Positions 1 through 56,026 of a stretch of 56,026 nucleotides of DNA are shown here, piece by piece; the stretch's first letter is position 1, and every line of letters begins with the position of its first letter. Origin of the DNA: Cyanobacteriota bacterium (GTDB lineage: Bacteria > Acidobacteriota > Vicinamibacteria > Vicinamibacterales > UBA2999); contig JAIEMQ010000010.1 of NCBI GenBank assembly GCA_019752015.1, positions 1 through 56,026 on the forward strand, given 5' to 3'. The position numbers and the translations under genes were made by a program. The notes beneath the pieces were generated by a model that was given only the letters and a program-made list of their open reading frames with translations, ran no database searches and was not told where the DNA came from.

Positions 1-2
1 CC

Positions 3-647
3 CGTCGGAACATTGGTACCGACGTTCATCGGCTACCGACGTCGGTAACATATAAATTAAGTCCCTTGTCCTGGTTTTATGACGTCGACATCGGCGGCTA
101 CGCGATGTTCGGGAACATCACGTTCACGGCGACGGAAAGTTTCGACGCCATCCTCGGCAAATCGTCCGGACCGATCTTCGGCGGCGGCGCGCGCCTCGGT
201 TTGCCGTGGGGCGGGCTGTTCATCGACGTCGGCGCCTGGCGTTTTCGCGGTAACGGCGAACGCGTGTTCGTGTTTGGAAGCGAGGTGATCCCGCTCGGCA
301 TTCCGGTCGAGGTCAGGATCACGCCGATCGAGGTCAGCGGTGGATGGCGGTTCCGTTTCCGGCGGGCGCCGAACTTCATTCCGTATGTGGCCGGCGGGTT
401 CACGTCCCTCAAGTACCAGGAGACCTCGGACTTTTCGACGCCGGCTGAAAACGTCGACGAGAACTTCAACGGCTATCACCTGCTCGGCGGCGCGGAATAC
501 AAGATCACGCGCTGGCTCGGCGCCGCCGGCGAAGCGTCGTGGTCGACCATCCCGGATGCGATCGGTAAATCCGGGGTGTCGGACGCATTCAACGAAACCG
601 GCCTCGGCGGGACGACCTTCCGGTTCAAAATCACGATCGGCCGATGA
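3..647 (+). CDS. Outer-membrane beta-barrel protein, 5' end cut by window edge
   Basis: The reading frame is open back to the window edge, so the true start probably lies outside; TTG at 66 is the first usable start inside (193 residues). The protein is rich in alternating hydrophobic/polar stretches, aromatic and Gly residues (GGGARLGLPWGGLFIDVGAW, then VAGGFTSLKYQ and HLLGGAEYKITRWLGAAGE), the pattern of a small OmpW/opacity-type outer-membrane barrel. No signal peptide is seen because the N-terminus is missing. The residues upstream of about position 66 look less barrel-like and contain a DNA palindrome, so the junction could be a contig-end artefact. It overlaps the next gene by ATGA. The specific family is not resolved. 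Confidence 0.6.
   Translation, partial: RRNIGTDVHRLPTSVTYKLSPLSWFYDVDIGGYAMFGNITFTATESFDAILGKSSGPIFGGGARLGLPWGGLFIDVGAWRFRGNGERVFVFGSEVIPLGIPVEVRITPIEVSGGWRFRFRRAPNFIPYVAGGFTSLKYQETSDFSTPAENVDENFNGYHLLGGAEYKITRWLGAAGEASWSTIPDAIGKSGVSDAFNETGLGGTTFRFKITIGR
34..47. repeat. 14-bp perfect palindrome at window edge
   Basis: TACCGACGTCGGTA reads the same on both strands, and related words (GGTACCGACG, CGTCGG) sit just upstream. It lies in the doubtful 5' part of the outer-membrane gene. It could be a binding site, or a foldback at the end of an assembled contig. Confidence 0.5.
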
Positions 648-979
648 CGCCGTTCGAACGAAAAGTGCTGACGGCGGTCTCGCGGATACCGGTCGGGCGT
701 GTTTCGACCTACGGCGACATTGCCCGGCTGGCCGGCAAGCCCGGCGCCGCGCGCGCGGTGGGCAACATCATGCAGCAGGGCGCCCACCCGGGCCTGCCAT
801 ACCATCGCGTCATTGCGGCTGGCGGGCGTCTCGGCGGCTATTCCAGCCTGGCCCTCAAACGCTCGATGTTGATTGCGGAAGGCCTGACCGTGACCCCGTC
901 CCGGGTTGTCGGATTTGCAAAAGTCCGGTGGGGGCGGGCCGAAAACGCGAAGATAGTTACGAACCATTTCGTCCCGTGA
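644..979 (+). CDS. Alkyltransferase-like (ATL) protein, MGMT family without the acceptor cysteine
   Basis: This 111-residue protein is the C-terminal DNA-binding domain of O6-methylguanine-DNA methyltransferase alone. Visible marks are the helix-turn-helix start GRVSTYGDIARLAG (residues 18-31), the Arg-finger segment GAARAVG (35-40) and the active-site motif. That motif reads PYHRV at residues 52-56 instead of PCHRV, so the alkyl-accepting Cys is Tyr and repair by methyl transfer is not expected. In the ATL family the Cys is usually Trp or Ala, and the proteins bind O6-alkylguanine and hand the lesion to nucleotide excision repair. That role is inferred here. ATG overlaps the upstream stop (ATGA), suggesting translational coupling. 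Confidence 0.85.
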   Translation: MTPFERKVLTAVSRIPVGRVSTYGDIARLAGKPGAARAVGNIMQQGAHPGLPYHRVIAAGGRLGGYSSLALKRSMLIAEGLTVTPSRVVGFAKVRWGRAENAKIVTNHFVP

Positions 980-988
980 CACGTCTGT
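961..988 (+). promoter_or_regulatory. Candidate ECF-type promoter upstream of the sigma gene
   Basis: GAACC (961-965) and GTCTG (983-987) separated by 17 nt resemble the GAAC / TCTGA elements recognised by RpoE-like ECF sigma factors. The position, about 65 nt before ATG 1052, would suit autoregulation. It overlaps the 3' end of the ATL gene. It was found by eye only. Confidence 0.35.
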
Positions 989-1051
989 TTTGAGCAGTCG
1001 TGACCCGTGGCGTTACAGACGTTTACAGGCACCCTGTCAACGTCGCCTGAT

Positions 1052-1633
1052 ATGGCCCCGTCTAATCCTGCAGGTGACGTGAGAAGCGCCGACCTCGACC
1101 TGGTCGGGCGGATCCGATCGGGTGACGGGCCGGCGTTCGAGGCGCTCTACAAACAGCACTCCACCCGGCTCTACAATCTGGCAAGCCGGATGATGGGTGC
1201 CCACGGCGAGGCCGATGATCTCCTCCAGGACATCTTCCTGCTGGCGTATCGGAAGATCGGCAGCTTCCGGGGCGAATCCTCTCTCGGCACCTGGTTGTAT
1301 CGGCTGGCGATGAACCACTGCCTCGACGTCCTCCGCAACCGGCAGACGCGGATGGGCCAGCAGACGGACTCGCTGGACGAGCCGGACGCGATGCCGGTGG
1401 CATCGCCGGTGCCGGTGCTCGGCGCGGTCAGCCGCATCGATTTGGAGCGCGCGATTGATTCGCTGCCTCCGGCGTGCCGCGCGGCGTTCCTGCTGCACGA
1501 CGTCGAAGGCTTCGGGCACCAGGAAGTCGGCACCATGCTCGGCATCTCGGAAGGGACGTCGAAGTCGCAGGTGCACAAGGCGCGGATGCGGATTCGTTCG
1601 TATCTCGCGCATGGATCGAAGAAGGAAAGTTGA
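1052..1633 (+). CDS. ECF-family RNA polymerase sigma factor
   Basis: The protein has 193 residues from ATG 1052; a GTG at 1007 would add 15 residues. Neither start has a clear ribosome site. I prefer ATG because the extra residues are not family-like. Region 2 is plain: AFEALYKQHSTRLYNLASRM, then DDLLQDIFLLAYRKIGSFRG and LGTWLYRLAMNHCLDVLR. Region 4 contains the helix-turn-helix HQEVGTMLGISEGTSKSQVH. There is no region 1.1 or 3, as expected for ECF (group 4) factors. It would direct core polymerase to stress-type promoters. The stop is 2 nt before the anti-sigma start, so the two are co-translated and presumably paired. An upstream GAACC/GTCTG pair may be its own target promoter. Confidence 0.92.
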   Translation: MAPSNPAGDVRSADLDLVGRIRSGDGPAFEALYKQHSTRLYNLASRMMGAHGEADDLLQDIFLLAYRKIGSFRGESSLGTWLYRLAMNHCLDVLRNRQTRMGQQTDSLDEPDAMPVASPVPVLGAVSRIDLERAIDSLPPACRAAFLLHDVEGFGHQEVGTMLGISEGTSKSQVHKARMRIRSYLAHGSKKES

Positions 1634-1635
1634 CG

Positions 1636-2382
1636 ATGCAGTCCGAACACCTCAACGAAGCCCTCGTCGACCTGGTCGACGGGCGTCTCGACGGCGCTGA
1701 ACAGCGCCAGGCCGAGCGGCATCTCGAGGCCTGCGCGGATTGCCGCGCGCTGATCGAGGACCTGCGCAGCATCCGTGCCGCCGCGTTCATGCTCGATCGG
1801 CGCGCGCCGAAGGCCGAGACCTGGTCGAAGGTGCAGGCGGCCATCGCCGCCGAGCCGCTGCCGAAGGGCCGGCTGCTCGACATGACGTCACGGCGTGGAT
1901 TCGGCGGACGCACGAACTGGGCGGTGTGGCTCGGCGCCGCCGCGGCGTTGATCCTCGCCACGGTCATCGGATTGCTGCCGCTGATGAACCGCACCGAACT
2001 GCCGCAGGACAGCGCGCCGGCCGAGGCCGCGGCGGAAGCCGAGGTCACGGTCCAATCGGTGTCCGCGCAGTTCGAGGCCGCCGAAAAGATTTACCAGAAG
2101 GCGATCGACGATCTGCAGGCCCTCGCCAACAAGGACACCGGCGAGCTCGACCCGCAGGTCGCCGCCGTGCTGCAGAAAAACCTGACCGTGATCGATCAGG
2201 CGATCAGCGAGAGCCGCGAGGCGTTGAAGGCGCAGCCCGCGAATGCCAGCGCGCAGACCGGTCTCTTCGAAGGCTTGCGAAACAAAGTGGCGCTGCTGCA
2301 GCAGACCGTCGAATTGATCAACGAAATGCGCAAGGGCAATCAGGCTGAAGCAGGGCGCCGCGTGCAGACGCTCGCGCAATGA
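1636..2382 (+). CDS. Membrane anti-sigma factor with zf-HC2 zinc finger
   Basis: The start ATG 1636 has a strong ribosome site (GAAGGAAAG, 1621-1629) inside the end of the sigma gene. The product has 248 residues. The N-terminal anti-sigma zinc finger has the H-x3-C-x2-C motif (HLEACADC, His29, Cys33, Cys36). A transmembrane helix follows at about residues 95-118 (AVWLGAAAALILATVIGLLPL region), and then a periplasmic, charged, coiled-coil-like domain with heptad-style Ala/Leu/Gln. It should hold the upstream ECF sigma inactive at the membrane until a periplasmic signal releases it. DUF4097 follows after 7 nt, making a three-gene cassette. Confidence 0.88.
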   Translation: MQSEHLNEALVDLVDGRLDGAEQRQAERHLEACADCRALIEDLRSIRAAAFMLDRRAPKAETWSKVQAAIAAEPLPKGRLLDMTSRRGFGGRTNWAVWLGAAAALILATVIGLLPLMNRTELPQDSAPAEAAAEAEVTVQSVSAQFEAAEKIYQKAIDDLQALANKDTGELDPQVAAVLQKNLTVIDQAISESREALKAQPANASAQTGLFEGLRNKVALLQQTVELINEMRKGNQAEAGRRVQTLAQ

Positions 2383-2389
2383 GCACTCC

Positions 2390-3427
2390 ATGAAACGATT
2401 CCCGGTTCTTGCGCTGTTGATCGCGACCGCATCGCCGGCATCCGCCGCGGTCACGCTGCGCGGCATCGTGCCGGAAGACGGCCCGCGGCTCGGCTGGCTC
2501 GAGCGATACACCGAAGTGCGCCAGGGCCCTGAACAGATCGAGAAGGTGACGCAGACCTACAAGGTCGGCGACGGCGCCGCCCTCGATCTCTCGCACCTCT
2601 CCGGTGACGTGCGCGTCACCGGCGGCGGCGGCAACCAGATCAAGATCGACGCCACCAAGCGCGCGCGGCATCGCGATCCGGAACAGGCCAGGCGGCTGCT
2701 CGAAGCGTTGCGGGTCGACGTCAACAATTTCAACGGCCGCGTCGAAGTCCGCACCATCTATCCGCGGCGCGGATCGTTCGGCAACAACATCTCCGCGAGC
2801 GTGGACTATGTGATCGCGGTGCCCGCCGGCGCAACCGTCTCGTTGAAGTCGATCTCCGGCGATATCAGCGTCACCAACGTCCGCGGCGAGGTGCGCGCTG
2901 AAACCGTCAGCGGCTCCGTCAACGTCAACGCGACGCCGAACGTCACGATCGCCAGGACGATCTCGGGGGACGTGACCGCGCAGAACATCGGCACGCAGAC
3001 CACGCTGGTGCTCAGCACCGTGAGCGGCACCGTGCTCGGCACGGGCCTCAAGGTCCGCGCGCTCGAAGCAGGCACGGTCAGCGGCGACGTCCGGCTGGTC
3101 GGCAGCGAAATCGATCGGCTCGAAGCCAGGTCGGTGTCCGGCAACATCGAGTTCGACGCGCCGCTGACCAGGGGCGGCCGCTACGAATTCACCTCGCACT
3201 CCGGCAACGTCCGCCTGTGGCTGTCGGGCAACACCGGCTTCAACCTCGATGCCGACACGTTCAGCGGCAGCGTCCGATCGGATCTCCCGGTGACCCTCCG
3301 CGCCGTCGGACGGACCGAACCGAACCGGCGCGGCAGTAACCGCGCCATCCGCGGCTCCTACGGCGACGCCAGCGCGATTCTCTCGGTCCGCAGCCACAGC
3401 GGCTCCGTCGTCATTACCAAAAAGTAG
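2390..3427 (+). CDS. Exported DUF4097-family beta-strand repeat protein
   Basis: The protein has 345 residues, with a signal peptide at about 1-20 (MKRFPVLALLIATASPASAA). The rest is a right-handed beta-type repeat: a recurring pattern of SGDV/SGSV turns every 15-20 residues (VSLKSISGDISVTN, AETVSGSVNVN, RTISGDVTAQ, SVSGNIEF, HSGNVRLW, SGSVRSD, SHSGSVVITKK), typical of DUF4097. Family members are often encoded next to ECF sigma/anti-sigma pairs in Acidobacteria and Bacteroidetes; their biochemical role is unknown. Here it is the third gene of the sigma cassette, 7 nt after the anti-sigma stop, so it is probably part of the envelope-stress output or sensor. No catalytic residues are evident. 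Confidence 0.85.
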   Translation: MKRFPVLALLIATASPASAAVTLRGIVPEDGPRLGWLERYTEVRQGPEQIEKVTQTYKVGDGAALDLSHLSGDVRVTGGGGNQIKIDATKRARHRDPEQARRLLEALRVDVNNFNGRVEVRTIYPRRGSFGNNISASVDYVIAVPAGATVSLKSISGDISVTNVRGEVRAETVSGSVNVNATPNVTIARTISGDVTAQNIGTQTTLVLSTVSGTVLGTGLKVRALEAGTVSGDVRLVGSEIDRLEARSVSGNIEFDAPLTRGGRYEFTSHSGNVRLWLSGNTGFNLDADTFSGSVRSDLPVTLRAVGRTEPNRRGSNRAIRGSYGDASAILSVRSHSGSVVITKK

Positions 3428-3491
3428 CGTCGGCTTACCTATCCGGCCCGGCCGTAGGCCCCTTTCCTCAGGAAGCGAGGCGGTACGCTTC

Positions 3492-3513
3492 TGGCATAAT
3501 AGGCATCGGAGGA
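3492..3513 (+). promoter_or_regulatory. Candidate extended -10 and ribosome site for the next gene
   Basis: TGGCATAAT (3492-3500) matches an extended -10 element (TGn plus CATAAT), and GGAGGA (3508-3513) is a good ribosome site 6 nt before ATG 3520. No convincing -35 is seen. If the -10 is used, the leader is very short. Confidence 0.35.
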
Positions 3514-3519
3514 AATCGC

Positions 3520-3954
3520 ATGAAGGTCAGATGGCTCGTCGCAGTCCTGTTGGCTGCATCCACCGGCGTCGTTGCCGCTCAGCAGAGTCAGGTTCCGACG
3601 ACCGAAACCGCGCTCGGTTCCGTGCGCATCCCCCGCAGCGTCAAGGCTGACGGAAAAGATCTCAAGGCCGGCACCTATCAGGTGCGGCTCACCGCCCAGG
3701 ACGCGTCACCCGCGGTTCCGGGCATCAAGATGGAACGCTGGGTCGAGTTCGTGCAGGGTGGCAAGGTCGCCGGTCGCGAAGTCGCCAGCATCATCACCCC
3801 CGACGAAGTGAAGGACACGCAGCAGGGTCCGGATCTGCCGGGCAAGCAGCCAAAGGCCGGCACGCGCGTCGACACGCTCAAGGGCGGCGATTACATCCGG
3901 GTCTGGATCACGCGCAACGGTGTTCAGTACCTGATCCACCTGCCGCCGGCTTAA
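3520..3954 (+). CDS. Small secreted protein of unknown function
   Basis: The protein has 144 residues. The signal peptide is clear (MKVRWLVAVLLAASTGVVAAQ, cleavage near residue 21). The mature part is polar and contains GSVRIPRSVKADGKDLKAGTYQVRLT, a short beta-sandwich-like stretch of the kind seen in small acidobacterial envelope proteins (KxLKAGTYxV...). I do not recognise a named family. ATG 3520 is fixed by the GGAGGA site. The gene stands alone between the sigma cassette and a strong terminator and is convergent with RNase G. It is probably soluble in the periplasm. Confidence 0.7.
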   Translation: MKVRWLVAVLLAASTGVVAAQQSQVPTTETALGSVRIPRSVKADGKDLKAGTYQVRLTAQDASPAVPGIKMERWVEFVQGGKVAGREVASIITPDEVKDTQQGPDLPGKQPKAGTRVDTLKGGDYIRVWITRNGVQYLIHLPPA

Positions 3955-4026
3955 AAAAAGTAAAAACGAAAAAGCAAAAAGGAAGAGGCCCTCCTCTTCC
4001 TTTTTCATTCTTAGCTTTTCCTTTTT
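3955..4026. terminator. Bidirectional intrinsic terminator built from two inverted heptamer arrays
   Basis: A perfect 13-bp stem (3976-3988 with 3993-4005, loop CCCT) is flanked by A-rich DNA on the left and T-rich DNA on the right, so it should terminate both the secreted-protein gene and RNase G. The left flank is four heptamers, AAAAAGT, AAAAACG, AAAAAGC, AAAAAGG (3955-3982). Read on the minus strand, the right flank is again four heptamers, AAAAAGG, AAAAGCT, AAGAATG, AAAAAGG (4026-3999). Confidence 0.9.
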
Positions 4027-4032
4027 ACTTTC

Positions 4033-5649
4033 CTATCCGCCAATCGACATCACGTCGAACTGTTCATGATGCAGGTGGACGTCAGATTTGACGATGACGT
4101 CCCTCTGCAGCATGTTCTTCAGATCCTTCAGCACGCCCCGCTCTTCTTCCTGCAAGGCCCTCGCGATATCCGGATTGACGCGTAGCAGCACGCCCGGCCC
4201 GTCGAGATCCGATCCGACCTTCTTCACTTCCGACAGAATCTCGTAGCACACCGTCGCGCTCGACTTGATCGTGCCGGCGCCCGAGCAATACGGGCACGGC
4301 TCGGTGAGCACGCGCTCGAGACTCTGCTTGACGCGCTTGCGCGTGACGATGACGAGGCCGAAGTCGGAGACCTGCAGCGCCTTCGACGGCGCGCGATCCT
4401 TCCGCAGCTCCTGCTCGACCGCCTGGAACACTTTCTGGCGGTTCTTCTTCTCCTCCATGTCGATGAAGTCGCAGACGATGATGCCGCCGAGATCGCGCAG
4501 CCGGATCTGGCGCACGATTTCCTTGGCGGCCTCGAGGTTGGTCTTGATGATGGTGTCCTCGAGCCGGCCGGCCGTTTTCTTGCCGACGTAGCGGCCGGTA
4601 TTCACGTCGATGGCGACCAGTGCTTCGGTCTGGTTGATGACGATCGACCCGCCCGACTTCAGCCACACCTTGCTGCGCAGCGCCTTGTCCAGCTCGGCCT
4701 GCACGCCGTACTCCTCGAAGATCGGGAAGTCCTTGTCGTAGCGCTTCACGCGAGTGGCGAGGTTCGGCATGATGCGGTTGATGAACTCCACCGCGCGCTG
4801 ATACTCGACCGGATGATCGATGCGAATCGCGGAGTAATCGTCGGTCAGCAGATCGCGCAGCAGCTTGGCGACCAGGCTCGGCTCCTGGTAGACCGTGACC
4901 GGCGCGCGCTTCTGCTCGCCGCGCTGCCGCATGTCGACCCAGATCTTGTAGAAGTAATTCAGGTCGGCGAGGATGTCTTCCTTCGACCGGCCCGAGGCGG
5001 CGGTGCGGATGATGACGCCGCCGTTGAAGCTGTGCTGCTCGCGGAACTCCCTGACAATGCCGCGCAGCCGCGAGCGCTCGTCGCGGCTGTCGATCTTGCG
5101 CGAGATGCCGATGTGATCGACGGTCGGCATGAAGACCAGGAAGCGTCCCGGGAGCGTGACGTGGCAGGTCAGGCGCGCGCCTTTCGTGCCGAGCGGCTCT
5201 TTCGCCACCTGCACGATCACGTCCTGTCCTTCCTTCAGCAGCTCTTCGATCTTCGGCTCGGGCCCGCGCTTCTCGTCATCGCGATCGCGACGATCACGAC
5301 GCTCACGTCCGCGGCGCTCCGGCGGCGCCGACGAACCCTCCGTGGCGCCATTGGCACCGTTGGAACCAGTGGAACCGCTGGAACCGTCCTTGTCGTCCTC
5401 GTCACTGTCGTATTCGTCGAGATTCGCGAGGACGTCAGAGACGTACAGGAAACCATCGCGCTCGAGGCCGATGTCGACGAACGACGACTGCATGCCGGGC
5501 AGCACTTTCGACACCCGGCCCTTGTAGACGTTGCCGACGACACCGCGATTCTGTTCGCGTTCGACGAAAAGTTCAGCGAGCTGGTCGTCTTCGAGGATGG
5601 CCACCCGTGTTTCGTGGCCGTTGGAGGAGATGATCATCTCCTTGTTCAT
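4033..5649 (-). CDS. rng: Ribonuclease G/E family endoribonuclease
   Basis: The protein has 538 residues from ATG 5649, chosen because GGAG lies 8 nt upstream and the N-terminus MNKEMIISSNGHETRVAILE fits the family; a GTG at 5658 is possible. Order: S1 RNA-binding domain (VGNVYKGRVSKVLPGMQSSFVDIG...), RNase-H-like part, then the DNase-I-like catalytic part with the two metal-binding Asp motifs ALVAIDVNTGRYVGKK and GGIIVCDFIDME. The zinc-link CPYCSGAG joins dimer partners. The long C-terminal scaffold of RNase E is absent, so it is RNase G-like: 16S rRNA 5' processing and mRNA decay. An acidic/basic insert with five Gly-x-x units splits the S1 domain. It is last in the mre-mrd-rodA operon, 36 nt after rodA, a classic neighbourhood. 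Confidence 0.93.
   Translation of the reverse strand: MNKEMIISSNGHETRVAILEDDQLAELFVEREQNRGVVGNVYKGRVSKVLPGMQSSFVDIGLERDGFLYVSDVLANLDEYDSDEDDKDGSSGSTGSNGANGATEGSSAPPERRGRERRDRRDRDDEKRGPEPKIEELLKEGQDVIVQVAKEPLGTKGARLTCHVTLPGRFLVFMPTVDHIGISRKIDSRDERSRLRGIVREFREQHSFNGGVIIRTAASGRSKEDILADLNYFYKIWVDMRQRGEQKRAPVTVYQEPSLVAKLLRDLLTDDYSAIRIDHPVEYQRAVEFINRIMPNLATRVKRYDKDFPIFEEYGVQAELDKALRSKVWLKSGGSIVINQTEALVAIDVNTGRYVGKKTAGRLEDTIIKTNLEAAKEIVRQIRLRDLGGIIVCDFIDMEEKKNRQKVFQAVEQELRKDRAPSKALQVSDFGLVIVTRKRVKQSLERVLTEPCPYCSGAGTIKSSATVCYEILSEVKKVGSDLDGPGVLLRVNPDIARALQEEERGVLKDLKNMLQRDVIVKSDVHLHHEQFDVMSIGG
5341..5385. repeat. Five 9-nt tandem units inside the RNase G S1 domain
   Basis: Read on the minus strand the units are GGTTCCAGC, GGTTCCACT, GGTTCCAAC, GGTGCCAAT, GGCGCCACG, each encoding Gly-Ser/Ala-x. 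They form a flexible linker inside the S1 domain insert, followed by an Arg/Asp-rich segment. Confidence 0.85.
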
Positions 5650-5685
5650 GAGGGACACTCCGCGCGGGGCGTGGCTCGGGCATGG

Positions 5686-6771
5686 CTAGTTCGTGAAGCG
5701 CCGCATTCTCACGTTGAGAATGAGGCCGAAACCGGCCAGCGTCGCGATCAGGGAAGAGCCGCCGTAACTCATCAACGGCAGCGTCAGTCCCTTGACCGGC
5801 GCCAGACCCGCCGACATGGTGATGTTGTAGAGGACCTGAAACGTGAATGACGCCAGCACGCCCAGCACTAAATAGGCGCCGAGACGGTCCTTGGCCAGCC
5901 GGGCCGCGTCGAGCGCTCTCATAATCACGAAGAAATACAAACCGAGTGCGACGAGCACACCAAGCAACCCCTGCTCTTCGGCGAGCACCGAAAAGATGAA
6001 GTCGTTGTGCGCGACGGGCAGGAAGCGCAGCTGGCCCTGCGTGCCGCCCATGAAGCCTTTGCCCATCATCCCGCCGGAGCCGACGGTGATGCGGGCCTGG
6101 ATCTGCTGATAACCCGCGCCCTTGGGATCGGACGACGGATCGAGGAAGGTGGAAATGCGCTCGCGCTGATAATCCTTGAGCGCGAATTTGTAGCCGATCG
6201 GCGCCGCCAGTACAGCGACGATCAGCATTGCGTAGATGTATTTCATCGGCATGCCGGCGACATAGGCAATCACGAACAGGATCGGCAGCAGTGTAATGGC
6301 CGTGCCCAGGTCCGGCTGGCGCGCGATGATGAGGAACGGCACCGCCGTCAGCCCGGCGGCGATCAGCAGATCGTTGTTGGTGAGCGCCGGCCGGCGTTCT
6401 TCGCCCAGCATTTTCGCGAGCATCAACGCCAGCGTGGCTTTGGCGAATTCAGACGGCTGCAGGTTGAAGACGCCGAGTTCGATCCAGCGCCGCGATCCGC
6501 CGCGCACCGATCCGAAGAACAGCACGCCGACCAGCAGGATCATCATCGCGAAATACAGCCAGTGCGATTTGTCGGCGAGCGAGCGATAGTCGATGCTGAC
6601 CGCGATCGCCATGGCGATGAGGCCCAGGCCGAGCGCATAAACCTGCGTCCAGTAGACGCGGCCGGCGCCGCCCGTCGTGCTGTAGATCATCGCCAGACCG
6701 ACGGCGCAAATCGCCAGCACGGCGCCGATCAACACCCAGTCGATGTGGTGATACAGGCGGCGCTCGAACAT
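5686..6771 (-). CDS. rodA: Rod-shape peptidoglycan glycosyltransferase RodA (SEDS family)
   Basis: The protein has 361 residues with about ten hydrophobic segments. SEDS hallmarks are present: RRWIELGVFNLQPSEFAKA, the ARQPDLGTAITLLP loop, and HNDFIFSVLAEEQGLLG, whose Asp is the conserved catalytic-region residue, then the C-terminal LPLMSYGGSSL. RodA polymerises lipid II into glycan strands of the lateral wall with PBP2, the product of the gene directly upstream. The mrdA TAA and the rodA ATG are adjacent with no gap, so translation is coupled. Length is normal for the family and no key residue is missing. Confidence 0.95.
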   Translation of the reverse strand: MFERRLYHHIDWVLIGAVLAICAVGLAMIYSTTGGAGRVYWTQVYALGLGLIAMAIAVSIDYRSLADKSHWLYFAMMILLVGVLFFGSVRGGSRRWIELGVFNLQPSEFAKATLALMLAKMLGEERRPALTNNDLLIAAGLTAVPFLIIARQPDLGTAITLLPILFVIAYVAGMPMKYIYAMLIVAVLAAPIGYKFALKDYQRERISTFLDPSSDPKGAGYQQIQARITVGSGGMMGKGFMGGTQGQLRFLPVAHNDFIFSVLAEEQGLLGVLVALGLYFFVIMRALDAARLAKDRLGAYLVLGVLASFTFQVLYNITMSAGLAPVKGLTLPLMSYGGSSLIATLAGFGLILNVRMRRFTN

Positions 6772-6851
6772 TTAGCGAGGCTCCGCCACGAAACGGGCCG
6801 TTCGGCTCCGCCTCGCTAAGGCAGTGTCGCCTTGCCCCGCCTCCGGCGGGG
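6772..6851. repeat. Palindromic repeat cluster forming the 3' end of mrdA
   Basis: Arms TTAGCGAGGC (6772-6781) and GCCTCGCTAA (6810-6819) are perfect inverted copies. GGCTCCGCC occurs twice in direct orientation (6779-6787, 6804-6812). CCCCGCC / GGCGGGG (6835-6841 / 6845-6851) is a separate hairpin. All of it is coding, and it supplies the mrdA stop codon. Confidence 0.8.
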
Positions 6852-8742
6852 CGATTGCCGCCATGTTGGCCACTGCAGCCGCACGCACCGGGGTTGTCGG
6901 CGTGGCGGGCGGCCGCGGCGTCAGCACCGGCAGCGGCAGTCCGTCTCGCTGCGCGAAGTAGGTTTCGATGATGTGGCGCGCAACCTGTGCCGCGGACGAA
7001 CCATGCTCGCCGTGCTCGGCGAAAACCACGCCGGCAATCTCGGGATTGTTTTTCGGCGCCATGAACACGAACCAGCCGTGGTCGCGAAGGTCCTGATCGG
7101 TCTTGCCGCGCGCGCGCTCCCTGCCCTGGAGCGAAATGACCTGCGCCGTCCCGGTCTTGCCGGCGACGTCCCGGCCCGCGATCCTCGCGCGCCCACCGGT
7201 GCCGGAGCCGTTGACCACCAGCCAGAGTCCGTCGCGAACGACGGACGCCGTCTCGGGCTTCAGCAGCAACGGCGGGTACGGGCTCGGCGGCATCGCCACC
7301 GGCTGCCAGCCCTTCCCTTCATCGGACGCCTTGACCAGGCGCGGCACCACGCGCGAGCCGCCATTGGCGACGGTCGCCATCATCACCGCCAGCCCCATCG
7401 GCGTCACGTCCACCATCCCCTGGCCGATCGCCACCGACACGGTGTCGCCGGAGTACCACTTCTCCTTGAAGCGCTTGCGCTTCCACTCCTGCGACGGCAC
7501 GATGCTCTCGACTTCGTTGGGCAGGTCGATGCCGCTCTTGCCGGCCAGGCCGAGCAGCTCGCCCCACTTATGGATGCGATCGATGCCGAGCATGTCGCCC
7601 ACGGTGTAGAAGTAGGTGTTGCAGGACTTCTCGATGGCGCGCCGCATGTCCACGGAGCCGTGCTTGCCGAGGCACTGGAAGAAGCGGCCGTAGAACGTTC
7701 CGCCGCCGGCGCAGAAAATCTGGCGCTCCGGCGTGATCACGCCTTCCTCGAGCGCCGCCGTGGCAATCAGCACCTTGAACGTGGAGCCGGGCGAGTAGCG
7801 TCCCTGGATGGCGCGGTTCTGCAGCGGCCGCAGCTTGTTGGTATTGAGTGACGCCCAGGTCGCGCGATCGATGCCGGTCGCGAAATCGTTCGGATCGAAT
7901 GCCGGCAGGCTCGTCAACGTCAGTACGTCGCCGTTCTTCGGCTCGAGCACCACGGCGGATCCGTTGTAGCCGAAATTGCGGAACGCATCCTCCGCCGCCT
8001 TCTGCATCGCGTAATTCACGGTCAGCTGCACGCGGCGTCCCTGCACCGGCGGCACTTCTTCGAGCGTGCGGATTTCGCGGCCCATGCTGTTGACGACAAC
8101 CCGCCGCGCGCCGTCTTCGCCCATCAGCAGCTTGTTGTAAACGCGCTCGACACCGAACTGGCCGACGATCGATCCGGTCGTGACGTTCTCGTCCTTCATC
8201 TGATCTTCGCTGGCTTCGCCAACGTAACCGATCAGATGCGCCGCCATGTCCTGGTCGGGATACTGGCGCGTCGGCACTTCCTGCACCAGCACGCCCGGCA
8301 GCTCGAAGTCGAGACGCCGCGCGGTGACGGCCGCGACCTGCGCGAGCGTCGCATCCGGCACGACGACGATCGGACGATAGGCGGGCTCACGGCGATGGCG
8401 ATCGACAATGTCCTTGACGGACTTTTGATCGACGCCGGTCACCGTCGACAGCACGCGAATGGTGCGATCGAGATCCTTGGTGCGTTCGCGATCGATCGAG
8501 ATGTTGAAGGAATTCCGGTTCTCGACGAGCAGCTTGCCGGTGCGGTCGTAGATGATGCCGCGCGGCGCGCGCAGCGTCAGCGTCCGCTGGTGATTGTTCT
8601 CCGCCATTTCCTTGAACTGGGCGTGCTGAACAATCTGGAAGAACCAGAAACCAAAGGCGAGCAGGACGAAGCCGACACCGATGGCGACGCGCAGCACCGT
8701 GAGGCGCTGGGTCAGCCGGCGGCGATCTTCGGCAAGTGCCAT
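6772..8742 (-). CDS. mrdA: Penicillin-binding protein 2 (transpeptidase of the elongasome)
   Basis: The protein has 656 residues from ATG 8742 (MALAEDRRRLTQRL), chosen because it lies 8 nt after the mreD stop; longer upstream readings would run into mreD. It has one N-terminal membrane helix (VAIGVGFVLLAFGFWFF), a pedestal domain, then the transpeptidase with SxxK in YSPGSTFKVL (Ser near 316), SCN near 371 and KTGTAQ near 530. It cross-links lateral-wall peptidoglycan with RodA. About the last 30 residues (after IETYFAQRDGLPLPV...) are Ala/Pro/Arg-rich and are encoded by palindromic DNA: a CCCCGCC hairpin (6835-6851) and 10-bp arms TTAGCGAGGC at 6772-6781 and 6810-6819. The stop codon lies in the terminal arm, so the tail looks like a repeat-derived extension. 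Confidence 0.95.
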   Translation of the reverse strand: MALAEDRRRLTQRLTVLRVAIGVGFVLLAFGFWFFQIVQHAQFKEMAENNHQRTLTLRAPRGIIYDRTGKLLVENRNSFNISIDRERTKDLDRTIRVLSTVTGVDQKSVKDIVDRHRREPAYRPIVVVPDATLAQVAAVTARRLDFELPGVLVQEVPTRQYPDQDMAAHLIGYVGEASEDQMKDENVTTGSIVGQFGVERVYNKLLMGEDGARRVVVNSMGREIRTLEEVPPVQGRRVQLTVNYAMQKAAEDAFRNFGYNGSAVVLEPKNGDVLTLTSLPAFDPNDFATGIDRATWASLNTNKLRPLQNRAIQGRYSPGSTFKVLIATAALEEGVITPERQIFCAGGGTFYGRFFQCLGKHGSVDMRRAIEKSCNTYFYTVGDMLGIDRIHKWGELLGLAGKSGIDLPNEVESIVPSQEWKRKRFKEKWYSGDTVSVAIGQGMVDVTPMGLAVMMATVANGGSRVVPRLVKASDEGKGWQPVAMPPSPYPPLLLKPETASVVRDGLWLVVNGSGTGGRARIAGRDVAGKTGTAQVISLQGRERARGKTDQDLRDHGWFVFMAPKNNPEIAGVVFAEHGEHGSSAAQVARHIIETYFAQRDGLPLPVLTPRPPATPTTPVRAAAVANMAAIAPPEAGQGDTALARRSRTARFVAEPR

Positions 8743-8750
8743 ACGTGTAA

Positions 8751-9260
8751 TTATCGCTTCAAAAACCGCCCGGCGCGACGCCTGTCGACGAAGCCCGGGA
8801 ACCACTCGATCATCTGAAACGCCACCACCCCGACGAACGCATTTCCGAACGCCTGCCCCACGATCGAGGTGTACGGCGCCGGGAACTGGCCCAGGTTCAA
8901 GAGCTGGTACAGCCCGGTGAAAACCGCCTGGTGCAACACCGTGGCCACCACCAGCAGCAGGAACCTCGGCAGCGGCGCCGTGACGATGAACTGGGTGCCC
9001 AGCAAGCCCGACAGGAACCCGACCAGCGTCTTCGCCAGGCCGCCAATACCCAGGATGCCGCTCGACAGCGCATCCACCGTCAGGCCCGCCACCGTGCCCG
9101 CCACCACGCCGGTCACCGGACCGGATTTGATCCCGACATACACCACGACGATCAACACCAGATCGATCGCCGCGCTGCTGCCCGCAAAAATGTAGCGCGC
9201 CAGCGTGGTCTGAACGGCGATCGAAATCAGGATCGCCGCCAGCGCCGCCGCACCTCTCAC
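8751..9260 (-). CDS. mreD: Rod-shape-determining protein MreD
   Basis: The protein has 169 residues with five to six hydrophobic segments, matching the small integral-membrane MreD. The GTG start overlaps the mreC stop (GTGA, 9257-9260), a tight coupling usual for mreC/mreD. MreD sits in the inner membrane, modulates MreC and so activates the PBP2-RodA synthase. The sequence is weakly conserved in the family, so the assignment rests on hydropathy, size and position between mreC and mrdA. Confidence 0.9.
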   Translation of the reverse strand: MRGAAALAAILISIAVQTTLARYIFAGSSAAIDLVLIVVVYVGIKSGPVTGVVAGTVAGLTVDALSSGILGIGGLAKTLVGFLSGLLGTQFIVTAPLPRFLLLVVATVLHQAVFTGLYQLLNLGQFPAPYTSIVGQAFGNAFVGVVAFQMIEWFPGFVDRRRAGRFLKR

Positions 9261-10108
9261 TTCCCGGGCTCCTCGTCCACCGCCGTGCGCGACGCCGGCG
9301 GCGTCCGCACGATCAGCACTTCCTCCAGACGCGAGAAATCCACCGCCGGGCGAATCACGATCTCGTGATACGCGCCGGCGCCACGATCGGCGTGGTCGAT
9401 CATGCCGATCACGAATCCCTTCGGATAGATGCCGTCGATGCCCGACGTCACGACCAGATCGCCGGTCTTCACGTCGGCGGTGCCGGGCACGTATTGCATC
9501 CGCAGCATGCCGTCGCCGATGCCGACCACGACACCCTGCACGCGCGTGCGCTCGATCAGCGCGCCGGCCGCCGCGTTGCGATCGATCAGCAGCTGGACTT
9601 TCGAAGCGCGGCGGCTCGGCAGAATGACGCGGCCGACGACGCCGGCCGGTGAGATCACCGCCATGTCCGTCGCGAGGCTGTCGGAGGATCCCTTGTCGAT
9701 GGTGACGGTCTTGAAGTCGGGGCTCGCGCCGCCGGCGATCACTTCCGCGGCGACGGTGTCGAGCTGTGCGCGCTCACGCAGCTCGAGCAGCTGGCGCAGG
9801 TTGTCGGTGCGCTGCGCCTCGGTGCGCTCCTGCTGCAGCCGCACCTGCATCGCCGCCATTTCCTGCTTGAGCGCGTTGTTTTCTTCCTGGACCTGTTGCA
9901 GCGCGACGTAGCCGGACCACAGGCCGCGCACGCCGTCGATCACGGCCATGGTGCCGCGCTGCACTTCAGAAAAACTGCCGAAGGTCACGACCTGCAGGAC
10001 CGGCAGGCCCGACGCGGTGTTGACCTGCGCGGAAATCAGAATGACGTGAAGGAGGATGGCGCCGCCGAGCACCACGCCCGGCCGTTGCTTGATGTCTGCG
10101 ATCGCCAT
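9257..10108 (-). CDS. mreC: Rod-shape-determining protein MreC
   Basis: The protein has 283 residues: a short cytoplasmic tail and one membrane helix (VVLGGAILLHVILISAQV), then a coiled coil rich in Gln/Glu/Leu (YVALQQVQEENNALKQEMAAMQVRL...) and two beta-barrel subdomains with the family motif SDSLATDMAVISPAGVVGRV and the later YPKGFVIGMI. MreC assembles as periplasmic filaments, binds PBP2 and switches it on. It is flanked by mreB and mreD. The spacer to mreB (10109-10143) consists largely of a GGGARCC heptamer array. Confidence 0.95.
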   Translation of the reverse strand: MAIADIKQRPGVVLGGAILLHVILISAQVNTASGLPVLQVVTFGSFSEVQRGTMAVIDGVRGLWSGYVALQQVQEENNALKQEMAAMQVRLQQERTEAQRTDNLRQLLELRERAQLDTVAAEVIAGGASPDFKTVTIDKGSSDSLATDMAVISPAGVVGRVILPSRRASKVQLLIDRNAAAGALIERTRVQGVVVGIGDGMLRMQYVPGTADVKTGDLVVTSGIDGIYPKGFVIGMIDHADRGAGAYHEIVIRPAVDFSRLEEVLIVRTPPASRTAVDEEPGK

Positions 10109-10120
10109 AAGGGCTACTGA

Positions 10121-10143
10121 CGGGAACCGGGAGCCGGGAACCG
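10121..10143. repeat. Heptamer array (GGGARCC) between mreB and mreC
   Basis: About three units GGGAACC, GGGAGCC, GGGAACC fill the 35-nt mreB-mreC spacer and end one base before the mreB stop codon. The same heptamer occurs at 46209-46239 and 50674-50704. Confidence 0.8.
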
Positions 10144-12262
<2,119 letters not shown>

Positions 12263-12330
12263 TCAACTGACTGAATATATCACGGCGGCAGTTTGTGTTA
12301 CGATTTCCTTTTCCTAGAGGAACTCCAAGC

Positions 12331-14253
12331 ATGACCATGCTCGACCGGATGCGGCGCCATAAGGGCTGGCTCAAATGGAGCCTGGCGCTCGTCGTCCTCA
12401 CCTTTGTCGTCTTCTACATCCCCGACTTCCTGACCACCCCCACCGGCGCGGCGCCGAGTGAAGTGCTCGCGGAAGTCGAAGGCGAACCGATCACGGTCGG
12501 CGCGTTCACGCGGCGTTACAACGCGCAGGTCAACGCGTATCGCAATGCCTACGGCGGGCAGATCAACGATCAGTTGATCAAGCAGCTCGGCATCGATCGG
12601 CAGATCCTCAATCAGCTCGTCGACGAAGAAGCGATGGTCGCCGAGTCGCGCCGGCAGGGCATCACGGTCAGCGACGTCGAGATCCGCGAGCGCATCCTCG
12701 CGCTCCCCGGCTTCCAGGAGAACGGCAAGTTCATCGGCGAGCAGCGCTATCGCCAGCTGCTGCAGATGCAGAATCCGCCGATGACCACCGCCGATTTCGA
12801 GCGCAGCTTGCGCCGCGCGCTGCAGATTGAAAAGCTCCGCAACGCCCTCACCGGATGGATGTCGGTGGGCGACGCCGAAGTGGCCGCGGAATTCCGCCGC
12901 CGTAACGAGAAGGTCAAGCTCGACGTCGTGCCGATCACGCCGGAGGCGTTCAAGAGCCAGGTCACCGTCAGCGACGCGGAGATCGCGGCGGCGTTCGAGA
13001 AGTCGAAGGAGCGCTATCGCATCGGCGAGAAGCGCAAGATCAAGTACGCGCTGCTCAACGTCGATCAGGTCCGGCAGACGATCACGATTCCCGAGACCGA
13101 AATCGCGGCGTTCTACCAGCAGAATCTGTCGCAGTATCAAACCCCGGCGCAGGTGCGCGCCAGCCACATCCTGTTCAAGACCGAGGGCAAGGACGAAAAA
13201 GCCGTCCAGGCGAAAGCCGAAGAAGTGCTCAAGCTCGCCAAGGCGCCCGGCGCGGATTTCGCCGGCCTCGCGAAGAAGTACTCGGAAGATGAATCGAACA
13301 ACGCCAACGGCGGCGACCTCGATTACTTCGGCCGCGGCCGCATGGTCCCCGAGTTCGAGAACGCCGCGTTCACCATGAAGAACGGCGAGATCAGCGATCT
13401 CGTCAAGACGTCGTTCGGCTTCCACATCATCAAGATGGTGGACAACAAGCCTGAAGCGACGCGGCCGCTCGCCGAAGTGCGCGCCGAGCTCGAAGATCAG
13501 CTGAAGTGGCAGCGCGCCCAGGCGGAAGCCGAGAAGATCGCGAAGTCGCTCGAGGCGACCATGAAGACGCAGGCCGATCTCGATCGCATCGCGAAAGAGC
13601 ACGGCATGCAGGTCACCGAGACGGGCCTCATCCAGATGGCCGAGCCGATCCAGGGCGTGGGCTCACAGCCCGAGCTCTCGGGCCGCGTCTTCGGCATGAA
13701 GGAAGGCGACGTCACGCCGGCCATGCGCGTCGCCACCGGCTGGGTGTTCGCCACGGTCACGGGCCGCCAGGACGCCTACATCCCGCAGCTCGCCGAAGTG
13801 AAGACACGGGTCGCTGAAGACGTGAAGCAGGACAAGGCCATCGAGATGGCGAAGCAGCGCGCCGCGGCGATTGCGACCGAGCTCAAGGGCGCGAAGGATT
13901 TCGCCGCCGCTGCGAAGCGCGCGGGCCTCGAGATCAAGACGACCGAGCTCGTCACGCGCGGCTCGGCGATTCCCGATGTCGGCATCAGCGAGGCGGTCGA
14001 CGCGGCGGCGTTCAGCCTGCCGCAAGGCGGCGTCAGCGACGCGATCACCACGCCGGCCGGCACCGCGATCATCCGCGTCGCCGAGAAGGTCAGCGTCACC
14101 GGCGTCGAGGTCGAATCGGGCCGCGATCTGTTGCGGGATGAACTGGTGAACCAGCGCCGCGACAAGTTCTTCGGCGCCTACATGCAGAAGGCGAAGCAGA
14201 CGCTCAAGATCACGACGCGCGAGGACACGCTCGCGCGCGTCGTCGGCAGCTAG
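12331..14253 (+). CDS. ppiD: PpiD/SurA-like periplasmic peptidyl-prolyl isomerase
   Basis: ATG 12331 is preceded by AGAGGAAC; an upstream TTG at 12295 is less likely. The product has 640 residues. A single N-terminal membrane anchor (KWSLALVVLTFVVFYIPDFL) is followed by a SurA_N-like helical domain, then a parvulin domain at about residues 274-370 (VRASHILFKTEG, then FAGLAKKYSEDES, GGDLDYFGRGRMVPEFENAAF, SFGFHIIKM). A C-terminal helical region follows. It folds outer-membrane or secreted proteins at the periplasmic face of the inner membrane. Its last 4 nt overlap convergent sppA. The assignment to PpiD rather than SurA rests on the anchor and length. Confidence 0.9.
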   Translation: MTMLDRMRRHKGWLKWSLALVVLTFVVFYIPDFLTTPTGAAPSEVLAEVEGEPITVGAFTRRYNAQVNAYRNAYGGQINDQLIKQLGIDRQILNQLVDEEAMVAESRRQGITVSDVEIRERILALPGFQENGKFIGEQRYRQLLQMQNPPMTTADFERSLRRALQIEKLRNALTGWMSVGDAEVAAEFRRRNEKVKLDVVPITPEAFKSQVTVSDAEIAAAFEKSKERYRIGEKRKIKYALLNVDQVRQTITIPETEIAAFYQQNLSQYQTPAQVRASHILFKTEGKDEKAVQAKAEEVLKLAKAPGADFAGLAKKYSEDESNNANGGDLDYFGRGRMVPEFENAAFTMKNGEISDLVKTSFGFHIIKMVDNKPEATRPLAEVRAELEDQLKWQRAQAEAEKIAKSLEATMKTQADLDRIAKEHGMQVTETGLIQMAEPIQGVGSQPELSGRVFGMKEGDVTPAMRVATGWVFATVTGRQDAYIPQLAEVKTRVAEDVKQDKAIEMAKQRAAAIATELKGAKDFAAAAKRAGLEIKTTELVTRGSAIPDVGISEAVDAAAFSLPQGGVSDAITTPAGTAIIRVAEKVSVTGVEVESGRDLLRDELVNQRRDKFFGAYMQKAKQTLKITTREDTLARVVGS

Positions 14254-16004
14254 CGAACGAAGACGTAGGGCATGTGCGCCAGCACCTGCCCCGATCGGAA
14301 CAAACGAGAGGGAGCGAGAACGGCCGCCAGCGCGCGCCGCTCTCGCGGCCCGAGCAGATCCAGCAGCGCGTCGGACGCAGACGAGGCGCGCACCTTCCCC
14401 GCCGGCGATGACAATCCCTCGGCCAGCACTTCGTAGAAGCTGCGATGCGGCGGATACGACACGAGCTCGACTTCTTCGTCGAGCGGAATGCGCGCGCGCT
14501 GCTTCGCGAGGTCGATGGCCTTGTAGAGGCCGCCCAGTTCGTCGACGAGGCCAATCTGCTTCGCCTGCGCGCCGGTCCAGACGCGGCCCTGCGCAATCTC
14601 GTCGACCTTTTCCGGCGACATGTGCCGCGCCGCGGCGGTGCGTTCGATGAACTGGTCGTAGACGACCTGCATCGACTCTTCGATCTTCGTGCGCTCCTCT
14701 GGCGAGAAGCGGCGATCGGGCGAATAGATCTGCGCGTGCTGGCCGTGGCTGGTCGCTTCGATGTTGGCGCCCATCTTCTCGAGGCTGCCGCTGATCACGA
14801 ATTTCCCGGTGTAGACACCGATCGATCCGGTCAGCGTGCCCGGCTGCGCCACGATCGCGTCGCCGCCGAGCGCAATGTAGTAACCGCCGGAGGCGGCGAG
14901 ATCCGACATCGACACGATCACCGGGCGGTGGTTCTCCCGCGAGATCGACAGCTCGCGCCAGATCACGTCCGAGGCTGTCGACGATCCACCAGGACTATCG
15001 ACGCGCAGCACGATCGCCTTGATCGAGTCGTCGGCGCGCGCATCGCGGATGTATTCGACGAGCGAGTCGGAGCCGACCACCGCACCGTTGACCGGATCGA
15101 AGCCGCTGCTGCCCGAATTGATCACGCCGGTCGCGTTGATGACCGCAATCCTCGAGCGCCGGCGGACACCGGTGCGCTCCCACGAGGCTGAGACGTAGTC
15201 TTCGGCGTCGATGAAGTCGGCGTCTTTGAGTTGCGGCACCAGATCGTCGAGCTCGTCTTCGTACGCGACTTCGTCGATCAACCCGACCCGCAGCGCATCG
15301 ACCGGCTGGAACGGCCCCTGATCGATCAGCGCGCGGACTTCGGTTTCGGTCTTGCCGCGCGCGTCGGCGATCGCATTGACCAGCTGATCGTACTGGCTGC
15401 GATTGAGCGACTCGCTCATGTCTTTGTGGGCGGGCGTGAACGTTTTCTCGAGATAGGTGTTGACCGCGGTCTTGTAGTCGCCGACGTGCAGGAAGTCGGG
15501 ATAGGTGCCGATCCAGTCGAAGGTGCCGCGCAGGAACACTTCGTAGCTGGCGACACCGGTCAGATCGAGCGACGCCGACGGCAGCAGGTAGACCTTGTCG
15601 GCTGCCGAGGCCAGGTAGTACTCGCGATCGCCGCCGTACTCGAGCCACGCGTAAACGTACTTGCCCGACGTCTTGAAGTCGTCGATCGCTTCGCGCAGCT
15701 CCTGCACCTTCGCCCAGAACGGCGAGTTGATGCCGCCGGGACGCAGCAGGATGCCGGCAATGCGCGAATCGCCCTTGGCCTTGCGAATCAGCTCCACGTA
15801 GGCGCGCATCGTCAGCTCGTTGCCGCCGCCGAGGATGAAGTCGGGCACGACTTCCGGCAGGTCGCCCGAGGGCGCGAGCACCAGCGTGGCATGCGAGGGC
15901 ACGCGCGGTTCCTGCGACACGAGGACGTAGAGCAACAGTATCGCGCCTACCGACAGCACGGTAGCGACGATCAGGAACCCGATCACGAAGCGCAAACCCT
16001 TCAC
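14250..16004 (-). CDS. sppA: Signal peptide peptidase SppA, 67-kDa type
   Basis: The protein has 584 residues, the double-domain form. The N-terminal membrane helix ([20 protein letters not shown]) anchors it with the bulk in the periplasm. The Lys/Ser dyad is intact: Lys in [13 protein letters not shown] (near 177, in the N-domain) and nucleophile Ser in [17 protein letters not shown] (near 371, in the C-domain). [13 protein letters not shown] is the family oxyanion region. It degrades signal peptides left in the membrane after secretion. It is convergent with ppiD (4-nt overlap) and divergent from a small membrane-protein gene 26 nt away. Confidence 0.94.
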
Positions 16005-16030
16005 AGGATCAGTATAGGCTTATATGCCGT

Positions 16031-16453
16031 ATGGACCGTTCCCGGCTGCTGACCACCATCCTCGTCGTCGTCATCATCGTGCTGATTGGCCAGGTCTACT
16101 GGCAGCGCAGCCGCATTGCGCAGCAGCAGAACGCGATGGCATTTCAGCAGAAGCAATTCGACGAGCAGGCCGGCAAATTAGCCGCCGAGCGCATGAAAGG
16201 ACACCGCGCCGACGTGATGCAGGCGGCGCAGTGGCTGCATCAGTACTACGCGTCCGATGAAGGCCTGCGCCGCGCCGACGGATTGTGGCGCTCCGATCAG
16301 AAGCAACCCGACTTCGAGGCGCTGGGCGCCTGGATCCTCGACGTCTACCTCAACGCGCGCGTCGAGGGAAAGACGGATGAGGAAGCGAAGCAGCTGATCA
16401 AGGACGCCATTCAAAGCAGTGACGAATGGAAGCGGGTGCACGCCCCGAAATGA
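16031..16453 (+). CDS. Small membrane-anchored protein of unknown function
   Basis: The protein has 140 residues. It has an N-terminal membrane helix (LLTTILVVVIIVLIGQVYW), a Gln-rich coiled-coil stretch (RIAQQQNAMAFQQKQFDEQ), and then a soluble alpha-helical domain with WLHQYYASDEGL and AWILDVYLNARVEGKTDEEA. I do not recognise a family. It starts 26 nt from the divergent sppA, so the two may share a promoter region. Its last 56 nt overlap the convergent TPR gene, an unusually long overlap in which both frames appear to be used. Confidence 0.65.
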   Translation: MDRSRLLTTILVVVIIVLIGQVYWQRSRIAQQQNAMAFQQKQFDEQAGKLAAERMKGHRADVMQAAQWLHQYYASDEGLRRADGLWRSDQKQPDFEALGAWILDVYLNARVEGKTDEEAKQLIKDAIQSSDEWKRVHAPK

Positions 16454-17669
16454 CGGCGGCGTGACAGGTGATGCGCGCATCGCGCGTGCCGGTGCGCACC
16501 GCCGCCGCTGATGCCGTCGCGGCCTCGGCAATCTGACCGTTCTTGTAGTACGCCCACGCCAGCGTATCCATGGTCTGAATGTCGGCACGCGAGCGCGCCG
16601 CTTCTTCCGCCAGGCGAACCGCTTCCGCGGCGCGGCCGGGACGCTCGCTGAGAATTCTCGCGAGGACCTGCGGTTGCCTCGAGCCATTGCCCCACGCCGC
16701 GCGCTCGATCTGCTCCGCCATCTGGTAATACTGATCGGCCGCGGTCGCTTCGCCGAGCGCCGACGACAACTCCGCGATCGCGGCGGCGAGATCGGGTGTG
16801 GCGGTCTTCGCGAGCTGCGACTGCAGCATCAAGCGCGCCGCTTTCAGATCGCCATTGCGCATTTTCACGCGCGCCAGTCCGGCAATCGCCATGGGATGTC
16901 CGGGAAATGCCGCCTCAGCACGCTCGTACTCGAGACGGGCCTGCGGCAGCCGGCCCAACTGCAGCAGCAGATCACCGATCTGCGTGTAGTGCCAGGCCTG
17001 CGATTCCGGATCGTTGGGCGACGTGCCGTCGGCGGCGCGGCGCATGTAGTCGAGCGCGCCTTCGAGATCGCCCTTGATCTCGAGCGCGTAGGCGGTGCGC
17101 GCATAGGCCGGTGGTCCAGGCTGTAGCCGCCCCATTCGATCGAAGGCTTCGAACGCGCGCGTGTAATCGCCGAGCTCCATGTAGCCGTCGCCGGCGGCGC
17201 CGTAGTTCCACGCATCGCGCGGATCGACGGCGATCGCCTGGTTGGCTTCGGCAATCGCATCGCCGAAACGATGCTGCGACAACAACACCGCGGCCAGCAT
17301 GCGGCGGGCGTCGTAGTGATCGGGCTGTCGTTTCAGGAACGCGCGCAGATGTTCTTCCGCGGTGATGACCGCGCGTCCGTCGTTGTGCACCCGTTGAATG
17401 CGGATCAACGCGTTCGACAGGGACACGACCGCGGCGGCGTGGTCTGGATCGGCAGCGAGCCGCGCCGTCATGGCGCTGACTGTCGATGCCAGCTCCGCTC
17501 GCGAGGTGCCGGGCGAAGATGCCGGCAACGATCGTCCGCCTTCGCGCAAGGCGCTTCGGCGAGACAGGCTGCCGTCAGACGTTGCCGTGGCGTCTTCACG
17601 AAAGGTGGCCGCCACCACGAAGGCGGCGGCCATCAGGATTGCTACTGGAAACAAGACACGGTTGCTCAT
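16398..17669 (-). CDS. Exported tetratricopeptide-repeat (TPR) protein
   Basis: The protein has 423 residues from ATG 17669 (MSNRVLFPVAILMAAAFVVAA, signal peptide or anchor), chosen because it directly follows the upstream gene's stop by 16 nt and gives a clean signal sequence. The body contains about eight TPR-type helices pairs (A-x3-NQAIAVDPRDAWNYGAAGDGY, RAFEAFDRMGRLQPGPPAY, QIGDLLLQLGRLPQARLEYE, AWAYYKNGQIAEA). TPRs bind proteins, and no enzyme domain is present. It lies downstream of the DUF4331 gene and is probably its operon partner. The N-terminal mature part is encoded across a 20-mer, GCTTCGGCGAGACAGGCTGC, that recurs at the end of the uridine kinase gene. Confidence 0.8.
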   Translation of the reverse strand: MSNRVLFPVAILMAAAFVVAATFREDATATSDGSLSRRSALREGGRSLPASSPGTSRAELASTVSAMTARLAADPDHAAAVVSLSNALIRIQRVHNDGRAVITAEEHLRAFLKRQPDHYDARRMLAAVLLSQHRFGDAIAEANQAIAVDPRDAWNYGAAGDGYMELGDYTRAFEAFDRMGRLQPGPPAYARTAYALEIKGDLEGALDYMRRAADGTSPNDPESQAWHYTQIGDLLLQLGRLPQARLEYERAEAAFPGHPMAIAGLARVKMRNGDLKAARLMLQSQLAKTATPDLAAAIAELSSALGEATAADQYYQMAEQIERAAWGNGSRQPQVLARILSERPGRAAEAVRLAEEAARSRADIQTMDTLAWAYYKNGQIAEAATASAAAVRTGTRDARITCHAAVISGRAPASIRHCFEWRP

Positions 17670-17685
17670 CAGCGTTCCGATCTGC

Positions 17686-19032
17686 TTATCGATTGCCCGG
17701 GTGAGGAATGCCGAGATACGGGAACGACGTGAGATACGGGACGTCGTTGGCGCCGACGTTGTCGCCAAGCGAGTTGTTCGGGAAGCGGCTGAACGCCGGA
17801 GTCAACGGCGTCGCTCCCGCCGCGGCCTGCAGCACGATGTCGAGCACGTCGTCACCAACGCGGCGGCCGTTCGGGAAGCCCGCCACGTCGCCGCCGAGCA
17901 CACCCATGCGATTCGGCGAGGTCGACGGCGGAATCGCCATGTTGAGGCGCAGCAGCTCCGCGGGGCGCACGTTCGCCGGCTGGTTCAGGCCCGCGATGCC
18001 GGTCAGGAAGATCGTGACGAGATCGTTCCGTGGCGCCGCGGGTGAATCAACGTTGAAGATCAGCTTCAGCAGCTTCGGGACTTCCGGATCGGTGACGCGA
18101 TCGAGTGCCGCCGCGTCGCTGGTCGGTTCGATGGCGTTGAAGACATCCTTGCGCGCCAGATCGATCACGGCTTCGTTCACGAGCGGGTTGCCGAGACGCG
18201 ACACCTGCACGAGCGCGCCGCTGTGTGTCTGCGCACCCGGTGACAGCGTGCGCGTCGCGAACCGGCTCGCCGTTGACCACACGCCGATGATCGCATTCGG
18301 ATCGGCGGCGCTGGCCGGTGTGGCGCCGCCGCGCGCGAGCGCGGACTTCGGCACGCGGATCGCGAGCGTGCTGACGTTGAAGCCGGCAGTGCTGTCTTCA
18401 ACCGCGCCGGAGCCGACGCCGAGCAGATCGAACACGCCGAGATCGACGTAGAAGCCCTCATCGCGCTGGCCGGCGAACACCGTGACGTTGCCGGGCAGCG
18501 ACTGAATGCCGCCGCCGAGCGCGCCGTAGTTCGGCGTGGAGCGCGGCCCGATGTTGGGCGGAGGAACCGGCAGCCGGCCGGACAGCTCCGTCACCGTGCC
18601 CGTGCGCCGCGGTCCGTCAATGCGCGTCAGCCGGTAGAACTGGCGGACGTTCAAATCCGGATCGTCGAGCGAGGTCACCGTGCCGGTGTTGTAGAGGAAG
18701 GTCGCGGCGTTGCGCACTTCCGTCGTGAACCGCCATTGATACGTGATGTCCTCGATCGCGTCGCCGTTGTTGTCGACGTGGATCTCATAGACGACGTTGG
18801 GATCGAACGAGTAGAAATTCGGTCCGCCATCGGGCTTCTGGAACGGAATGAAGTTGGCGATCAGCGTGACCGTATCGGCTGCATCCGGTGAAACAAACGC
18901 GTAGACGTCGGTGTTGTCCGCCATCGGGTCTTGCGCGAGCAGTGGTGCCTCGCGGTGACTCGATGCCTGCCCAGGCATCAGTGCCAGGGCGACAACGAAG
19001 ATCGCCGACAAACCCAGGATTCGTGTTCGCAT
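17686..19032 (-). CDS. Exported DUF4331 family protein
   Basis: The protein has 448 residues with a signal peptide (MRTRILGLSAIFVVALALMP, cleavage near 25). The mature start SSHREAPLLAQDPMADNTDVYAFVSPD is the DUF4331 signature. Further family stretches are YEIHVDNNGDAIEDITYQWRF, FAGQRDEGFYVDLGVFDLL and GNPLVNEAVI. The family is secreted and of unknown function, often paired with TPR proteins, which matches the TPR gene 16 nt downstream. No catalytic motif is obvious. The spacer upstream (19033-19101) holds no recognisable promoter by eye. Confidence 0.88.
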   Translation of the reverse strand: MRTRILGLSAIFVVALALMPGQASSHREAPLLAQDPMADNTDVYAFVSPDAADTVTLIANFIPFQKPDGGPNFYSFDPNVVYEIHVDNNGDAIEDITYQWRFTTEVRNAATFLYNTGTVTSLDDPDLNVRQFYRLTRIDGPRRTGTVTELSGRLPVPPPNIGPRSTPNYGALGGGIQSLPGNVTVFAGQRDEGFYVDLGVFDLLGVGSGAVEDSTAGFNVSTLAIRVPKSALARGGATPASAADPNAIIGVWSTASRFATRTLSPGAQTHSGALVQVSRLGNPLVNEAVIDLARKDVFNAIEPTSDAAALDRVTDPEVPKLLKLIFNVDSPAAPRNDLVTIFLTGIAGLNQPANVRPAELLRLNMAIPPSTSPNRMGVLGGDVAGFPNGRRVGDDVLDIVLQAAAGATPLTPAFSRFPNNSLGDNVGANDVPYLTSFPYLGIPHPGNR

Positions 19033-19101
19033 GCGTAGTTGTCCTCGATTGGAAAAACGGCCCCCTATTGACCTGGGAGTAGAACCCCGGCGGCGGGCGG
19101 C

Positions 19102-21135
19102 CTATTCCCTCGAGGAATCAGGCGTGATTGGTGCGGAGAACAACCGATTGATCAACGTGGACACGCCGAATGCCGCGAGGATGAACAACAGGGCGTCGGC
19201 TGGGAGACGATATCGATCCTGCGGGCTTTGCGCGGCCGCGGGCAGCAGCGTGAAATACGCCGCTGTGAGGACCAGCAGCAATCGCGGAATCAGCAGACCG
19301 CGATTGGCAGCGAAGCCGGCGATCGCGCCGAGCGCCGCGAGCGCCGAGACCACGTGCATCGGGATGCGGAAGTGACGGAAGTACGCGACCACCCAGGGAC
19401 GGATCGGCTCGTTCGCCGATCGCGGCCGGTTCAGGAACGGCTCGCGCGCGTAGCCGATCGTGCGTGGGCTGCACACATACTGGCCCTCGGCCGACGTGCA
19501 GATCTTCTCGTCGCCAAGCGGGCCGCCCAGCTGCCGCCACCACTGCCGCAGTGAGCCGATCGCGAAAGTGATCGGCCTGGACCTGACCGCTTCGGATGCC
19601 GATCGATACATCAAGTCGTCGGCCTGCGCGGCTGAATAGTGCCGGCGGCGCAGCTCATCGCGCACGAACGTCGCCGGCGAATACTGCGTGGCGCGTCCGT
19701 CATCGAGAATCGTTTTGATCTCCGGATACTGCGTGTTCACCGGCGGATCGAAATGCTCGATCTCGAACGTCCGAACGAACAGTCCCAGGCCGCGGCCGAG
19801 CGCCACGCCGAAGAAGCCGAAGTTCCTCTGGTTCATCGCGGCCCACGGCAGCAGCACCGCCGCATAGACCGCGATCACGGCGACGCCGAACTTGAAGCGT
19901 TGTCGCCACCCTGCCGCAGAGAGCATGGCCAGCGCGAGAGGAATCACCACAAAGTATTCGGCGATCGGCCGAGTCATCGTCAGGAACACGCACGCCGTGC
20001 CGGCGGCGAGCGCCCGCGGCAGCGTGGGCGCGCGCACGAACGACAGCAGGACCAGCAGGCAGAGCGCCAGCACGAATCCGAAGAACGCTTCCGAAAGGAT
20101 GCTGTTCTCGTAGAACAGCTGCGTCGTGTGCACGGCAAAGATCAGCGCGCCGGCCAGGGCGACGCGAGTGCCGAACGCCGCCCGCCCAGCGAGGAAAAAC
20201 GCCACCGCGGCAATCACACCGAGCAGATGCTGCGCGCCGACAATGACTTGATCCATTGGCGGCTCGCCGCTCCAGATCAGGAACGCGGTGAGGAAATACG
20301 GATAGAGCAACGTGCGGAAGGGATCGTGCGTGAGGAAATGGCCATCGCGGATGTCGCCGAAGGTCGCGATGAAGACGTCGGAGTCGCCCCAGAGAATGGC
20401 GTCCGACCCCAGCATCATGAAGATGCGCATCGCCACGGCCACGGCAATCAAGATCGTGATGGCGACGCCCGGCCTTTCGATCAGATCCATGATCATCGAC
20501 AGGCGCCGAGCGTGCCTCGTCGAAGCTGTCGCGCGCCGGTTTCGGCTCAGCACATGGGTTGCGGCGATCCACATCAGCACGGCAACCACCGCGCTCGCGA
20601 TGGGAATCGCGCGCCGGACTCGATACTCGCGGTACGACATCTGATCCGGGATCAATCTCGAAGCAGGAATGGCGGACAGCGGCGCGTCATCGCGCGCGTA
20701 CTTGAGCTCGAGCGCGAATCCGCCGCCGGCTTGCTCATACCGAAGTCGAATCGGGTGCACACCGGCCGCGAGATCGATCGTGCCGGCAGCTTGCTGCGGG
20801 CCGTGCAGACCGCCGTTGCTGACGACCACTCGATCAGCGATCTCCAGCTCCGAGCCGTCATCGGAAATCGTGGCGAACTGATACGAGCCCCCATCGTCGA
20901 TCACGATCGCGCCGGTCCATTCGACCGAGAACGCCGGCCAGACGCCGGCCGTCCCGTTATCGAGCGTGTCGGTGGCGATCGACTCGTCGATCGTGACCGC
21001 GACGGGCGCGCCGCTGCGTGTGAGGTTGGTGTAGTAGTGACCGCGCAGCCCGGTGCGCGGGAGCGCGAGCCGGCCCATTGCCGCTCCGCCAGCGGCAACG
21101 AGGACCCACACGGCGACCGTCAGAATGCGGTGCAC
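19102..21135 (-). CDS. Membrane glycosyltransferase (GT-C/ArnT-like) with an N-terminal PA14 domain
   Basis: The protein has 677 residues from GTG 21135. A first membrane helix (ILTVAVWVLVAAGGAAMG) is followed by a PA14-like beta domain at about residues 25-165: GLRGHYYTNLTRSG, FSVEWTGAIVIDDGGSYQF, SDDGSELEIADRVVVSNGG, AGVHPIRLRYEQAGGGF. A second helix then begins a polytopic GT39/ArnT-type region (SDVFIATFGDIRDGHFLTHD..., many hydrophobic segments). GT-C enzymes transfer sugars from lipid-phosphate donors on the periplasmic side, and PA14 commonly binds glycans, so the fusion suggests an acceptor-recruiting domain. That last point is inference. The exact sugar and target are unknown. Confidence 0.75.
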   Translation of the reverse strand: MHRILTVAVWVLVAAGGAAMGRLALPRTGLRGHYYTNLTRSGAPVAVTIDESIATDTLDNGTAGVWPAFSVEWTGAIVIDDGGSYQFATISDDGSELEIADRVVVSNGGLHGPQQAAGTIDLAAGVHPIRLRYEQAGGGFALELKYARDDAPLSAIPASRLIPDQMSYREYRVRRAIPIASAVVAVLMWIAATHVLSRNRRATASTRHARRLSMIMDLIERPGVAITILIAVAVAMRIFMMLGSDAILWGDSDVFIATFGDIRDGHFLTHDPFRTLLYPYFLTAFLIWSGEPPMDQVIVGAQHLLGVIAAVAFFLAGRAAFGTRVALAGALIFAVHTTQLFYENSILSEAFFGFVLALCLLVLLSFVRAPTLPRALAAGTACVFLTMTRPIAEYFVVIPLALAMLSAAGWRQRFKFGVAVIAVYAAVLLPWAAMNQRNFGFFGVALGRGLGLFVRTFEIEHFDPPVNTQYPEIKTILDDGRATQYSPATFVRDELRRRHYSAAQADDLMYRSASEAVRSRPITFAIGSLRQWWRQLGGPLGDEKICTSAEGQYVCSPRTIGYAREPFLNRPRSANEPIRPWVVAYFRHFRIPMHVVSALAALGAIAGFAANRGLLIPRLLLVLTAAYFTLLPAAAQSPQDRYRLPADALLFILAAFGVSTLINRLFSAPITPDSSRE

Positions 21136-21200
21136 GGCGGCAATATATCGCCCCCCTTCGCTAAAGCTACGGGAGGCGGGCCGCCGACGCGAATTTTTCC

Positions 21201-22016
21201 CTAAGGGTTAATCGACCCGAACAGGACCAGCCGCGCCGCTTCGCGCAGGCCGCGCGCCGTGAACGGCTTCTCGAGGAACGCCGCGCCCTCTTCGAGCTCG
21301 ACGCGGTTCTCGAACAGCATGTCGCTGAAGCCGGTCTGATACAGGACCTTGACCGCGGGGAAACGCTGCCGCACGTGATCGGCCAGCTCGCGGCCCTGCA
21401 TGTCGGGCATCGCGTAGTCGGTGACCAGCAGATCGACGTCGCCGGAATACGCGGCCAGCTTCTCGATGATCTCCGGTCCGCCGCTCGCCATCAGCAGATC
21501 GAAATTCTCGCGCTGCAGGATGCGGGCAAGCACATCGAGCATCATCGGATCGTCGTCGACAACGCAGACCGTTTTCTTGATGTGGAGCGGCTTGAGCTCG
21601 GCCTGAGGCGGCTTCGGACGTGAGTCTTCCTTCGCCGGCGTCGTGGGATTCGACGTCAGCGGGATGTCGGGAATCTCCATCCGCGCGCGGGTGGCGGCTG
21701 GAGCGGCGTCCTTGTCCGTGAACGAGGCGACCTTCTGCTGCGGCGTTGATTCGACCGGGCGCGGCGGCGCCGGCGGCAGATCAACGTGCAACGCCTTGGG
21801 CATTTCGCCGTGGCCCACGGCGGCCCATAACTGGTTCAGCAACTGCTGAGGTAGTCCGATATCGACGCCCGCGACGAGCACGTCGGTGCATAGGGATTCA
21901 AGCTCGCGAATGCGAGCTCTGAGTTGATCCTCGTCCGGTTTTTCTGCCACTAATTTTCCGCTGGACCAGACGCGGTTTGCCATCCCATCCGATCCGCCAA
22001 AAAAGCTCACAGCCAT
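21201..22016 (-). CDS. Response regulator with C-terminal receiver domain
   Basis: Start uncertain: ATG 22016 (271 residues) is used; 22052 and 21983 are alternatives, and 21983 has the best purine tract. The N-terminal half is low-complexity and helical (DQLRARIRELESLCTDVL, then Pro-rich). The receiver domain is at the C-terminus (from about residue 150): acidic pocket CVVDDDPMML, phospho-acceptor Asp in LLVTDYAMPDM (near 199), Thr/Ser region YQTGFSD, Lys in FLEKPF. A receiver at the C-terminus with no output domain suggests a phospho-relay or protein-interaction role. No histidine kinase lies nearby. Confidence 0.85.
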   Translation of the reverse strand: MAVSFFGGSDGMANRVWSSGKLVAEKPDEDQLRARIRELESLCTDVLVAGVDIGLPQQLLNQLWAAVGHGEMPKALHVDLPPAPPRPVESTPQQKVASFTDKDAAPAATRARMEIPDIPLTSNPTTPAKEDSRPKPPQAELKPLHIKKTVCVVDDDPMMLDVLARILQRENFDLLMASGGPEIIEKLAAYSGDVDLLVTDYAMPDMQGRELADHVRQRFPAVKVLYQTGFSDMLFENRVELEEGAAFLEKPFTARGLREAARLVLFGSINP

Positions 22017-22086
22017 AATATCGCGCCTGTCCGTTTCGGGTCCGATGTACACACCACCGTCCGAGAGCCAAATGCCATCTGCGTAT

Positions 22087-22120
22087 ATAGACGGACAGAG
22101 ACGGCAAAACTCTCAGTTTC
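22087..22120 (+). repeat. Left arm of a 34-bp imperfect inverted repeat around the sigma gene
   Basis: It starts ATAGACGGACAGA and continues to AAAACTCTCA. Its reverse complement matches 22990-23023 at 28 of 34 positions by hand alignment. The two arms enclose about 0.94 kb containing the entire sigma gene. A third GGGACAGACCC word lies at 22144-22156. Confidence 0.75.
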
Positions 22121-22206
22121 GAGCGTTGCGTGCGAAATCGTAAAGGGACAGACCCTTGTGTTGGTGAGCATGCGTACCGATAATCGCTCCAGTTCCTCCC
22201 AATTGC

Positions 22207-23040
22207 GTGAATTATCAGAAGCTGCTGATCGACAACCTGGCTCTTATCGATCAGCTGGCACGAATGACGGGCCGGCGGCAACACCTCTCCGTTGACGAGC
22301 AGCAGGATTTTTGCGGTTACGTAAGACTCAAGCTTATCGAGGACGACTACGCTGTCCTGCGCAAATTCAAGCATCGCAGTTCTCTCTGGACCTATCTGGC
22401 GATGGTGATCGAGCGGGCCGCCCTGGACTAGTGCGTGGAAAAGTGGGGGCGCTGGCGCCCCTCGGCCGCTGCGGAACGGATCGGGCCGGTGGCCGTGACC
22501 CTGGATCGGCTGCTTCACCGGGACGGCCACTCGATAAGCGAAGCGGTGAGTCTGGTGAGAGCGCAACATGGCAGCACACTCTCCGAACGCGAGCTCCGAG
22601 AGATTTGCGGGCAACTGCCCAAGCGGCAACAGCCTCGCGAAGTTCCGGAGCAGGCCGCTGATGACGTGACCAGCGAAGTGTCCTCTGAAAGCATCGTTGA
22701 GGATGAGGCGCGTCAAACGCGGGTTGAACAGCTTCAGCGCGCATTGCAGGCAGCTTTCGGGCAGCTTGCGCACAAAGATCGGGTCACGATTGCCTTTCGT
22801 TACGACCAGGATCTGCCGATCACGCAAATTGCCACAATGACCGGCCTCTCAGCGCCGACGCTTCATCGTCGGATTGACAGGAGCCTGACCCAGTTGCGGA
22901 CAGCCTTATTGGCGGCAGGCTTCAGTCCCCGGGAAATTCGTGACCTGATCGGTCATCCGGAAATAGCCCTCTCGTCGCTGTTGAAAAAGGAGATTGAGAG
23001 TTTTTCGGGGTCTGTCCGTCTATTCAAGCGAGATGGTTGA
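22207..23040 (+). pseudogene. RNA polymerase sigma factor interrupted by one in-frame TAG
   Basis: One frame from GTG 22207 to TGA 23040 reads as a 277-codon sigma factor, except for TAG at 22429-22431. Before it: KLIEDDYAVLRKFKHRSSLW, TYLAMVIERAALD (region 2). After it: CVEKWGRWRPSAAAERIGPV, RDGHSISEAV, then region 4 with TQIATMTGLSAPTLHRRIDR. In relatives I recall, the stop position is an aromatic residue (LDY or LDW before xxxWGKWRPSA), so one substitution explains it. GTG 22435, two codons later, could restart translation, giving pieces of 74 and 201 residues. Codon use is undamaged on both sides. It overlaps the anti-sigma/CHAT gene by 8 nt. The options are pseudogene, readthrough, split sigma or base error. 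The C-terminal 13 residues come from the right inverted-repeat arm. Confidence 0.8.
22990..23023 (-). repeat. Right arm of the imperfect inverted repeat
   Basis: It contains GAGAGTTTTTCGGGGTCTGT and lies inside the sigma gene's 3' end. On the minus strand it reads ATAGACGGACAGACCCCG, matching the left arm at 22087. GGGTCTGTCC words of this kind are common in dispersed bacterial repeats. Confidence 0.75.
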
Positions 23041-26000
23041 TCCACACACCCACGGTTGCCCGGAACCGGAGGCCCTGGCGGCATACGTCGACCGGGGATT
23101 GAGTCTGTCTGAACGCGCACGCGTGGACGCTCATCTCGCCTCGTGCCCACAGTGCATTGCGCTGGTGGCTGGGGTCGCTCGAACGGTCGAGGAACTGTCG
23201 GCGCTCAGGCCTGAGGTTGCGCGTACTGCGGAGGCCACTCCGCTCGTCACGCGCCGCTCCGTGGCCGGTGCGCTGGCGGCCGCGGCCGCCGTGATCGCGG
23301 TCCTGGCCACGCCCGCCCTTGTGCGGCCATGGTTCGAGCGCGATTCGGGACTCGTGAGTCTTGTCGAAAGCGTCGGTGAACAACGATCGGTTCTCGGCCG
23401 GCTGACCGGGGGGTTCCCGCATGCCCCACTGGGTGCGCCATCTGCTGGGGGGCAAGATGGCCGTGCCGCCGGGACCGATCGTGTTCAGTTGACCGCCGGC
23501 AGGATTCGCGAGTCGTTCGGCGAACGCGAAACGCCGTCACAGCTTCACGTGCGCGGCGTCTCGCAACTTTTGGCGGGGCGCTATGACGATGCGGTGCAGT
23601 CGCTGCTGGCGGCATCGCGCGAGCAGCCCGCGAACGCCCGTTACCTGAGCGATGTGGCCGCCGTGCAGCTCGAGCGCGCGCGCCTTGGCCTGCGCCCCGA
23701 CGATCTGCCGCGCGCGCTGGCCGCCGCGGATCGTGCCCGCCGTCTGGATCCGTCGCTCAACGAAGCGTGGTTCAACCGCGCCCTTGCCGCGAGCGCGTTA
23801 TCGCTCACCGCGGAAGCGAAGAACGCCTGGACGGAATATCTCAAGCGCGACAGCACGTCGCCGTGGGCTGCCGAAGCACGCAACCGGCTAGACGAGTTGG
23901 CTCGGCCAACGCGCGCCGATGCCTGGGTTGCGATGGAGGGCCGGCTGCAGTCGGCCTTTGACGCGTCTACGGCGGATGAGGCGGTGCGCGCGCAAACGAC
24001 GGAAGCGCGCAACTTCATCGAGAACACACTGATTGTGAATTGGGCCAACGCGGTGATCGCCGGTGGCAGCGGTGAGGCCGAGCTCGATCGCGTGCGCACG
24101 ATGGCGGCGGCGATGCAACGCGTCGCCGGTGATGCCGTCTACGCGGACGCGGTTGCTGCGATTGACCGCGCTGACGCAAGTGGACGCCGGTCGCTCGCGG
24201 GCGCGCATCGCGATTATGCCATTGCGGCCGCACAGTTCAATCAGGACGCGTATGTCGCCGCGCTCCGTGGCTTCGCCGCGGTTGGCCCAAGACTTGGCCA
24301 CAGTTCGTTTGCGACGCTCGCGGCTCTGCACCAGGGCGCCATCACCTACATCACTGGAAGGGCGGCGGAGGCAGAACCATCATTGGTGGCGACTCGTGAC
24401 ACGGCGAGCGCGAAGGGCTACACGTACGTGAGCGGCCGGGCCAGTTGGTTCCTCGGGCTAATCGCCATTGGACGGAGCAACTTTGGCGGCGGTCAGGCCA
24501 ATTACGAGGATGCGCTCGATACGTTCGGGCGCATGGGTGATGTCGAGCAAGCTGGGTCAATCCACAACCTGCTCGCGGCGCTTTACGACTATCTCGGAGA
24601 CACTAGTAACGCCTGGCAGCATCGTACCGCCGCGCTTGGATCGATGACCGGTTCGCGATCAGCGCGGTTCAAGTATCAGATCCTCGCGACTGCGGTGCCG
24701 TCAATTCGAGCTGAGAGCCCTGAAACGGCGCTGTCGATGGCCGAAACCGCGGTCGCCGTGGCGCTCGAGGGTGGGCGGGAACCGCAGATCGCCGACGCGA
24801 TGGTGCAACGAGCGTCCCTGCTCGTTGCGTTGAATCGCGCTGCCGAAGCCGAACAGAGCGCTCGCGAGGCGCGCGAACATCTGGCCAGAGTGCCAGACGG
24901 TGCGCTCAGGAAACGCCTCGAGGTTCTTACTTTGTTGATGGAAAGCGACCTCAAGCGACGAACCGATCCGGCTGACGCGGTGACTTCCGCGTCTCGAGCG
25001 ATCGAATTCCTTGAGCAACGGCGTGAGCGGCTCTGGATCGCGCAGCTGCAGCTGCGCCTCGCGCAGGCAAACATGGCGTGGGGTCGCGTCGCAGAGGCGC
25101 GGGTGGCGCTCGACCGCGGGCTGGCCGCGTTCAACGAGGAGCGCGCCGCCAGCACCGAGTTGAGACCGATCTCAGCGCTCGACGAATCCTGGCAATTGTT
25201 CGATGCGTCGATTCAGTTGTCGTTGAAGGAAAACAACTACGAGCGGGCTTTCCGTCTAGCCGAAGCGTCTCGCTCAAGGTCGGCCAGCGAATCAAAGAAA
25301 TTCGGCGCGACGCCGCTGCGCGAGGTGCAGGCCTCGCTGCAAGCCGACGAAGCGATCGTCGCGCTGAACCAGTTCGACGACGAGCTGGCCGTGTGGGTCA
25401 TCAAGTCACAGGGTGTCAACGTAACGATGCGCCCGCTGTCGCGGGTCGCTGCAAAGCAGCTCATCTCACGGCAGCAACACGAGATCTGGCGCGGCGCACT
25501 AACCACGGCCGGCCGCGACCTCTATAACGAGATCATTCGCCCGATCGCAGCGCAACTGACCAGAACCTCGCGTCTGATCTTCGTTCCTGACAACACCTTC
25601 CAGTCCGCCGCGTTCGCGGCGCTCTACAACCCGACGAACCAGCATTTCCTCCTCGAGGACTTGTCGGTGCGAATGGCGCCGAGCGCCGCGGCCTTTGCCG
25701 CCTCTGTAACGGCCACGGCGCGAGTCGGCGACGCGGAGCCGCTGATTTTCAACGGTGCAGCGCCGGACGCTACACGCGAGCGATTCTTTGCAGACGCGGC
25801 CAATCGCGGGATCGTGCACATCTCCGCGCGAATTGCCGCCAACGCTAACTATCCGTTGCTGTCACGAATCGTCGTGGCCGATGAGCCGGGCGTCCGGCAC
25901 TCGGGCGTGATTCTCGGCAGCGACATCGCACAGCGCACATTGCCTCAGACCGGGCTGGTCGTCATTGACGAGGCCAGCGCCGCGTCGTCCCCCCATCGAG

Positions 26001-26242
26001 GCGAGGGCACGTCGATCCTTGCCCGCGCGTTCCTGATCGCCGGCGTGCCGGCGGTGGTCGGAACGTTGCCCGGCGCCGACGAGAACGCCACTCGAGATCT
26101 GATGATCGCCTTCCACCGCGAGATGTCGAAAGGCATGTCCGCTGAGCAGGCCCTCCGCACAGTCCAACGCAACGCAATACAGCAGAACGGCCGTCGACTC
26201 GGCGCTTGGACTGCGTTGGTGTTATACGGCTCCGATCGATAG
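23033..26242 (+). CDS. Zinc-finger anti-sigma / TPR / degenerate CHAT fusion protein
   Basis: The protein has 1069 residues from ATG 23033, 8 nt inside the sigma gene. Order: anti-sigma zinc finger (CPEPEALAAYVDRG, then HLASCPQC) in the first 45 residues; a membrane helix near 80-105 (VAGALAAAAAVIAVLATPALV); long TPR-type helical repeats to about residue 780; a C-terminal CHAT-like domain. CHAT landmarks are clear (IVHISARIAANANYPLLSRI, GEGTSILARAFLIAGVPAVV, GTLPGADENATRDLMIAFHR, AEQALRTVQ). However, the catalytic His of HxxxH is Arg (near 933), and the Cys of LSACET is Ala (LVVIDEASA, near 980). It is probably a signalling anti-sigma with a non-proteolytic CHAT fold facing the periplasm. A C-terminal Tat protein follows after 22 nt. 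Confidence 0.85.
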   Translation: MVDPHTHGCPEPEALAAYVDRGLSLSERARVDAHLASCPQCIALVAGVARTVEELSALRPEVARTAEATPLVTRRSVAGALAAAAAVIAVLATPALVRPWFERDSGLVSLVESVGEQRSVLGRLTGGFPHAPLGAPSAGGQDGRAAGTDRVQLTAGRIRESFGERETPSQLHVRGVSQLLAGRYDDAVQSLLAASREQPANARYLSDVAAVQLERARLGLRPDDLPRALAAADRARRLDPSLNEAWFNRALAASALSLTAEAKNAWTEYLKRDSTSPWAAEARNRLDELARPTRADAWVAMEGRLQSAFDASTADEAVRAQTTEARNFIENTLIVNWANAVIAGGSGEAELDRVRTMAAAMQRVAGDAVYADAVAAIDRADASGRRSLAGAHRDYAIAAAQFNQDAYVAALRGFAAVGPRLGHSSFATLAALHQGAITYITGRAAEAEPSLVATRDTASAKGYTYVSGRASWFLGLIAIGRSNFGGGQANYEDALDTFGRMGDVEQAGSIHNLLAALYDYLGDTSNAWQHRTAALGSMTGSRSARFKYQILATAVPSIRAESPETALSMAETAVAVALEGGREPQIADAMVQRASLLVALNRAAEAEQSAREAREHLARVPDGALRKRLEVLTLLMESDLKRRTDPADAVTSASRAIEFLEQRRERLWIAQLQLRLAQANMAWGRVAEARVALDRGLAAFNEERAASTELRPISALDESWQLFDASIQLSLKENNYERAFRLAEASRSRSASESKKFGATPLREVQASLQADEAIVALNQFDDELAVWVIKSQGVNVTMRPLSRVAAKQLISRQQHEIWRGALTTAGRDLYNEIIRPIAAQLTRTSRLIFVPDNTFQSAAFAALYNPTNQHFLLEDLSVRMAPSAAAFAASVTATARVGDAEPLIFNGAAPDATRERFFADAANRGIVHISARIAANANYPLLSRIVVADEPGVRHSGVILGSDIAQRTLPQTGLVVIDEASAASSPHRGEGTSILARAFLIAGVPAVVGTLPGADENATRDLMIAFHREMSKGMSAEQALRTVQRNAIQQNGRRLGAWTALVLYGSDR

Positions 26243-26264
26243 CCCCCCAAAGTAGGAGCAAACA

Positions 26265-27200
26265 ATGAATCGTCGAGCTTTTGTCAGTCGAGTCACACTC
26301 GGCGGCGTCGCCGCCGCTTGTACAGGTTTCCGGAAGCCCGTCCAGGCCGCTGGCGCTAATCAGGTCAACGTCCGCTTCGTCGGCATGATGAGCTTCGTTG
26401 AGCGCGCGGATCGCTCGTTCCTCGTCGCAACACCGGGGAATGAGGGCATGCACCACATGACCCACACGCCGTTCCTCATGGCGCGCAAGGGTTCCGCGAT
26501 CGCGGCGGCGTTCGACATGACGCCAGCGCCGGGCGTTGTGCCCGAAGCGTTCGACACTGCGCTGATTAGATCGAACCCCTCGCAGTTCGTGTATCGCAAC
26601 CTCGAAAACACCGCACTCGATATCGTGTCGGGCGCGATCGACAAAGTCGACAATCGTGCCGACGAGCTCGGGCTGATGAACCGTATTGCGCCGAACAAGC
26701 GCGTGCGCGGCAATCTCGAAAAGTGGGCGTCGTCCACCGTCTCGATCCGTGGCGGCAAGATCGAGAACTCGGCGGCCCACCCGGACGCCCACAAGGTGTG
26801 GACGTTCGGCAGCTACAGCCAGCGGTTGACCGACGCGGTCAACTTCAGCAACGTGGGCGCCGTGTCGACCAGCATCCGTCTGACCAGCGCCGCCGACGCG
26901 CGCACGTTCACCGCGCCGGCGGGAGAAGCAGTGGACTTATGGGTGATCAGCGCGGCGCAGCCCGGTGAGGACATGGGCGAGCCGACCACTGTTGAGCACT
27001 CGCGCGTCATGTTCGACTACCTCGTCGATGCCACGCCGGTGATCGCGACGTGTGCGGAGGCCACCGGTCGGCTAGTTCCGCCAACCGAACTCCCTTTCGT
27101 AAAGCCCACGAGCGCGAGCAACGGACTCGTCGCCAGCGCAGCGGTCGTCCCACCCTGGAATGACATCTGCTGGATGGGTGCCATTTTGCTCGGCAAGTAG
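26265..27200 (+). CDS. Tat-exported protein of unknown family, partner of the sigma/CHAT genes
   Basis: The protein has 311 residues. The N-terminus MNRRAFVSRVTLGGVAAACTG has a twin-Arg pair followed by a hydrophobic stretch, so export by Tat as a folded protein is likely; AAACTG could also be a lipobox-like site. The mature part (VNVRFVGMMSFVERADRSFL, HHMTHTPFLMARKGS, DLWVISAAQPGEDMGEPTTV) matches no family I know; it looks alpha/beta with several His. It starts 22 nt after the CHAT-fusion stop with a good site (AGTAGGAGC), so it belongs to the same operon. It may be the product or ligand sensed or made by this system; that is inference from position only. Confidence 0.65.
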   Translation: MNRRAFVSRVTLGGVAAACTGFRKPVQAAGANQVNVRFVGMMSFVERADRSFLVATPGNEGMHHMTHTPFLMARKGSAIAAAFDMTPAPGVVPEAFDTALIRSNPSQFVYRNLENTALDIVSGAIDKVDNRADELGLMNRIAPNKRVRGNLEKWASSTVSIRGGKIENSAAHPDAHKVWTFGSYSQRLTDAVNFSNVGAVSTSIRLTSAADARTFTAPAGEAVDLWVISAAQPGEDMGEPTTVEHSRVMFDYLVDATPVIATCAEATGRLVPPTELPFVKPTSASNGLVASAAVVPPWNDICWMGAILLGK

Positions 27201-27220
27201 TGACGAGCAATTGATCTACC

Positions 27221-27249
27221 GAAGGCCGGGCTACCTGGGCCCGGCCTTC
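27221..27249. terminator. Bidirectional terminator hairpin between convergent genes
   Basis: An 11-bp perfect stem, GAAGGCCGGGC (27221-27231) with GCCCGGCCTTC (27239-27249), loop of 7 nt. It overlaps the stop codon of the minus-strand sortilin-like gene. There is no strong T-run, so efficiency is uncertain. Confidence 0.7.
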
Positions 27250-30200
27250 ACCTTCTCCCACTCGGCCAGTAGCGGCTCGATCGCGGCCGCCGTTTTCTTC
27301 CACTCCTCCATCACGATCGGCATCGGCGCCGCGTCAGCGGACTCGACGGCACCGAACAACTGCCCGAGCGGCGCGCTCGCTCGCGACAGACGCTGATCGA
27401 GATCGCTGATCGCCGCCGTCTTCGCGGCCGCGCGCATGTCCCGCAATGCCGCCGACGTGCGCCGCAGCATCGCGTCGATCGCGCGTGAGGTGTCGTATTG
27501 CAGCTTGAGGTCCGCGGCGGTGGCTTTGACGCGCGGATCCATCTTGACGATGAACGGCTGCGTCTGTGACTTGCCGTCGACGGTGAGTCTCACCGAATAC
27601 TTGCCCGGCGCCGCCCACGATCCGAACGGCGTGCGCGGTGTATTCGCATAAGTCGCCGAGATCGGATAATTGAAGCCGCCGACCGCCGGCCGCTCGTGAT
27701 GCATGTCCCATACGAAGCGATGCAGTCCCGCGCTGGCCAGCAGCGGACGATGCGGACGGATCCAATAGTCCGGCGTGTTGCGGCCCTCGACCAGCGGCTC
27801 AACTGGATCGGTGTTCGTGTACTTCCGCACGACGCCGCCTTGTGAATCAAGAATCTCGATCGACACGCTCTGCGCCGCCGACTTGAGCAGGTAATGAACA
27901 ATGGCGCCGTCGGGAGGATTCTGGCCCGCGGGCTCGTCGGGCGGCAGCGGCGTGTCGGTGTTCTTGTTCCAGCGGAAACGGATCGCCTCCTGCGGCGCGA
28001 ACAGGTGCACATCGGCGGCGGCAATCGTCGCGGTGACCTGCCGCAACGGCGTGATGTCGTCGAGGATGAAGAACGATCGCCCGTGCGTGCCGATCACCAC
28101 GTCGTCGTCCTTGATCACCAGATCGCGGATCGACGTCGCCGGCAGGTTGTGCCGCAGCGACTGCCAGTGCTCGCCATCGTCGAACGACACGTAGACGGTC
28201 TGCTCCGTTCCAGCAAAGAGCAGGCCGCGGCGCTTCGGATCCTCACGCACCACGTTGACGATGCCGCCATCGGGGATGCCGTTGGCAATGTGCGTCCAGC
28301 TCTTGCCGCCATCGCGTGTGCGATAGATGTGCGGACGCAAATCGTCAAGGCGGAACGTGTTGATCGCGGCGTAGGCCGTATTCGCGTCGAAATGCGACGC
28401 GTCCATGATCGACACCTTGGCCCACGGCGTCAGCGCCGGCGGCGTCACGTCGTTCCACGTCTTGCCGCCATCACGCGTGACGTGGATTAACCCGTCATCG
28501 GTGCCGGCCCAGATGGTGCGTTCATCGAGATACGAGGGCGCGATCGTGTAGATCACTCCACGCTGTGTCGGTTGCGCTTCCGGCAGCGTCGAATAGATGC
28601 CGACGTTCTTCGGAATCTCCCACGTCCTGCGCGTCAGGTCGGGGCTGATCTGATCCCACGACTTTCCGCCATTGACCGTCTGCCAGAGCACGTTCGATGA
28701 GAAGAACAGCTTGCGCGGATTGACCGGCGAGAACAGCACCGGCATCGTCCGCACGACCCGATAGTCGGCAGGACGTCCGAATCGCGGCCCGACTTGCTGC
28801 ACCTGTTTGGTTCGACGATCCCATCGCGATACCTTGCCGCCGTAGACGATGTCCGGATCGAGCGGATCGGGCGCGACGTATCCGTACTCCTCGACGCCGA
28901 CCGTTGACCACTCGCGGAACGTGATCTGCCCTTCGTCGCCGCGGCTCTGGATGCAGACGGAGCCGCTTTCCTGTTGCCCGCTGCACACGCGATAAGGGAA
29001 CGAGTTGTCGGTCGTGACGTGATAGAACGCGGCGGTGGCCTGGTTGTACCAGCTGCTCCACGACGCGCCGCCGTTGAGCGTAATCACCGCGCCTTGATCC
29101 GACGTCATGGCGATGATGTCGGGATTATCCGGATTGAACCACGCACGCTGGTAATCGTCGCCGCCCGGCGCACCGCGAATCGCGGTGAACGTGCGGCCGC
29201 CGTCGGTGGACTTCCACGTCACGATCGTCGGCACGATCACAATGTCGGGATTGGCCGGGTGAACGCGAACGTCGGTCGCATCGCTGGGGCGCGCGAGCAC
29301 GCGCGGATCGCTGTTGACGCGCGTCCAGGTCTCGCCGGCATCATCCGATCGGAAGACTCCCGAGTTGCGCGCTTCCACGATCGCGAACAACCGCGACGGA
29401 CGGCTCGGCGCGATGCCGATGCCGATCCGGCCGAGTCGATCATTCTCGAAATTCGGGAACCCGTTGGTCAGCTGGCGCCAGGTCGTGCCGCCGTCGGTGG
29501 ACTTGAACAGGCCGCTGCCCGGGCCGTTGAAGGCGCCGTTCTCCCACGGCCCCTGCCGCGCTTGCCACAGCGCCGCATACACGATGTTTGAATTCGACGG
29601 ATCGATGAGCACGTCGGTGCCGCCGGTGTTCTCGTCCTTGTACAGCACGCGCTCGAACGTGGCGCCGCCGTTCGTCGATCGAAAGATGCCGCGCTCGGTA
29701 TTCGGACCGTACGGATGCCCGATCGCGGCCACGAACACGCGATTGGCGTCTTTCGGATCGACGACGACCTGGCCGATCTGCTGGGCGTCGCGAAGGCCGA
29801 GATGCGTCCAGGTCTTTCCCGCATCGGTGGACTTGTAAATGCCGTCGCCGGTCCCGAGATCCGGCCGCTGCGCGGCTTCGCCACTTCCGACATAGATCAC
29901 ATTTGGATCGGACGGCGCGACCGCGAGGGCGCCGACTGATCCAGTCGGCTGCTCGTCGAAGATCGGCAGCCAGGTGCGGCCGGCATCCGTCGTCTTCCAC
30001 ACACCACCGTTGACCACGCCGATATAAAAAGTGTGCGGCTGGCTGGGCACGCCGTCGAGCGCCCTCGTCCGGCTGGCGCGATGCGGGCCGATGTTGCGCC
30101 ATTGCATCTCGCGGAAATCCGGCAATGGTCCCTGGGCCAGCACGCCCGGCCACGTGAGCGAGGCCGCCGCAACGGCGACCGCGATGATGGTTTTTCGCAT
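27231..30200 (-). CDS. Exported sortilin/VPS10-like BNR-repeat protein
   Basis: The protein has 989 residues with a signal peptide (MRKTIIAVAVAAASLTWPGVLAQ). Residues 30-750 are a beta-propeller of Asp-box/BNR units: many copies of S-x-D-x-G-x-T-W (KTTDAGRTWLPIF, KSTDAGKTWTHLG, RSTNGGATFERV, KSTDGGTTWRQL, RSDDAGETWTRV, VTRDGGKTWNDV, RTRDGGKSWTHI). The last quarter (from about LLKSAAQSVSIEILD) is a beta-sandwich and helical tail that may be a sorting or ligand domain. Such giant proteins are frequent in Acidobacteria and are sometimes called glycosyl hydrolases, but no sialidase catalytic set is visible. Its start is only 24 nt from the divergent S9 peptidase start. Confidence 0.85.
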   Translation of the reverse strand: MRKTIIAVAVAAASLTWPGVLAQGPLPDFREMQWRNIGPHRASRTRALDGVPSQPHTFYIGVVNGGVWKTTDAGRTWLPIFDEQPTGSVGALAVAPSDPNVIYVGSGEAAQRPDLGTGDGIYKSTDAGKTWTHLGLRDAQQIGQVVVDPKDANRVFVAAIGHPYGPNTERGIFRSTNGGATFERVLYKDENTGGTDVLIDPSNSNIVYAALWQARQGPWENGAFNGPGSGLFKSTDGGTTWRQLTNGFPNFENDRLGRIGIGIAPSRPSRLFAIVEARNSGVFRSDDAGETWTRVNSDPRVLARPSDATDVRVHPANPDIVIVPTIVTWKSTDGGRTFTAIRGAPGGDDYQRAWFNPDNPDIIAMTSDQGAVITLNGGASWSSWYNQATAAFYHVTTDNSFPYRVCSGQQESGSVCIQSRGDEGQITFREWSTVGVEEYGYVAPDPLDPDIVYGGKVSRWDRRTKQVQQVGPRFGRPADYRVVRTMPVLFSPVNPRKLFFSSNVLWQTVNGGKSWDQISPDLTRRTWEIPKNVGIYSTLPEAQPTQRGVIYTIAPSYLDERTIWAGTDDGLIHVTRDGGKTWNDVTPPALTPWAKVSIMDASHFDANTAYAAINTFRLDDLRPHIYRTRDGGKSWTHIANGIPDGGIVNVVREDPKRRGLLFAGTEQTVYVSFDDGEHWQSLRHNLPATSIRDLVIKDDDVVIGTHGRSFFILDDITPLRQVTATIAAADVHLFAPQEAIRFRWNKNTDTPLPPDEPAGQNPPDGAIVHYLLKSAAQSVSIEILDSQGGVVRKYTNTDPVEPLVEGRNTPDYWIRPHRPLLASAGLHRFVWDMHHERPAVGGFNYPISATYANTPRTPFGSWAAPGKYSVRLTVDGKSQTQPFIVKMDPRVKATAADLKLQYDTSRAIDAMLRRTSAALRDMRAAAKTAAISDLDQRLSRASAPLGQLFGAVESADAAPMPIVMEEWKKTAAAIEPLLAEWEKVKAGPR

Positions 30201-30207
30201 GGCGGGA

Positions 30208-30218
30208 GTGTAATACTT
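30208..30218. promoter_or_regulatory. Overlapping divergent -10 elements between two start codons
   Basis: The 24-nt gap between the sortilin-like and S9 peptidase starts holds GTGTAATACTT. On the plus strand TAATAC lies 8 nt before ATG 30225. On the minus strand TATTAC lies about 9 nt before ATG 30200. Both genes would then have leaderless or near-leaderless mRNA from mutually exclusive promoters. Confidence 0.3.
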
Positions 30219-30224
30219 CCCCTC

Positions 30225-32561
30225 ATGTCATTGCTGTCCCGCTCCGCATTGAAGGTCCTGACGGTCGCCGCGATCGCTTCGGCGGCGACCATCCCCGGCT
30301 CGGCGCAGTCGCGCGCCGCGGTGACGGTCGAGGATTACCAGCGCGCCGAACAGTTCATGAACTACAACACGACGCCGCTGGTGGCCAATGGTCCGGTCCG
30401 CGCCAACTGGCTGCCGGGCGATCGTTTCTGGTATCGCAATGTCAACGCGAGCGGCAGCGAGTTCTTCCTCGTCGACGCCGTGAAGGGAACGAAGGCGCCG
30501 GCGTTCAATCACGCCGCCGTGGCCACCGCGCTATCGACCACCATGGGCAAGCCGGTGACCGCCGGGCAACTGCCTTTTCAGACGATCACGATGGCCGCGG
30601 ACAACATGTCGTTCTCATTCGACAGCGGCGGCAAGCGGTTCACGTGCGACATGCAGGGTAAGCAGTGCACTTCCGCCGATCGCCCTGCGCCCGTGCCGAA
30701 CAGCGAGCTCTCGCCCGATGGCAAGTACGCCGCTTACATCAAGGACTACAACCTGTGGGTCCGCGATACGGCCACCGGCGCCGACAAGCAGCTGACGACC
30801 GACGGCGTGAAGGACTACGGTTACGCCACCGACAATGCCGGATGGATCAGCAGCGATCGGCCGGTGCTGAAGTGGTCGCCTGATTCGAAGCGAATCGCGA
30901 CCTTCCAGCAGGATCAACGCAAGGCCGGCGAGATGTATCTCGTCAACACCACCGCCGGCCATCCGACGCTGCGCGCGTGGAAGTACCCGCTGCCCGGCGA
31001 CGAGAACGTCACGATGATCGAGCGTGTCGTGATCGAAATCGACGGGCCAAAGGTGATCCGGCTGCAGATGGGACAGGATCAACACCGCTCGACGCTGTGC
31101 GACGACGTCAAGTGCGGCGGTGAATGGGTCGACGTGCAGTGGCATCCGGACGGCAGCCAGGTCTCGTTCGTGTCCACCTCGCGCAATCATCAGCAGGCCA
31201 ACCTGCGTGTCGCCGACGCGACGACCGGCGCGATTCGCGAAGTGCTCGAAGAAAAGGGCGAGACGTTCCTCGAGTCGGGCAACGGCCGCGTCAACTGGCG
31301 CTACCTGCCCGGATCGAATGAAGCGATCTGGTTTTCACAGAAAGACAACTGGGGCCAGCTCTATCTCCACGATCTGCAGAGCGGCAAGCTGAAGCATCCC
31401 ATCACCAGCGGTGAAGGCAATGTCACGCAGCTGCTGCGCGTCGACGAGCCGACACGGACCGTCTACTTCCAGGGTGTCGGCAAGGAGGCCGGACGCGATC
31501 CGTACTTCCGGCACTTTTATCGCGAGAGCATGGACGGCAAGCCGGCGCAGCTGCTGACGCCGGAAGACGCCGACCACGACGTCTCGCTGTCGCCGTCGGG
31601 CAAGTACTTCGTCGACAACTATTCGAAACCCGACGTGCCGTCAACGTCGGTGCTGCGCGATCAGACCGGCAAGGTCGTGCTGCAGCTCGAGAAGATGGAC
31701 ATCAGCCGCCTCGTCGCGACCGGCTGGAAGCCGCCGGTGCCGATCACGGTGAAGGATCGCGGCGGCGCCGGCCTGCTCTACGGCCTGATGTATCGCCCGA
31801 CCAATTTCGATCCGTCGAAGAAGTATCCGATCATCAACAACATCTATCCCGGTCCGCAGACCGGCAGCGTCGGCAGCCGCCAGTTCTCGGCGGCGCGCGG
31901 CGACACGCAGGCGATCGCCGAGCTCGGCTTCATCGTCGTGCAGATCGACGGCATGGGCACGCCGTGGCGATCCAAGCGCTTCCACGCCGCCTATTACGGC
32001 AACATGGGCGACAACACGCTGCCCGATCAGGTCGCGGGCATGAAGGAGCTGGCATCACGCTATCCCTGGATCGATATCGATGGTGCCGGCATCTACGGCC
32101 ACTCCGGCGGCGGCTTCGCCACCGCCGCGGCAATGTTCCGCTTCCCCGACTTCTTCAAGGCCGGCGTCTCGCAGGCCGGTAATCACGACAACCGCGTCTA
32201 CGAAGATGACTGGGCCGAGAAGTGGCAGGGCCTGCTCGAGAAGAACGCGGACGGCACGACCAACTACGACAACCAGGCCAATCAGCTCGTCGCGCATCAA
32301 CTGAAGGGCAAGCTGCTGCTCGCGCACGGGTCGATGGACAGCAACGTGCCGTTCTACAGCACGCTGCTCGTCGTCGATGCGCTGATCAAGGCGAACAAGG
32401 ATTTCGATTTGATCATCTTCCCGAACCGCGGTCACGGTTTCGGCAACGAGCCGTACATGGTGCGCCGGCGCTGGGACTATTTCGTGCGGCACCTGCTCGG
32501 CGTCGAGCCGCCGCCGTACGAGATGAAAGGTGCGCCGGCGCCTGCCGTCGCGACTCAGTAA
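30225..32561 (+). CDS. Secreted S9-family (dipeptidyl peptidase IV-like) serine peptidase
   Basis: The protein has 778 residues from ATG 30225; a longer upstream reading would cross the divergent gene. A signal peptide is present (ALKVLTVAAIASAATIPGSA). An N-terminal beta-propeller (DPPIV_N: LSPDGKYAAYIKDYNLWVRD, WSPDSKRIATFQQD, WHPDGSQVSFVST) caps the C-terminal alpha/beta hydrolase. The catalytic triad is complete: Ser627 in GHSGGGF, Asp705 in HGSMDSNVPFYS, His737 in NRGHGF. It should cleave short peptides from proline/alanine-containing substrates in the periplasm. The last 7 nt overlap a convergent gene. Confidence 0.92.
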   Translation: MSLLSRSALKVLTVAAIASAATIPGSAQSRAAVTVEDYQRAEQFMNYNTTPLVANGPVRANWLPGDRFWYRNVNASGSEFFLVDAVKGTKAPAFNHAAVATALSTTMGKPVTAGQLPFQTITMAADNMSFSFDSGGKRFTCDMQGKQCTSADRPAPVPNSELSPDGKYAAYIKDYNLWVRDTATGADKQLTTDGVKDYGYATDNAGWISSDRPVLKWSPDSKRIATFQQDQRKAGEMYLVNTTAGHPTLRAWKYPLPGDENVTMIERVVIEIDGPKVIRLQMGQDQHRSTLCDDVKCGGEWVDVQWHPDGSQVSFVSTSRNHQQANLRVADATTGAIREVLEEKGETFLESGNGRVNWRYLPGSNEAIWFSQKDNWGQLYLHDLQSGKLKHPITSGEGNVTQLLRVDEPTRTVYFQGVGKEAGRDPYFRHFYRESMDGKPAQLLTPEDADHDVSLSPSGKYFVDNYSKPDVPSTSVLRDQTGKVVLQLEKMDISRLVATGWKPPVPITVKDRGGAGLLYGLMYRPTNFDPSKKYPIINNIYPGPQTGSVGSRQFSAARGDTQAIAELGFIVVQIDGMGTPWRSKRFHAAYYGNMGDNTLPDQVAGMKELASRYPWIDIDGAGIYGHSGGGFATAAAMFRFPDFFKAGVSQAGNHDNRVYEDDWAEKWQGLLEKNADGTTNYDNQANQLVAHQLKGKLLLAHGSMDSNVPFYSTLLVVDALIKANKDFDLIIFPNRGHGFGNEPYMVRRRWDYFVRHLLGVEPPPYEMKGAPAPAVATQ

Positions 32562-32986
32562 GGGATCTTTTCCCAGCGGCCATTGCGATACACCCACGCA
32601 TGGCCGCCGATCGCCTCGTACTCGACGCCGATCGCGTCGTGTTGAAACTCGCCGCGAATGAGATGCAGGAATTCTCGCGCGTCGTACGGCTGGGGCTTCT
32701 CGAGCACTTCTTTCGAGAAGCCGGACTTCCCAGACATGAACGCAATGAGTTGTGCGGTGCCGTTGCATTCGATGAGCGCCGCGACATCGACTTCCTTGTC
32801 GCCGTTGAAGTCGCCAGGCAGGAGGTTCGGCGGCCAGGTTGGCGTCCGGGTCTTGATCTCGGTGGCGATCTCCGGCATCACCGGCGCAAGCTGCCAGCCC
32901 TTGCAGGTGGCGTCGAGCTCCTTGCGCACGCCGTCGGGAGGCGCGATCAGCGCCTGCAATATGAGAATGATGGCCGTAATCGTCAC
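32555..32986 (-). CDS. Small secreted protein with an EF-hand/VCBS-like loop
   Basis: The protein has 143 residues. The N-terminus (MTITAIILILQALIAP) is a short signal sequence. LLPGDFNGDKEVDVAALIEC resembles the calcium-binding loop of FG-GAP/VCBS or dockerin repeats (D-x-N-x-D-x-x-x-D). The C-terminal part (AREFLHLIRGEFQHDAIGVE, HAWVYRNGRWEKIPY) is a short beta region. No named family is recognised. It is convergent with the S9 peptidase with a 7-nt overlap at the stops. It probably acts in the periplasm or outside. Confidence 0.65.
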   Translation of the reverse strand: MTITAIILILQALIAPPDGVRKELDATCKGWQLAPVMPEIATEIKTRTPTWPPNLLPGDFNGDKEVDVAALIECNGTAQLIAFMSGKSGFSKEVLEKPQPYDAREFLHLIRGEFQHDAIGVEYEAIGGHAWVYRNGRWEKIPY

Positions 32987-33078
32987 TTGACCTTCGCCGG
33001 AAAAGCCCTAGGATTGTGGAGTTTAGCCGAAGGCGAACCTTCGCGGGCGTGGATCGTAATTACAAGGTTAAGGAGCCT

Positions 33079-33321
33079 ATGGTGTTGGGACCTCTCCGCC
33101 GCGTCAAGTTCCTGGTTACCGCCCCGTTCATCGTGCTGATGCTGTTCATCATCAACCTGATGACGTTGAACAACAGCGGCCAATGGTGGTTTCAATGGGC
33201 CGCGCTCGGCATCGGCATCGCGTGGGTGATCAACCTGTTCAAGTTGATCCGCGACATCGTGCTGCTGGGCGGGCTGGCGGCGTTCGGCGCCTACATCTTC
33301 AATCGCAACCGCCAGCTTTAG
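33079..33321 (+). CDS. Small 2TM-domain membrane protein
   Basis: The protein has 80 residues from ATG 33079, fixed by the ribosome site AAGGAG (33068-33073). Two hydrophobic segments, FLVTAPFIVLMLFIINLM and GIGIAWVINLFKLIRDIVLL, are joined by NNSGQWWFQWAAL, the pattern of the 2TM domain family (two helices around a W-W/F-x-W turn). Such domains often sit with histidine kinases, but no partner is visible here. It converges on the uridine kinase gene, whose 3' end contains a dispersed repeat. Confidence 0.65.
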   Translation: MVLGPLRRVKFLVTAPFIVLMLFIINLMTLNNSGQWWFQWAALGIGIAWVINLFKLIRDIVLLGGLAAFGAYIFNRNRQL

Positions 33322-33362
33322 TCCGCTGTCGCTAAAGCTTCGGCGAGACAGGCTGCGCCGCG
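33322..33362. repeat. Dispersed CGCTAAAGC-type repeat forming the 3' end of udk
   Basis: It contains GTCGCTAAAGC followed by the 20-mer GCTTCGGCGAGACAGGCTGC (33337-33356), which recurs exactly at 17553-17572 inside the TPR gene. TGTCGC and GCGACA at its edges can pair. Relatives (TTCGCTAAAGCTACGG) occur at 21158-21173. Confidence 0.7.
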
Positions 33363-33967
33363 ACACTTCGCAACATCGTCAGCAGCAGGTCGACGGCCAC
33401 CGTGTTGTGGCCGCCGAGCGGGATGATGACGTCCGCGTAGCGCTTGCTCGGCTCCACGAACTCCAGGTGCATCGGCCTGACGGTGCTCAGGTACTGATCG
33501 ATCACCGAATCCATGGTGCGCCCGCGCTCGGCGACGTCGCGCTGCAGCCGGCGGATGAATCGCGTATCCGAATCGGTGTCGACGAACACCCTGATATCCA
33601 TCAGGCCGCGCAGCGCCGCGTCGGTGAAGACCAGAATGCCTTCGACGATCAGCGCGCGCCGCGGCTGGAAGGTCTCGGTCTCCGAAAGCCGCGCATGCCG
33701 CGTGAAATCGTACTGCGGCACATCAACCGGCTTGCCGCTCTTCAACTGATGGACGTGCTGGACGAGTAAGTCCGTCTCGAGCGAGTTGGGATGATCGTAA
33801 TTGAGCGCCGCCCGCTCTTCGAGGCGCAGGTCGTTGCGATCGCGGTAATACCGATCGTGCTGCAGCAGCGTGACGTGCTCGAGACCGAGGCTGTCGACAA
33901 TCCGCCTCACGACCGTGGTTTTTCCCGAGCCCGACCCCCCGGCCACGCCAATCACGAACGAACTCAT
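33332..33967 (-). CDS. udk: Uridine kinase
   Basis: The protein has 211 residues from ATG 33967 (MSSFVIGVAGGSGSGKTTVV). The P-loop GGSGSGKTT (about residues 10-18) binds ATP. LLQHDRYYRD, LNYDHPNSLETDLL, VPQYDFTRHAR and LIVEGILVF are the family motifs for nucleoside binding and catalysis. It phosphorylates uridine/cytidine for pyrimidine salvage in the cytoplasm. The C-terminal residues (VAAQPVSPKL) and stop are encoded by a dispersed repeat, so the native tail may have been replaced. A TATGAT hexamer a few nt upstream of the ATG on the minus strand could be its -10. Confidence 0.93.
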   Translation of the reverse strand: MSSFVIGVAGGSGSGKTTVVRRIVDSLGLEHVTLLQHDRYYRDRNDLRLEERAALNYDHPNSLETDLLVQHVHQLKSGKPVDVPQYDFTRHARLSETETFQPRRALIVEGILVFTDAALRGLMDIRVFVDTDSDTRFIRRLQRDVAERGRTMDSVIDQYLSTVRPMHLEFVEPSKRYADVIIPLGGHNTVAVDLLLTMLRSVAAQPVSPKL

Positions 33968-34076
33968 GGTTGAGATCATATACGGCTGAGAAAGCCGGTA
34001 CCGACTGTGGGCAATCCGGTGGTCTGACCCGGCGAAGCCCAGCCACGCGCCAACCGGGTGGCGGCGGGTATGACGA

Positions 34077-35720
34077 TTGCAACGGCCTCGGTTCGTGGCT
34101 GCCTTACCTGAAAAGCTCTCACGGTACGCTGCTGTCGCGACGCTGCTGCTGAAGTATGGCCGCGGCGTCAGCGAGACCGAGCCCGGCGATGTTCCTGACG
34201 AGGCGCCCGATGCGCTCGCCCGCGACCTCGAGAAGCTCGGGCCGACGTTCATCAAGCTCGGCCAGGTCCTCTCGACACGGCCGGATTTGCTCCCGCCCGC
34301 GTATCTCGAAGCACTGACGCGGCTGCAGGACAACGTCAAAGCGTTCCCGTTTCCCGACGTGCAGCGCATCGTGGAAGAAGAGCTCGGCGCGCGGCTGTCA
34401 AAGGCATTCTCGGCGTTCGAGGAAACCCCGATTGCGGCGGCATCGCTCGGACAGGTCCATCGCGCGGCTCTGAGGGACGGCCGCATTGTCGCGGTCAAGG
34501 TGCAGCGGCCCGACATCGAGAAGACCGTTGCCACGGATCTCGAAGCGCTCGACGAAATCGCGCAGTTCCTCTCGACCCGCACCGGCGCCGGCAAACGCTA
34601 CGACCTCGTCGGCATGGTGGCCGAATTCCGCATTGCGCTCCAGGCCGAGCTCGATTACATGCAGGAAGCCAACAACCTGCGCACGATCGGCACGAACCTC
34701 GAAGAGTTCGAGGCGATCGTCGTGCCGCAGCCGGTCGAGGGTTACACCAGCAAGCGCGTCCTGACGATGGACTATGTGTCGGGCAGGAAAGTCACGCAGA
34801 TCAGCCCGGTCGTCAGCATCGAGCTGCAACGCGATGTGCTCGCCGATACGCTGGTGCGCGCCTACCTGAAACAGATCGTGCTCGACGGCGTTTTCCACGC
34901 CGACCCGCATCCCGGCAACGTGTTCGTTACCGACGAGGGTCTGCTCGCGCTGATCGATCTCGGCATGATCGGGCGGCTCAGTCCGCAAATGCAGGATCGC
35001 CTGCTGAAGCTGCTGCTGGCGATCAGCGAAGGCCGCGGCGAGGAAGCGGCTGAAGTCGCGGTCACGCTCGGCGAGAAGCTGCCCGAGTTCAACGAGGCGG
35101 GGTTCAGGCGGGCGATCTCGACGCTGGTTGGCCGCATCGGCCACCAGTCCGTCGCCGAGTTCCAGGTCGGCCGCGTTTTCCTCGAGCTGTCGGCCCTGAT
35201 CAACGACAACGCCATGCGCGCGCCCGCCGAGCTGACCATGCTCGGCAAGACGCTGCTGCATCTCGACGAAGTCGCGCGCGCGCTCGATCCGACGCTCGAC
35301 GTCAACGACTGCGTGCGCCGCAACGGCGTCGAGCTGATGTCGCGCCGCATGAAGAAGATGGCCTCGTCGGGCAGCCTGATCGCGGCGGTGCTCGAAGGCA
35401 AGGAATTCGCGGCGAAGCTGCCGGGCCGCGTCAATCGCGTGCTCGATTCGCTCGCGGCGAGCGAGCTGAAGCTGAAGGTCGAACTGATCGATGACGGCGC
35501 GATCATCGACGGGCTGCAGAAAGTGGCCAACCGCATCACGCTCGGGCTGATTCTCGCGGCGATGATCGTCGGCGCCGCGATGGTGATGCGCGTCGACACG
35601 ACCTTCCGGATCCTCGGCTATCCCGGCCTCGCGATGATCCTGTTCGTGCTTGCAGGTGTCGGGGCCGCGTATCTCGCGGTGCAGATCGTCCGCCACGATC
35701 GGTCGGTGCATCACCGGTGA
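34077..35720 (+). CDS. ABC1/AarF/UbiB-type atypical protein kinase
   Basis: The protein has 547 residues from TTG 34077; GTG 34095 gives 541 and cannot be excluded. UbiB-family marks: KxGQ motif FIKLGQVLSTRPDLLPPAYL, Ala-rich loop AASLGQVHRA replacing the Gly-rich loop, lysine VAVKVQRPDIEKT, catalytic/metal loop FHADPHPGNVFV and DLGMIGRLS. Two C-terminal membrane helices (LGLILAAMIVGAAMV, LAMILFVLAGVGAAYLAV) anchor it. The family uses ATPase/kinase activity to support ubiquinone synthesis or lipid transport. Its stop overlaps the cls start (GTGA), suggesting a joint role in membrane lipids. Confidence 0.9.
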   Translation: MQRPRFVAALPEKLSRYAAVATLLLKYGRGVSETEPGDVPDEAPDALARDLEKLGPTFIKLGQVLSTRPDLLPPAYLEALTRLQDNVKAFPFPDVQRIVEEELGARLSKAFSAFEETPIAAASLGQVHRAALRDGRIVAVKVQRPDIEKTVATDLEALDEIAQFLSTRTGAGKRYDLVGMVAEFRIALQAELDYMQEANNLRTIGTNLEEFEAIVVPQPVEGYTSKRVLTMDYVSGRKVTQISPVVSIELQRDVLADTLVRAYLKQIVLDGVFHADPHPGNVFVTDEGLLALIDLGMIGRLSPQMQDRLLKLLLAISEGRGEEAAEVAVTLGEKLPEFNEAGFRRAISTLVGRIGHQSVAEFQVGRVFLELSALINDNAMRAPAELTMLGKTLLHLDEVARALDPTLDVNDCVRRNGVELMSRRMKKMASSGSLIAAVLEGKEFAAKLPGRVNRVLDSLAASELKLKVELIDDGAIIDGLQKVANRITLGLILAAMIVGAAMVMRVDTTFRILGYPGLAMILFVLAGVGAAYLAVQIVRHDRSVHHR

Positions 35721-37183
35721 GCCGGCGGGTTCTGATACCGAGAAGCCAGCCGTACTTCCTGCGGCAGCAGCCGCTGCGCCGGAGGCCCAGCTATCGGCCG
35801 CCTCCGGATCCACGGCATACGAGGCCGAAAGGCGTCGCCACGGCGTGGACGCACATCCGGCGGTTACTCTGGTCGTGGTGGCCGTGGGCGCTGCTGTGCG
35901 TCTACTTCATCGATCAGCGCAACTGGTGGGCGGCGTTCGGCATCGCCATCTGGTCCGCCGTGTGCTCGCTGTCCACGCCAATCGAATTTCCGCCGCAGTA
36001 CGGCCTCGATCATGGACTGACGGTGAACGATCCGGAATTCGTCAACACCCTGGCGGGCGCGGCCGGCGTTCCCTTCCTGGCCGGCAACTCGCTCAAGCTT
36101 CTCAATAACGGCGACCGTTTCTATCCCGCAATGCTCGATGCGATCGCACAGGCGAAGTATTCGATCACCATCGAGGCCTACATCTATTGGGCGGGCGAGA
36201 TCGGCCTGACGTTCGCGTGCGCGCTTGCAGAGGCGGGCCAGCGCGGCGTGCGCGTCAAGATTCTTCTCGATGCGGTCGGATCGGCCAGTGTCGGCTCCGA
36301 GATCCTGCAGACCCTCGAGAAGGGCGGCTGCCACGTTGCCTGGTACAACCCGTTCCGCTGGAACCGCTGGAATCACCTGCGCCGCATCAACAACCGCACG
36401 CATCGCAAGTCGCTGATCATCGACGGCCGCGTCGGCTTCACCGGCGGCGCGGGCATTGCCGATCACTGGACCGGCGACGCGCAGGACGACAAGCACTGGC
36501 GCGATCTGCAGATTCGAATCGAAGGTCCGGCGGTGCGGCCGCTGCAGACCGGGTTCGCGCAGAACTGGCTCGAAGCCACCGGCGAACTGGTCACCGGCCC
36601 GCACTTCTACCCTGCGCCGGCACCAGCCGGTTCATTGTCGCTGCAGACGATCACGAGCTCGCCAGAGACCGGGGCGTCGACGGTGCGCGTGATGTATTGC
36701 CTGGCGATCTCGGCGGCGCGCATGTCGATCGACATCGCCAATCCGTATTTCGTGCCCGATCACGTGTCGATCGATCTGTTCCGCGATGCCGTCAAGCGCG
36801 GCGTGCGCGTCCGGGTGATGGTGGCGGGCATCAACAATGACACGCTGATCACCCGGTTCAACAGCGTCCGCCTCTATGGCGCGATGCTCGACGCCGGCGT
36901 CGAGCTCTACGAATACAACCGCACCATGATGCACCACAAGATCATGATGATCGACGGTCTGTGGTCGACGATCGGCACCGCCAACTTCGACAATCGATCG
37001 TTCTCGCACAACGAGGAGAGCAACGTGTCCGCGCTCGATGAAGGCGTGGCGCTCGAGCTGAGCCAATCGTTCGAGCGCGACCTCGCGGTGTCGGAGCGCG
37101 TCACCAGGGAAGCCTGGAAGCATCGCGGCCTGCCGCACAAGACCATCGAGGCGCTCGCCTCGTTCGTCCAGGACCAGGTCTAA
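35717..37183 (+). CDS. Cardiolipin synthase / phospholipase D family enzyme, copy 1
   Basis: The protein has 488 residues from GTG 35717, overlapping the UbiB-like gene by GTGA. A basic/Pro-rich N-terminal region precedes membrane segments (LLWSWWPWALLCVYFI, WWAAFGIAIWSAVCSL). Two complete HKD motifs follow: HRKSLIIDG (His near 228) and HHKIMMIDG (near 405), each followed by the Gly/Ser-rich partner (GFTGGAG, GTANFDNRS). They form one active site that makes cardiolipin from phosphatidylglycerol or transfers phosphatidyl groups. It ends 31 nt from a convergent paralogue, and the gap is filled by a heptamer array. Confidence 0.9.
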   Translation: MSRRVLIPRSQPYFLRQQPLRRRPSYRPPPDPRHTRPKGVATAWTHIRRLLWSWWPWALLCVYFIDQRNWWAAFGIAIWSAVCSLSTPIEFPPQYGLDHGLTVNDPEFVNTLAGAAGVPFLAGNSLKLLNNGDRFYPAMLDAIAQAKYSITIEAYIYWAGEIGLTFACALAEAGQRGVRVKILLDAVGSASVGSEILQTLEKGGCHVAWYNPFRWNRWNHLRRINNRTHRKSLIIDGRVGFTGGAGIADHWTGDAQDDKHWRDLQIRIEGPAVRPLQTGFAQNWLEATGELVTGPHFYPAPAPAGSLSLQTITSSPETGASTVRVMYCLAISAARMSIDIANPYFVPDHVSIDLFRDAVKRGVRVRVMVAGINNDTLITRFNSVRLYGAMLDAGVELYEYNRTMMHHKIMMIDGLWSTIGTANFDNRSFSHNEESNVSALDEGVALELSQSFERDLAVSERVTREAWKHRGLPHKTIEALASFVQDQV

Positions 37184-37185
37184 GC

Positions 37186-37213
37186 AAGCCCCAAGTCCCA
37201 AGCCCCAAGCCCC
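37186..37213. repeat. Heptamer array (AAGCCCC) between two convergent cls paralogues
   Basis: Four exact-phase units: AAGCCCC, AAGTCCC, AAGCCCC, AAGCCCC (28 nt). It fills nearly the whole 31-nt gap between convergent stop codons. It has no terminator fold. Confidence 0.9.
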
Positions 37214-37214
37214 T

Positions 37215-38501
37215 TCAAAACATTTCGCCGAAGAAGTCCCAGAACCACTCGTTGATCTTGCCGTCGAAGGACCGCTGCTTCGGCCAGGTCGCCGCATCGA
37301 GCCGCTTCGAGGACCGCAGGTCCGTCTCGAAGTCCTTGATCAGTTGTGCCGCCAGCTCCGGATCGTAGACGCCAATCGTGAGCTCGTCGTTCAACTCGAA
37401 GGAGCGGTTGCCGAAGTTGGCGGAGCCGATGATGCTGAAGATCCCGTCGACGATCATCGCCTTGGTGTGCATCATCGTCGGTTGATACTCGGCCACTTCA
37501 TAGCCGGCGTCGAGCAGCCGCTGATAGTCGTAGCGGCTGGCGTGCTTGACCGGCATGGCGTCGGTGATGTCGCCTTCAGCCAGAATGCGAATCCTGACGC
37601 CGCGCTCGCGCGCCCGATCCAGGCTCCACTGCGTGGATGGATCGAGCGTGATGTACGGCGACTGGAGATCGATCGTCCTCCTGGCAGCGGCAATCGCCAG
37701 CAGGTACTGCAGCTTGACGTTGCTCGCGCCCGTCATGGGATTGCTCCACACCACCACCGAGCGCGCGCCGGTCGCGCGCGCCGGCATTTCCGGATCGAGC
37801 GCCGGCGCCGACAGTCCGCCCGTTTCGATCCAGTTTTCGTAGAACGACCCGTCGAGGGCGCGGACGGCCGGACCGGTGATCCGGAACTGGGTGTCGCGCC
37901 AGTGATCCTGGTCCTGCGCATCGCCGAGCCAGTGATCGGCAACCCCCATGCCGCCGGTGAACGCAACGTCACCGTCGACGACGAGTGTCTTGCGATGCGT
38001 ACGGTAGTTGTAATCCTCGAGGCTGAAGACGCCGAGCGGGTTGAACCAGGCGAGCTGGGCGCCCGCCTCCGTGAGTTGGCCGGTGCTCTTCGCACCGAGC
38101 GACGAGCCGACGGGATCGAGGATGATGCGGACGACGACACCGCGCCGTGCGGCACGCGACAGTGCATCCACGAAGCGGTCGCCGATTTGGCCGTCGGTAA
38201 AAACGTAGGTCTCGAAGTTGACGTGGGCCCGGGCGTTGTCGATCGCGGCCAGCATGGCCGGATAGGCCTCGTCGCCGTTGTGCAGCACGGTGTAGGCATC
38301 GCCGTCCAGCACTGGCGCGCCGACGAGAGACGCGACGTAATCTGGAAACCGGGGATCCGTGGCCCCCACCGGACTCTCGACGCGAAGAGTCGCGGGATCC
38401 TGCGCGAGATACAAGACGAGGCCGACGACCGCGAGACTGAAGCCGGTCCAGAAGACCGGCTTGCGGTGTTTCCTGAGCTGATCCTTGAGGCGATCGGTCA
38501 C
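37215..38501 (-). CDS. Cardiolipin synthase / phospholipase D family enzyme, copy 2
   Basis: The protein has 428 residues from GTG 38501. It has one N-terminal membrane helix (PVFWTGFSLAVVGLVLYLA), then two HKD motifs: HRKTLVVDG (His near 168) and HTKAMIVDG (near 343), with partners AFTGGMG and GSANFGNRS. The active site is therefore complete. It shares the overall plan of the neighbour copy 1 but is clearly diverged (different membrane part, 60 residues shorter), so it is an old paralogue rather than a recent duplication. Upstream on the same strand lies a broken-gene region. Confidence 0.9.
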   Translation of the reverse strand: MTDRLKDQLRKHRKPVFWTGFSLAVVGLVLYLAQDPATLRVESPVGATDPRFPDYVASLVGAPVLDGDAYTVLHNGDEAYPAMLAAIDNARAHVNFETYVFTDGQIGDRFVDALSRAARRGVVVRIILDPVGSSLGAKSTGQLTEAGAQLAWFNPLGVFSLEDYNYRTHRKTLVVDGDVAFTGGMGVADHWLGDAQDQDHWRDTQFRITGPAVRALDGSFYENWIETGGLSAPALDPEMPARATGARSVVVWSNPMTGASNVKLQYLLAIAAARRTIDLQSPYITLDPSTQWSLDRARERGVRIRILAEGDITDAMPVKHASRYDYQRLLDAGYEVAEYQPTMMHTKAMIVDGIFSIIGSANFGNRSFELNDELTIGVYDPELAAQLIKDFETDLRSSKRLDAATWPKQRSFDGKINEWFWDFFGEMF

Positions 38502-38504
38502 GCC

Positions 38505-38672
38505 TCATCGTTGTAGCAAGTTCCGCGCCGCCTGGCCCTCGAAACTACGGCTGAATGGGGCCTTGGCGACGCCAACCGGCGTCACTTCGCCCGTGACGGT
38601 GCCGTCGGCGGTGACGCGGCCCTTCACGTCGAACGTGAACGCGGCGTTCGGACCAAACCGCGCGTCCCGTAG
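38505..38672 (-). pseudogene. C-terminal remnant of an unidentified gene
   Basis: In a frame different from the monooxygenase, this stretch reads RFGPNAAFTFDVKGRVTADG, then TVTGEVTPVGVAKAPFSRSF and a short tail to TGA 38507-38505. It has normal coding character but no start. It abuts and overlaps the truncated copper monooxygenase, so a deletion probably joined the front of one gene to the back of another. The protein family is not recognised. Confidence 0.5.
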
Positions 38673-39763
38673 TGCGCGACGGCCTCGACGATCGTGCCGC
38701 GCGGCAGCGCCACCGGCGCGGTGGGATAGTAGTACAGCTGCCAGTTGAAATCGTACGACGGCACGCTCAGCAGCGTCTGCTTCCTGCCGTCGGGCAACAG
38801 CGCCGTCAGCGTCATGTCCTTGCCGCGGAAATGCATGTGCGGGAAGTACGACACGATGTTGATGTCCTGATCCAGCGGGAACAGCGCGCGCATCTCGTGA
38901 TTCTTCGCGCCGGCCGGTATCCGGAAGGCGACATCTCCGGCCACCGCGGATGCGACTTCCTTCTTCAGCTCGCCTCGGCCGAAATACAAGCCGACGCGCG
39001 TGGTGTCGGCCTGCGCTTTCCCGTTCGGGTGGTAGTGCAGATTGGTGCGCAGCTGCTGGCCTTTGCGAATCCAGCGGCCCACACCCTCGGGATATTCCGT
39101 GGCGTTGGTGCCGACGGCCCAGACACCGAGCACGTCGATGAATCCGGACTGGCCGACGTTGGCGCCGGCCAGGAACAACACCGAGTGATGCGTCACTTCA
39201 CGGTTGCTCGGACGAATCTCCAGCGCGCGGATCCAGCGATCTGCCGGGATGTCGATCGTGATGTTGGGCGTCGGAAAAATGTCCTTGCCGTCGGCCGGCA
39301 CCTCGATCGTCGGCAACGTGATGATGTAGTCAGGCTCACCCAGCTGCCATCCTTCGGGCAGCGCGGGAATCGTCGGTTCATCAGCAGGATTGCCGCGCGG
39401 CGCGCCCGCGTCGACCCACTTCACGATCGTGTCGATCTGCTTGTCGCTCAGCCGCGCGTCGTTCTTGAAGGTGCCATGCGCGGGATCGGCGAACCACGGC
39501 GGCATCTCGCGGTTCTGCACTTTCTGCTTGATCGAGCGCGCCCACGGCCGCACCTCGTCGTAGGTGCGCAGCGACATCGGCGCGACTTCGCCCGGGCGAT
39601 GACACGAGATGCAATTGGAAAAGAGAATCGGCGCAACGTCCTTCGCGAACGTCACTGGAGCGGCCGCGGTGGCCGCAGGTCGTGTTGCCGGACGCGGAGC
39701 TTGCGCCGTGACCGCCAGACCAAATGCCGCGACGAACACGCCGACGAACATGCCTTGACGCAC
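38624..39763 (-). CDS. Cytochrome c / copper type II monooxygenase-like protein, C-terminally truncated
   Basis: The protein has 379 residues with a signal peptide (MRQGMFVGVFVAAFGLAVTA). A c-type haem site, CISCH, with a cytochrome-c-like segment (APILFSNCISCHRPGEVAPM), is followed by a PHM-like copper domain: HHSVLF (Cu-H type), HYHPNGKAQ, and FPHMHFRGKDM (HxH, Cu-M type). Family members I recall continue past VEAVAHY with a DNS/NPxNP stretch and a Met-containing motif. Here the frame leaves that pattern after VEAVAHYG and stops 14 residues later. The Cu-M Met ligand is therefore probably lost. It may be a pseudogene or a shortened haem/copper protein in the periplasm. Confidence 0.75.
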   Translation of the reverse strand: MRQGMFVGVFVAAFGLAVTAQAPRPATRPAATAAAPVTFAKDVAPILFSNCISCHRPGEVAPMSLRTYDEVRPWARSIKQKVQNREMPPWFADPAHGTFKNDARLSDKQIDTIVKWVDAGAPRGNPADEPTIPALPEGWQLGEPDYIITLPTIEVPADGKDIFPTPNITIDIPADRWIRALEIRPSNREVTHHSVLFLAGANVGQSGFIDVLGVWAVGTNATEYPEGVGRWIRKGQQLRTNLHYHPNGKAQADTTRVGLYFGRGELKKEVASAVAGDVAFRIPAGAKNHEMRALFPLDQDINIVSYFPHMHFRGKDMTLTALLPDGRKQTLLSVPSYDFNWQLYYYPTAPVALPRGTIVEAVAHYGTRGLVRTPRSRST

Positions 39764-39777
39764 GCTGGCCTCCCGTG

Positions 39778-39804
39778 TTGTCTATGAGATGGCTAGCGTA
39801 TACT
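39778..39804 (+). promoter_or_regulatory. Candidate tRNA promoter
   Basis: TTGTCT (39778-39783) and TATACT (39799-39804) lie 15 nt apart, and the -10 is about 35 nt before the tRNA. The spacing is short, so the -35 is doubtful. Confidence 0.35.
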
Positions 39805-39838
39805 GATTGCTTACTGCCGTTGCAATTGACCTCTCCGT

Positions 39839-39925
39839 GCGGGAGTGGCGGAATTGGCAGACGCGCTAGCCTCAGGAGCTAGTCCGGGCAACCGGGTGGA
39901 GGTTCGAGTCCTCTCTTCCGCACCA
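39839..39925 (+). tRNA. tRNA-Leu (anticodon CAG)
   Basis: The 87-nt class II tRNA folds fully: acceptor GCGGGAG with CTTCCGC, D-arm GGCGGAATTGGCAGACGC, anticodon arm CTAGC-loop-GCTAG with CAG at 39873-39875, a long variable arm (GTCCGGGCAACCGGGT) and T-arm GAGG TTCGAGT CCTC. CCA is encoded (39923-39925). It decodes CUG. Its 3' 22 nt recur at the end of each of the two 105-bp units just downstream, marking it as a likely integration target. Confidence 0.97.
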
Positions 39926-40030
39926 CTCATTCGTCCTTCGGCCTCATTCTGGCGCGCCAGAGGGACTCAGCCGCTCGGCCGTCGGGCTTCCCCCTCGGCC
40001 TAGAGGGGTCGGGTCCTCTCTTCCGCACCA
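39926..40030 (+). repeat. 105-bp tandem unit 1 ending in a tRNA-Leu 3' copy
   Basis: It begins CTCATTCGTCCTTCGG directly after the tRNA CCA. It contains a perfect TCTGGCGCGCCAGA palindrome and a CCCCTC/GAGGGG hairpin, and ends in GTCCTCTCTTCCGCACCA. It differs from unit 2 at two of 105 positions. No protein is encoded. Confidence 0.95.
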
Positions 40031-40135
40031 CTCATTCGTCCTTCGGCCTCATTCTGGCGCGTCAGAGGGACTCAGCCGCTCGGCCGTCGGGCTTCCCCCT
40101 CGGCCTAGAGGGGTCGAGTCCTCTCTTCCGCACCA
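40031..40135 (+). repeat. 105-bp tandem unit 2 ending in a tRNA-Leu 3' copy
   Basis: It has the same unit boundaries as 39926-40030, with one change in the palindrome (GCGCGTCAGA) and one in the terminal copy, which here matches the tRNA 22-mer exactly (40114-40135). From 40136 to 40392 (257 nt) I see no gene, only AT-richer spacer before the toxin promoter. Confidence 0.95.
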
Positions 40136-40380
40136 ATGTAACTACTTTAACGCCAACGTTTTAGCGAGACGTGCGACTTCTGCAAAGGGGTCGCCCCAAG
40201 CTCTTCCGATGGCCCTCATTGGCCCCTCTTAGGATTCGCAGTCACACCGGGGTTCAACGCCTCGCTCAAAATCACCCCGAGCCTCGGAAAGCTGGGCCAA
40301 GAATGCCAGTTTCCTTGGAAACACCACGACCGATGTCGCACGCACGGGCTAGCTTCAGGCTGACCGGGGAGATTGTCTAC

Positions 40381-40414
40381 TTGATAAGGCCGTCAAATTG
40401 TATATACAATTTGA
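40381..40414 (+). promoter_or_regulatory. Promoter and 22-bp palindromic operator of brnTA
   Basis: The half-site TCAAATTGTAT (40393-40403) is followed directly by its exact reverse complement (40404-40414), a perfect 22-bp palindrome. It lies on a fair promoter: TTGATA (40381-40386), 18 nt, TACAAT (40405-40410). ATG 40428 follows with GGGGCGG as ribosome site. BrnA-type ribbon-helix-helix antitoxins repress their own operon at such sites, so this is probably the operator. Confidence 0.7.
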
Positions 40415-40427
40415 TATATGGGGCGGT

Positions 40428-40703
40428 ATGCTTGAATTCGATCCGGCAAAGGATCGACAGAATATCCGCAAGCATGGCATCAGCCTGGCCAGGTTCGCCG
40501 ACATGGATGAGGAGTCGTATCTGTCGGCTCGCGACGAACGCGAATATGACAGCGAGGAACGCTGGATCTTCTTCGGCCTGATCGATGCAACCCTGTACTG
40601 CGCAGTGATTACCTATCGCGACGATCGTTACCGCGTCATCAGCCTACGACGCGCCACCAAACGAGAGAGACAACACTATGGCGAAACGAAAGAGGAACAG
40701 TGA
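40428..40703 (+). CDS. brnT: BrnT-family toxin
   Basis: The protein has 91 residues from ATG 40428 (MLEFDPAKDRQNIRKHGISL), the standard BrnT start; an upstream in-frame reading crosses the operator. Family motifs: FDPAKxxxNxxKHGISL, the central ERWIFFGLIDATLYCAVITY strand pair, and C-terminal RYRVISLRRATKRERQHY with the conserved Arg-rich end. BrnT is a RelE-fold ribonuclease that halts translation and is bound by BrnA. It is first in the operon and overlaps brnA by 26 nt. The composition is less GC-rich than its neighbours, fitting an acquired island beside the tRNA. Confidence 0.88.
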   Translation: MLEFDPAKDRQNIRKHGISLARFADMDEESYLSARDEREYDSEERWIFFGLIDATLYCAVITYRDDRYRVISLRRATKRERQHYGETKEEQ

Positions 40704-40944
40704 TTCGCCCGAACAGGGCCCGGCATTCTTCAAGCGAGCGAAGTCAGGAACCGATCACCTTCCGACGGCGCTGGCAGATGCCGTGCGTCGATTCCGAGGC
40801 AAGCAGAAAGCACCCACCAAAAAAATGATCAGCCTTCGCGTCGATCAGGACACGGTGGCGGCTTATCAGAGAACCGGTCGTGGATGGCAGAGTCGTATGA
40901 ACGCGACTCTAGTACGCGGCGCCAAGCGTCTGAGAGCGAGCTAA
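40678..40944 (+). CDS. brnA: BrnA-family antitoxin
   Basis: The protein has 88 residues. The basic N-terminal part contacts the toxin (FFKRAKSGTDHLPTALADAV). The C-terminal KKMISLRVDQDTVAAYQRTG, then RGWQSRMNATLVRGAK, is the BrnA ribbon-helix-helix DNA-binding domain. It neutralises BrnT and represses the shared promoter, where a 22-bp perfect palindrome lies at 40393-40414. The start overlaps brnT by 26 nt, the usual arrangement. Confidence 0.88.
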   Translation: MAKRKRNSDSPEQGPAFFKRAKSGTDHLPTALADAVRRFRGKQKAPTKKMISLRVDQDTVAAYQRTGRGWQSRMNATLVRGAKRLRAS

Positions 40945-41016
40945 CGAGATGTTTCTGTTGGGCTTATCGGCGAATCCCCCTTGCCATTCCGCCGCTCTCT
41001 TTTTAGACTCGATGAC

Positions 41017-41217
41017 ATGTCGACTGGCCCCCCGGGGCAAGAGTCCTGGCCGCCCTGCCCGGAATGCCCGATTTGCCAGGGGAAAATGGAGCTCGTCTAC
41101 GAACGCTTCAACCAGCAGGTCTGCGTGTGTACGGACTGCCACTCAGGACTCACGATACCCACCACAGCCTGGGAAATTCGGAAGAAGAAGCGCAACGGTA
41201 TACGGAAATCACCGTAG
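41017..41217 (+). CDS. Small zinc-ribbon protein, paralogue A
   Basis: The protein has 66 residues from ATG 41017; 40981 is a longer alternative. Two Cys pairs are seen, CPIC and CVCTDC (CPICQGKMELVYERFNQQVC, then VCTDCHSGLTIPTTAWE), giving a zinc-ribbon fold. A Pro/Gly-rich N-terminus and basic tail (RKKKRNG) follow. No function is known. A close relative lies 37 nt downstream, so this is a local duplication. It sits in the accessory stretch between brnTA and the LysR gene. Confidence 0.65.
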   Translation: MSTGPPGQESWPPCPECPICQGKMELVYERFNQQVCVCTDCHSGLTIPTTAWEIRKKKRNGIRKSP

Positions 41218-41254
41218 TCGCACTGGCAGATCTCTTGCTCTAGCCGGGGTCAGT

Positions 41255-41449
41255 ATGGCTGTGAACATAGACCCCAAGGCGCCTGGCCCGTGCGACGTGA
41301 TCGAGATGTGCCCCATTTGTGGGGGATCGATGGAAGCCGTCTACAGCCGCGCTCATCAAAAGGTGTGCGTGTGTAGCGACTGCCACACGAGTATTACGGT
41401 CCCTTCCGCGGCATGGGAAGTGTCGCGCAATAAGGGCGGGCACCGTTAA
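41255..41449 (+). CDS. Small zinc-ribbon protein, paralogue B
   Basis: The protein has 64 residues from ATG 41255 (MAVNIDPKAPGPCDVIEMCP). It shares the layout of paralogue A: CPICGGSMEAVYSRAHQKVC then VCSDCHTSITVPSAAWEVS. About half of the positions between the Cys pairs are identical, including M-E-x-VY, VCVC and AWE. The two copies are in tandem, on the same strand but in different frames. It is unrecognised beyond the zinc ribbon. It is convergent with the LysR gene, 12 nt away. Confidence 0.65.
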   Translation: MAVNIDPKAPGPCDVIEMCPICGGSMEAVYSRAHQKVCVCSDCHTSITVPSAAWEVSRNKGGHR

Positions 41450-41461
41450 CACGGCGGCCGG

Positions 41462-42379
41462 CTACTTCTCCGCCGCGAACGCGTAGCGGCCGCGGCGAAG
41501 CTCGGTCTGGGCTTCGACGACGGCGAGCAGCGCTTCCGCGGCGTGTGACAGCGTGCCTTCCCGCCGGTAGATCAAACGGAGCTTGCGATCGAACGCGAGC
41601 TCCGGCACCTGCACTCGCACCAGCTCCTTGTGCGAGACCTCGCGCTCCACGGTGATCGCGGGCAGCAGCGCGACGCCATTGCCCATCGCCACGAATTTCT
41701 TGATGGCGTCGATGGTCGGCATCTCGACCGGCATTCGCAGCTCGACGCGGCGCTTCTTGAACGTCTCGATCACTTTCAATCGATACGGCGACGACACGTG
41801 ATGCGCGACGAACGACTCGCGCGCCAGCTCACTGATCGACACCTTCGAACGCCGCGCGAGCGGATGCGACGGCGGCACCACGAACGCGAGCTCGTCGTGA
41901 TACACGACCACGGAGTTGAGGGCGCCGGTGTCCGGACGGAACGTGATGACGCCGAAGTCCGCGCCGTAATCGAGCACCTGCGCGGGCACGCGGCTGCCAA
42001 GGGCGCGCTGCACCGTGATGTGCACTTCCGGATACAGCCGGCGATACTCGTGCAGAATCGGCAACAGGTATAAACACGTCAGCTCGTTCGCGGCCATCGT
42101 CAACCGGCCGGTCCTGAGCTGCCGCACGTCGTCGAGGGCGGCCATCGCGCGCTGGCGCAGGTTGACCAGGCGCTCGGCGTGATCGGCCAGCACGCGCCCG
42201 GCGTCGGTCAGCACGCCGCGCCGGCTCGATCGATCGAACAGCGGCCGGCCGATCTCGTCCTCCAGCTTCTTGATGGTCTGGCTGATGGCGGGCTGGGTGC
42301 GGAACAGCGCCTTGGCGGCGGCCGAAAAGCTGCCCTCGCGCACGACCGCGAGAAAGGCCTCTAGCTGGAACAATTCCAT
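41462..42379 (-). CDS. LysR-family transcriptional regulator
   Basis: The protein has 305 residues. The N-terminal winged helix-turn-helix is textbook: MELFQLEAFLAVVREGSFSA, then AAKALFRTQPAISQTIKKLE and GRPLFDRSSRRGVLTDAG. The C-terminal type-2 periplasmic-binding fold senses an unknown effector (LTMAANELTCLYLLPILHEY, EVHITVQRALGSRVPAQVLD). It is transcribed divergently from leuA with a 105-nt shared region, so it is the obvious candidate activator or repressor of the leu-ilv operon. CTAT-(N)-ATAG in the gap may be its site. The effector could be a leucine or valine intermediate; this is not shown by the sequence. Confidence 0.92.
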   Translation of the reverse strand: MELFQLEAFLAVVREGSFSAAAKALFRTQPAISQTIKKLEDEIGRPLFDRSSRRGVLTDAGRVLADHAERLVNLRQRAMAALDDVRQLRTGRLTMAANELTCLYLLPILHEYRRLYPEVHITVQRALGSRVPAQVLDYGADFGVITFRPDTGALNSVVVYHDELAFVVPPSHPLARRSKVSISELARESFVAHHVSSPYRLKVIETFKKRRVELRMPVEMPTIDAIKKFVAMGNGVALLPAITVEREVSHKELVRVQVPELAFDRKLRLIYRREGTLSHAAEALLAVVEAQTELRRGRYAFAAEK

Positions 42380-42430
42380 CGGAATTCCATACTATAAGCG
42401 ATCGGCGACTCGGCCATAGATATTATTATT

Positions 42431-42460
42431 TTGACTTATTTTGGTCGCAACCCCGATATT
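42431..42460 (+). promoter_or_regulatory. Candidate promoter of the leu-ilv operon
   Basis: TTGACT (42431-42436) and GATATT (42455-42460), with 18-nt spacing, lie 24 nt before leuA. Upstream (42380-42430), AT-rich DNA with CTAT...ATAG could hold the LysR-type site. No leader peptide or T-box is visible. Confidence 0.45.
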
Positions 42461-42484
42461 ACCTAAGCAGGGCTGACTCCAACG

Positions 42485-43687
42485 ATGGCGACCACATCCC
42501 GTATTCAGGTGTTCGACACGACGCTTCGCGACGGCGAGCAGGCGCCGGGCTTCAGCATGACCGCGGCGGAAAAGCTCCGTCTCGCCCAGCAGCTCGATCG
42601 CCTTGGGGTGGACATCATCGAAGCCGGCTTCCCGATCTCGTCGGAGGGCGACTTCGAGGCGGTGCGCACTATTGCCAACGCCGTGCGGCGGCCGGTCATC
42701 GCCGGCCTGGCGCGGGCGATCCCGGCGGACATCGATCGCGCGTGGGCGGCGCTGGCCGAGGCGGCGCGCCCGCGGATTCACGTGTTCCTGGCGACGTCGG
42801 ACATTCACCTCGAACACAAGCTGCGTATCACCCGCGGCCAGTGTCTGGCGCAGGTGGCCGCCGCGGTGGCCCACGCCAAAGCCTATTGCCCTGACGTCGA
42901 ATTCTCGGCTGAGGATGCGACGCGCACCGAACTGGATTTCCTGTGCGCGATTGCGGAGGCGGCGGTCATCGCCGGCGCGACGACCATCAATCTCCCCGAC
43001 ACGGTTGGTTATGCCCTGCCAACTGACATCGAGAAGATGTTCCGGATCGTGGCGCAGCGGATCGGCGATCGAGCGGTGCTGTCTGCGCACTGCCACAACG
43101 ATCTCGGACTCGCGGTCGCGAACTCGCTGGCGGCGGTCCAGGCCGGCGCGCGACAGGTCGAGTGCACCATCAACGGCATCGGCGAGCGCGCGGGCAACGC
43201 CTCGCTCGAAGAGATCGTGATGGCGCTCGAAGTTCGCGCCGACGCGCTGCCGCATCGCACCAGCATCCACACGCAGGCGCTGGTGCCAACGAGCAACACG
43301 CTGTCGTCGATCGTCGGCATCGCGGTGCCGCCGAACAAGGCGATCGTCGGCGCCAACGCCTTCGCTCATGAAGCCGGCATCCACCAGGACGGGATGCTGA
43401 AGCACGAGCTGACCTACGAAATCATGCGGCCCGAGTCGGTCGGGGCCCCGGGCACGCGGCTGGTGCTCGGCAAGCATTCGGGCATGCGCGGACTCGATGC
43501 GCGCTGCCGCGCGCTCGGCTATCGCCTGCGGCAGCCCGAGCTCGAGCGGCTTTACGTCAAGGTCACCGCGCTCGCCGATCGCACCAAGTCGGTCGAAGAC
43601 GAGCAGCTGGCCGCCATCATTCGCGACGAGCTGGCCGCCCAGATGGCGGTCGGCGCGGCCGCGAGTGCCGGCTCCGGCCGCCATTAG
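42485..43687 (+). CDS. leuA: 2-isopropylmalate synthase lacking the regulatory domain
   Basis: The protein has 400 residues. The catalytic TIM barrel is complete: [15 protein letters not shown] (residues 11-25), metal ligands [27 protein letters not shown]. The linker subdomain follows ([31 protein letters not shown]). It then ends at GSGRH, whereas leucine-sensitive LeuA runs on for about 110-120 residues with the LeuA dimer/allosteric domain. leuB starts 3 nt after the stop, so no hidden domain exists. It condenses acetyl-CoA with 2-oxoisovalerate. Homocitrate or citramalate synthase are alternatives, but the leuBCD context favours LeuA, probably insensitive to leucine. Confidence 0.88.
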
Positions 43688-43690
43688 GAA

Positions 43691-44803
43691 ATGAAGGAAA
43701 CCGTGTCACTGAAAGTCGCGCTGCTGCCGGGCGACGGCATCGGCCCCGAAGTCACCGAGGAAGCCGTCCGCATTCTGAAGAATGTGGCGGAGCATTCCGG
43801 AAAATCGTTTTCGTTCTCGACGCATCCCATTGGCGGCGTCGCCATCGACAGCGAAGGCACCGGCCTGCCCGAGGCCACGCTCGAAGCGGCGCTCAACGCC
43901 GATGCGGTGCTGCTTGGCGCCGTCGGCCACCCGAAATTCGATGGACGCCTGACCTCCGAGCGGCCCGAAGCCGCGCTGCTGGCGCTGCGCCAGGCGCTCG
44001 GCGGCTTTGCCAATCTGCGTCCTGCCATCTGCTATCCGCCGCTGGCGAAGCGCACGGCGTTCCAGCCTGAGCGAGTGAAGGGCGCCACCGTGCTGATCGT
44101 CCGCGAGCTGCTTGGTGGTTTGTATTTCGGCGAGCCGCGCGGATTCGAAGCCTCCGGCCATACCGCGTTCAACACGTTGATCTACTCGCGGCACGAGGTC
44201 GAGCGTGTCGCCAAGGTCGCGTTCGAGCGCGCGCGCGAGCGGAAGAAAAAGCTCGCCTCGATCGACAAGGCGAACGTGCTCGAGACTTCACGCTTGTGGC
44301 GCGCGGTGGTGTCGGAGGTCGCGAAGAACTACCCCGACGTCGCAGTCGAACACGTCTACATCGACACCGCGGCGATGCGGCTGGCCACGGCGCCGGCGAG
44401 CTTCGACGTGATGCTGTGCGACAACCTGTTCGGCGACATCCTCAGCGACCAGGCCGCATCGATCGCGGGCTCGCTCGGGTTGCTGCCGTCGGCGACGATC
44501 GGCGGCAAGGTCGATCTCTACGAACCGGTCCACGGGTCGGCGCCCGATATTGCCGGCAAGGGCCTCGCGAATCCGATCGGCGCCATCGCCAGCGCCGCCA
44601 TGCTGCTGCGCTTCAGCGCGAAGATGGAACAGGAAGCGGCCGAAATCGATCACGCGATCGAGGAGGCGCTGGCCGGCGGCGCCCGCACCAGGGACATCGC
44701 CGGACCCGGCGAACGCGCGCTGTCGACGCGCGAGATGGGCCAGGCGATCGAGGAAGCGCTCCACGACGTCCGCGATCGAAAGCATTCCTACCATGGCGTC
44801 TAA
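43691..44803 (+). CDS. leuB: 3-isopropylmalate dehydrogenase
   Basis: The protein has 370 residues. The decarboxylating-dehydrogenase fold is clear: [20 protein letters not shown] at the start, [15 protein letters not shown] in the substrate loop, [14 protein letters not shown], and the metal/NAD region [48 protein letters not shown]. It oxidises and decarboxylates 3-isopropylmalate to 2-oxoisocaproate with NAD. The start ATG 43691 is 3 nt after the leuA stop. The 3' end overlaps leuC by 11 nt. Confidence 0.95.
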
Positions 44804-46208
44804 GACCCTGTTAGACAAGGTCTGGGATGCGCATGTGGTCCGCGAGCTCGAAGACGGACGCACGCTCCTTTACATCGATCGTCATCTCGTTCACGAGGTC
44901 ACGTCGCCGCAGGCGTTCGAAGGTCTCCGCCTCGCCGGCCGCAAGGTCCGTCGTCCTGATCTGACGTTTGCCACGGTCGATCACAACGTGCCGACGTCCG
45001 CGGATCGTCACCTGCCGATCGCCGATCCGCTCGCGCGCCAGCAGGTCGAAACGCTTCGCGACAACGCCGTCAAATTCGGCGTGCCGCTCTACGACTTCAA
45101 CAGCGGGCGCCAGGGCATTGTCCACGTGATCGGTCCGGAGCTCGGACTCACGCTGCCGGGCACGACGATCGTGTGCGGCGACAGCCACACCAGCACGCAC
45201 GGCGCGTTTGGCGCGCTGGCGTTCGGGATCGGCACGAGCGAAGTCGAGCACGTGCTCGCCACCCAGTGCCTGGCGCAGTCGAAGCCGAAGGCCATGCGGG
45301 TCACCCTTACCGGCGCGCTCAGCCAGGGCGTGACCGCGAAAGACGTCGCGCTTGCATTGATGGGCCGCCTCGGCGTCAGCGGCGGTTCGGGCTACGCGCT
45401 GGAGCTCGCCGGGCCGCTCGTCGCGCAGCTGTCGATGGAACAGCGGATGACGATCTGCAACATGAGCATCGAGGCCGGCGCGCGCAGCGCGCTGATCGCG
45501 CCCGATGCGACGACGATTGCGTTCCTCGAAGGCCGTCCGCACGCGCCGAAAGGCGCCGAGTGGACCGCGGCCGTCGAGCGCTGGAAAACCCTGAAGAGCG
45601 ATCCGGATGCGAAGTTCGATCTCGAGATCACGATCGACGTGACCTCGCTTGCGCCGCTGGTGACCTGGGGCACGCGGCCGGACATGGTTGAACCGATCAC
45701 CGGCAAGGTACCCGATCCGAAAGTGGCAACGAGCGACGGCGACGCGCGCGCGATGGAGCGGGCGCTCGATTACATGGGCCTCACGCCGGGCACCGCGCTC
45801 GACAGCGTGCCGATCGATCGCGTGTTCATCGGCTCCTGCACGAACGCGCGAATCGAGGATCTCCGCGCCGCTGCCAGCGTGGCCAAGGGCCACAAAGTGA
45901 ACAGCCGCGTTCGCGCACTGGTCGTGCCGGGATCGCAGAAGGTCAAGGCCGATGCCGAGCGCGAAGGGCTCGATCGGATCTTCGCCGAGGCCGGTTTCGA
46001 ATGGCGCGAGCCGGGCTGCTCGATGTGCCTGGGCATGAACGACGACATCCTGGGCGAGGGCGAGCGCTGCGCCTCGACCAGCAACCGCAATTTCGAAGGG
46101 CGCCAGGGCCGCGGCGGGCGGACACATCTTGTGAGCCCCGCGATGGCGGCGGCCGCGGCGATCGAAGGCCGCTTCACCGACGTTCGACACTGGGAGTACC
46201 GGAAATGA
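44793..46208 (+). CDS. leuC: 3-isopropylmalate dehydratase large subunit
   Basis: The protein has 471 residues from ATG 44793 ([20 protein letters not shown]), starting inside the leuB end (11-nt overlap). Aconitase-family marks: [46 protein letters not shown], and the 4Fe-4S ligands, Cys of [11 protein letters not shown] and the pair in [11 protein letters not shown]. LeuC-LeuD isomerises 2- to 3-isopropylmalate in the cytoplasm. The stop overlaps the leuD start (ATGA). Confidence 0.95.
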
Positions 46209-46816
46209 CCGGGAACCGGGAGCCGGGAGCCGGGAGCCGTCAGTCATTCCGCGTGCATCGTGGCCGCGTCGCGCCGTTGCGCCGCAACCACGTCGACACC
46301 GATCAGATCATCCCGAAGCAGTTCCTGAAGCGGATTGAGCGATCGGGCTTCGGCCCGTTCCTGTTCCACGACTGGAAGCGGGAGTCGTCTTTCGTGCTGA
46401 ATCAGGCGAAGTACGAAGGCGCCTCGGTGCTTGCCGCCGGTGTGAACTTCGGCTGCGGCTCCTCGCGCGAGCATGCCGCATGGGCGCTCGTCGATGCGGG
46501 CTTCCGCGTCGTGATCGCGCCGTCGTTCGCCGACATTTTCCGCAACAACGCGATCGGCAACGGCATGCTGCCGGTGGCGCTCCCCGAAGCCGCCGTTGAA
46601 TTGATCCTCGATCGCGCCGAGCGCGAAGACGGCTACAGCATCGAGGTCGATCTCGAGCGCGGCGAAGTGCGCGACCGGTTCGGGCTGAGGGAGCCGTTCG
46701 CGATCGACGGCCCGTCGCGGCAGCGCCTGCTCGATGGCAAGGACGAGATCGATCTGATTCTCAATCACGAAACGGACATAGCCGCATACGAGCGGCGGGT
46801 GGTTCCCAATTTATGA
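46205..46816 (+). CDS. leuD: 3-isopropylmalate dehydratase small subunit
   Basis: The protein has 203 residues from ATG 46205 (ATGA overlap with leuC). The swivel domain motif [17 protein letters not shown] and DVNTDQIIP-like [16 protein letters not shown] are intact. It completes the LeuC active site. The first 14 or so residues ([15 protein letters not shown]) are absent from usual LeuD and are encoded by a (GGGARCC)4 heptamer array at 46209-46239, so the N-terminus appears to have been extended by the repeat while start overlap was kept. The 3' end overlaps ilvB by ATGA. Confidence 0.94.
46209..46239. repeat. Heptamer array (GGGARCC)4 encoding the LeuD N-terminus
   Basis: Units GGGAACC, GGGAGCC, GGGAGCC, GGGAGCC lie 4 nt after the leuD ATG and translate in frame as Gly/Arg/Glu/Pro/Ala/Ser residues. 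The same heptamer occurs at 10121 and 50674. Confidence 0.9.
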
Positions 46817-48555
46817 AAATGCGTGGCGCTCACGTACTGTGGTCGGTCCTGGTCGAACAGGGCGTCGACACCGTGTTCGGATATCCGGGCGGAGCGATTC
46901 TGCCCGCTTACGACGCGCTGCTCGATCACCCGATTCGCCACGTCCTGGTCCGCCATGAACAGGGCGCGACGCACATGGCCGACGGCTATGCGCGCGCCAG
47001 CGGCAAGGTCGGCGTCGCGGTCGCGACCTCGGGTCCGGGCGCGACCAACCTGGTCACCGGCATTGCGACCGCGATGATGGATTCGATTCCGCTCGTCTGC
47101 ATCACCGGCCAGGTCCCTGAGCACCTGATTGGCAGCGATGCGTTCCAGGAGACCGACATCGCCGGGATCACCCTGACGATCACCAAACACAACTTCGTCG
47201 TGACGAAAGCCGCGGACATCGCGCCGACGCTGCGGCGAGCGTTCGAGATTGCGACCTCCGGCCGTCCCGGGCCGGTGCTCGTCGACATCACGAAGAATGC
47301 GCAACAGGAGGAGACGGAGTTTGAAGCGCGTTCAGCGGACGCTAAAGCGTCCGCTCTCCAAACGACAACGAAGGAACGTTTGGAGGGCGACGGCTGTAGC
47401 CGTCGCCGCGCCACGTCAATCGCGCGCGCGGCCGAACTGATCAACAAGTCGAAGACACCGGTGATCCTGGCCGGCCACGGCATCCTGAAGAGCGGCGCGT
47501 GCGAAGAAGTGCTGCTGTTCGCGGAACGCGCGCACGTGCCCGTCGCCATGACGCTGCTCGGCATCGGCAGCCTGCCCGCGCATCACCCGCTCAACCTCGG
47601 GATGATGGGCATGCACGGCGAGCATTGGGTCAACGAAGCGATCCAGGAAGCCGACCTGCTGCTCGCCTTCGGCATGCGCTTCGACGATCGCGTCACCGGC
47701 CGGCTGGCCGCGTATGCGCCGCATGCGAAGAAGATCCACATCGACATCGATCCGTCGGAGCTGAACAAGAACGTTCGCGCCGAGGTGGCGATGGCCGGTG
47801 ATCTGAAGACCGTGCTGAAGGATCTGCTGCCGCTCGTCGAATCCGCGAGGCATGACGCGTGGCTGACGCGCATCGGCGAGCTCGCCGGCGGCGAAACGGT
47901 TCGCGACATCGCGGAGCTGCCGGACAACGGCCGGCTCTGCGCCGCGCACGTGATTCACGACATCTGGAAGGCCACCGCCGGCCGCGCCATCATCACCACC
48001 GACGTCGGCCAGCACCAGATGTGGGCGGCGCAGTATTACAAGGTCGCGGAGCCGGGCACGTTCATCACCTCCGGCGGCCTCGGCACGATGGGCTTCGGCG
48101 TGCCCGCGGCGATCGGCGCCAAGCTGGCCCGTCCCGATCGCGAGGTCTGGGCGATCGTCGGCGACGGCGGTTTCCAGATGACGCAGGCCGAGCTGCAGAC
48201 CATGGTGCAGGAGAACATCAAGGTCAACGTTGCCATCATCAACAACGGCTACCTCGGCATGGTGCGGCAGTGGCAGGAGTTCTTCCACGAGCGCCGCTAC
48301 TCCGCGACGCCGATGTCGTCGCCGGACTACGTCAAGCTCGCCGACGCGCACGGCCTGTCCGGCGTCCGCGTGACGCGGCGCGAGGAGATGGCGGACGCGC
48401 TCAAGCACGCGCGCGCGTCGGCAGGCGCGGTGGTGATGGATTTCCGCGTCGACCAGGAAGACACCGTTTACCCGATGGTGTCGCCGGGCGCCGCGCTCCA
48501 CGACATGATCAAGCGGCCCACCACGCTCGCCGAGACGGGAGCGGACCTGCTGTGA
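46813..48555 (+). CDS. ilvB: Acetolactate synthase large subunit with an inserted palindromic element
   Basis: The protein has 580 residues. TPP enzyme marks: catalytic Glu in RHEQGATHMADGYARASG, FAD/central domain VILAGHGILKSG and FGMRFDDRVTGRL, TPP motif GDGGFQMTQAELQTMVQENI ending NN, and WQEFFHERRYS. It makes acetolactate for valine/leucine. Between the N-terminal and central domains, residues about 174-199 (SADAKASALQTTTKERLEGD, then GCSRRRAT) are encoded by three contiguous perfect hairpins (47334-47407). The frame stays open and the rest is intact, so the insert sits in a tolerated linker. It overlaps leuD and ilvN (ATGA, GTGA). Confidence 0.94.
   Translation: MKMRGAHVLWSVLVEQGVDTVFGYPGGAILPAYDALLDHPIRHVLVRHEQGATHMADGYARASGKVGVAVATSGPGATNLVTGIATAMMDSIPLVCITGQVPEHLIGSDAFQETDIAGITLTITKHNFVVTKAADIAPTLRRAFEIATSGRPGPVLVDITKNAQQEETEFEARSADAKASALQTTTKERLEGDGCSRRRATSIARAAELINKSKTPVILAGHGILKSGACEEVLLFAERAHVPVAMTLLGIGSLPAHHPLNLGMMGMHGEHWVNEAIQEADLLLAFGMRFDDRVTGRLAAYAPHAKKIHIDIDPSELNKNVRAEVAMAGDLKTVLKDLLPLVESARHDAWLTRIGELAGGETVRDIAELPDNGRLCAAHVIHDIWKATAGRAIITTDVGQHQMWAAQYYKVAEPGTFITSGGLGTMGFGVPAAIGAKLARPDREVWAIVGDGGFQMTQAELQTMVQENIKVNVAIINNGYLGMVRQWQEFFHERRYSATPMSSPDYVKLADAHGLSGVRVTRREEMADALKHARASAGAVVMDFRVDQEDTVYPMVSPGAALHDMIKRPTTLAETGADLL
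47334..47407. repeat. Three contiguous perfect hairpins inside ilvB
   Basis: Hairpin 1: arm AGCGGACGCT, 2-nt loop (47334-47355). Hairpin 2: arm CTCCAAACG, 12-nt loop (47356-47385). Hairpin 3: arm GGCGACGGCT, 2-nt loop (47386-47407). There is no gap between them, all stems are perfect, and the 74 nt are translated in the ilvB frame. Confidence 0.95.
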
Positions 48556-48821
48556 TCGACGAACCGCGCCCGCGCACCATCGTCGTCAAGTACGAGCACG
48601 AGATCGACGCGCTCGATCGCGTCGCCGGCATCCTGCGCCGGCAGCGCGTGCGCGCCGAAGCCTTCACCGCGGTCGCCTCGCAGGATCGCGCCACCGTGCA
48701 GGCGACGATCATGTTCGACAGCTCCGACAAGACCGCGGCCCGGATCGTGTCGCTGCTCGAGCGGCAGGCCGGCGTGCTGGCTGTTGAGGACTGGACTTCA
48801 GCCACAGATTCCCCAGATTAA
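48552..48821 (+). CDS. ilvN: Acetolactate synthase small subunit, single ACT domain
   Basis: The protein has 89 residues from GTG 48552 (GTGA overlap with ilvB). It is one ACT domain: RTIVVKYEHEIDALDRVAGI, then RRQRVRAEAFTAVAS and KTAARIVSLLERQAGVLAVE. Typical IlvH/IlvN subunits are 160 or more residues, or about 95 in the IlvN type of enterics, so this is the short kind without the C-terminal domain. It activates IlvB and may mediate valine inhibition. The last codons run into a dispersed CACAGATT-type repeat (48797-48830). ilvC follows after 24 nt. Confidence 0.85.
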   Translation: MIDEPRPRTIVVKYEHEIDALDRVAGILRRQRVRAEAFTAVASQDRATVQATIMFDSSDKTAARIVSLLERQAGVLAVEDWTSATDSPD

Positions 48822-48830
48822 ACACAGAGA
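48797..48830. repeat. CACAGATT-type dispersed repeat at the ilvN 3' end
   Basis: Words CCACAGATT, CCCAGATTAAA, CACAGAG follow at 9-11 nt steps and supply the last ilvN codons and stop. Similar CACAGATTAA strings are widespread in bacterial intergenic DNA. Confidence 0.5.
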
Positions 48831-48845
48831 ACTCTAGAGGACCTC

Positions 48846-49865
48846 ATGGCGAAGATGATTCACGACACCGACGTTGACCTGAACCCGATCCTCTCGCGGC
48901 GCATCGCCGTGATCGGTTACGGATCGCAGGGCCACGCCCACGCGCTCAACCTGAAAGACAGCGGCGCCGACGTGCGCGTCGGCGTGCGGCCGGGCAGCCG
49001 CGGCTGGAAGGCCGCCGAGAAAGACGGCTTCGCGCCGCTCGATCCCGCCGCCGCCGCTGAATGGGCCGACGTGATCATGATCCTGGTCCCTGACCTGGTG
49101 CAGCCGGATCTCTTCAAGCAGCAGATCGCGCCGCACCTCACGCCCGGCAAGATGCTGATGTTCGCGCACGGCTTTGCGATCCGCTTCGGCTGGATCACGC
49201 CGCCGCAGGGTGTGGACGTGTCGATGGTCGCGCCAAAGGCGCCGGGCCATCGCGTCCGCGAAGTGTTCAAGGAGGGCGCCGGCGTCCCGGGCCTGGTGGC
49301 GATTCACGCCGATGCGACCGGCAACGCGAAGACCGCCACGCTCGCTTACGCGAAGGGCATCGGCTGCACGCGCGCCGGCGTGATCGAGACGACGTTCTCG
49401 GAGGAAACCGAAACCGATCTGTTCGGTGAGCAGGCGGTGTTATGCGGCGGCGTCAGCGCGCTGGTATCGGCGGGCTTTGAAACGCTGGTCGAAGCCGGCT
49501 ATCAGCCCGAGATCGCCTACTTCGAGTGCCTGCACGAGCTGAAGCTGATCGTCGACCTGATGTATCGCGGCGGTCTCGGCTTCATGCGCTACTCGGTCAG
49601 CGACACGGCCGAGCACGGCGACTACTCCGGCGGCCCGCGCATCGTGACCGCAGAGACGAAGGCTGAAATGAAGCGGATGCTCGCGGAGATTCGCTCAGGC
49701 GCGTACGCGGAAAAACTGGCGCGTGAAACGAAGAGCGGATGGTTCCAGTCCGAACGTGAGCGCCAGCGCGATCATCAGATCGAGCAGGTCGGCGCGAAGC
49801 TGCGGGCGCGGATGCCGTTCCTCGAGCCGGTCGCTAAACCAGCCCTTGAACCGGTCGCCGGCTAA
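48846..49865 (+). CDS. ilvC: Ketol-acid reductoisomerase, class I
   Basis: The protein has 339 residues; AGAGGA lies 6 nt before the ATG. The Rossmann start [20 protein letters not shown] and the NADPH loop [14 protein letters not shown] fit the short class I enzymes. The knotted C-domain has [20 protein letters not shown], the metal-binding [12 protein letters not shown] and [20 protein letters not shown] motifs. It isomerises and reduces acetolactate in valine/leucine/isoleucine synthesis. It is last in the operon; ilvD and ilvE are not in the window. Its stop overlaps a convergent small gene by 4 nt. Confidence 0.96.
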
Positions 49866-50083
49866 ACGCCGTATCCATAACCAGAGTCCTGGTTATGGCC
49901 GGTCTCGAAGACGTCGACATACACCGGGACCGGTGCCACCACCGGTTCCGGGCTCGCGCCCGGCTCGTCGACCATCAGCACGACCGCGCGGACACGGGCA
50001 TCGGGATGCTGCCGCATCATCTTCTCGACCGCCTGGCACAATGACGCCAGCGCGACGTCTTGTGTATTGCTTCGGCTCTCCAT
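49862..50083 (-). CDS. Small protein of unknown function behind an attenuator-like leader
   Basis: The protein has 73 residues, [20 protein letters not shown] first, then [20 protein letters not shown] and an acidic, Tyr/Gly-rich end. I do not recognise it. It lies 22 nt after the attenuator-like terminator of a branched-chain-rich leader peptide, which would make it a leader-regulated gene. It ends on the ilvC stop (4-nt overlap). Its 3' end carries a perfect 10-bp stem-loop (49875-49898) that may terminate the ilvC transcript. Length is close to the limit for a chance frame. Confidence 0.5.
49875..49898. terminator. Stem-loop past the ilvC stop
   Basis: CCATAACCAG with CTGGTTATGG, loop AGTC: a perfect 10-bp stem 10 nt after ilvC. 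It has no T-run, so it is a weak terminator or a 3'-end stabiliser. It is also coding on the minus strand. Confidence 0.4.
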
Positions 50084-50104
50084 GATTCCCTCTTATCGGC
50101 GTTA

Positions 50105-50164
50105 GTGAAAAAACCTGCAAAAACGCAAAAGGGCCACCACCCCTGCGGATGATGGCCCTTTGCG
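50105..50164 (-). terminator. Attenuator-like terminator after a leader peptide
   Basis: On the minus strand, CGCAAAGGGCCA (50164-50153) pairs with TGGCCCTTTTGCG (50136-50124; one bulged base), followed by TTTTTGCAGGTTTTTT. The T-rich side sets the orientation. It lies between the leader peptide (50275-50189) and the 73-residue gene. Confidence 0.75.
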
Positions 50165-50188
50165 TATCTCGCTGCTGTGTGGGCTACA

Positions 50189-50275
50189 TCATCCCGCGTC
50201 GTTCGACAGGCCAATGCCAATAAGGCTAAGAACGCCCAGCAGGCCGCGGAGCGAAAGGATGACGACGCCCTTCAT
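50189..50275 (-). CDS. Putative branched-chain leader peptide
   Basis: A 28-codon frame, starting MKGVVILSLRGLLGVLSL and ending in GLSNDAG. Thirteen of 28 residues are Leu, Ile or Val, including VVIL and LSLIGIG. The stop is 24 nt before a strong intrinsic terminator with a T-rich tail on the same strand, the classical arrangement of ilv/leu attenuation: ribosome stalling at Leu/Ile/Val codons would favour an antiterminator. The frame starts 15 nt after the P1 peptidase stop, with no good ribosome site. The controlled gene would be the 73-residue one, which is not a known biosynthetic gene, so this could be a relic of a lost ilv gene. Too short for statistics. Confidence 0.55.
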   Translation of the reverse strand: MKGVVILSLRGLLGVLSLIGIGLSNDAG

Positions 50276-50290
50276 GTCTAAGAAGTGATT

Positions 50291-51454
50291 CTACCTCTTA
50301 TACCTTTCGAGAATCTCTTTGAGCCGATCGATAGGTAAAGCTTCTGCTTTCCCAAATCGGCTGCTGACCGGCGTCGCCTTCAACAGCGAGTTATAGACGG
50401 CCTCTTCGGTGGCTTCGAGCGCGGCCTGGAACAACGGTGAGACGCCGTCGGTTGGCAGCAGCGTGCGCGCTTGTGTGGTCGATGATCCGAAGCGCGTTCG
50501 CAGATCAGCGGCGGTCGAAAAGGCGATCGCGAAGTCGCCGCTGCCGTTGCTGTACGAAGATCCGGTGCGCGCAAGACCGAAGACCGCGCGGCCGGCGAGC
50601 CGCTTGAGATCGCGCGCGTCGAGCGGCGCATCGGTCGCCACGACGATCATGCACGACCCGTCGCCGTACTCATCCGGGAGCCGGGAGCCGGGAACCGGGA
50701 GCCGCGCAGACGGCCTCGGCTGATACGAGTAACGTCCAAGAATCCTTCCGACGGGCGCGCCACCCATCGTCAACACGCCGCCGTAATTCGATTGCACCAG
50801 CACGCCCACGGTGTAGCCGCCGTAACGCGCATCGAGCTTGCGCGACGAGGTGCCGATGCCGCCTTTCCATCCGAACGCCCGCGTGCCGGTGCCCGCGCCG
50901 ACGCTGCCCTCTTGAGCGGCTCCGGTGCTCGCGGCTTTCAGCGCTTCGACCACATGCTGCGGTCTGACGTGCTGGCCGCGGATGTCGTTCAATCCGCCGT
51001 CGTTGGTTTCGCCGACCAGCGCGTTCACCGATCGCACGTTGTCGTTGCCCGATTGATCGAGCGTCCAGCGGACCAGTCCTTCCATCACCGCGCCGACGCT
51101 CAGCGTGTTCGTGAGGCCGATCGGTGTCTCGATCGTGCCGAGCTCGTCGACCTGTGTCGATCCGGCGAGCTTGCCGAATGCGTTGCCGACGAACACCGCG
51201 CCGGGCACCTTGTCCTGGAACACATTGCCCTGATGCGGAACGATGACGGTGACGCCGGTGCGGATCGAATCACCCTGGTTGAGCGTGGCGTGGCCTACGG
51301 ATACTCCGGCGACGTCGGTGATGGCGTTCTTCGCGCCCGGCTCGAACACGCCCGGCGCCAGCCCGATCTCTCGCGCGCGCGGCCGAGCTTCATTCTGCGC
51401 GAGCGTCGTCACCGCTCCGGCGACCGCGCATACGGCGATGGCAGCCCATTTCAT
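50291..51454 (-). CDS. P1-family (DmpA-like) aminopeptidase, exported
   Basis: The protein has 387 residues from ATG 51454 (MKWAAIAVCAVAGAVTTLAQ, signal peptide); the longer start at 51511 is unlikely. P1 motifs: IGLAPGVFEPGAKNAITDVA, GVSVGHATLNQGDS, TGVTVIVPH, NDIRGQHVRPQHVVEAL, self-cleavage segment GDGSCMIVVATDAPLDAR with nucleophile Ser, then RTGSSYSNGSGDFAIAFSTA. The precursor autocleaves into two chains that hydrolyse N-terminal residues. Inside it, (CCGGGAR)4 at 50674-50704 adds PRPSARLPVPGSRLPDE in frame just before the cleavage segment, which could alter processing. Confidence 0.9.
   Translation of the reverse strand: MKWAAIAVCAVAGAVTTLAQNEARPRAREIGLAPGVFEPGAKNAITDVAGVSVGHATLNQGDSIRTGVTVIVPHQGNVFQDKVPGAVFVGNAFGKLAGSTQVDELGTIETPIGLTNTLSVGAVMEGLVRWTLDQSGNDNVRSVNALVGETNDGGLNDIRGQHVRPQHVVEALKAASTGAAQEGSVGAGTGTRAFGWKGGIGTSSRKLDARYGGYTVGVLVQSNYGGVLTMGGAPVGRILGRYSYQPRPSARLPVPGSRLPDEYGDGSCMIVVATDAPLDARDLKRLAGRAVFGLARTGSSYSNGSGDFAIAFSTAADLRTRFGSSTTQARTLLPTDGVSPLFQAALEATEEAVYNSLLKATPVSSRFGKAEALPIDRLKEILERYKR
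50674..50704. repeat. Heptamer array (CCGGGAR)4 in frame inside the P1 peptidase
   Basis: Units CCGGGAG, CCGGGAG, CCGGGAA, CCGGGAG, plus CCG. On the minus strand it encodes Arg/Leu/Pro/Gly/Ser residues between YSYQPRPSA and DEYGDGSC, without breaking the frame. It has the same unit as at 10121 and 46209. Confidence 0.9.
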
Positions 51455-51486
51455 AAGTGAGGGGCATGATACGATTTTCCGGTCGC

Positions 51487-52491
51487 ATGCGGCAGATTCC
51501 TCTCGACGCAATCACCGACGCCGCCAGGCACGTGTACAAGGCGGCGGTGCGCACGCCGCTCATCAAGCTCGATCTGCCGTTTGCGTCCGCCGCGCCGGCT
51601 CCCGACTTGTCCGCCGAAGCGCGAACCGCGAAGGTGGAGGTGTATCTCAAGCTCGAATCGTTACAGCCGATCGGATCGTTCAAGATCCGCGGTGCGTGGA
51701 ACGCGGTTAGAAAACTATCGCCCGAGCAGATGAAGGACGGCGTGTGGACCGTCAGTGCCGGCAACGCCGCACAGGGTGTGGCCTTCGCGGCGCGCCTGGC
51801 CGGCGTGCCGTGCTCGGTGATGGTGATGGATACCGCGCCGCAAATCAAGCTGCGCGCGATTGAAAAACTCGGCGCGACGATCATCGGGGTAAGCCACGAC
51901 GAGTGCTGGACCACCGTTGAAACGCATGCGTCACCGCGCATGAAGGGCCACTTCGTCCACCCGTTCGACGACGACGATTTCATCGCCGGCAATGCGACGG
52001 CGGGCCTCGAGATCCTCGAAGACCTTCCCGATGTGGACGCGGTTGTTGCCGCATTGGGTGGCGGTGGATTGCTGTCGGGAATCGCCTCGGTGATGCGCGC
52101 GAAAAAACCCGGAGTCAAGGTGTTCGCCGCCGAGCCGGAAACCGCCGCGCCTCTGGAGCTGTCGCTGCGACGTAACGCCCCGAGCTATTTCGACGGCTGG
52201 AAACCGACGTTCGTCGACGGCGCCGGCGGCAAGTCGGTGCTGCCGACCATGTGGCCGCTGCTGAAGGAGCTCGTCGACGGCTCGATCGTGATGCCGCTCG
52301 ACGACATCGCGTCGGCGATGCGCAAGACCGCGGAGCGCGTGCACGTGGTCGCCGAAGGCGCCGCCGGCACCGCGATCGCGGCGGCAATCAGCGGCCGCGC
52401 CGGCACCGGCAAGGTCGTGGCCGTCGTCTCCGGCGGCAACATCGATCTGTCACGCTTCTCTGAACTCGTCCGCGCTCACGCCGCCATCTGA
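51487..52491 (+). CDS. Threonine/serine dehydratase-like PLP enzyme
   Basis: The protein has 334 residues from ATG 51487 (MRQIPLDAITDAARHVYKAA); GTG 51457 and ATG 51466 are possible, and TACGAT at 51470 as -10 would make a leaderless message. Fold-type II PLP enzyme: Lys in GSFKIRGAWNAV (near 66), SAGNAAQGVAFAARLAG, phosphate loop ALGGGGLLSGIAS, C-terminal VVSGGNIDLSRF. It has no C-terminal ACT regulatory domain, so it is the short catabolic/racemase-like form. It could make 2-oxobutyrate for isoleucine, which fits the ilv neighbourhood, or act on serine. It is divergent from the P1 peptidase and 9 nt before glgP. Confidence 0.85.
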   Translation: MRQIPLDAITDAARHVYKAAVRTPLIKLDLPFASAAPAPDLSAEARTAKVEVYLKLESLQPIGSFKIRGAWNAVRKLSPEQMKDGVWTVSAGNAAQGVAFAARLAGVPCSVMVMDTAPQIKLRAIEKLGATIIGVSHDECWTTVETHASPRMKGHFVHPFDDDDFIAGNATAGLEILEDLPDVDAVVAALGGGGLLSGIASVMRAKKPGVKVFAAEPETAAPLELSLRRNAPSYFDGWKPTFVDGAGGKSVLPTMWPLLKELVDGSIVMPLDDIASAMRKTAERVHVVAEGAAGTAIAAAISGRAGTGKVVAVVSGGNIDLSRFSELVRAHAAI

Positions 52492-52500
52492 TTACTCACA

Positions 52501-54669
52501 ATGTCTGAAGAACGTTTTTCGACGGCCGCCCCGTTGCCCGCCCGCCTGCACCGCCTCCACGAGCTGGCGCTCGATCTGTGGTGGAGCTGGGACGATCGCG
52601 CGCGCCAGATCTTCCGCCAGCTCGATTACTCGCTGTGGCGATCGACGGCGCACAACCCGGTGCAGATGCTGCAGAAGATCACGCCGGAGCGGCTGACCGC
52701 CGCCGCGGATGAGCCGACGTTCCTCAAAGCCTACGACGAAGCGATCTTCGGCCTCGATCAGGCACGGACGGTCGCGCATCCCTGGTGGCGCGACCAGCAG
52801 GCGATGCTGGGCAACGGCACCATTGCGTATTTCTCCGCTGAGTTCGCGCTTCATCAGTCGCTGCCGATCTACGCGGGCGGCCTCGGCGTGCTGGCGGGCG
52901 ATCACTGCAAGGAGGCCGCCGACCTCGGCCTGCCGTTCGTCGGCATCGGCTTCATGTATCCGCAGGGCTACTTCCGCCAGCGCATGACCAACGACGGCTG
53001 GCAGGAAGAGCGCTACGAGAAAATCAGCTGGACCGACGCGCCGATCGAAGCGGCGATTACGCCAGATGGCCGTCCTTGCATCACGGCCGTGCCGCTCGGC
53101 GATCGCACGGTGCTCGCCGCGGTGTGGCGCGTACGGCTCGGCCGCGTCCGCCTGTTCCTGCTCGACACCGATCTCGCGGAAAACGCGCCGTGGGATCGCG
53201 AGTTGTCCGCGCGTTTGTATGGCGGCGGCACGGAGACGCGCATCCAGCAGGAAATCATTCTTGGCATCGGCGGCGTGCGCGCGTTGCGGGCGCTTGGCAT
53301 TGCGCCGACGGTGTGGCACCTCAACGAAGGCCACGCCGCTTTCGTCGCGCTGCAGCGGATCAAGGAGATTCTCGAGAAGGGCCGCTCGTTTGACGACGCC
53401 CTCGAAGAGGTCAAGCGATCGACGGTCTTCACCACGCACACGCCGGTGCCTGCTGGTCACGATGCGTTCCCCTTTCACCTGGTCGAGAAACATCTCGCCG
53501 GCACGTGGGGTGAGCTCGGGCAGCACCGCCAGAGCTTCCTGGCGCTCGGCGAATACAACAACGGCAGCGGCTCACTGTTCAACATGACCGCGCTCGCGCT
53601 GCGGACCGCGGGGTTCGTCAACGGCGTCAGCGCGCTGCACGGCGAGGTGACGCGCTCGATGTGGCGGCCGATGTGGCCGGATACGCCGCAGGATCAGATT
53701 CCGGTCCGCAGCATCACCAACGGCGTGCACGTGCCGACGTGGATGGCCGGACCGGTGTTCGCGCTGCTCGATCATCACTTCGGCCCGGGCTGGCTCGATC
53801 ACGTCGACGAAGCCGAATTGTGGGAGCGGCTCAACGACATTCCCGACGCCGAGATCTGGCAGATGCGGCAGTCGCTCCGCAACGATCTGTTCTCGTTCAT
53901 CCGCGAGCGCATGCGGTCGCGCTTCTCGCAGGAGCACGTCGGCCAGAGCCGGATCGTCTCCGCCGGCGCGATGCTCGATCCGGAGGCGTTGACGCTCGGC
54001 TACGCGCGCCGCTTCACCGCCTACAAGCGGCCGGAGATGATCTTCCACGACAGCGATCGGCTGGCGCGGATCCTCGGCCAGATCGATCGGCCGGTGCAGA
54101 TCGTGTTTGCCGGCAAGGCGCATCCCGCCGACGAGCCCGCCAAGCACAACCTGCAGCGCGTCTTCAAACACGCGCTCGATCCGAAGTTCGGCGGCCGCCT
54201 CGCCTTCATCGAGGACTACGACATGCACGTCGCGCATTACCTGGTGCAGGGCTGCGACGTGTGGCTCAACAACCCCCGCAAGCCGCTCGAGGCCAGCGGC
54301 ACCAGCGGCATGAAGGCGTCGCTCAACGGCGTGCCGCACTTGAGCATCGGCGACGGCTGGTGGGCGGAAGGCTACAATGGGCGCAACGGCTGGCTGATCG
54401 AGAGCCACACCAGTCCCGACGATCACGCCGCCACCGACGCGGCCGATGCCAACGCGCTCTACGAGCTGCTCGAGAATGAAGTCGTGCCGGCGTTTTACGA
54501 TCGCGATCGAGGCGGCCGCGGCCTGCCGCGCCGCTGGATCGCCATCGTCCGCGAGGCGATGCGCTCGAACGTGCCCAGATTCTCCACGCGGCGGATGGTG
54601 AAGCAGTACGTGACGGAAATGTACGGGCCCGCTGCGCAGGCCGCGACGATTCCAGATCTCAGATCGTAG
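52501..54669 (+). CDS. glgP: Alpha-glucan (glycogen/maltodextrin) phosphorylase
   Basis: The protein has 722 residues of the shorter bacterial GT35 subfamily with the DUF3417-type N-terminus (LHRLHELALDLWWSWDDRAR, IAYFSAEFALHQSLPIYAGG, LGVLAGDHCKEAADLGLP). The catalytic His/Glu region is VWHLNEGHAAF and VFTTHTPVPAGHD. The PLP-lysine motif is EASGTSGMKASLNG (Lys near 604), and DGWWAEGYNGRNGWLI follows. It releases glucose-1-phosphate from glycogen or maltodextrin. The last codons (IPDLRS, stop) lie in an AGATCTC heptamer array, so the C-terminus is repeat-derived. Confidence 0.94.
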   Translation: MSEERFSTAAPLPARLHRLHELALDLWWSWDDRARQIFRQLDYSLWRSTAHNPVQMLQKITPERLTAAADEPTFLKAYDEAIFGLDQARTVAHPWWRDQQAMLGNGTIAYFSAEFALHQSLPIYAGGLGVLAGDHCKEAADLGLPFVGIGFMYPQGYFRQRMTNDGWQEERYEKISWTDAPIEAAITPDGRPCITAVPLGDRTVLAAVWRVRLGRVRLFLLDTDLAENAPWDRELSARLYGGGTETRIQQEIILGIGGVRALRALGIAPTVWHLNEGHAAFVALQRIKEILEKGRSFDDALEEVKRSTVFTTHTPVPAGHDAFPFHLVEKHLAGTWGELGQHRQSFLALGEYNNGSGSLFNMTALALRTAGFVNGVSALHGEVTRSMWRPMWPDTPQDQIPVRSITNGVHVPTWMAGPVFALLDHHFGPGWLDHVDEAELWERLNDIPDAEIWQMRQSLRNDLFSFIRERMRSRFSQEHVGQSRIVSAGAMLDPEALTLGYARRFTAYKRPEMIFHDSDRLARILGQIDRPVQIVFAGKAHPADEPAKHNLQRVFKHALDPKFGGRLAFIEDYDMHVAHYLVQGCDVWLNNPRKPLEASGTSGMKASLNGVPHLSIGDGWWAEGYNGRNGWLIESHTSPDDHAATDAADANALYELLENEVVPAFYDRDRGGRGLPRRWIAIVREAMRSNVPRFSTRRMVKQYVTEMYGPAAQAATIPDLRS

Positions 54670-54707
54670 ATCTCCGATCAATCTGCGAACTGAGATCTCA
54701 ATTCTGA
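54654..54707. repeat. Two adjoining heptamer arrays spanning two convergent gene ends
   Basis: AGATCTC, AGATCGT, AGATCTC, CGATCAA (54654-54681) is followed, after shifting phase by one base, by AATCTGC, GAACTGA, GATCTCA, ATTCTGA (54680-54707). The first array encodes the glgP C-terminus and stop; the second covers the M28 peptidase stop. Confidence 0.75.
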
Positions 54708-55931
54708 AACCGTCGCAGGCTGGCGAGTGCTTGGTCAGACCATTTGTTCCAGGCTGCAAGCATTGCCAACGAGGCGTGGTTTGCCCGCTCGGTCGCCAGC
54801 CGCGCGTCTCGCGCCGTTGCCATCAACTTCGTCATCGGCGCCACATCCGTCGCATCCGCCGATGCCAGGAACATCGCCGTCGTCGCAACGACGATGCCGA
54901 CATGCTGCATCTCGGTAGCACTCACCTTGTCGATGGTGTCGAGATTGATGTGGTAGTAACGATCGGTGAAGTGCCAGTTGAGCAGCGACGGCACGCCGGC
55001 GCGCATGAACACGGTGTGATCGCTGCCGCCTTCGTACGGATTCGTCCGCACGATCCACTTGCTGTCGCGAGCACGCCGCAACGCCACGCCAAGATGCAGG
55101 TCGTTCAGAAAGCTCCCGCGGACGGACGCGGGATCGACTTTGCTCGCGCCCCAGTCCGAGTGCGGATCCGGCGGCCGCTCCCAAGCCCAGGGGGCTGCTT
55201 CTCGATCAGGCACGTGCCGCCGGTTTTCGCCGTGTCCTCGCCGGTCATGTCCAGCGGCAACATCGCCACGACCCCCTTGACCAGGTCGGCGTGCTGTTTG
55301 ATCCACTGCTCGCTGCCGCGGATTTGGTGGACCCAGAGAAAGGTGATCGTGCGCCCCACCGCAGCACATCCGGACTCTCCGCGGGCCGCGGATACGGCGC
55401 GATGTCGGACGAAATCACGCCGGCCGCTCCACGCTGCCGCACCGCTTGCGCGAAGACCTGGCCGAGCGAGCCGGTGGCAAGTACGACCGCGCCTTTCACG
55501 ACCTTGCCCTCGTAAGCAGCGGCAGAAGTGCCGGCGCCGACGTCAACGAGCGGCAGCGTCACGCCGCCCGCGGGCGTGCTGTGCGAATTGATCGCGAGCG
55601 CGACGCGATGCGTTTCGCGTGACAACAGAATTTCACCGGTTGGACCGCCAAGCCGCAGCGTCCCTTTGGCGTAGTCCCAACCGCCGCCCGAGTTCGCGAA
55701 CGTCTCGTACTTCGGCTGCATCCCGGCGGCCGCGAGCCGATCGAAGATGAATTGCTGCGATCGATCGAACGCCGGATTGCCGGCCAGCCGCCACATCGGC
55801 GCGACGAACGTGACGACGTCCATCGCCACCTTGGCGTCGACGCGAGCCTCCAGTGCGCGGTAGATCGTCTCCGCTCGAGGCGGCAGCGCGCGATCGAGCG
55901 GCGGCAAATGCGGCGCGACTTGCGCATTCAC
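54698..55931 (-). pseudogene. M28-family metallopeptidase with two frameshifts
   Basis: Three frames must be joined: frame 1 (55931-55356) MNAQVAPHLPPLDRALPPRA to SPDVLRWG; frame 2 (about 55355-55195) RTITFLWVHQIRGSEQWIKQ to EKQP; frame 3 (to 54698) WAWERPPDPHSDWG, then GGSDHTVFMRAGVPSLLNWH, YYHINLDTIDKVSA. Together they give a PA-domain M28 aminopeptidase-like protein. Both shifts fit loss of one base from homopolymers: GGGG near 55352 and CCCCC near 55193 (read on the minus strand). Sequencing error is therefore as likely as decay. The frame is open upstream to the window end (GPLVLVPVNAQ could be part of a signal peptide), so the 5' end may be missing. Confidence 0.75.
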
Positions 55932-56026
55932 GGGAACTAGGACTAGGGGCCCAAAATAAGCGCGTTGGCGGCTCGGCGGCTGCCGTGAGTCGCCCTGCGA
56001 TCGCGGCGCGGACCTCGCCTGTCGGG

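Follow-up and report, generated by a model that had tools for sequence, protein, structure and literature searches.

Which function joins the three adjacent genes found here, a sigma gene interrupted by a stop codon, a gene for a 1069-residue protein ending in a CHAT domain and a gene for a protein of no known family? The locus was examined within a window of 56,026 nucleotides, the whole stretch of DNA analysed, and its features are collected in Table 1. We consider it fairly probable that the module is an ECF sigma factor/transmembrane anti-sigma system of the DdvS/DdvA type, with a pseudoprotease as its sensor, an exported third protein and a regulon that we predict from a promoter motif.

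Table 1. Positions of the module's features in the window
Feature	Position	Strand	Basis
Divergent response-regulator gene, predicted sigma target	21201..22052	-	Pfam Response_reg, 1.3e-17
TGAGA-N17-CGTCTA element, promoter-like, oriented towards the response-regulator gene	22088..22115	-	exact match
Housekeeping-like promoter of the sigma gene, TTGTGT-N17-GATAAT	22156..22184	+	hexamers invariant in 6/6
ECF-type sigma gene, interrupted (GTG to TGA)	22207..23040	+	53-56% identity to intact relatives; region 4 match
In-frame amber stop (TAG), near the end of the part taken for region 2	22429..22431	+	
TGAGA-N17-CGTCTA element, promoter-like, within the 3' end of the sigma gene and 5' of the CHAT and third genes	22995..23022	+	exact match
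DdvA-like transmembrane anti-sigma protein, 1069 aa (from ATG)	23033..26242	+	Pfam; PDB sequence and fold matches
zf-HC2 zinc finger, HLASCPQC (H-x3-C-x2-C)	23069..23155	+	Pfam, 2e-8
Probable membrane helix (hydrophobic segment following Arg-Arg)	23267..23323	+	hydropathy 2.21 over 19 residues
TPR-type helical solenoid	23528..25252	+	model: helical hairpins, pLDDT mostly >80
CHAT domain	25253..26239	+	Pfam CHAT, best stretch aa 911-1067; alignments
Third gene, for a beta-rich protein with twin arginines; family undescribed	26265..27200	+	conserved after TPR-CHAT genes

The layout agreed with the preliminary description: the ATG of the 1069-residue gene overlapped the end of the sigma gene by 8 nt, and 22 nt separated its stop codon from the third gene. 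The order of sigma, CHAT and third genes, proposed as a unit, was kept in relatives whose CHAT proteins were 34 to 58% identical, and therefore is not due to chance. Position 22087, where the described segment began, is no gene start and coincides with the promoter-like element facing the response regulator, a homologue of which adjoins the module in four relatives (G002, G005, G006 and G008). Among 15 candidate regions, nine contained a CHAT gene (L165 to L170, L172, L173 and L176) and the others did not (L171, L174, L175, L177, L178 and L179). In the literature covered, with most subscription papers outside its scope, no description of the module in Acidobacteriota was recognised. The carrier is a soil-type bacterium. 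At gathering scores, the single Rfam match in the window was a tRNA. A mobile element was also considered, as a 34-nt inverted repeat around the sigma gene resembled terminal repeats. This reading was rejected: the repeat's arms consist of the promoter-like elements, one of which sits inside conserved sigma codons, and the motif spacers differ between sites, so that they do not form a repeat family.

The 1069-residue protein had been described as a zinc finger, a membrane helix, TPRs and a CHAT-like domain, and Pfam, hydropathy and the structure model agreed on this arrangement. The CHAT match at the C terminus had an E value of 3.9e-29 and scored 102 bits, where the cut-off is 24, and the TPR matches in Pfam were weak. 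When the predicted model was searched with Foldseek, the top matches were 8rw5 and 8rot (E values of 9.8e-17 and 7.1e-16), with TM-scores of only 0.41 to 0.50 and an alignment covering 971 columns; both PDB entries are titled as the transmembrane anti-sigma factor DdvA. A sequence profile matched the DdvA chain at positions 13 to 303, the zinc-finger/TPR end, and 976 to 1079, the CHAT end. The profile matched 10 PDB sequences, of which DdvA alone is a CHAT protein. DdvA was also the best match of the CHAT profile; with VIA-align, it ranked 29th (Z of 19.3 over 740 residues), behind other TPR proteins. Since the best Foldseek match is a solved transmembrane anti-sigma factor, the topology suggested before, a membrane anti-sigma factor with a periplasmic CHAT fold, has a precedent and gains support from homology. 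The TPR-CHAT part would thus lie in the periplasm. DdvA is the partner of an ECF sigma factor (PMC4374960). The DdvA protein of Myxococcus xanthus has its zinc finger, membrane helix, TPR-like part and CHAT domain in the same order as the window protein. The motif H-x3-C-x2-C was absent from two fused proteins (L166 and L168), and a working zinc finger is therefore doubtful in them.

DdvA differs from the window protein in the catalytic residues of its CHAT domain. Both the His position (25817-25831, HISAR) and the Cys position (25958-25978, VVIDEAS) were substituted in the window, whereas DdvA kept both residues in the corresponding segments, ATHG and LAACEG. His and Cys were kept in 12 of the 18 aligned CHAT proteins and substituted in the window protein and five others. 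These six formed one clade of the CHAT tree with support of 100/98, so that the dyad was lost once; four proteins with a cut or damaged CHAT domain (L027, L028, L033 and L078) were left out of the alignments and the tree. The term "pseudo-CHAT" used earlier is thus apt for the clade of the window. Judged from the aligned residues, the CHAT domain of this clade can hardly act as a protease, and we therefore presume that the TPR-CHAT part is a receptor. We do not know of His and Cys being needed for the function of DdvA.

The third protein, said before to be of no known family, had no Pfam or NCBIfam match and no PDB sequence match at an E value of 1. All of its homologues found were encoded directly 3' of a TPR-CHAT gene or its remnant. 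All 10 aligned homologues had Arg3 and Arg4, and for this reason the protein is predicted to be exported via Tat. The homologues of G119, G120 and G122 had no twin-arginine start as called, which fits poorly with a simple periplasmic partner. The profile matched the proteins in third place in L165, L167 and L168 weakly or not at all, and they were left out of the counts, and no third gene was recognised in L170, L176 and L035. The structure model, made from 10 rows, had a pLDDT of 67; its best Foldseek match in the PDB had an E value of 0.026, VIA-align gave none with Z of at least 2, and the fold cannot be named from the model and searches. A search of 396 genomes of the phylum, with six candidates scored per genome and hence of limited sensitivity, gave matches in five, all within the order; a plasmid search gave no match to the window protein. 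We know of no third gene accompanying ddvSA.

The two promoter-like elements point to the possible targets of the sigma factor. In all six aligned loci, both half-sites of the element before the response regulator were unchanged; in G001 they lay 18 rather than 17 positions apart. For the element before the CHAT gene, TGAGA and CCGTCTA did not vary among six loci, one of them a copy without a sigma gene (on C79) that has in common with the sigma gene only the last 46 bases, within which the motif lies. The exact motif occurred at 29 sites in the six genomes bearing the module, 18 of them outside it, against 4 sites in all in twelve other genomes; the reversed pattern gave 0 in the six genomes and 4 in all 18. 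None of the 18 outside sites overlapped a called gene, compared with 15.3% of random positions (p = 2e-15), and 8 of the 18 had a start on the same strand within 150 nt, compared with 3.6% (p = 8e-8). Outside sites often preceded genes for two-component regulators and secreted proteins. By the automatic 150-nt rule, the other 10 had no start on the same strand, and no clear target was seen near the sites of L069, L071, L074, L075, L080 and L081. Exact sites yielded a single orthologous target pair, a histidine-kinase gene with 64.5% identity between G000 and G008. With one mismatch allowed, the six genomes had 24 sites, of which 9 fell within called genes, and the reversed control of the whole search had 9; the background is large. 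The putative promoter TGAGA-N17-CGTCTA is new here, and its conservation and placement suggest that the sigma factor of this module reads it.

The sigma gene had been called broken, and its frame is indeed interrupted by the TAG alone. It is intact and free of stops in four relatives (G002, G005, G008 and G001). Region 4 matched Pfam Sigma70_r4_2 at 1.1e-5, just below its cut-off, and HTH_23 above its own; region 2 had no Pfam match in the window fragment or in the intact L029 sequence. ECF chains were among the PDB matches of the sigma family profile. The genome with the broken sigma gene held the most exact sites (11), and G002, with an intact one, had none outside the module. The 11 sites are compatible with a break that happened recently, with read-through of the stop, with an error in sequencing or with reading of the sites by a different sigma factor. 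The break in this genome is probably recent.

The module could instead be a decaying relic, with a sigma pseudogene, a CHAT core deleted in part, and promoters and a third protein left over or reused by other regulators. The amber codon is consistent with this, as is a CHAT core about 20 residues shorter in the window than in relatives, and G006 lacks the second half of sigma and the first half of CHAT, with frameshifts and an open third gene. Relative-rate tests with three outgroups gave the window CHAT a higher rate than L029 (p = 0.019, 1.7e-4 and 7e-4), and with L030 as outgroup the window sigma exceeded both L029 and L078 (p = 0.038 and 0.026). However, the rate test is unspecific, as L030 and L026 also exceeded L029 (p = 0.010 and 0.044) and the window did not differ significantly from L026 (p = 0.16); the sigma result was not significant with outgroup L032 (p = 0.54 and 0.19), and four of five third-gene comparisons were null, with one differing (p = 0.0076). 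Moreover, the 277-codon sigma frame carries one lesion only, CHAT is open over 1069 codons and the exact sites persist. We regard decay as rather unlikely. It is improbable that the stop marks a natural split, in which a region-2 fragment ends at the amber codon and the GTG at 22435, just past it, restarts the linker and region 4 of a two-subunit sigma factor. The stop does fall between two conserved halves with a start one codon later, neither fragment contains another stop and the motif sites persist, but the arrangement was found in one genome only, with no split in the four intact relatives, and region 2 was unassigned by Pfam in L029, the one intact relative scanned. A switch as in type III-E CRISPR, in which the CHAT protease cuts the anti-sigma factor or the third protein and frees sigma, is very improbable: most aligned CHAT proteins keep the dyad, six modules encode zf-HC2/TPR and TPR-CHAT as separate neighbouring genes, and Csx29, whose cleavage of Csx30 is published (PMC10028731), was among the fold matches, but both catalytic positions are substituted in the window, so that no more than the ancestor and the sister modules could have such a switch.

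The preferred DdvS/DdvA-type reading can be set against other known systems. DdvS drives a type III-B CRISPR-Cas system. Unlike in that case, no link to CRISPR was retained here: Cas1 was matched in two of nine genomes of the genus (G000 on contig C12, and G002 in part) and not in four of the six module genomes, and the G000 sites, 11 exact and 6 with one mismatch, all lay outside C12, the contig with Cas1. In the type III-E CASP locus, a TPR-CHAT protein, an anti-sigma factor and an ECF-like sigma factor also occur together, and sigma motifs are predicted within the locus (PMC10028731). Csx29 there cuts a separate sigma inhibitor, Csx30 (PMC10028731); unlike the present module, that system is RNA guided and has an active protease. 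The DdvA precedent is nearer than this type III-E precedent, which the preliminary description had named. The ECF54 group is found in a genetic context with CHAT, subtilase and carboxypeptidase domains, but is cited as a case without an anti-sigma factor (PMC8999054), whereas the CHAT protein here bears a zinc finger. The present system has zinc finger, TPR and CHAT parts in one membrane protein. Membrane anti-sigma factors of the RseA/RsiW type likewise release an ECF sigma factor, via protease cascades; none was identified here, and the periplasmic part would be TPR-CHAT.

The observed gene order, domains, dyad loss and motifs are compatible with the following working model. The sigma factor would be made from its housekeeping-type promoter and held at the inner membrane by the zinc finger of the 1069-residue protein. 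The periplasmic TPR-CHAT part may sense an envelope signal; it would presumably be a receptor whose likely partner is the third protein. Once freed, sigma would activate TGAGA-N17-CGTCTA promoters. Its predicted targets are the operon of the anti-sigma and third genes, which would give feedback, as well as the divergent response regulator and genes scattered elsewhere, several of which encode two-component regulators and secreted proteins. More tentatively, the clade could represent a class of anti-sigma pseudoprotease receptors, in which a TPR-CHAT protease that had acted alongside a separate zinc-finger anti-sigma factor was fused to it, lost catalysis once and feeds this regulon, with the exported beta-rich protein as ligand or co-sensor; we think this possible rather than probable.

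The module bears on how anti-sigma factors of the DdvA type sense their signal; the external signal that inactivates DdvA was given as unknown in 2015 (PMC4374960). This lineage kept the anti-sigma frame while CHAT catalysis was lost. The third protein is a conserved candidate for the partner, sister modules that keep the dyad allow a comparison, and the promoter can be read and has candidate targets. Whether CHAT cuts or only binds can therefore be tested.

The window is contig 37 of the 5.9-Mb assembly G000. As the preliminary description had claimed, the sigma factor gene was broken, the start of the 1069-aa gene preceded the end of the sigma stop by 8 nt, and a gap of 22 nt separated it from the third gene; the break in the sigma frame is an in-frame TAG. 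A Pfam scan of the 1069-aa protein (the product of the CHAT gene) found zf-HC2, CHAT (3.9e-29) and, weakly, TPRs, in agreement with the makeup first proposed; the same scan gave no match for the third protein. Convergent with the module lies a gene for a 989-aa protein with repeated STDGGKTW-like motifs, sortilin/VPS10-like by eye. One tRNA gene was detected in the window.

Locations of the features discussed
Feature	Location	Strand
Sigma frame, from GTG	window 22207-23040	
In-frame TAG in sigma	window 22429	
Motif TGAGA-N17-CGTCTA before response regulator		-
Motif TGAGA-N17-CGTCTA in sigma 3' end, just before CHAT gene		+
989-aa protein gene	window 27231-30200	-
tRNA-Leu (cag)	window 39839-39925	+
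L026, second CHAT-plus-third copy in G000	C79 1067-5293	
L027, damaged module of G006	C101 5595-8076	
L036, further module in G000	C1:73000-86000	
L072, motif site	C31 end	
L106, motif site	C25:21281	
L107, one-mismatch motif	C35:56381	
L123, one-mismatch motif	G005 C19:234024	

A profile of seven CHAT proteins was compared with the PDB. Ten sequences matched, one CHAT protein among them, DdvA of Myxococcus xanthus (8rot/8rw5, E 1.6e-10), which aligned with the profile at both ends. A CHAT-only profile gave its best match to the DdvA chain (E 1.6e-15), well ahead of separase and Csx29 chains. The TPR-CHAT part of the window protein alone had no PDB match by sequence. An AlphaFold model of the 1069-aa protein had a mean pLDDT of 75 and a pTM of 0.62, the linker and parts of CHAT being low. 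Foldseek on this model placed 8rw5 and 8rot best, with separase and then Csx29 lower down; in the VIA-align ranking, 8rw5 came 29th (Z 19.3, 740 residues), the top places going to other TPR proteins. By its architecture, the window protein is a DdvA-like anti-sigma factor, a known kind.

The catalytic His and Cys were kept in 12 of the 18 aligned CHAT proteins. The dyad was absent in the window copy, L026, L029, L030, L031 and L034, which form one clade (support 100/98), and its loss is one change on the CHAT tree. The term "pseudo-CHAT" holds for this clade; the CHAT core of the window copy is also about 20 residues shorter than those of relatives in the alignment. The clade's sister, L032, is a fused protein that retains the dyad. 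The fused or split state changes four times on the tree, where L167, L168 and L176 are on long branches and of unsure placement.

Gene order had been put forward as a point of refutation. Sigma, CHAT and third genes were found in intact order in three genomes of the same genus (G002, G005 and G008), with the divergent response regulator and sigma genes without an internal stop, and in two of the same family (G013 and G036). In G001, the module is divided between two contigs: the first (L078) holds an intact sigma gene and the CHAT start, the second the CHAT end and third gene. In G006, a deletion runs from mid-sigma to mid-CHAT and sigma is frameshifted; the third gene is still open. No third-gene match was obtained in G003, G004 and G007, three of the nine genus genomes searched. 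The second copy in G000 (L026) starts at the promoter, has no sigma gene and adjoins a divergent gene, ParB-like by eye; its contig measures 8.8 kb, and it is possibly mobile or plasmid-borne.

With the window third protein as the query, nine other loci were found among 60 relatives and its own genome, all directly downstream of a TPR-CHAT gene (a remnant in G006; cut by a contig end in G001 and G031). Five more third genes (C1, G059, G119, G120 and G122) were located via CHAT neighbours, and adjacency there is not independent evidence. When 161 genomes of the order were searched with a profile of nine third proteins, 13 of them gave matches, 15 in all; nine of these are by construction the profile's own rows, and the other six had been found before. 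This search revealed no third gene apart from a CHAT gene. A sigma gene lies upstream at 10 of the 15 loci, including the broken window copy, and at an eleventh (C1) the upstream protein, of 220 aa, matches Sigma70_r2. Elsewhere, sigma is a remnant (G006) or its last 46 bases only (C79), and the loci G001 C103 and G031 are cut by the contig end. Related third genes in named records came from metagenome genomes of Acidobacteria or Vicinamibacterales.

Further modules in the order were sought with a profile built on residues 1-300 of the 1069-aa protein; its many weaker matches are probably plain zf-HC2 anti-sigma factors. The CHAT gene was present in 9 of the 15 regions fetched. Split modules, in which sigma is followed by a zf-HC2/TPR protein and a TPR-CHAT protein as distinct products, were L165, L169, L170, L172, L173 and L035, and the fused protein occurred in L166, L168 and L036. 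L036 has sigma, an intact CHAT dyad and a twin-arginine third gene; in L167, a TPR protein and CHAT gene were seen, with no sigma or zinc finger. The probability that the more divergent third proteins are homologous to the family of the window protein was 94.6% (L173), 93.7% (L036), 89.8% (L169) and 74% (L172), against a shuffle maximum of 8.0% (20 shuffles each); for the others it was 20.6% (L166), 8.2% (L165), 4.5% (L167) and 1.4% (L168). Profile A1 versus A5 in the third-family comparison gave 75.7% (P 2.4e-5).

The half-sites of the promoter-like motif were invariant in six loci at each of the two module places, G001 having an 18-base spacer before the response regulator. The sigma gene's own promoter-like element, TTGTGT-N17-GATAAT, was conserved as well. 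An exact search of 18 genomes found 11 sites in G000, 5 in G001, 2 in G002, 4 in G005, 3 in G006 and 4 in G008; the other twelve genomes had 4 in total, among them one each in G013 and G036, which have divergent modules. The reversed pattern gave 0 sites in the six genomes and 4 across all 18. Among the 29 exact sites, 11 were at module loci and 18 elsewhere (G000, 8; G001, 4; G002, 0; G005, G006 and G008, 2 each), none of the 18 overlapping a gene called by codon usage. A narrower pattern with one mismatch added 24 sites in the six genomes; this class is mixed, because 9 of the 24 were inside called genes and its reversed control also gave 9.

A Pfam scan covered 18 of the 30 listed downstream genes. 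Exact sites preceded two-component genes (L070, L082, L079 and L076), a beta-helix protein (L068), an RHS-repeat protein (L073), a lipase-like protein (L084) and, by eye, exported-looking proteins (L083, L085, L077 and L072). At L069, a sucC-like gene lay only at 343 nt, and no clear target was seen in genes downstream of L071, L074, L075, L080 and L081. Some one-mismatch sites preceded a large secreted protein (L105), a histidine kinase (L110), PilZ (L120) or alpha/beta-hydrolase proteins (L113 and L121). At L072 and L106, motif sites were followed by similar leaders and an identical protein start, MPVRVLISLVVFV; judged from these sequences, the two are a duplicated candidate regulon gene. 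At L107 and L123, the one-mismatch motif lies within the 3' end of a kinase-like gene and precedes a protein of 111-140 aa that is conserved between the two species, a pattern that conservation of the coding sequence could account for.

The only other sigma factor of the same family found in G000, on C25, was 33% identical. The tie of the window sigma to the motif is a prediction from co-occurrence and position. Through motif promoters, sigma would autoregulate its own anti-sigma factor and the third gene, and dispersed signalling and surface genes would also be under its control. Unlike DdvA, the window protein has a dead dyad, a difference that was tested, and its module adds a conserved partner from a family not yet described, together with a predicted regulon; these three features mark it as a new form within the DdvA-like kind.
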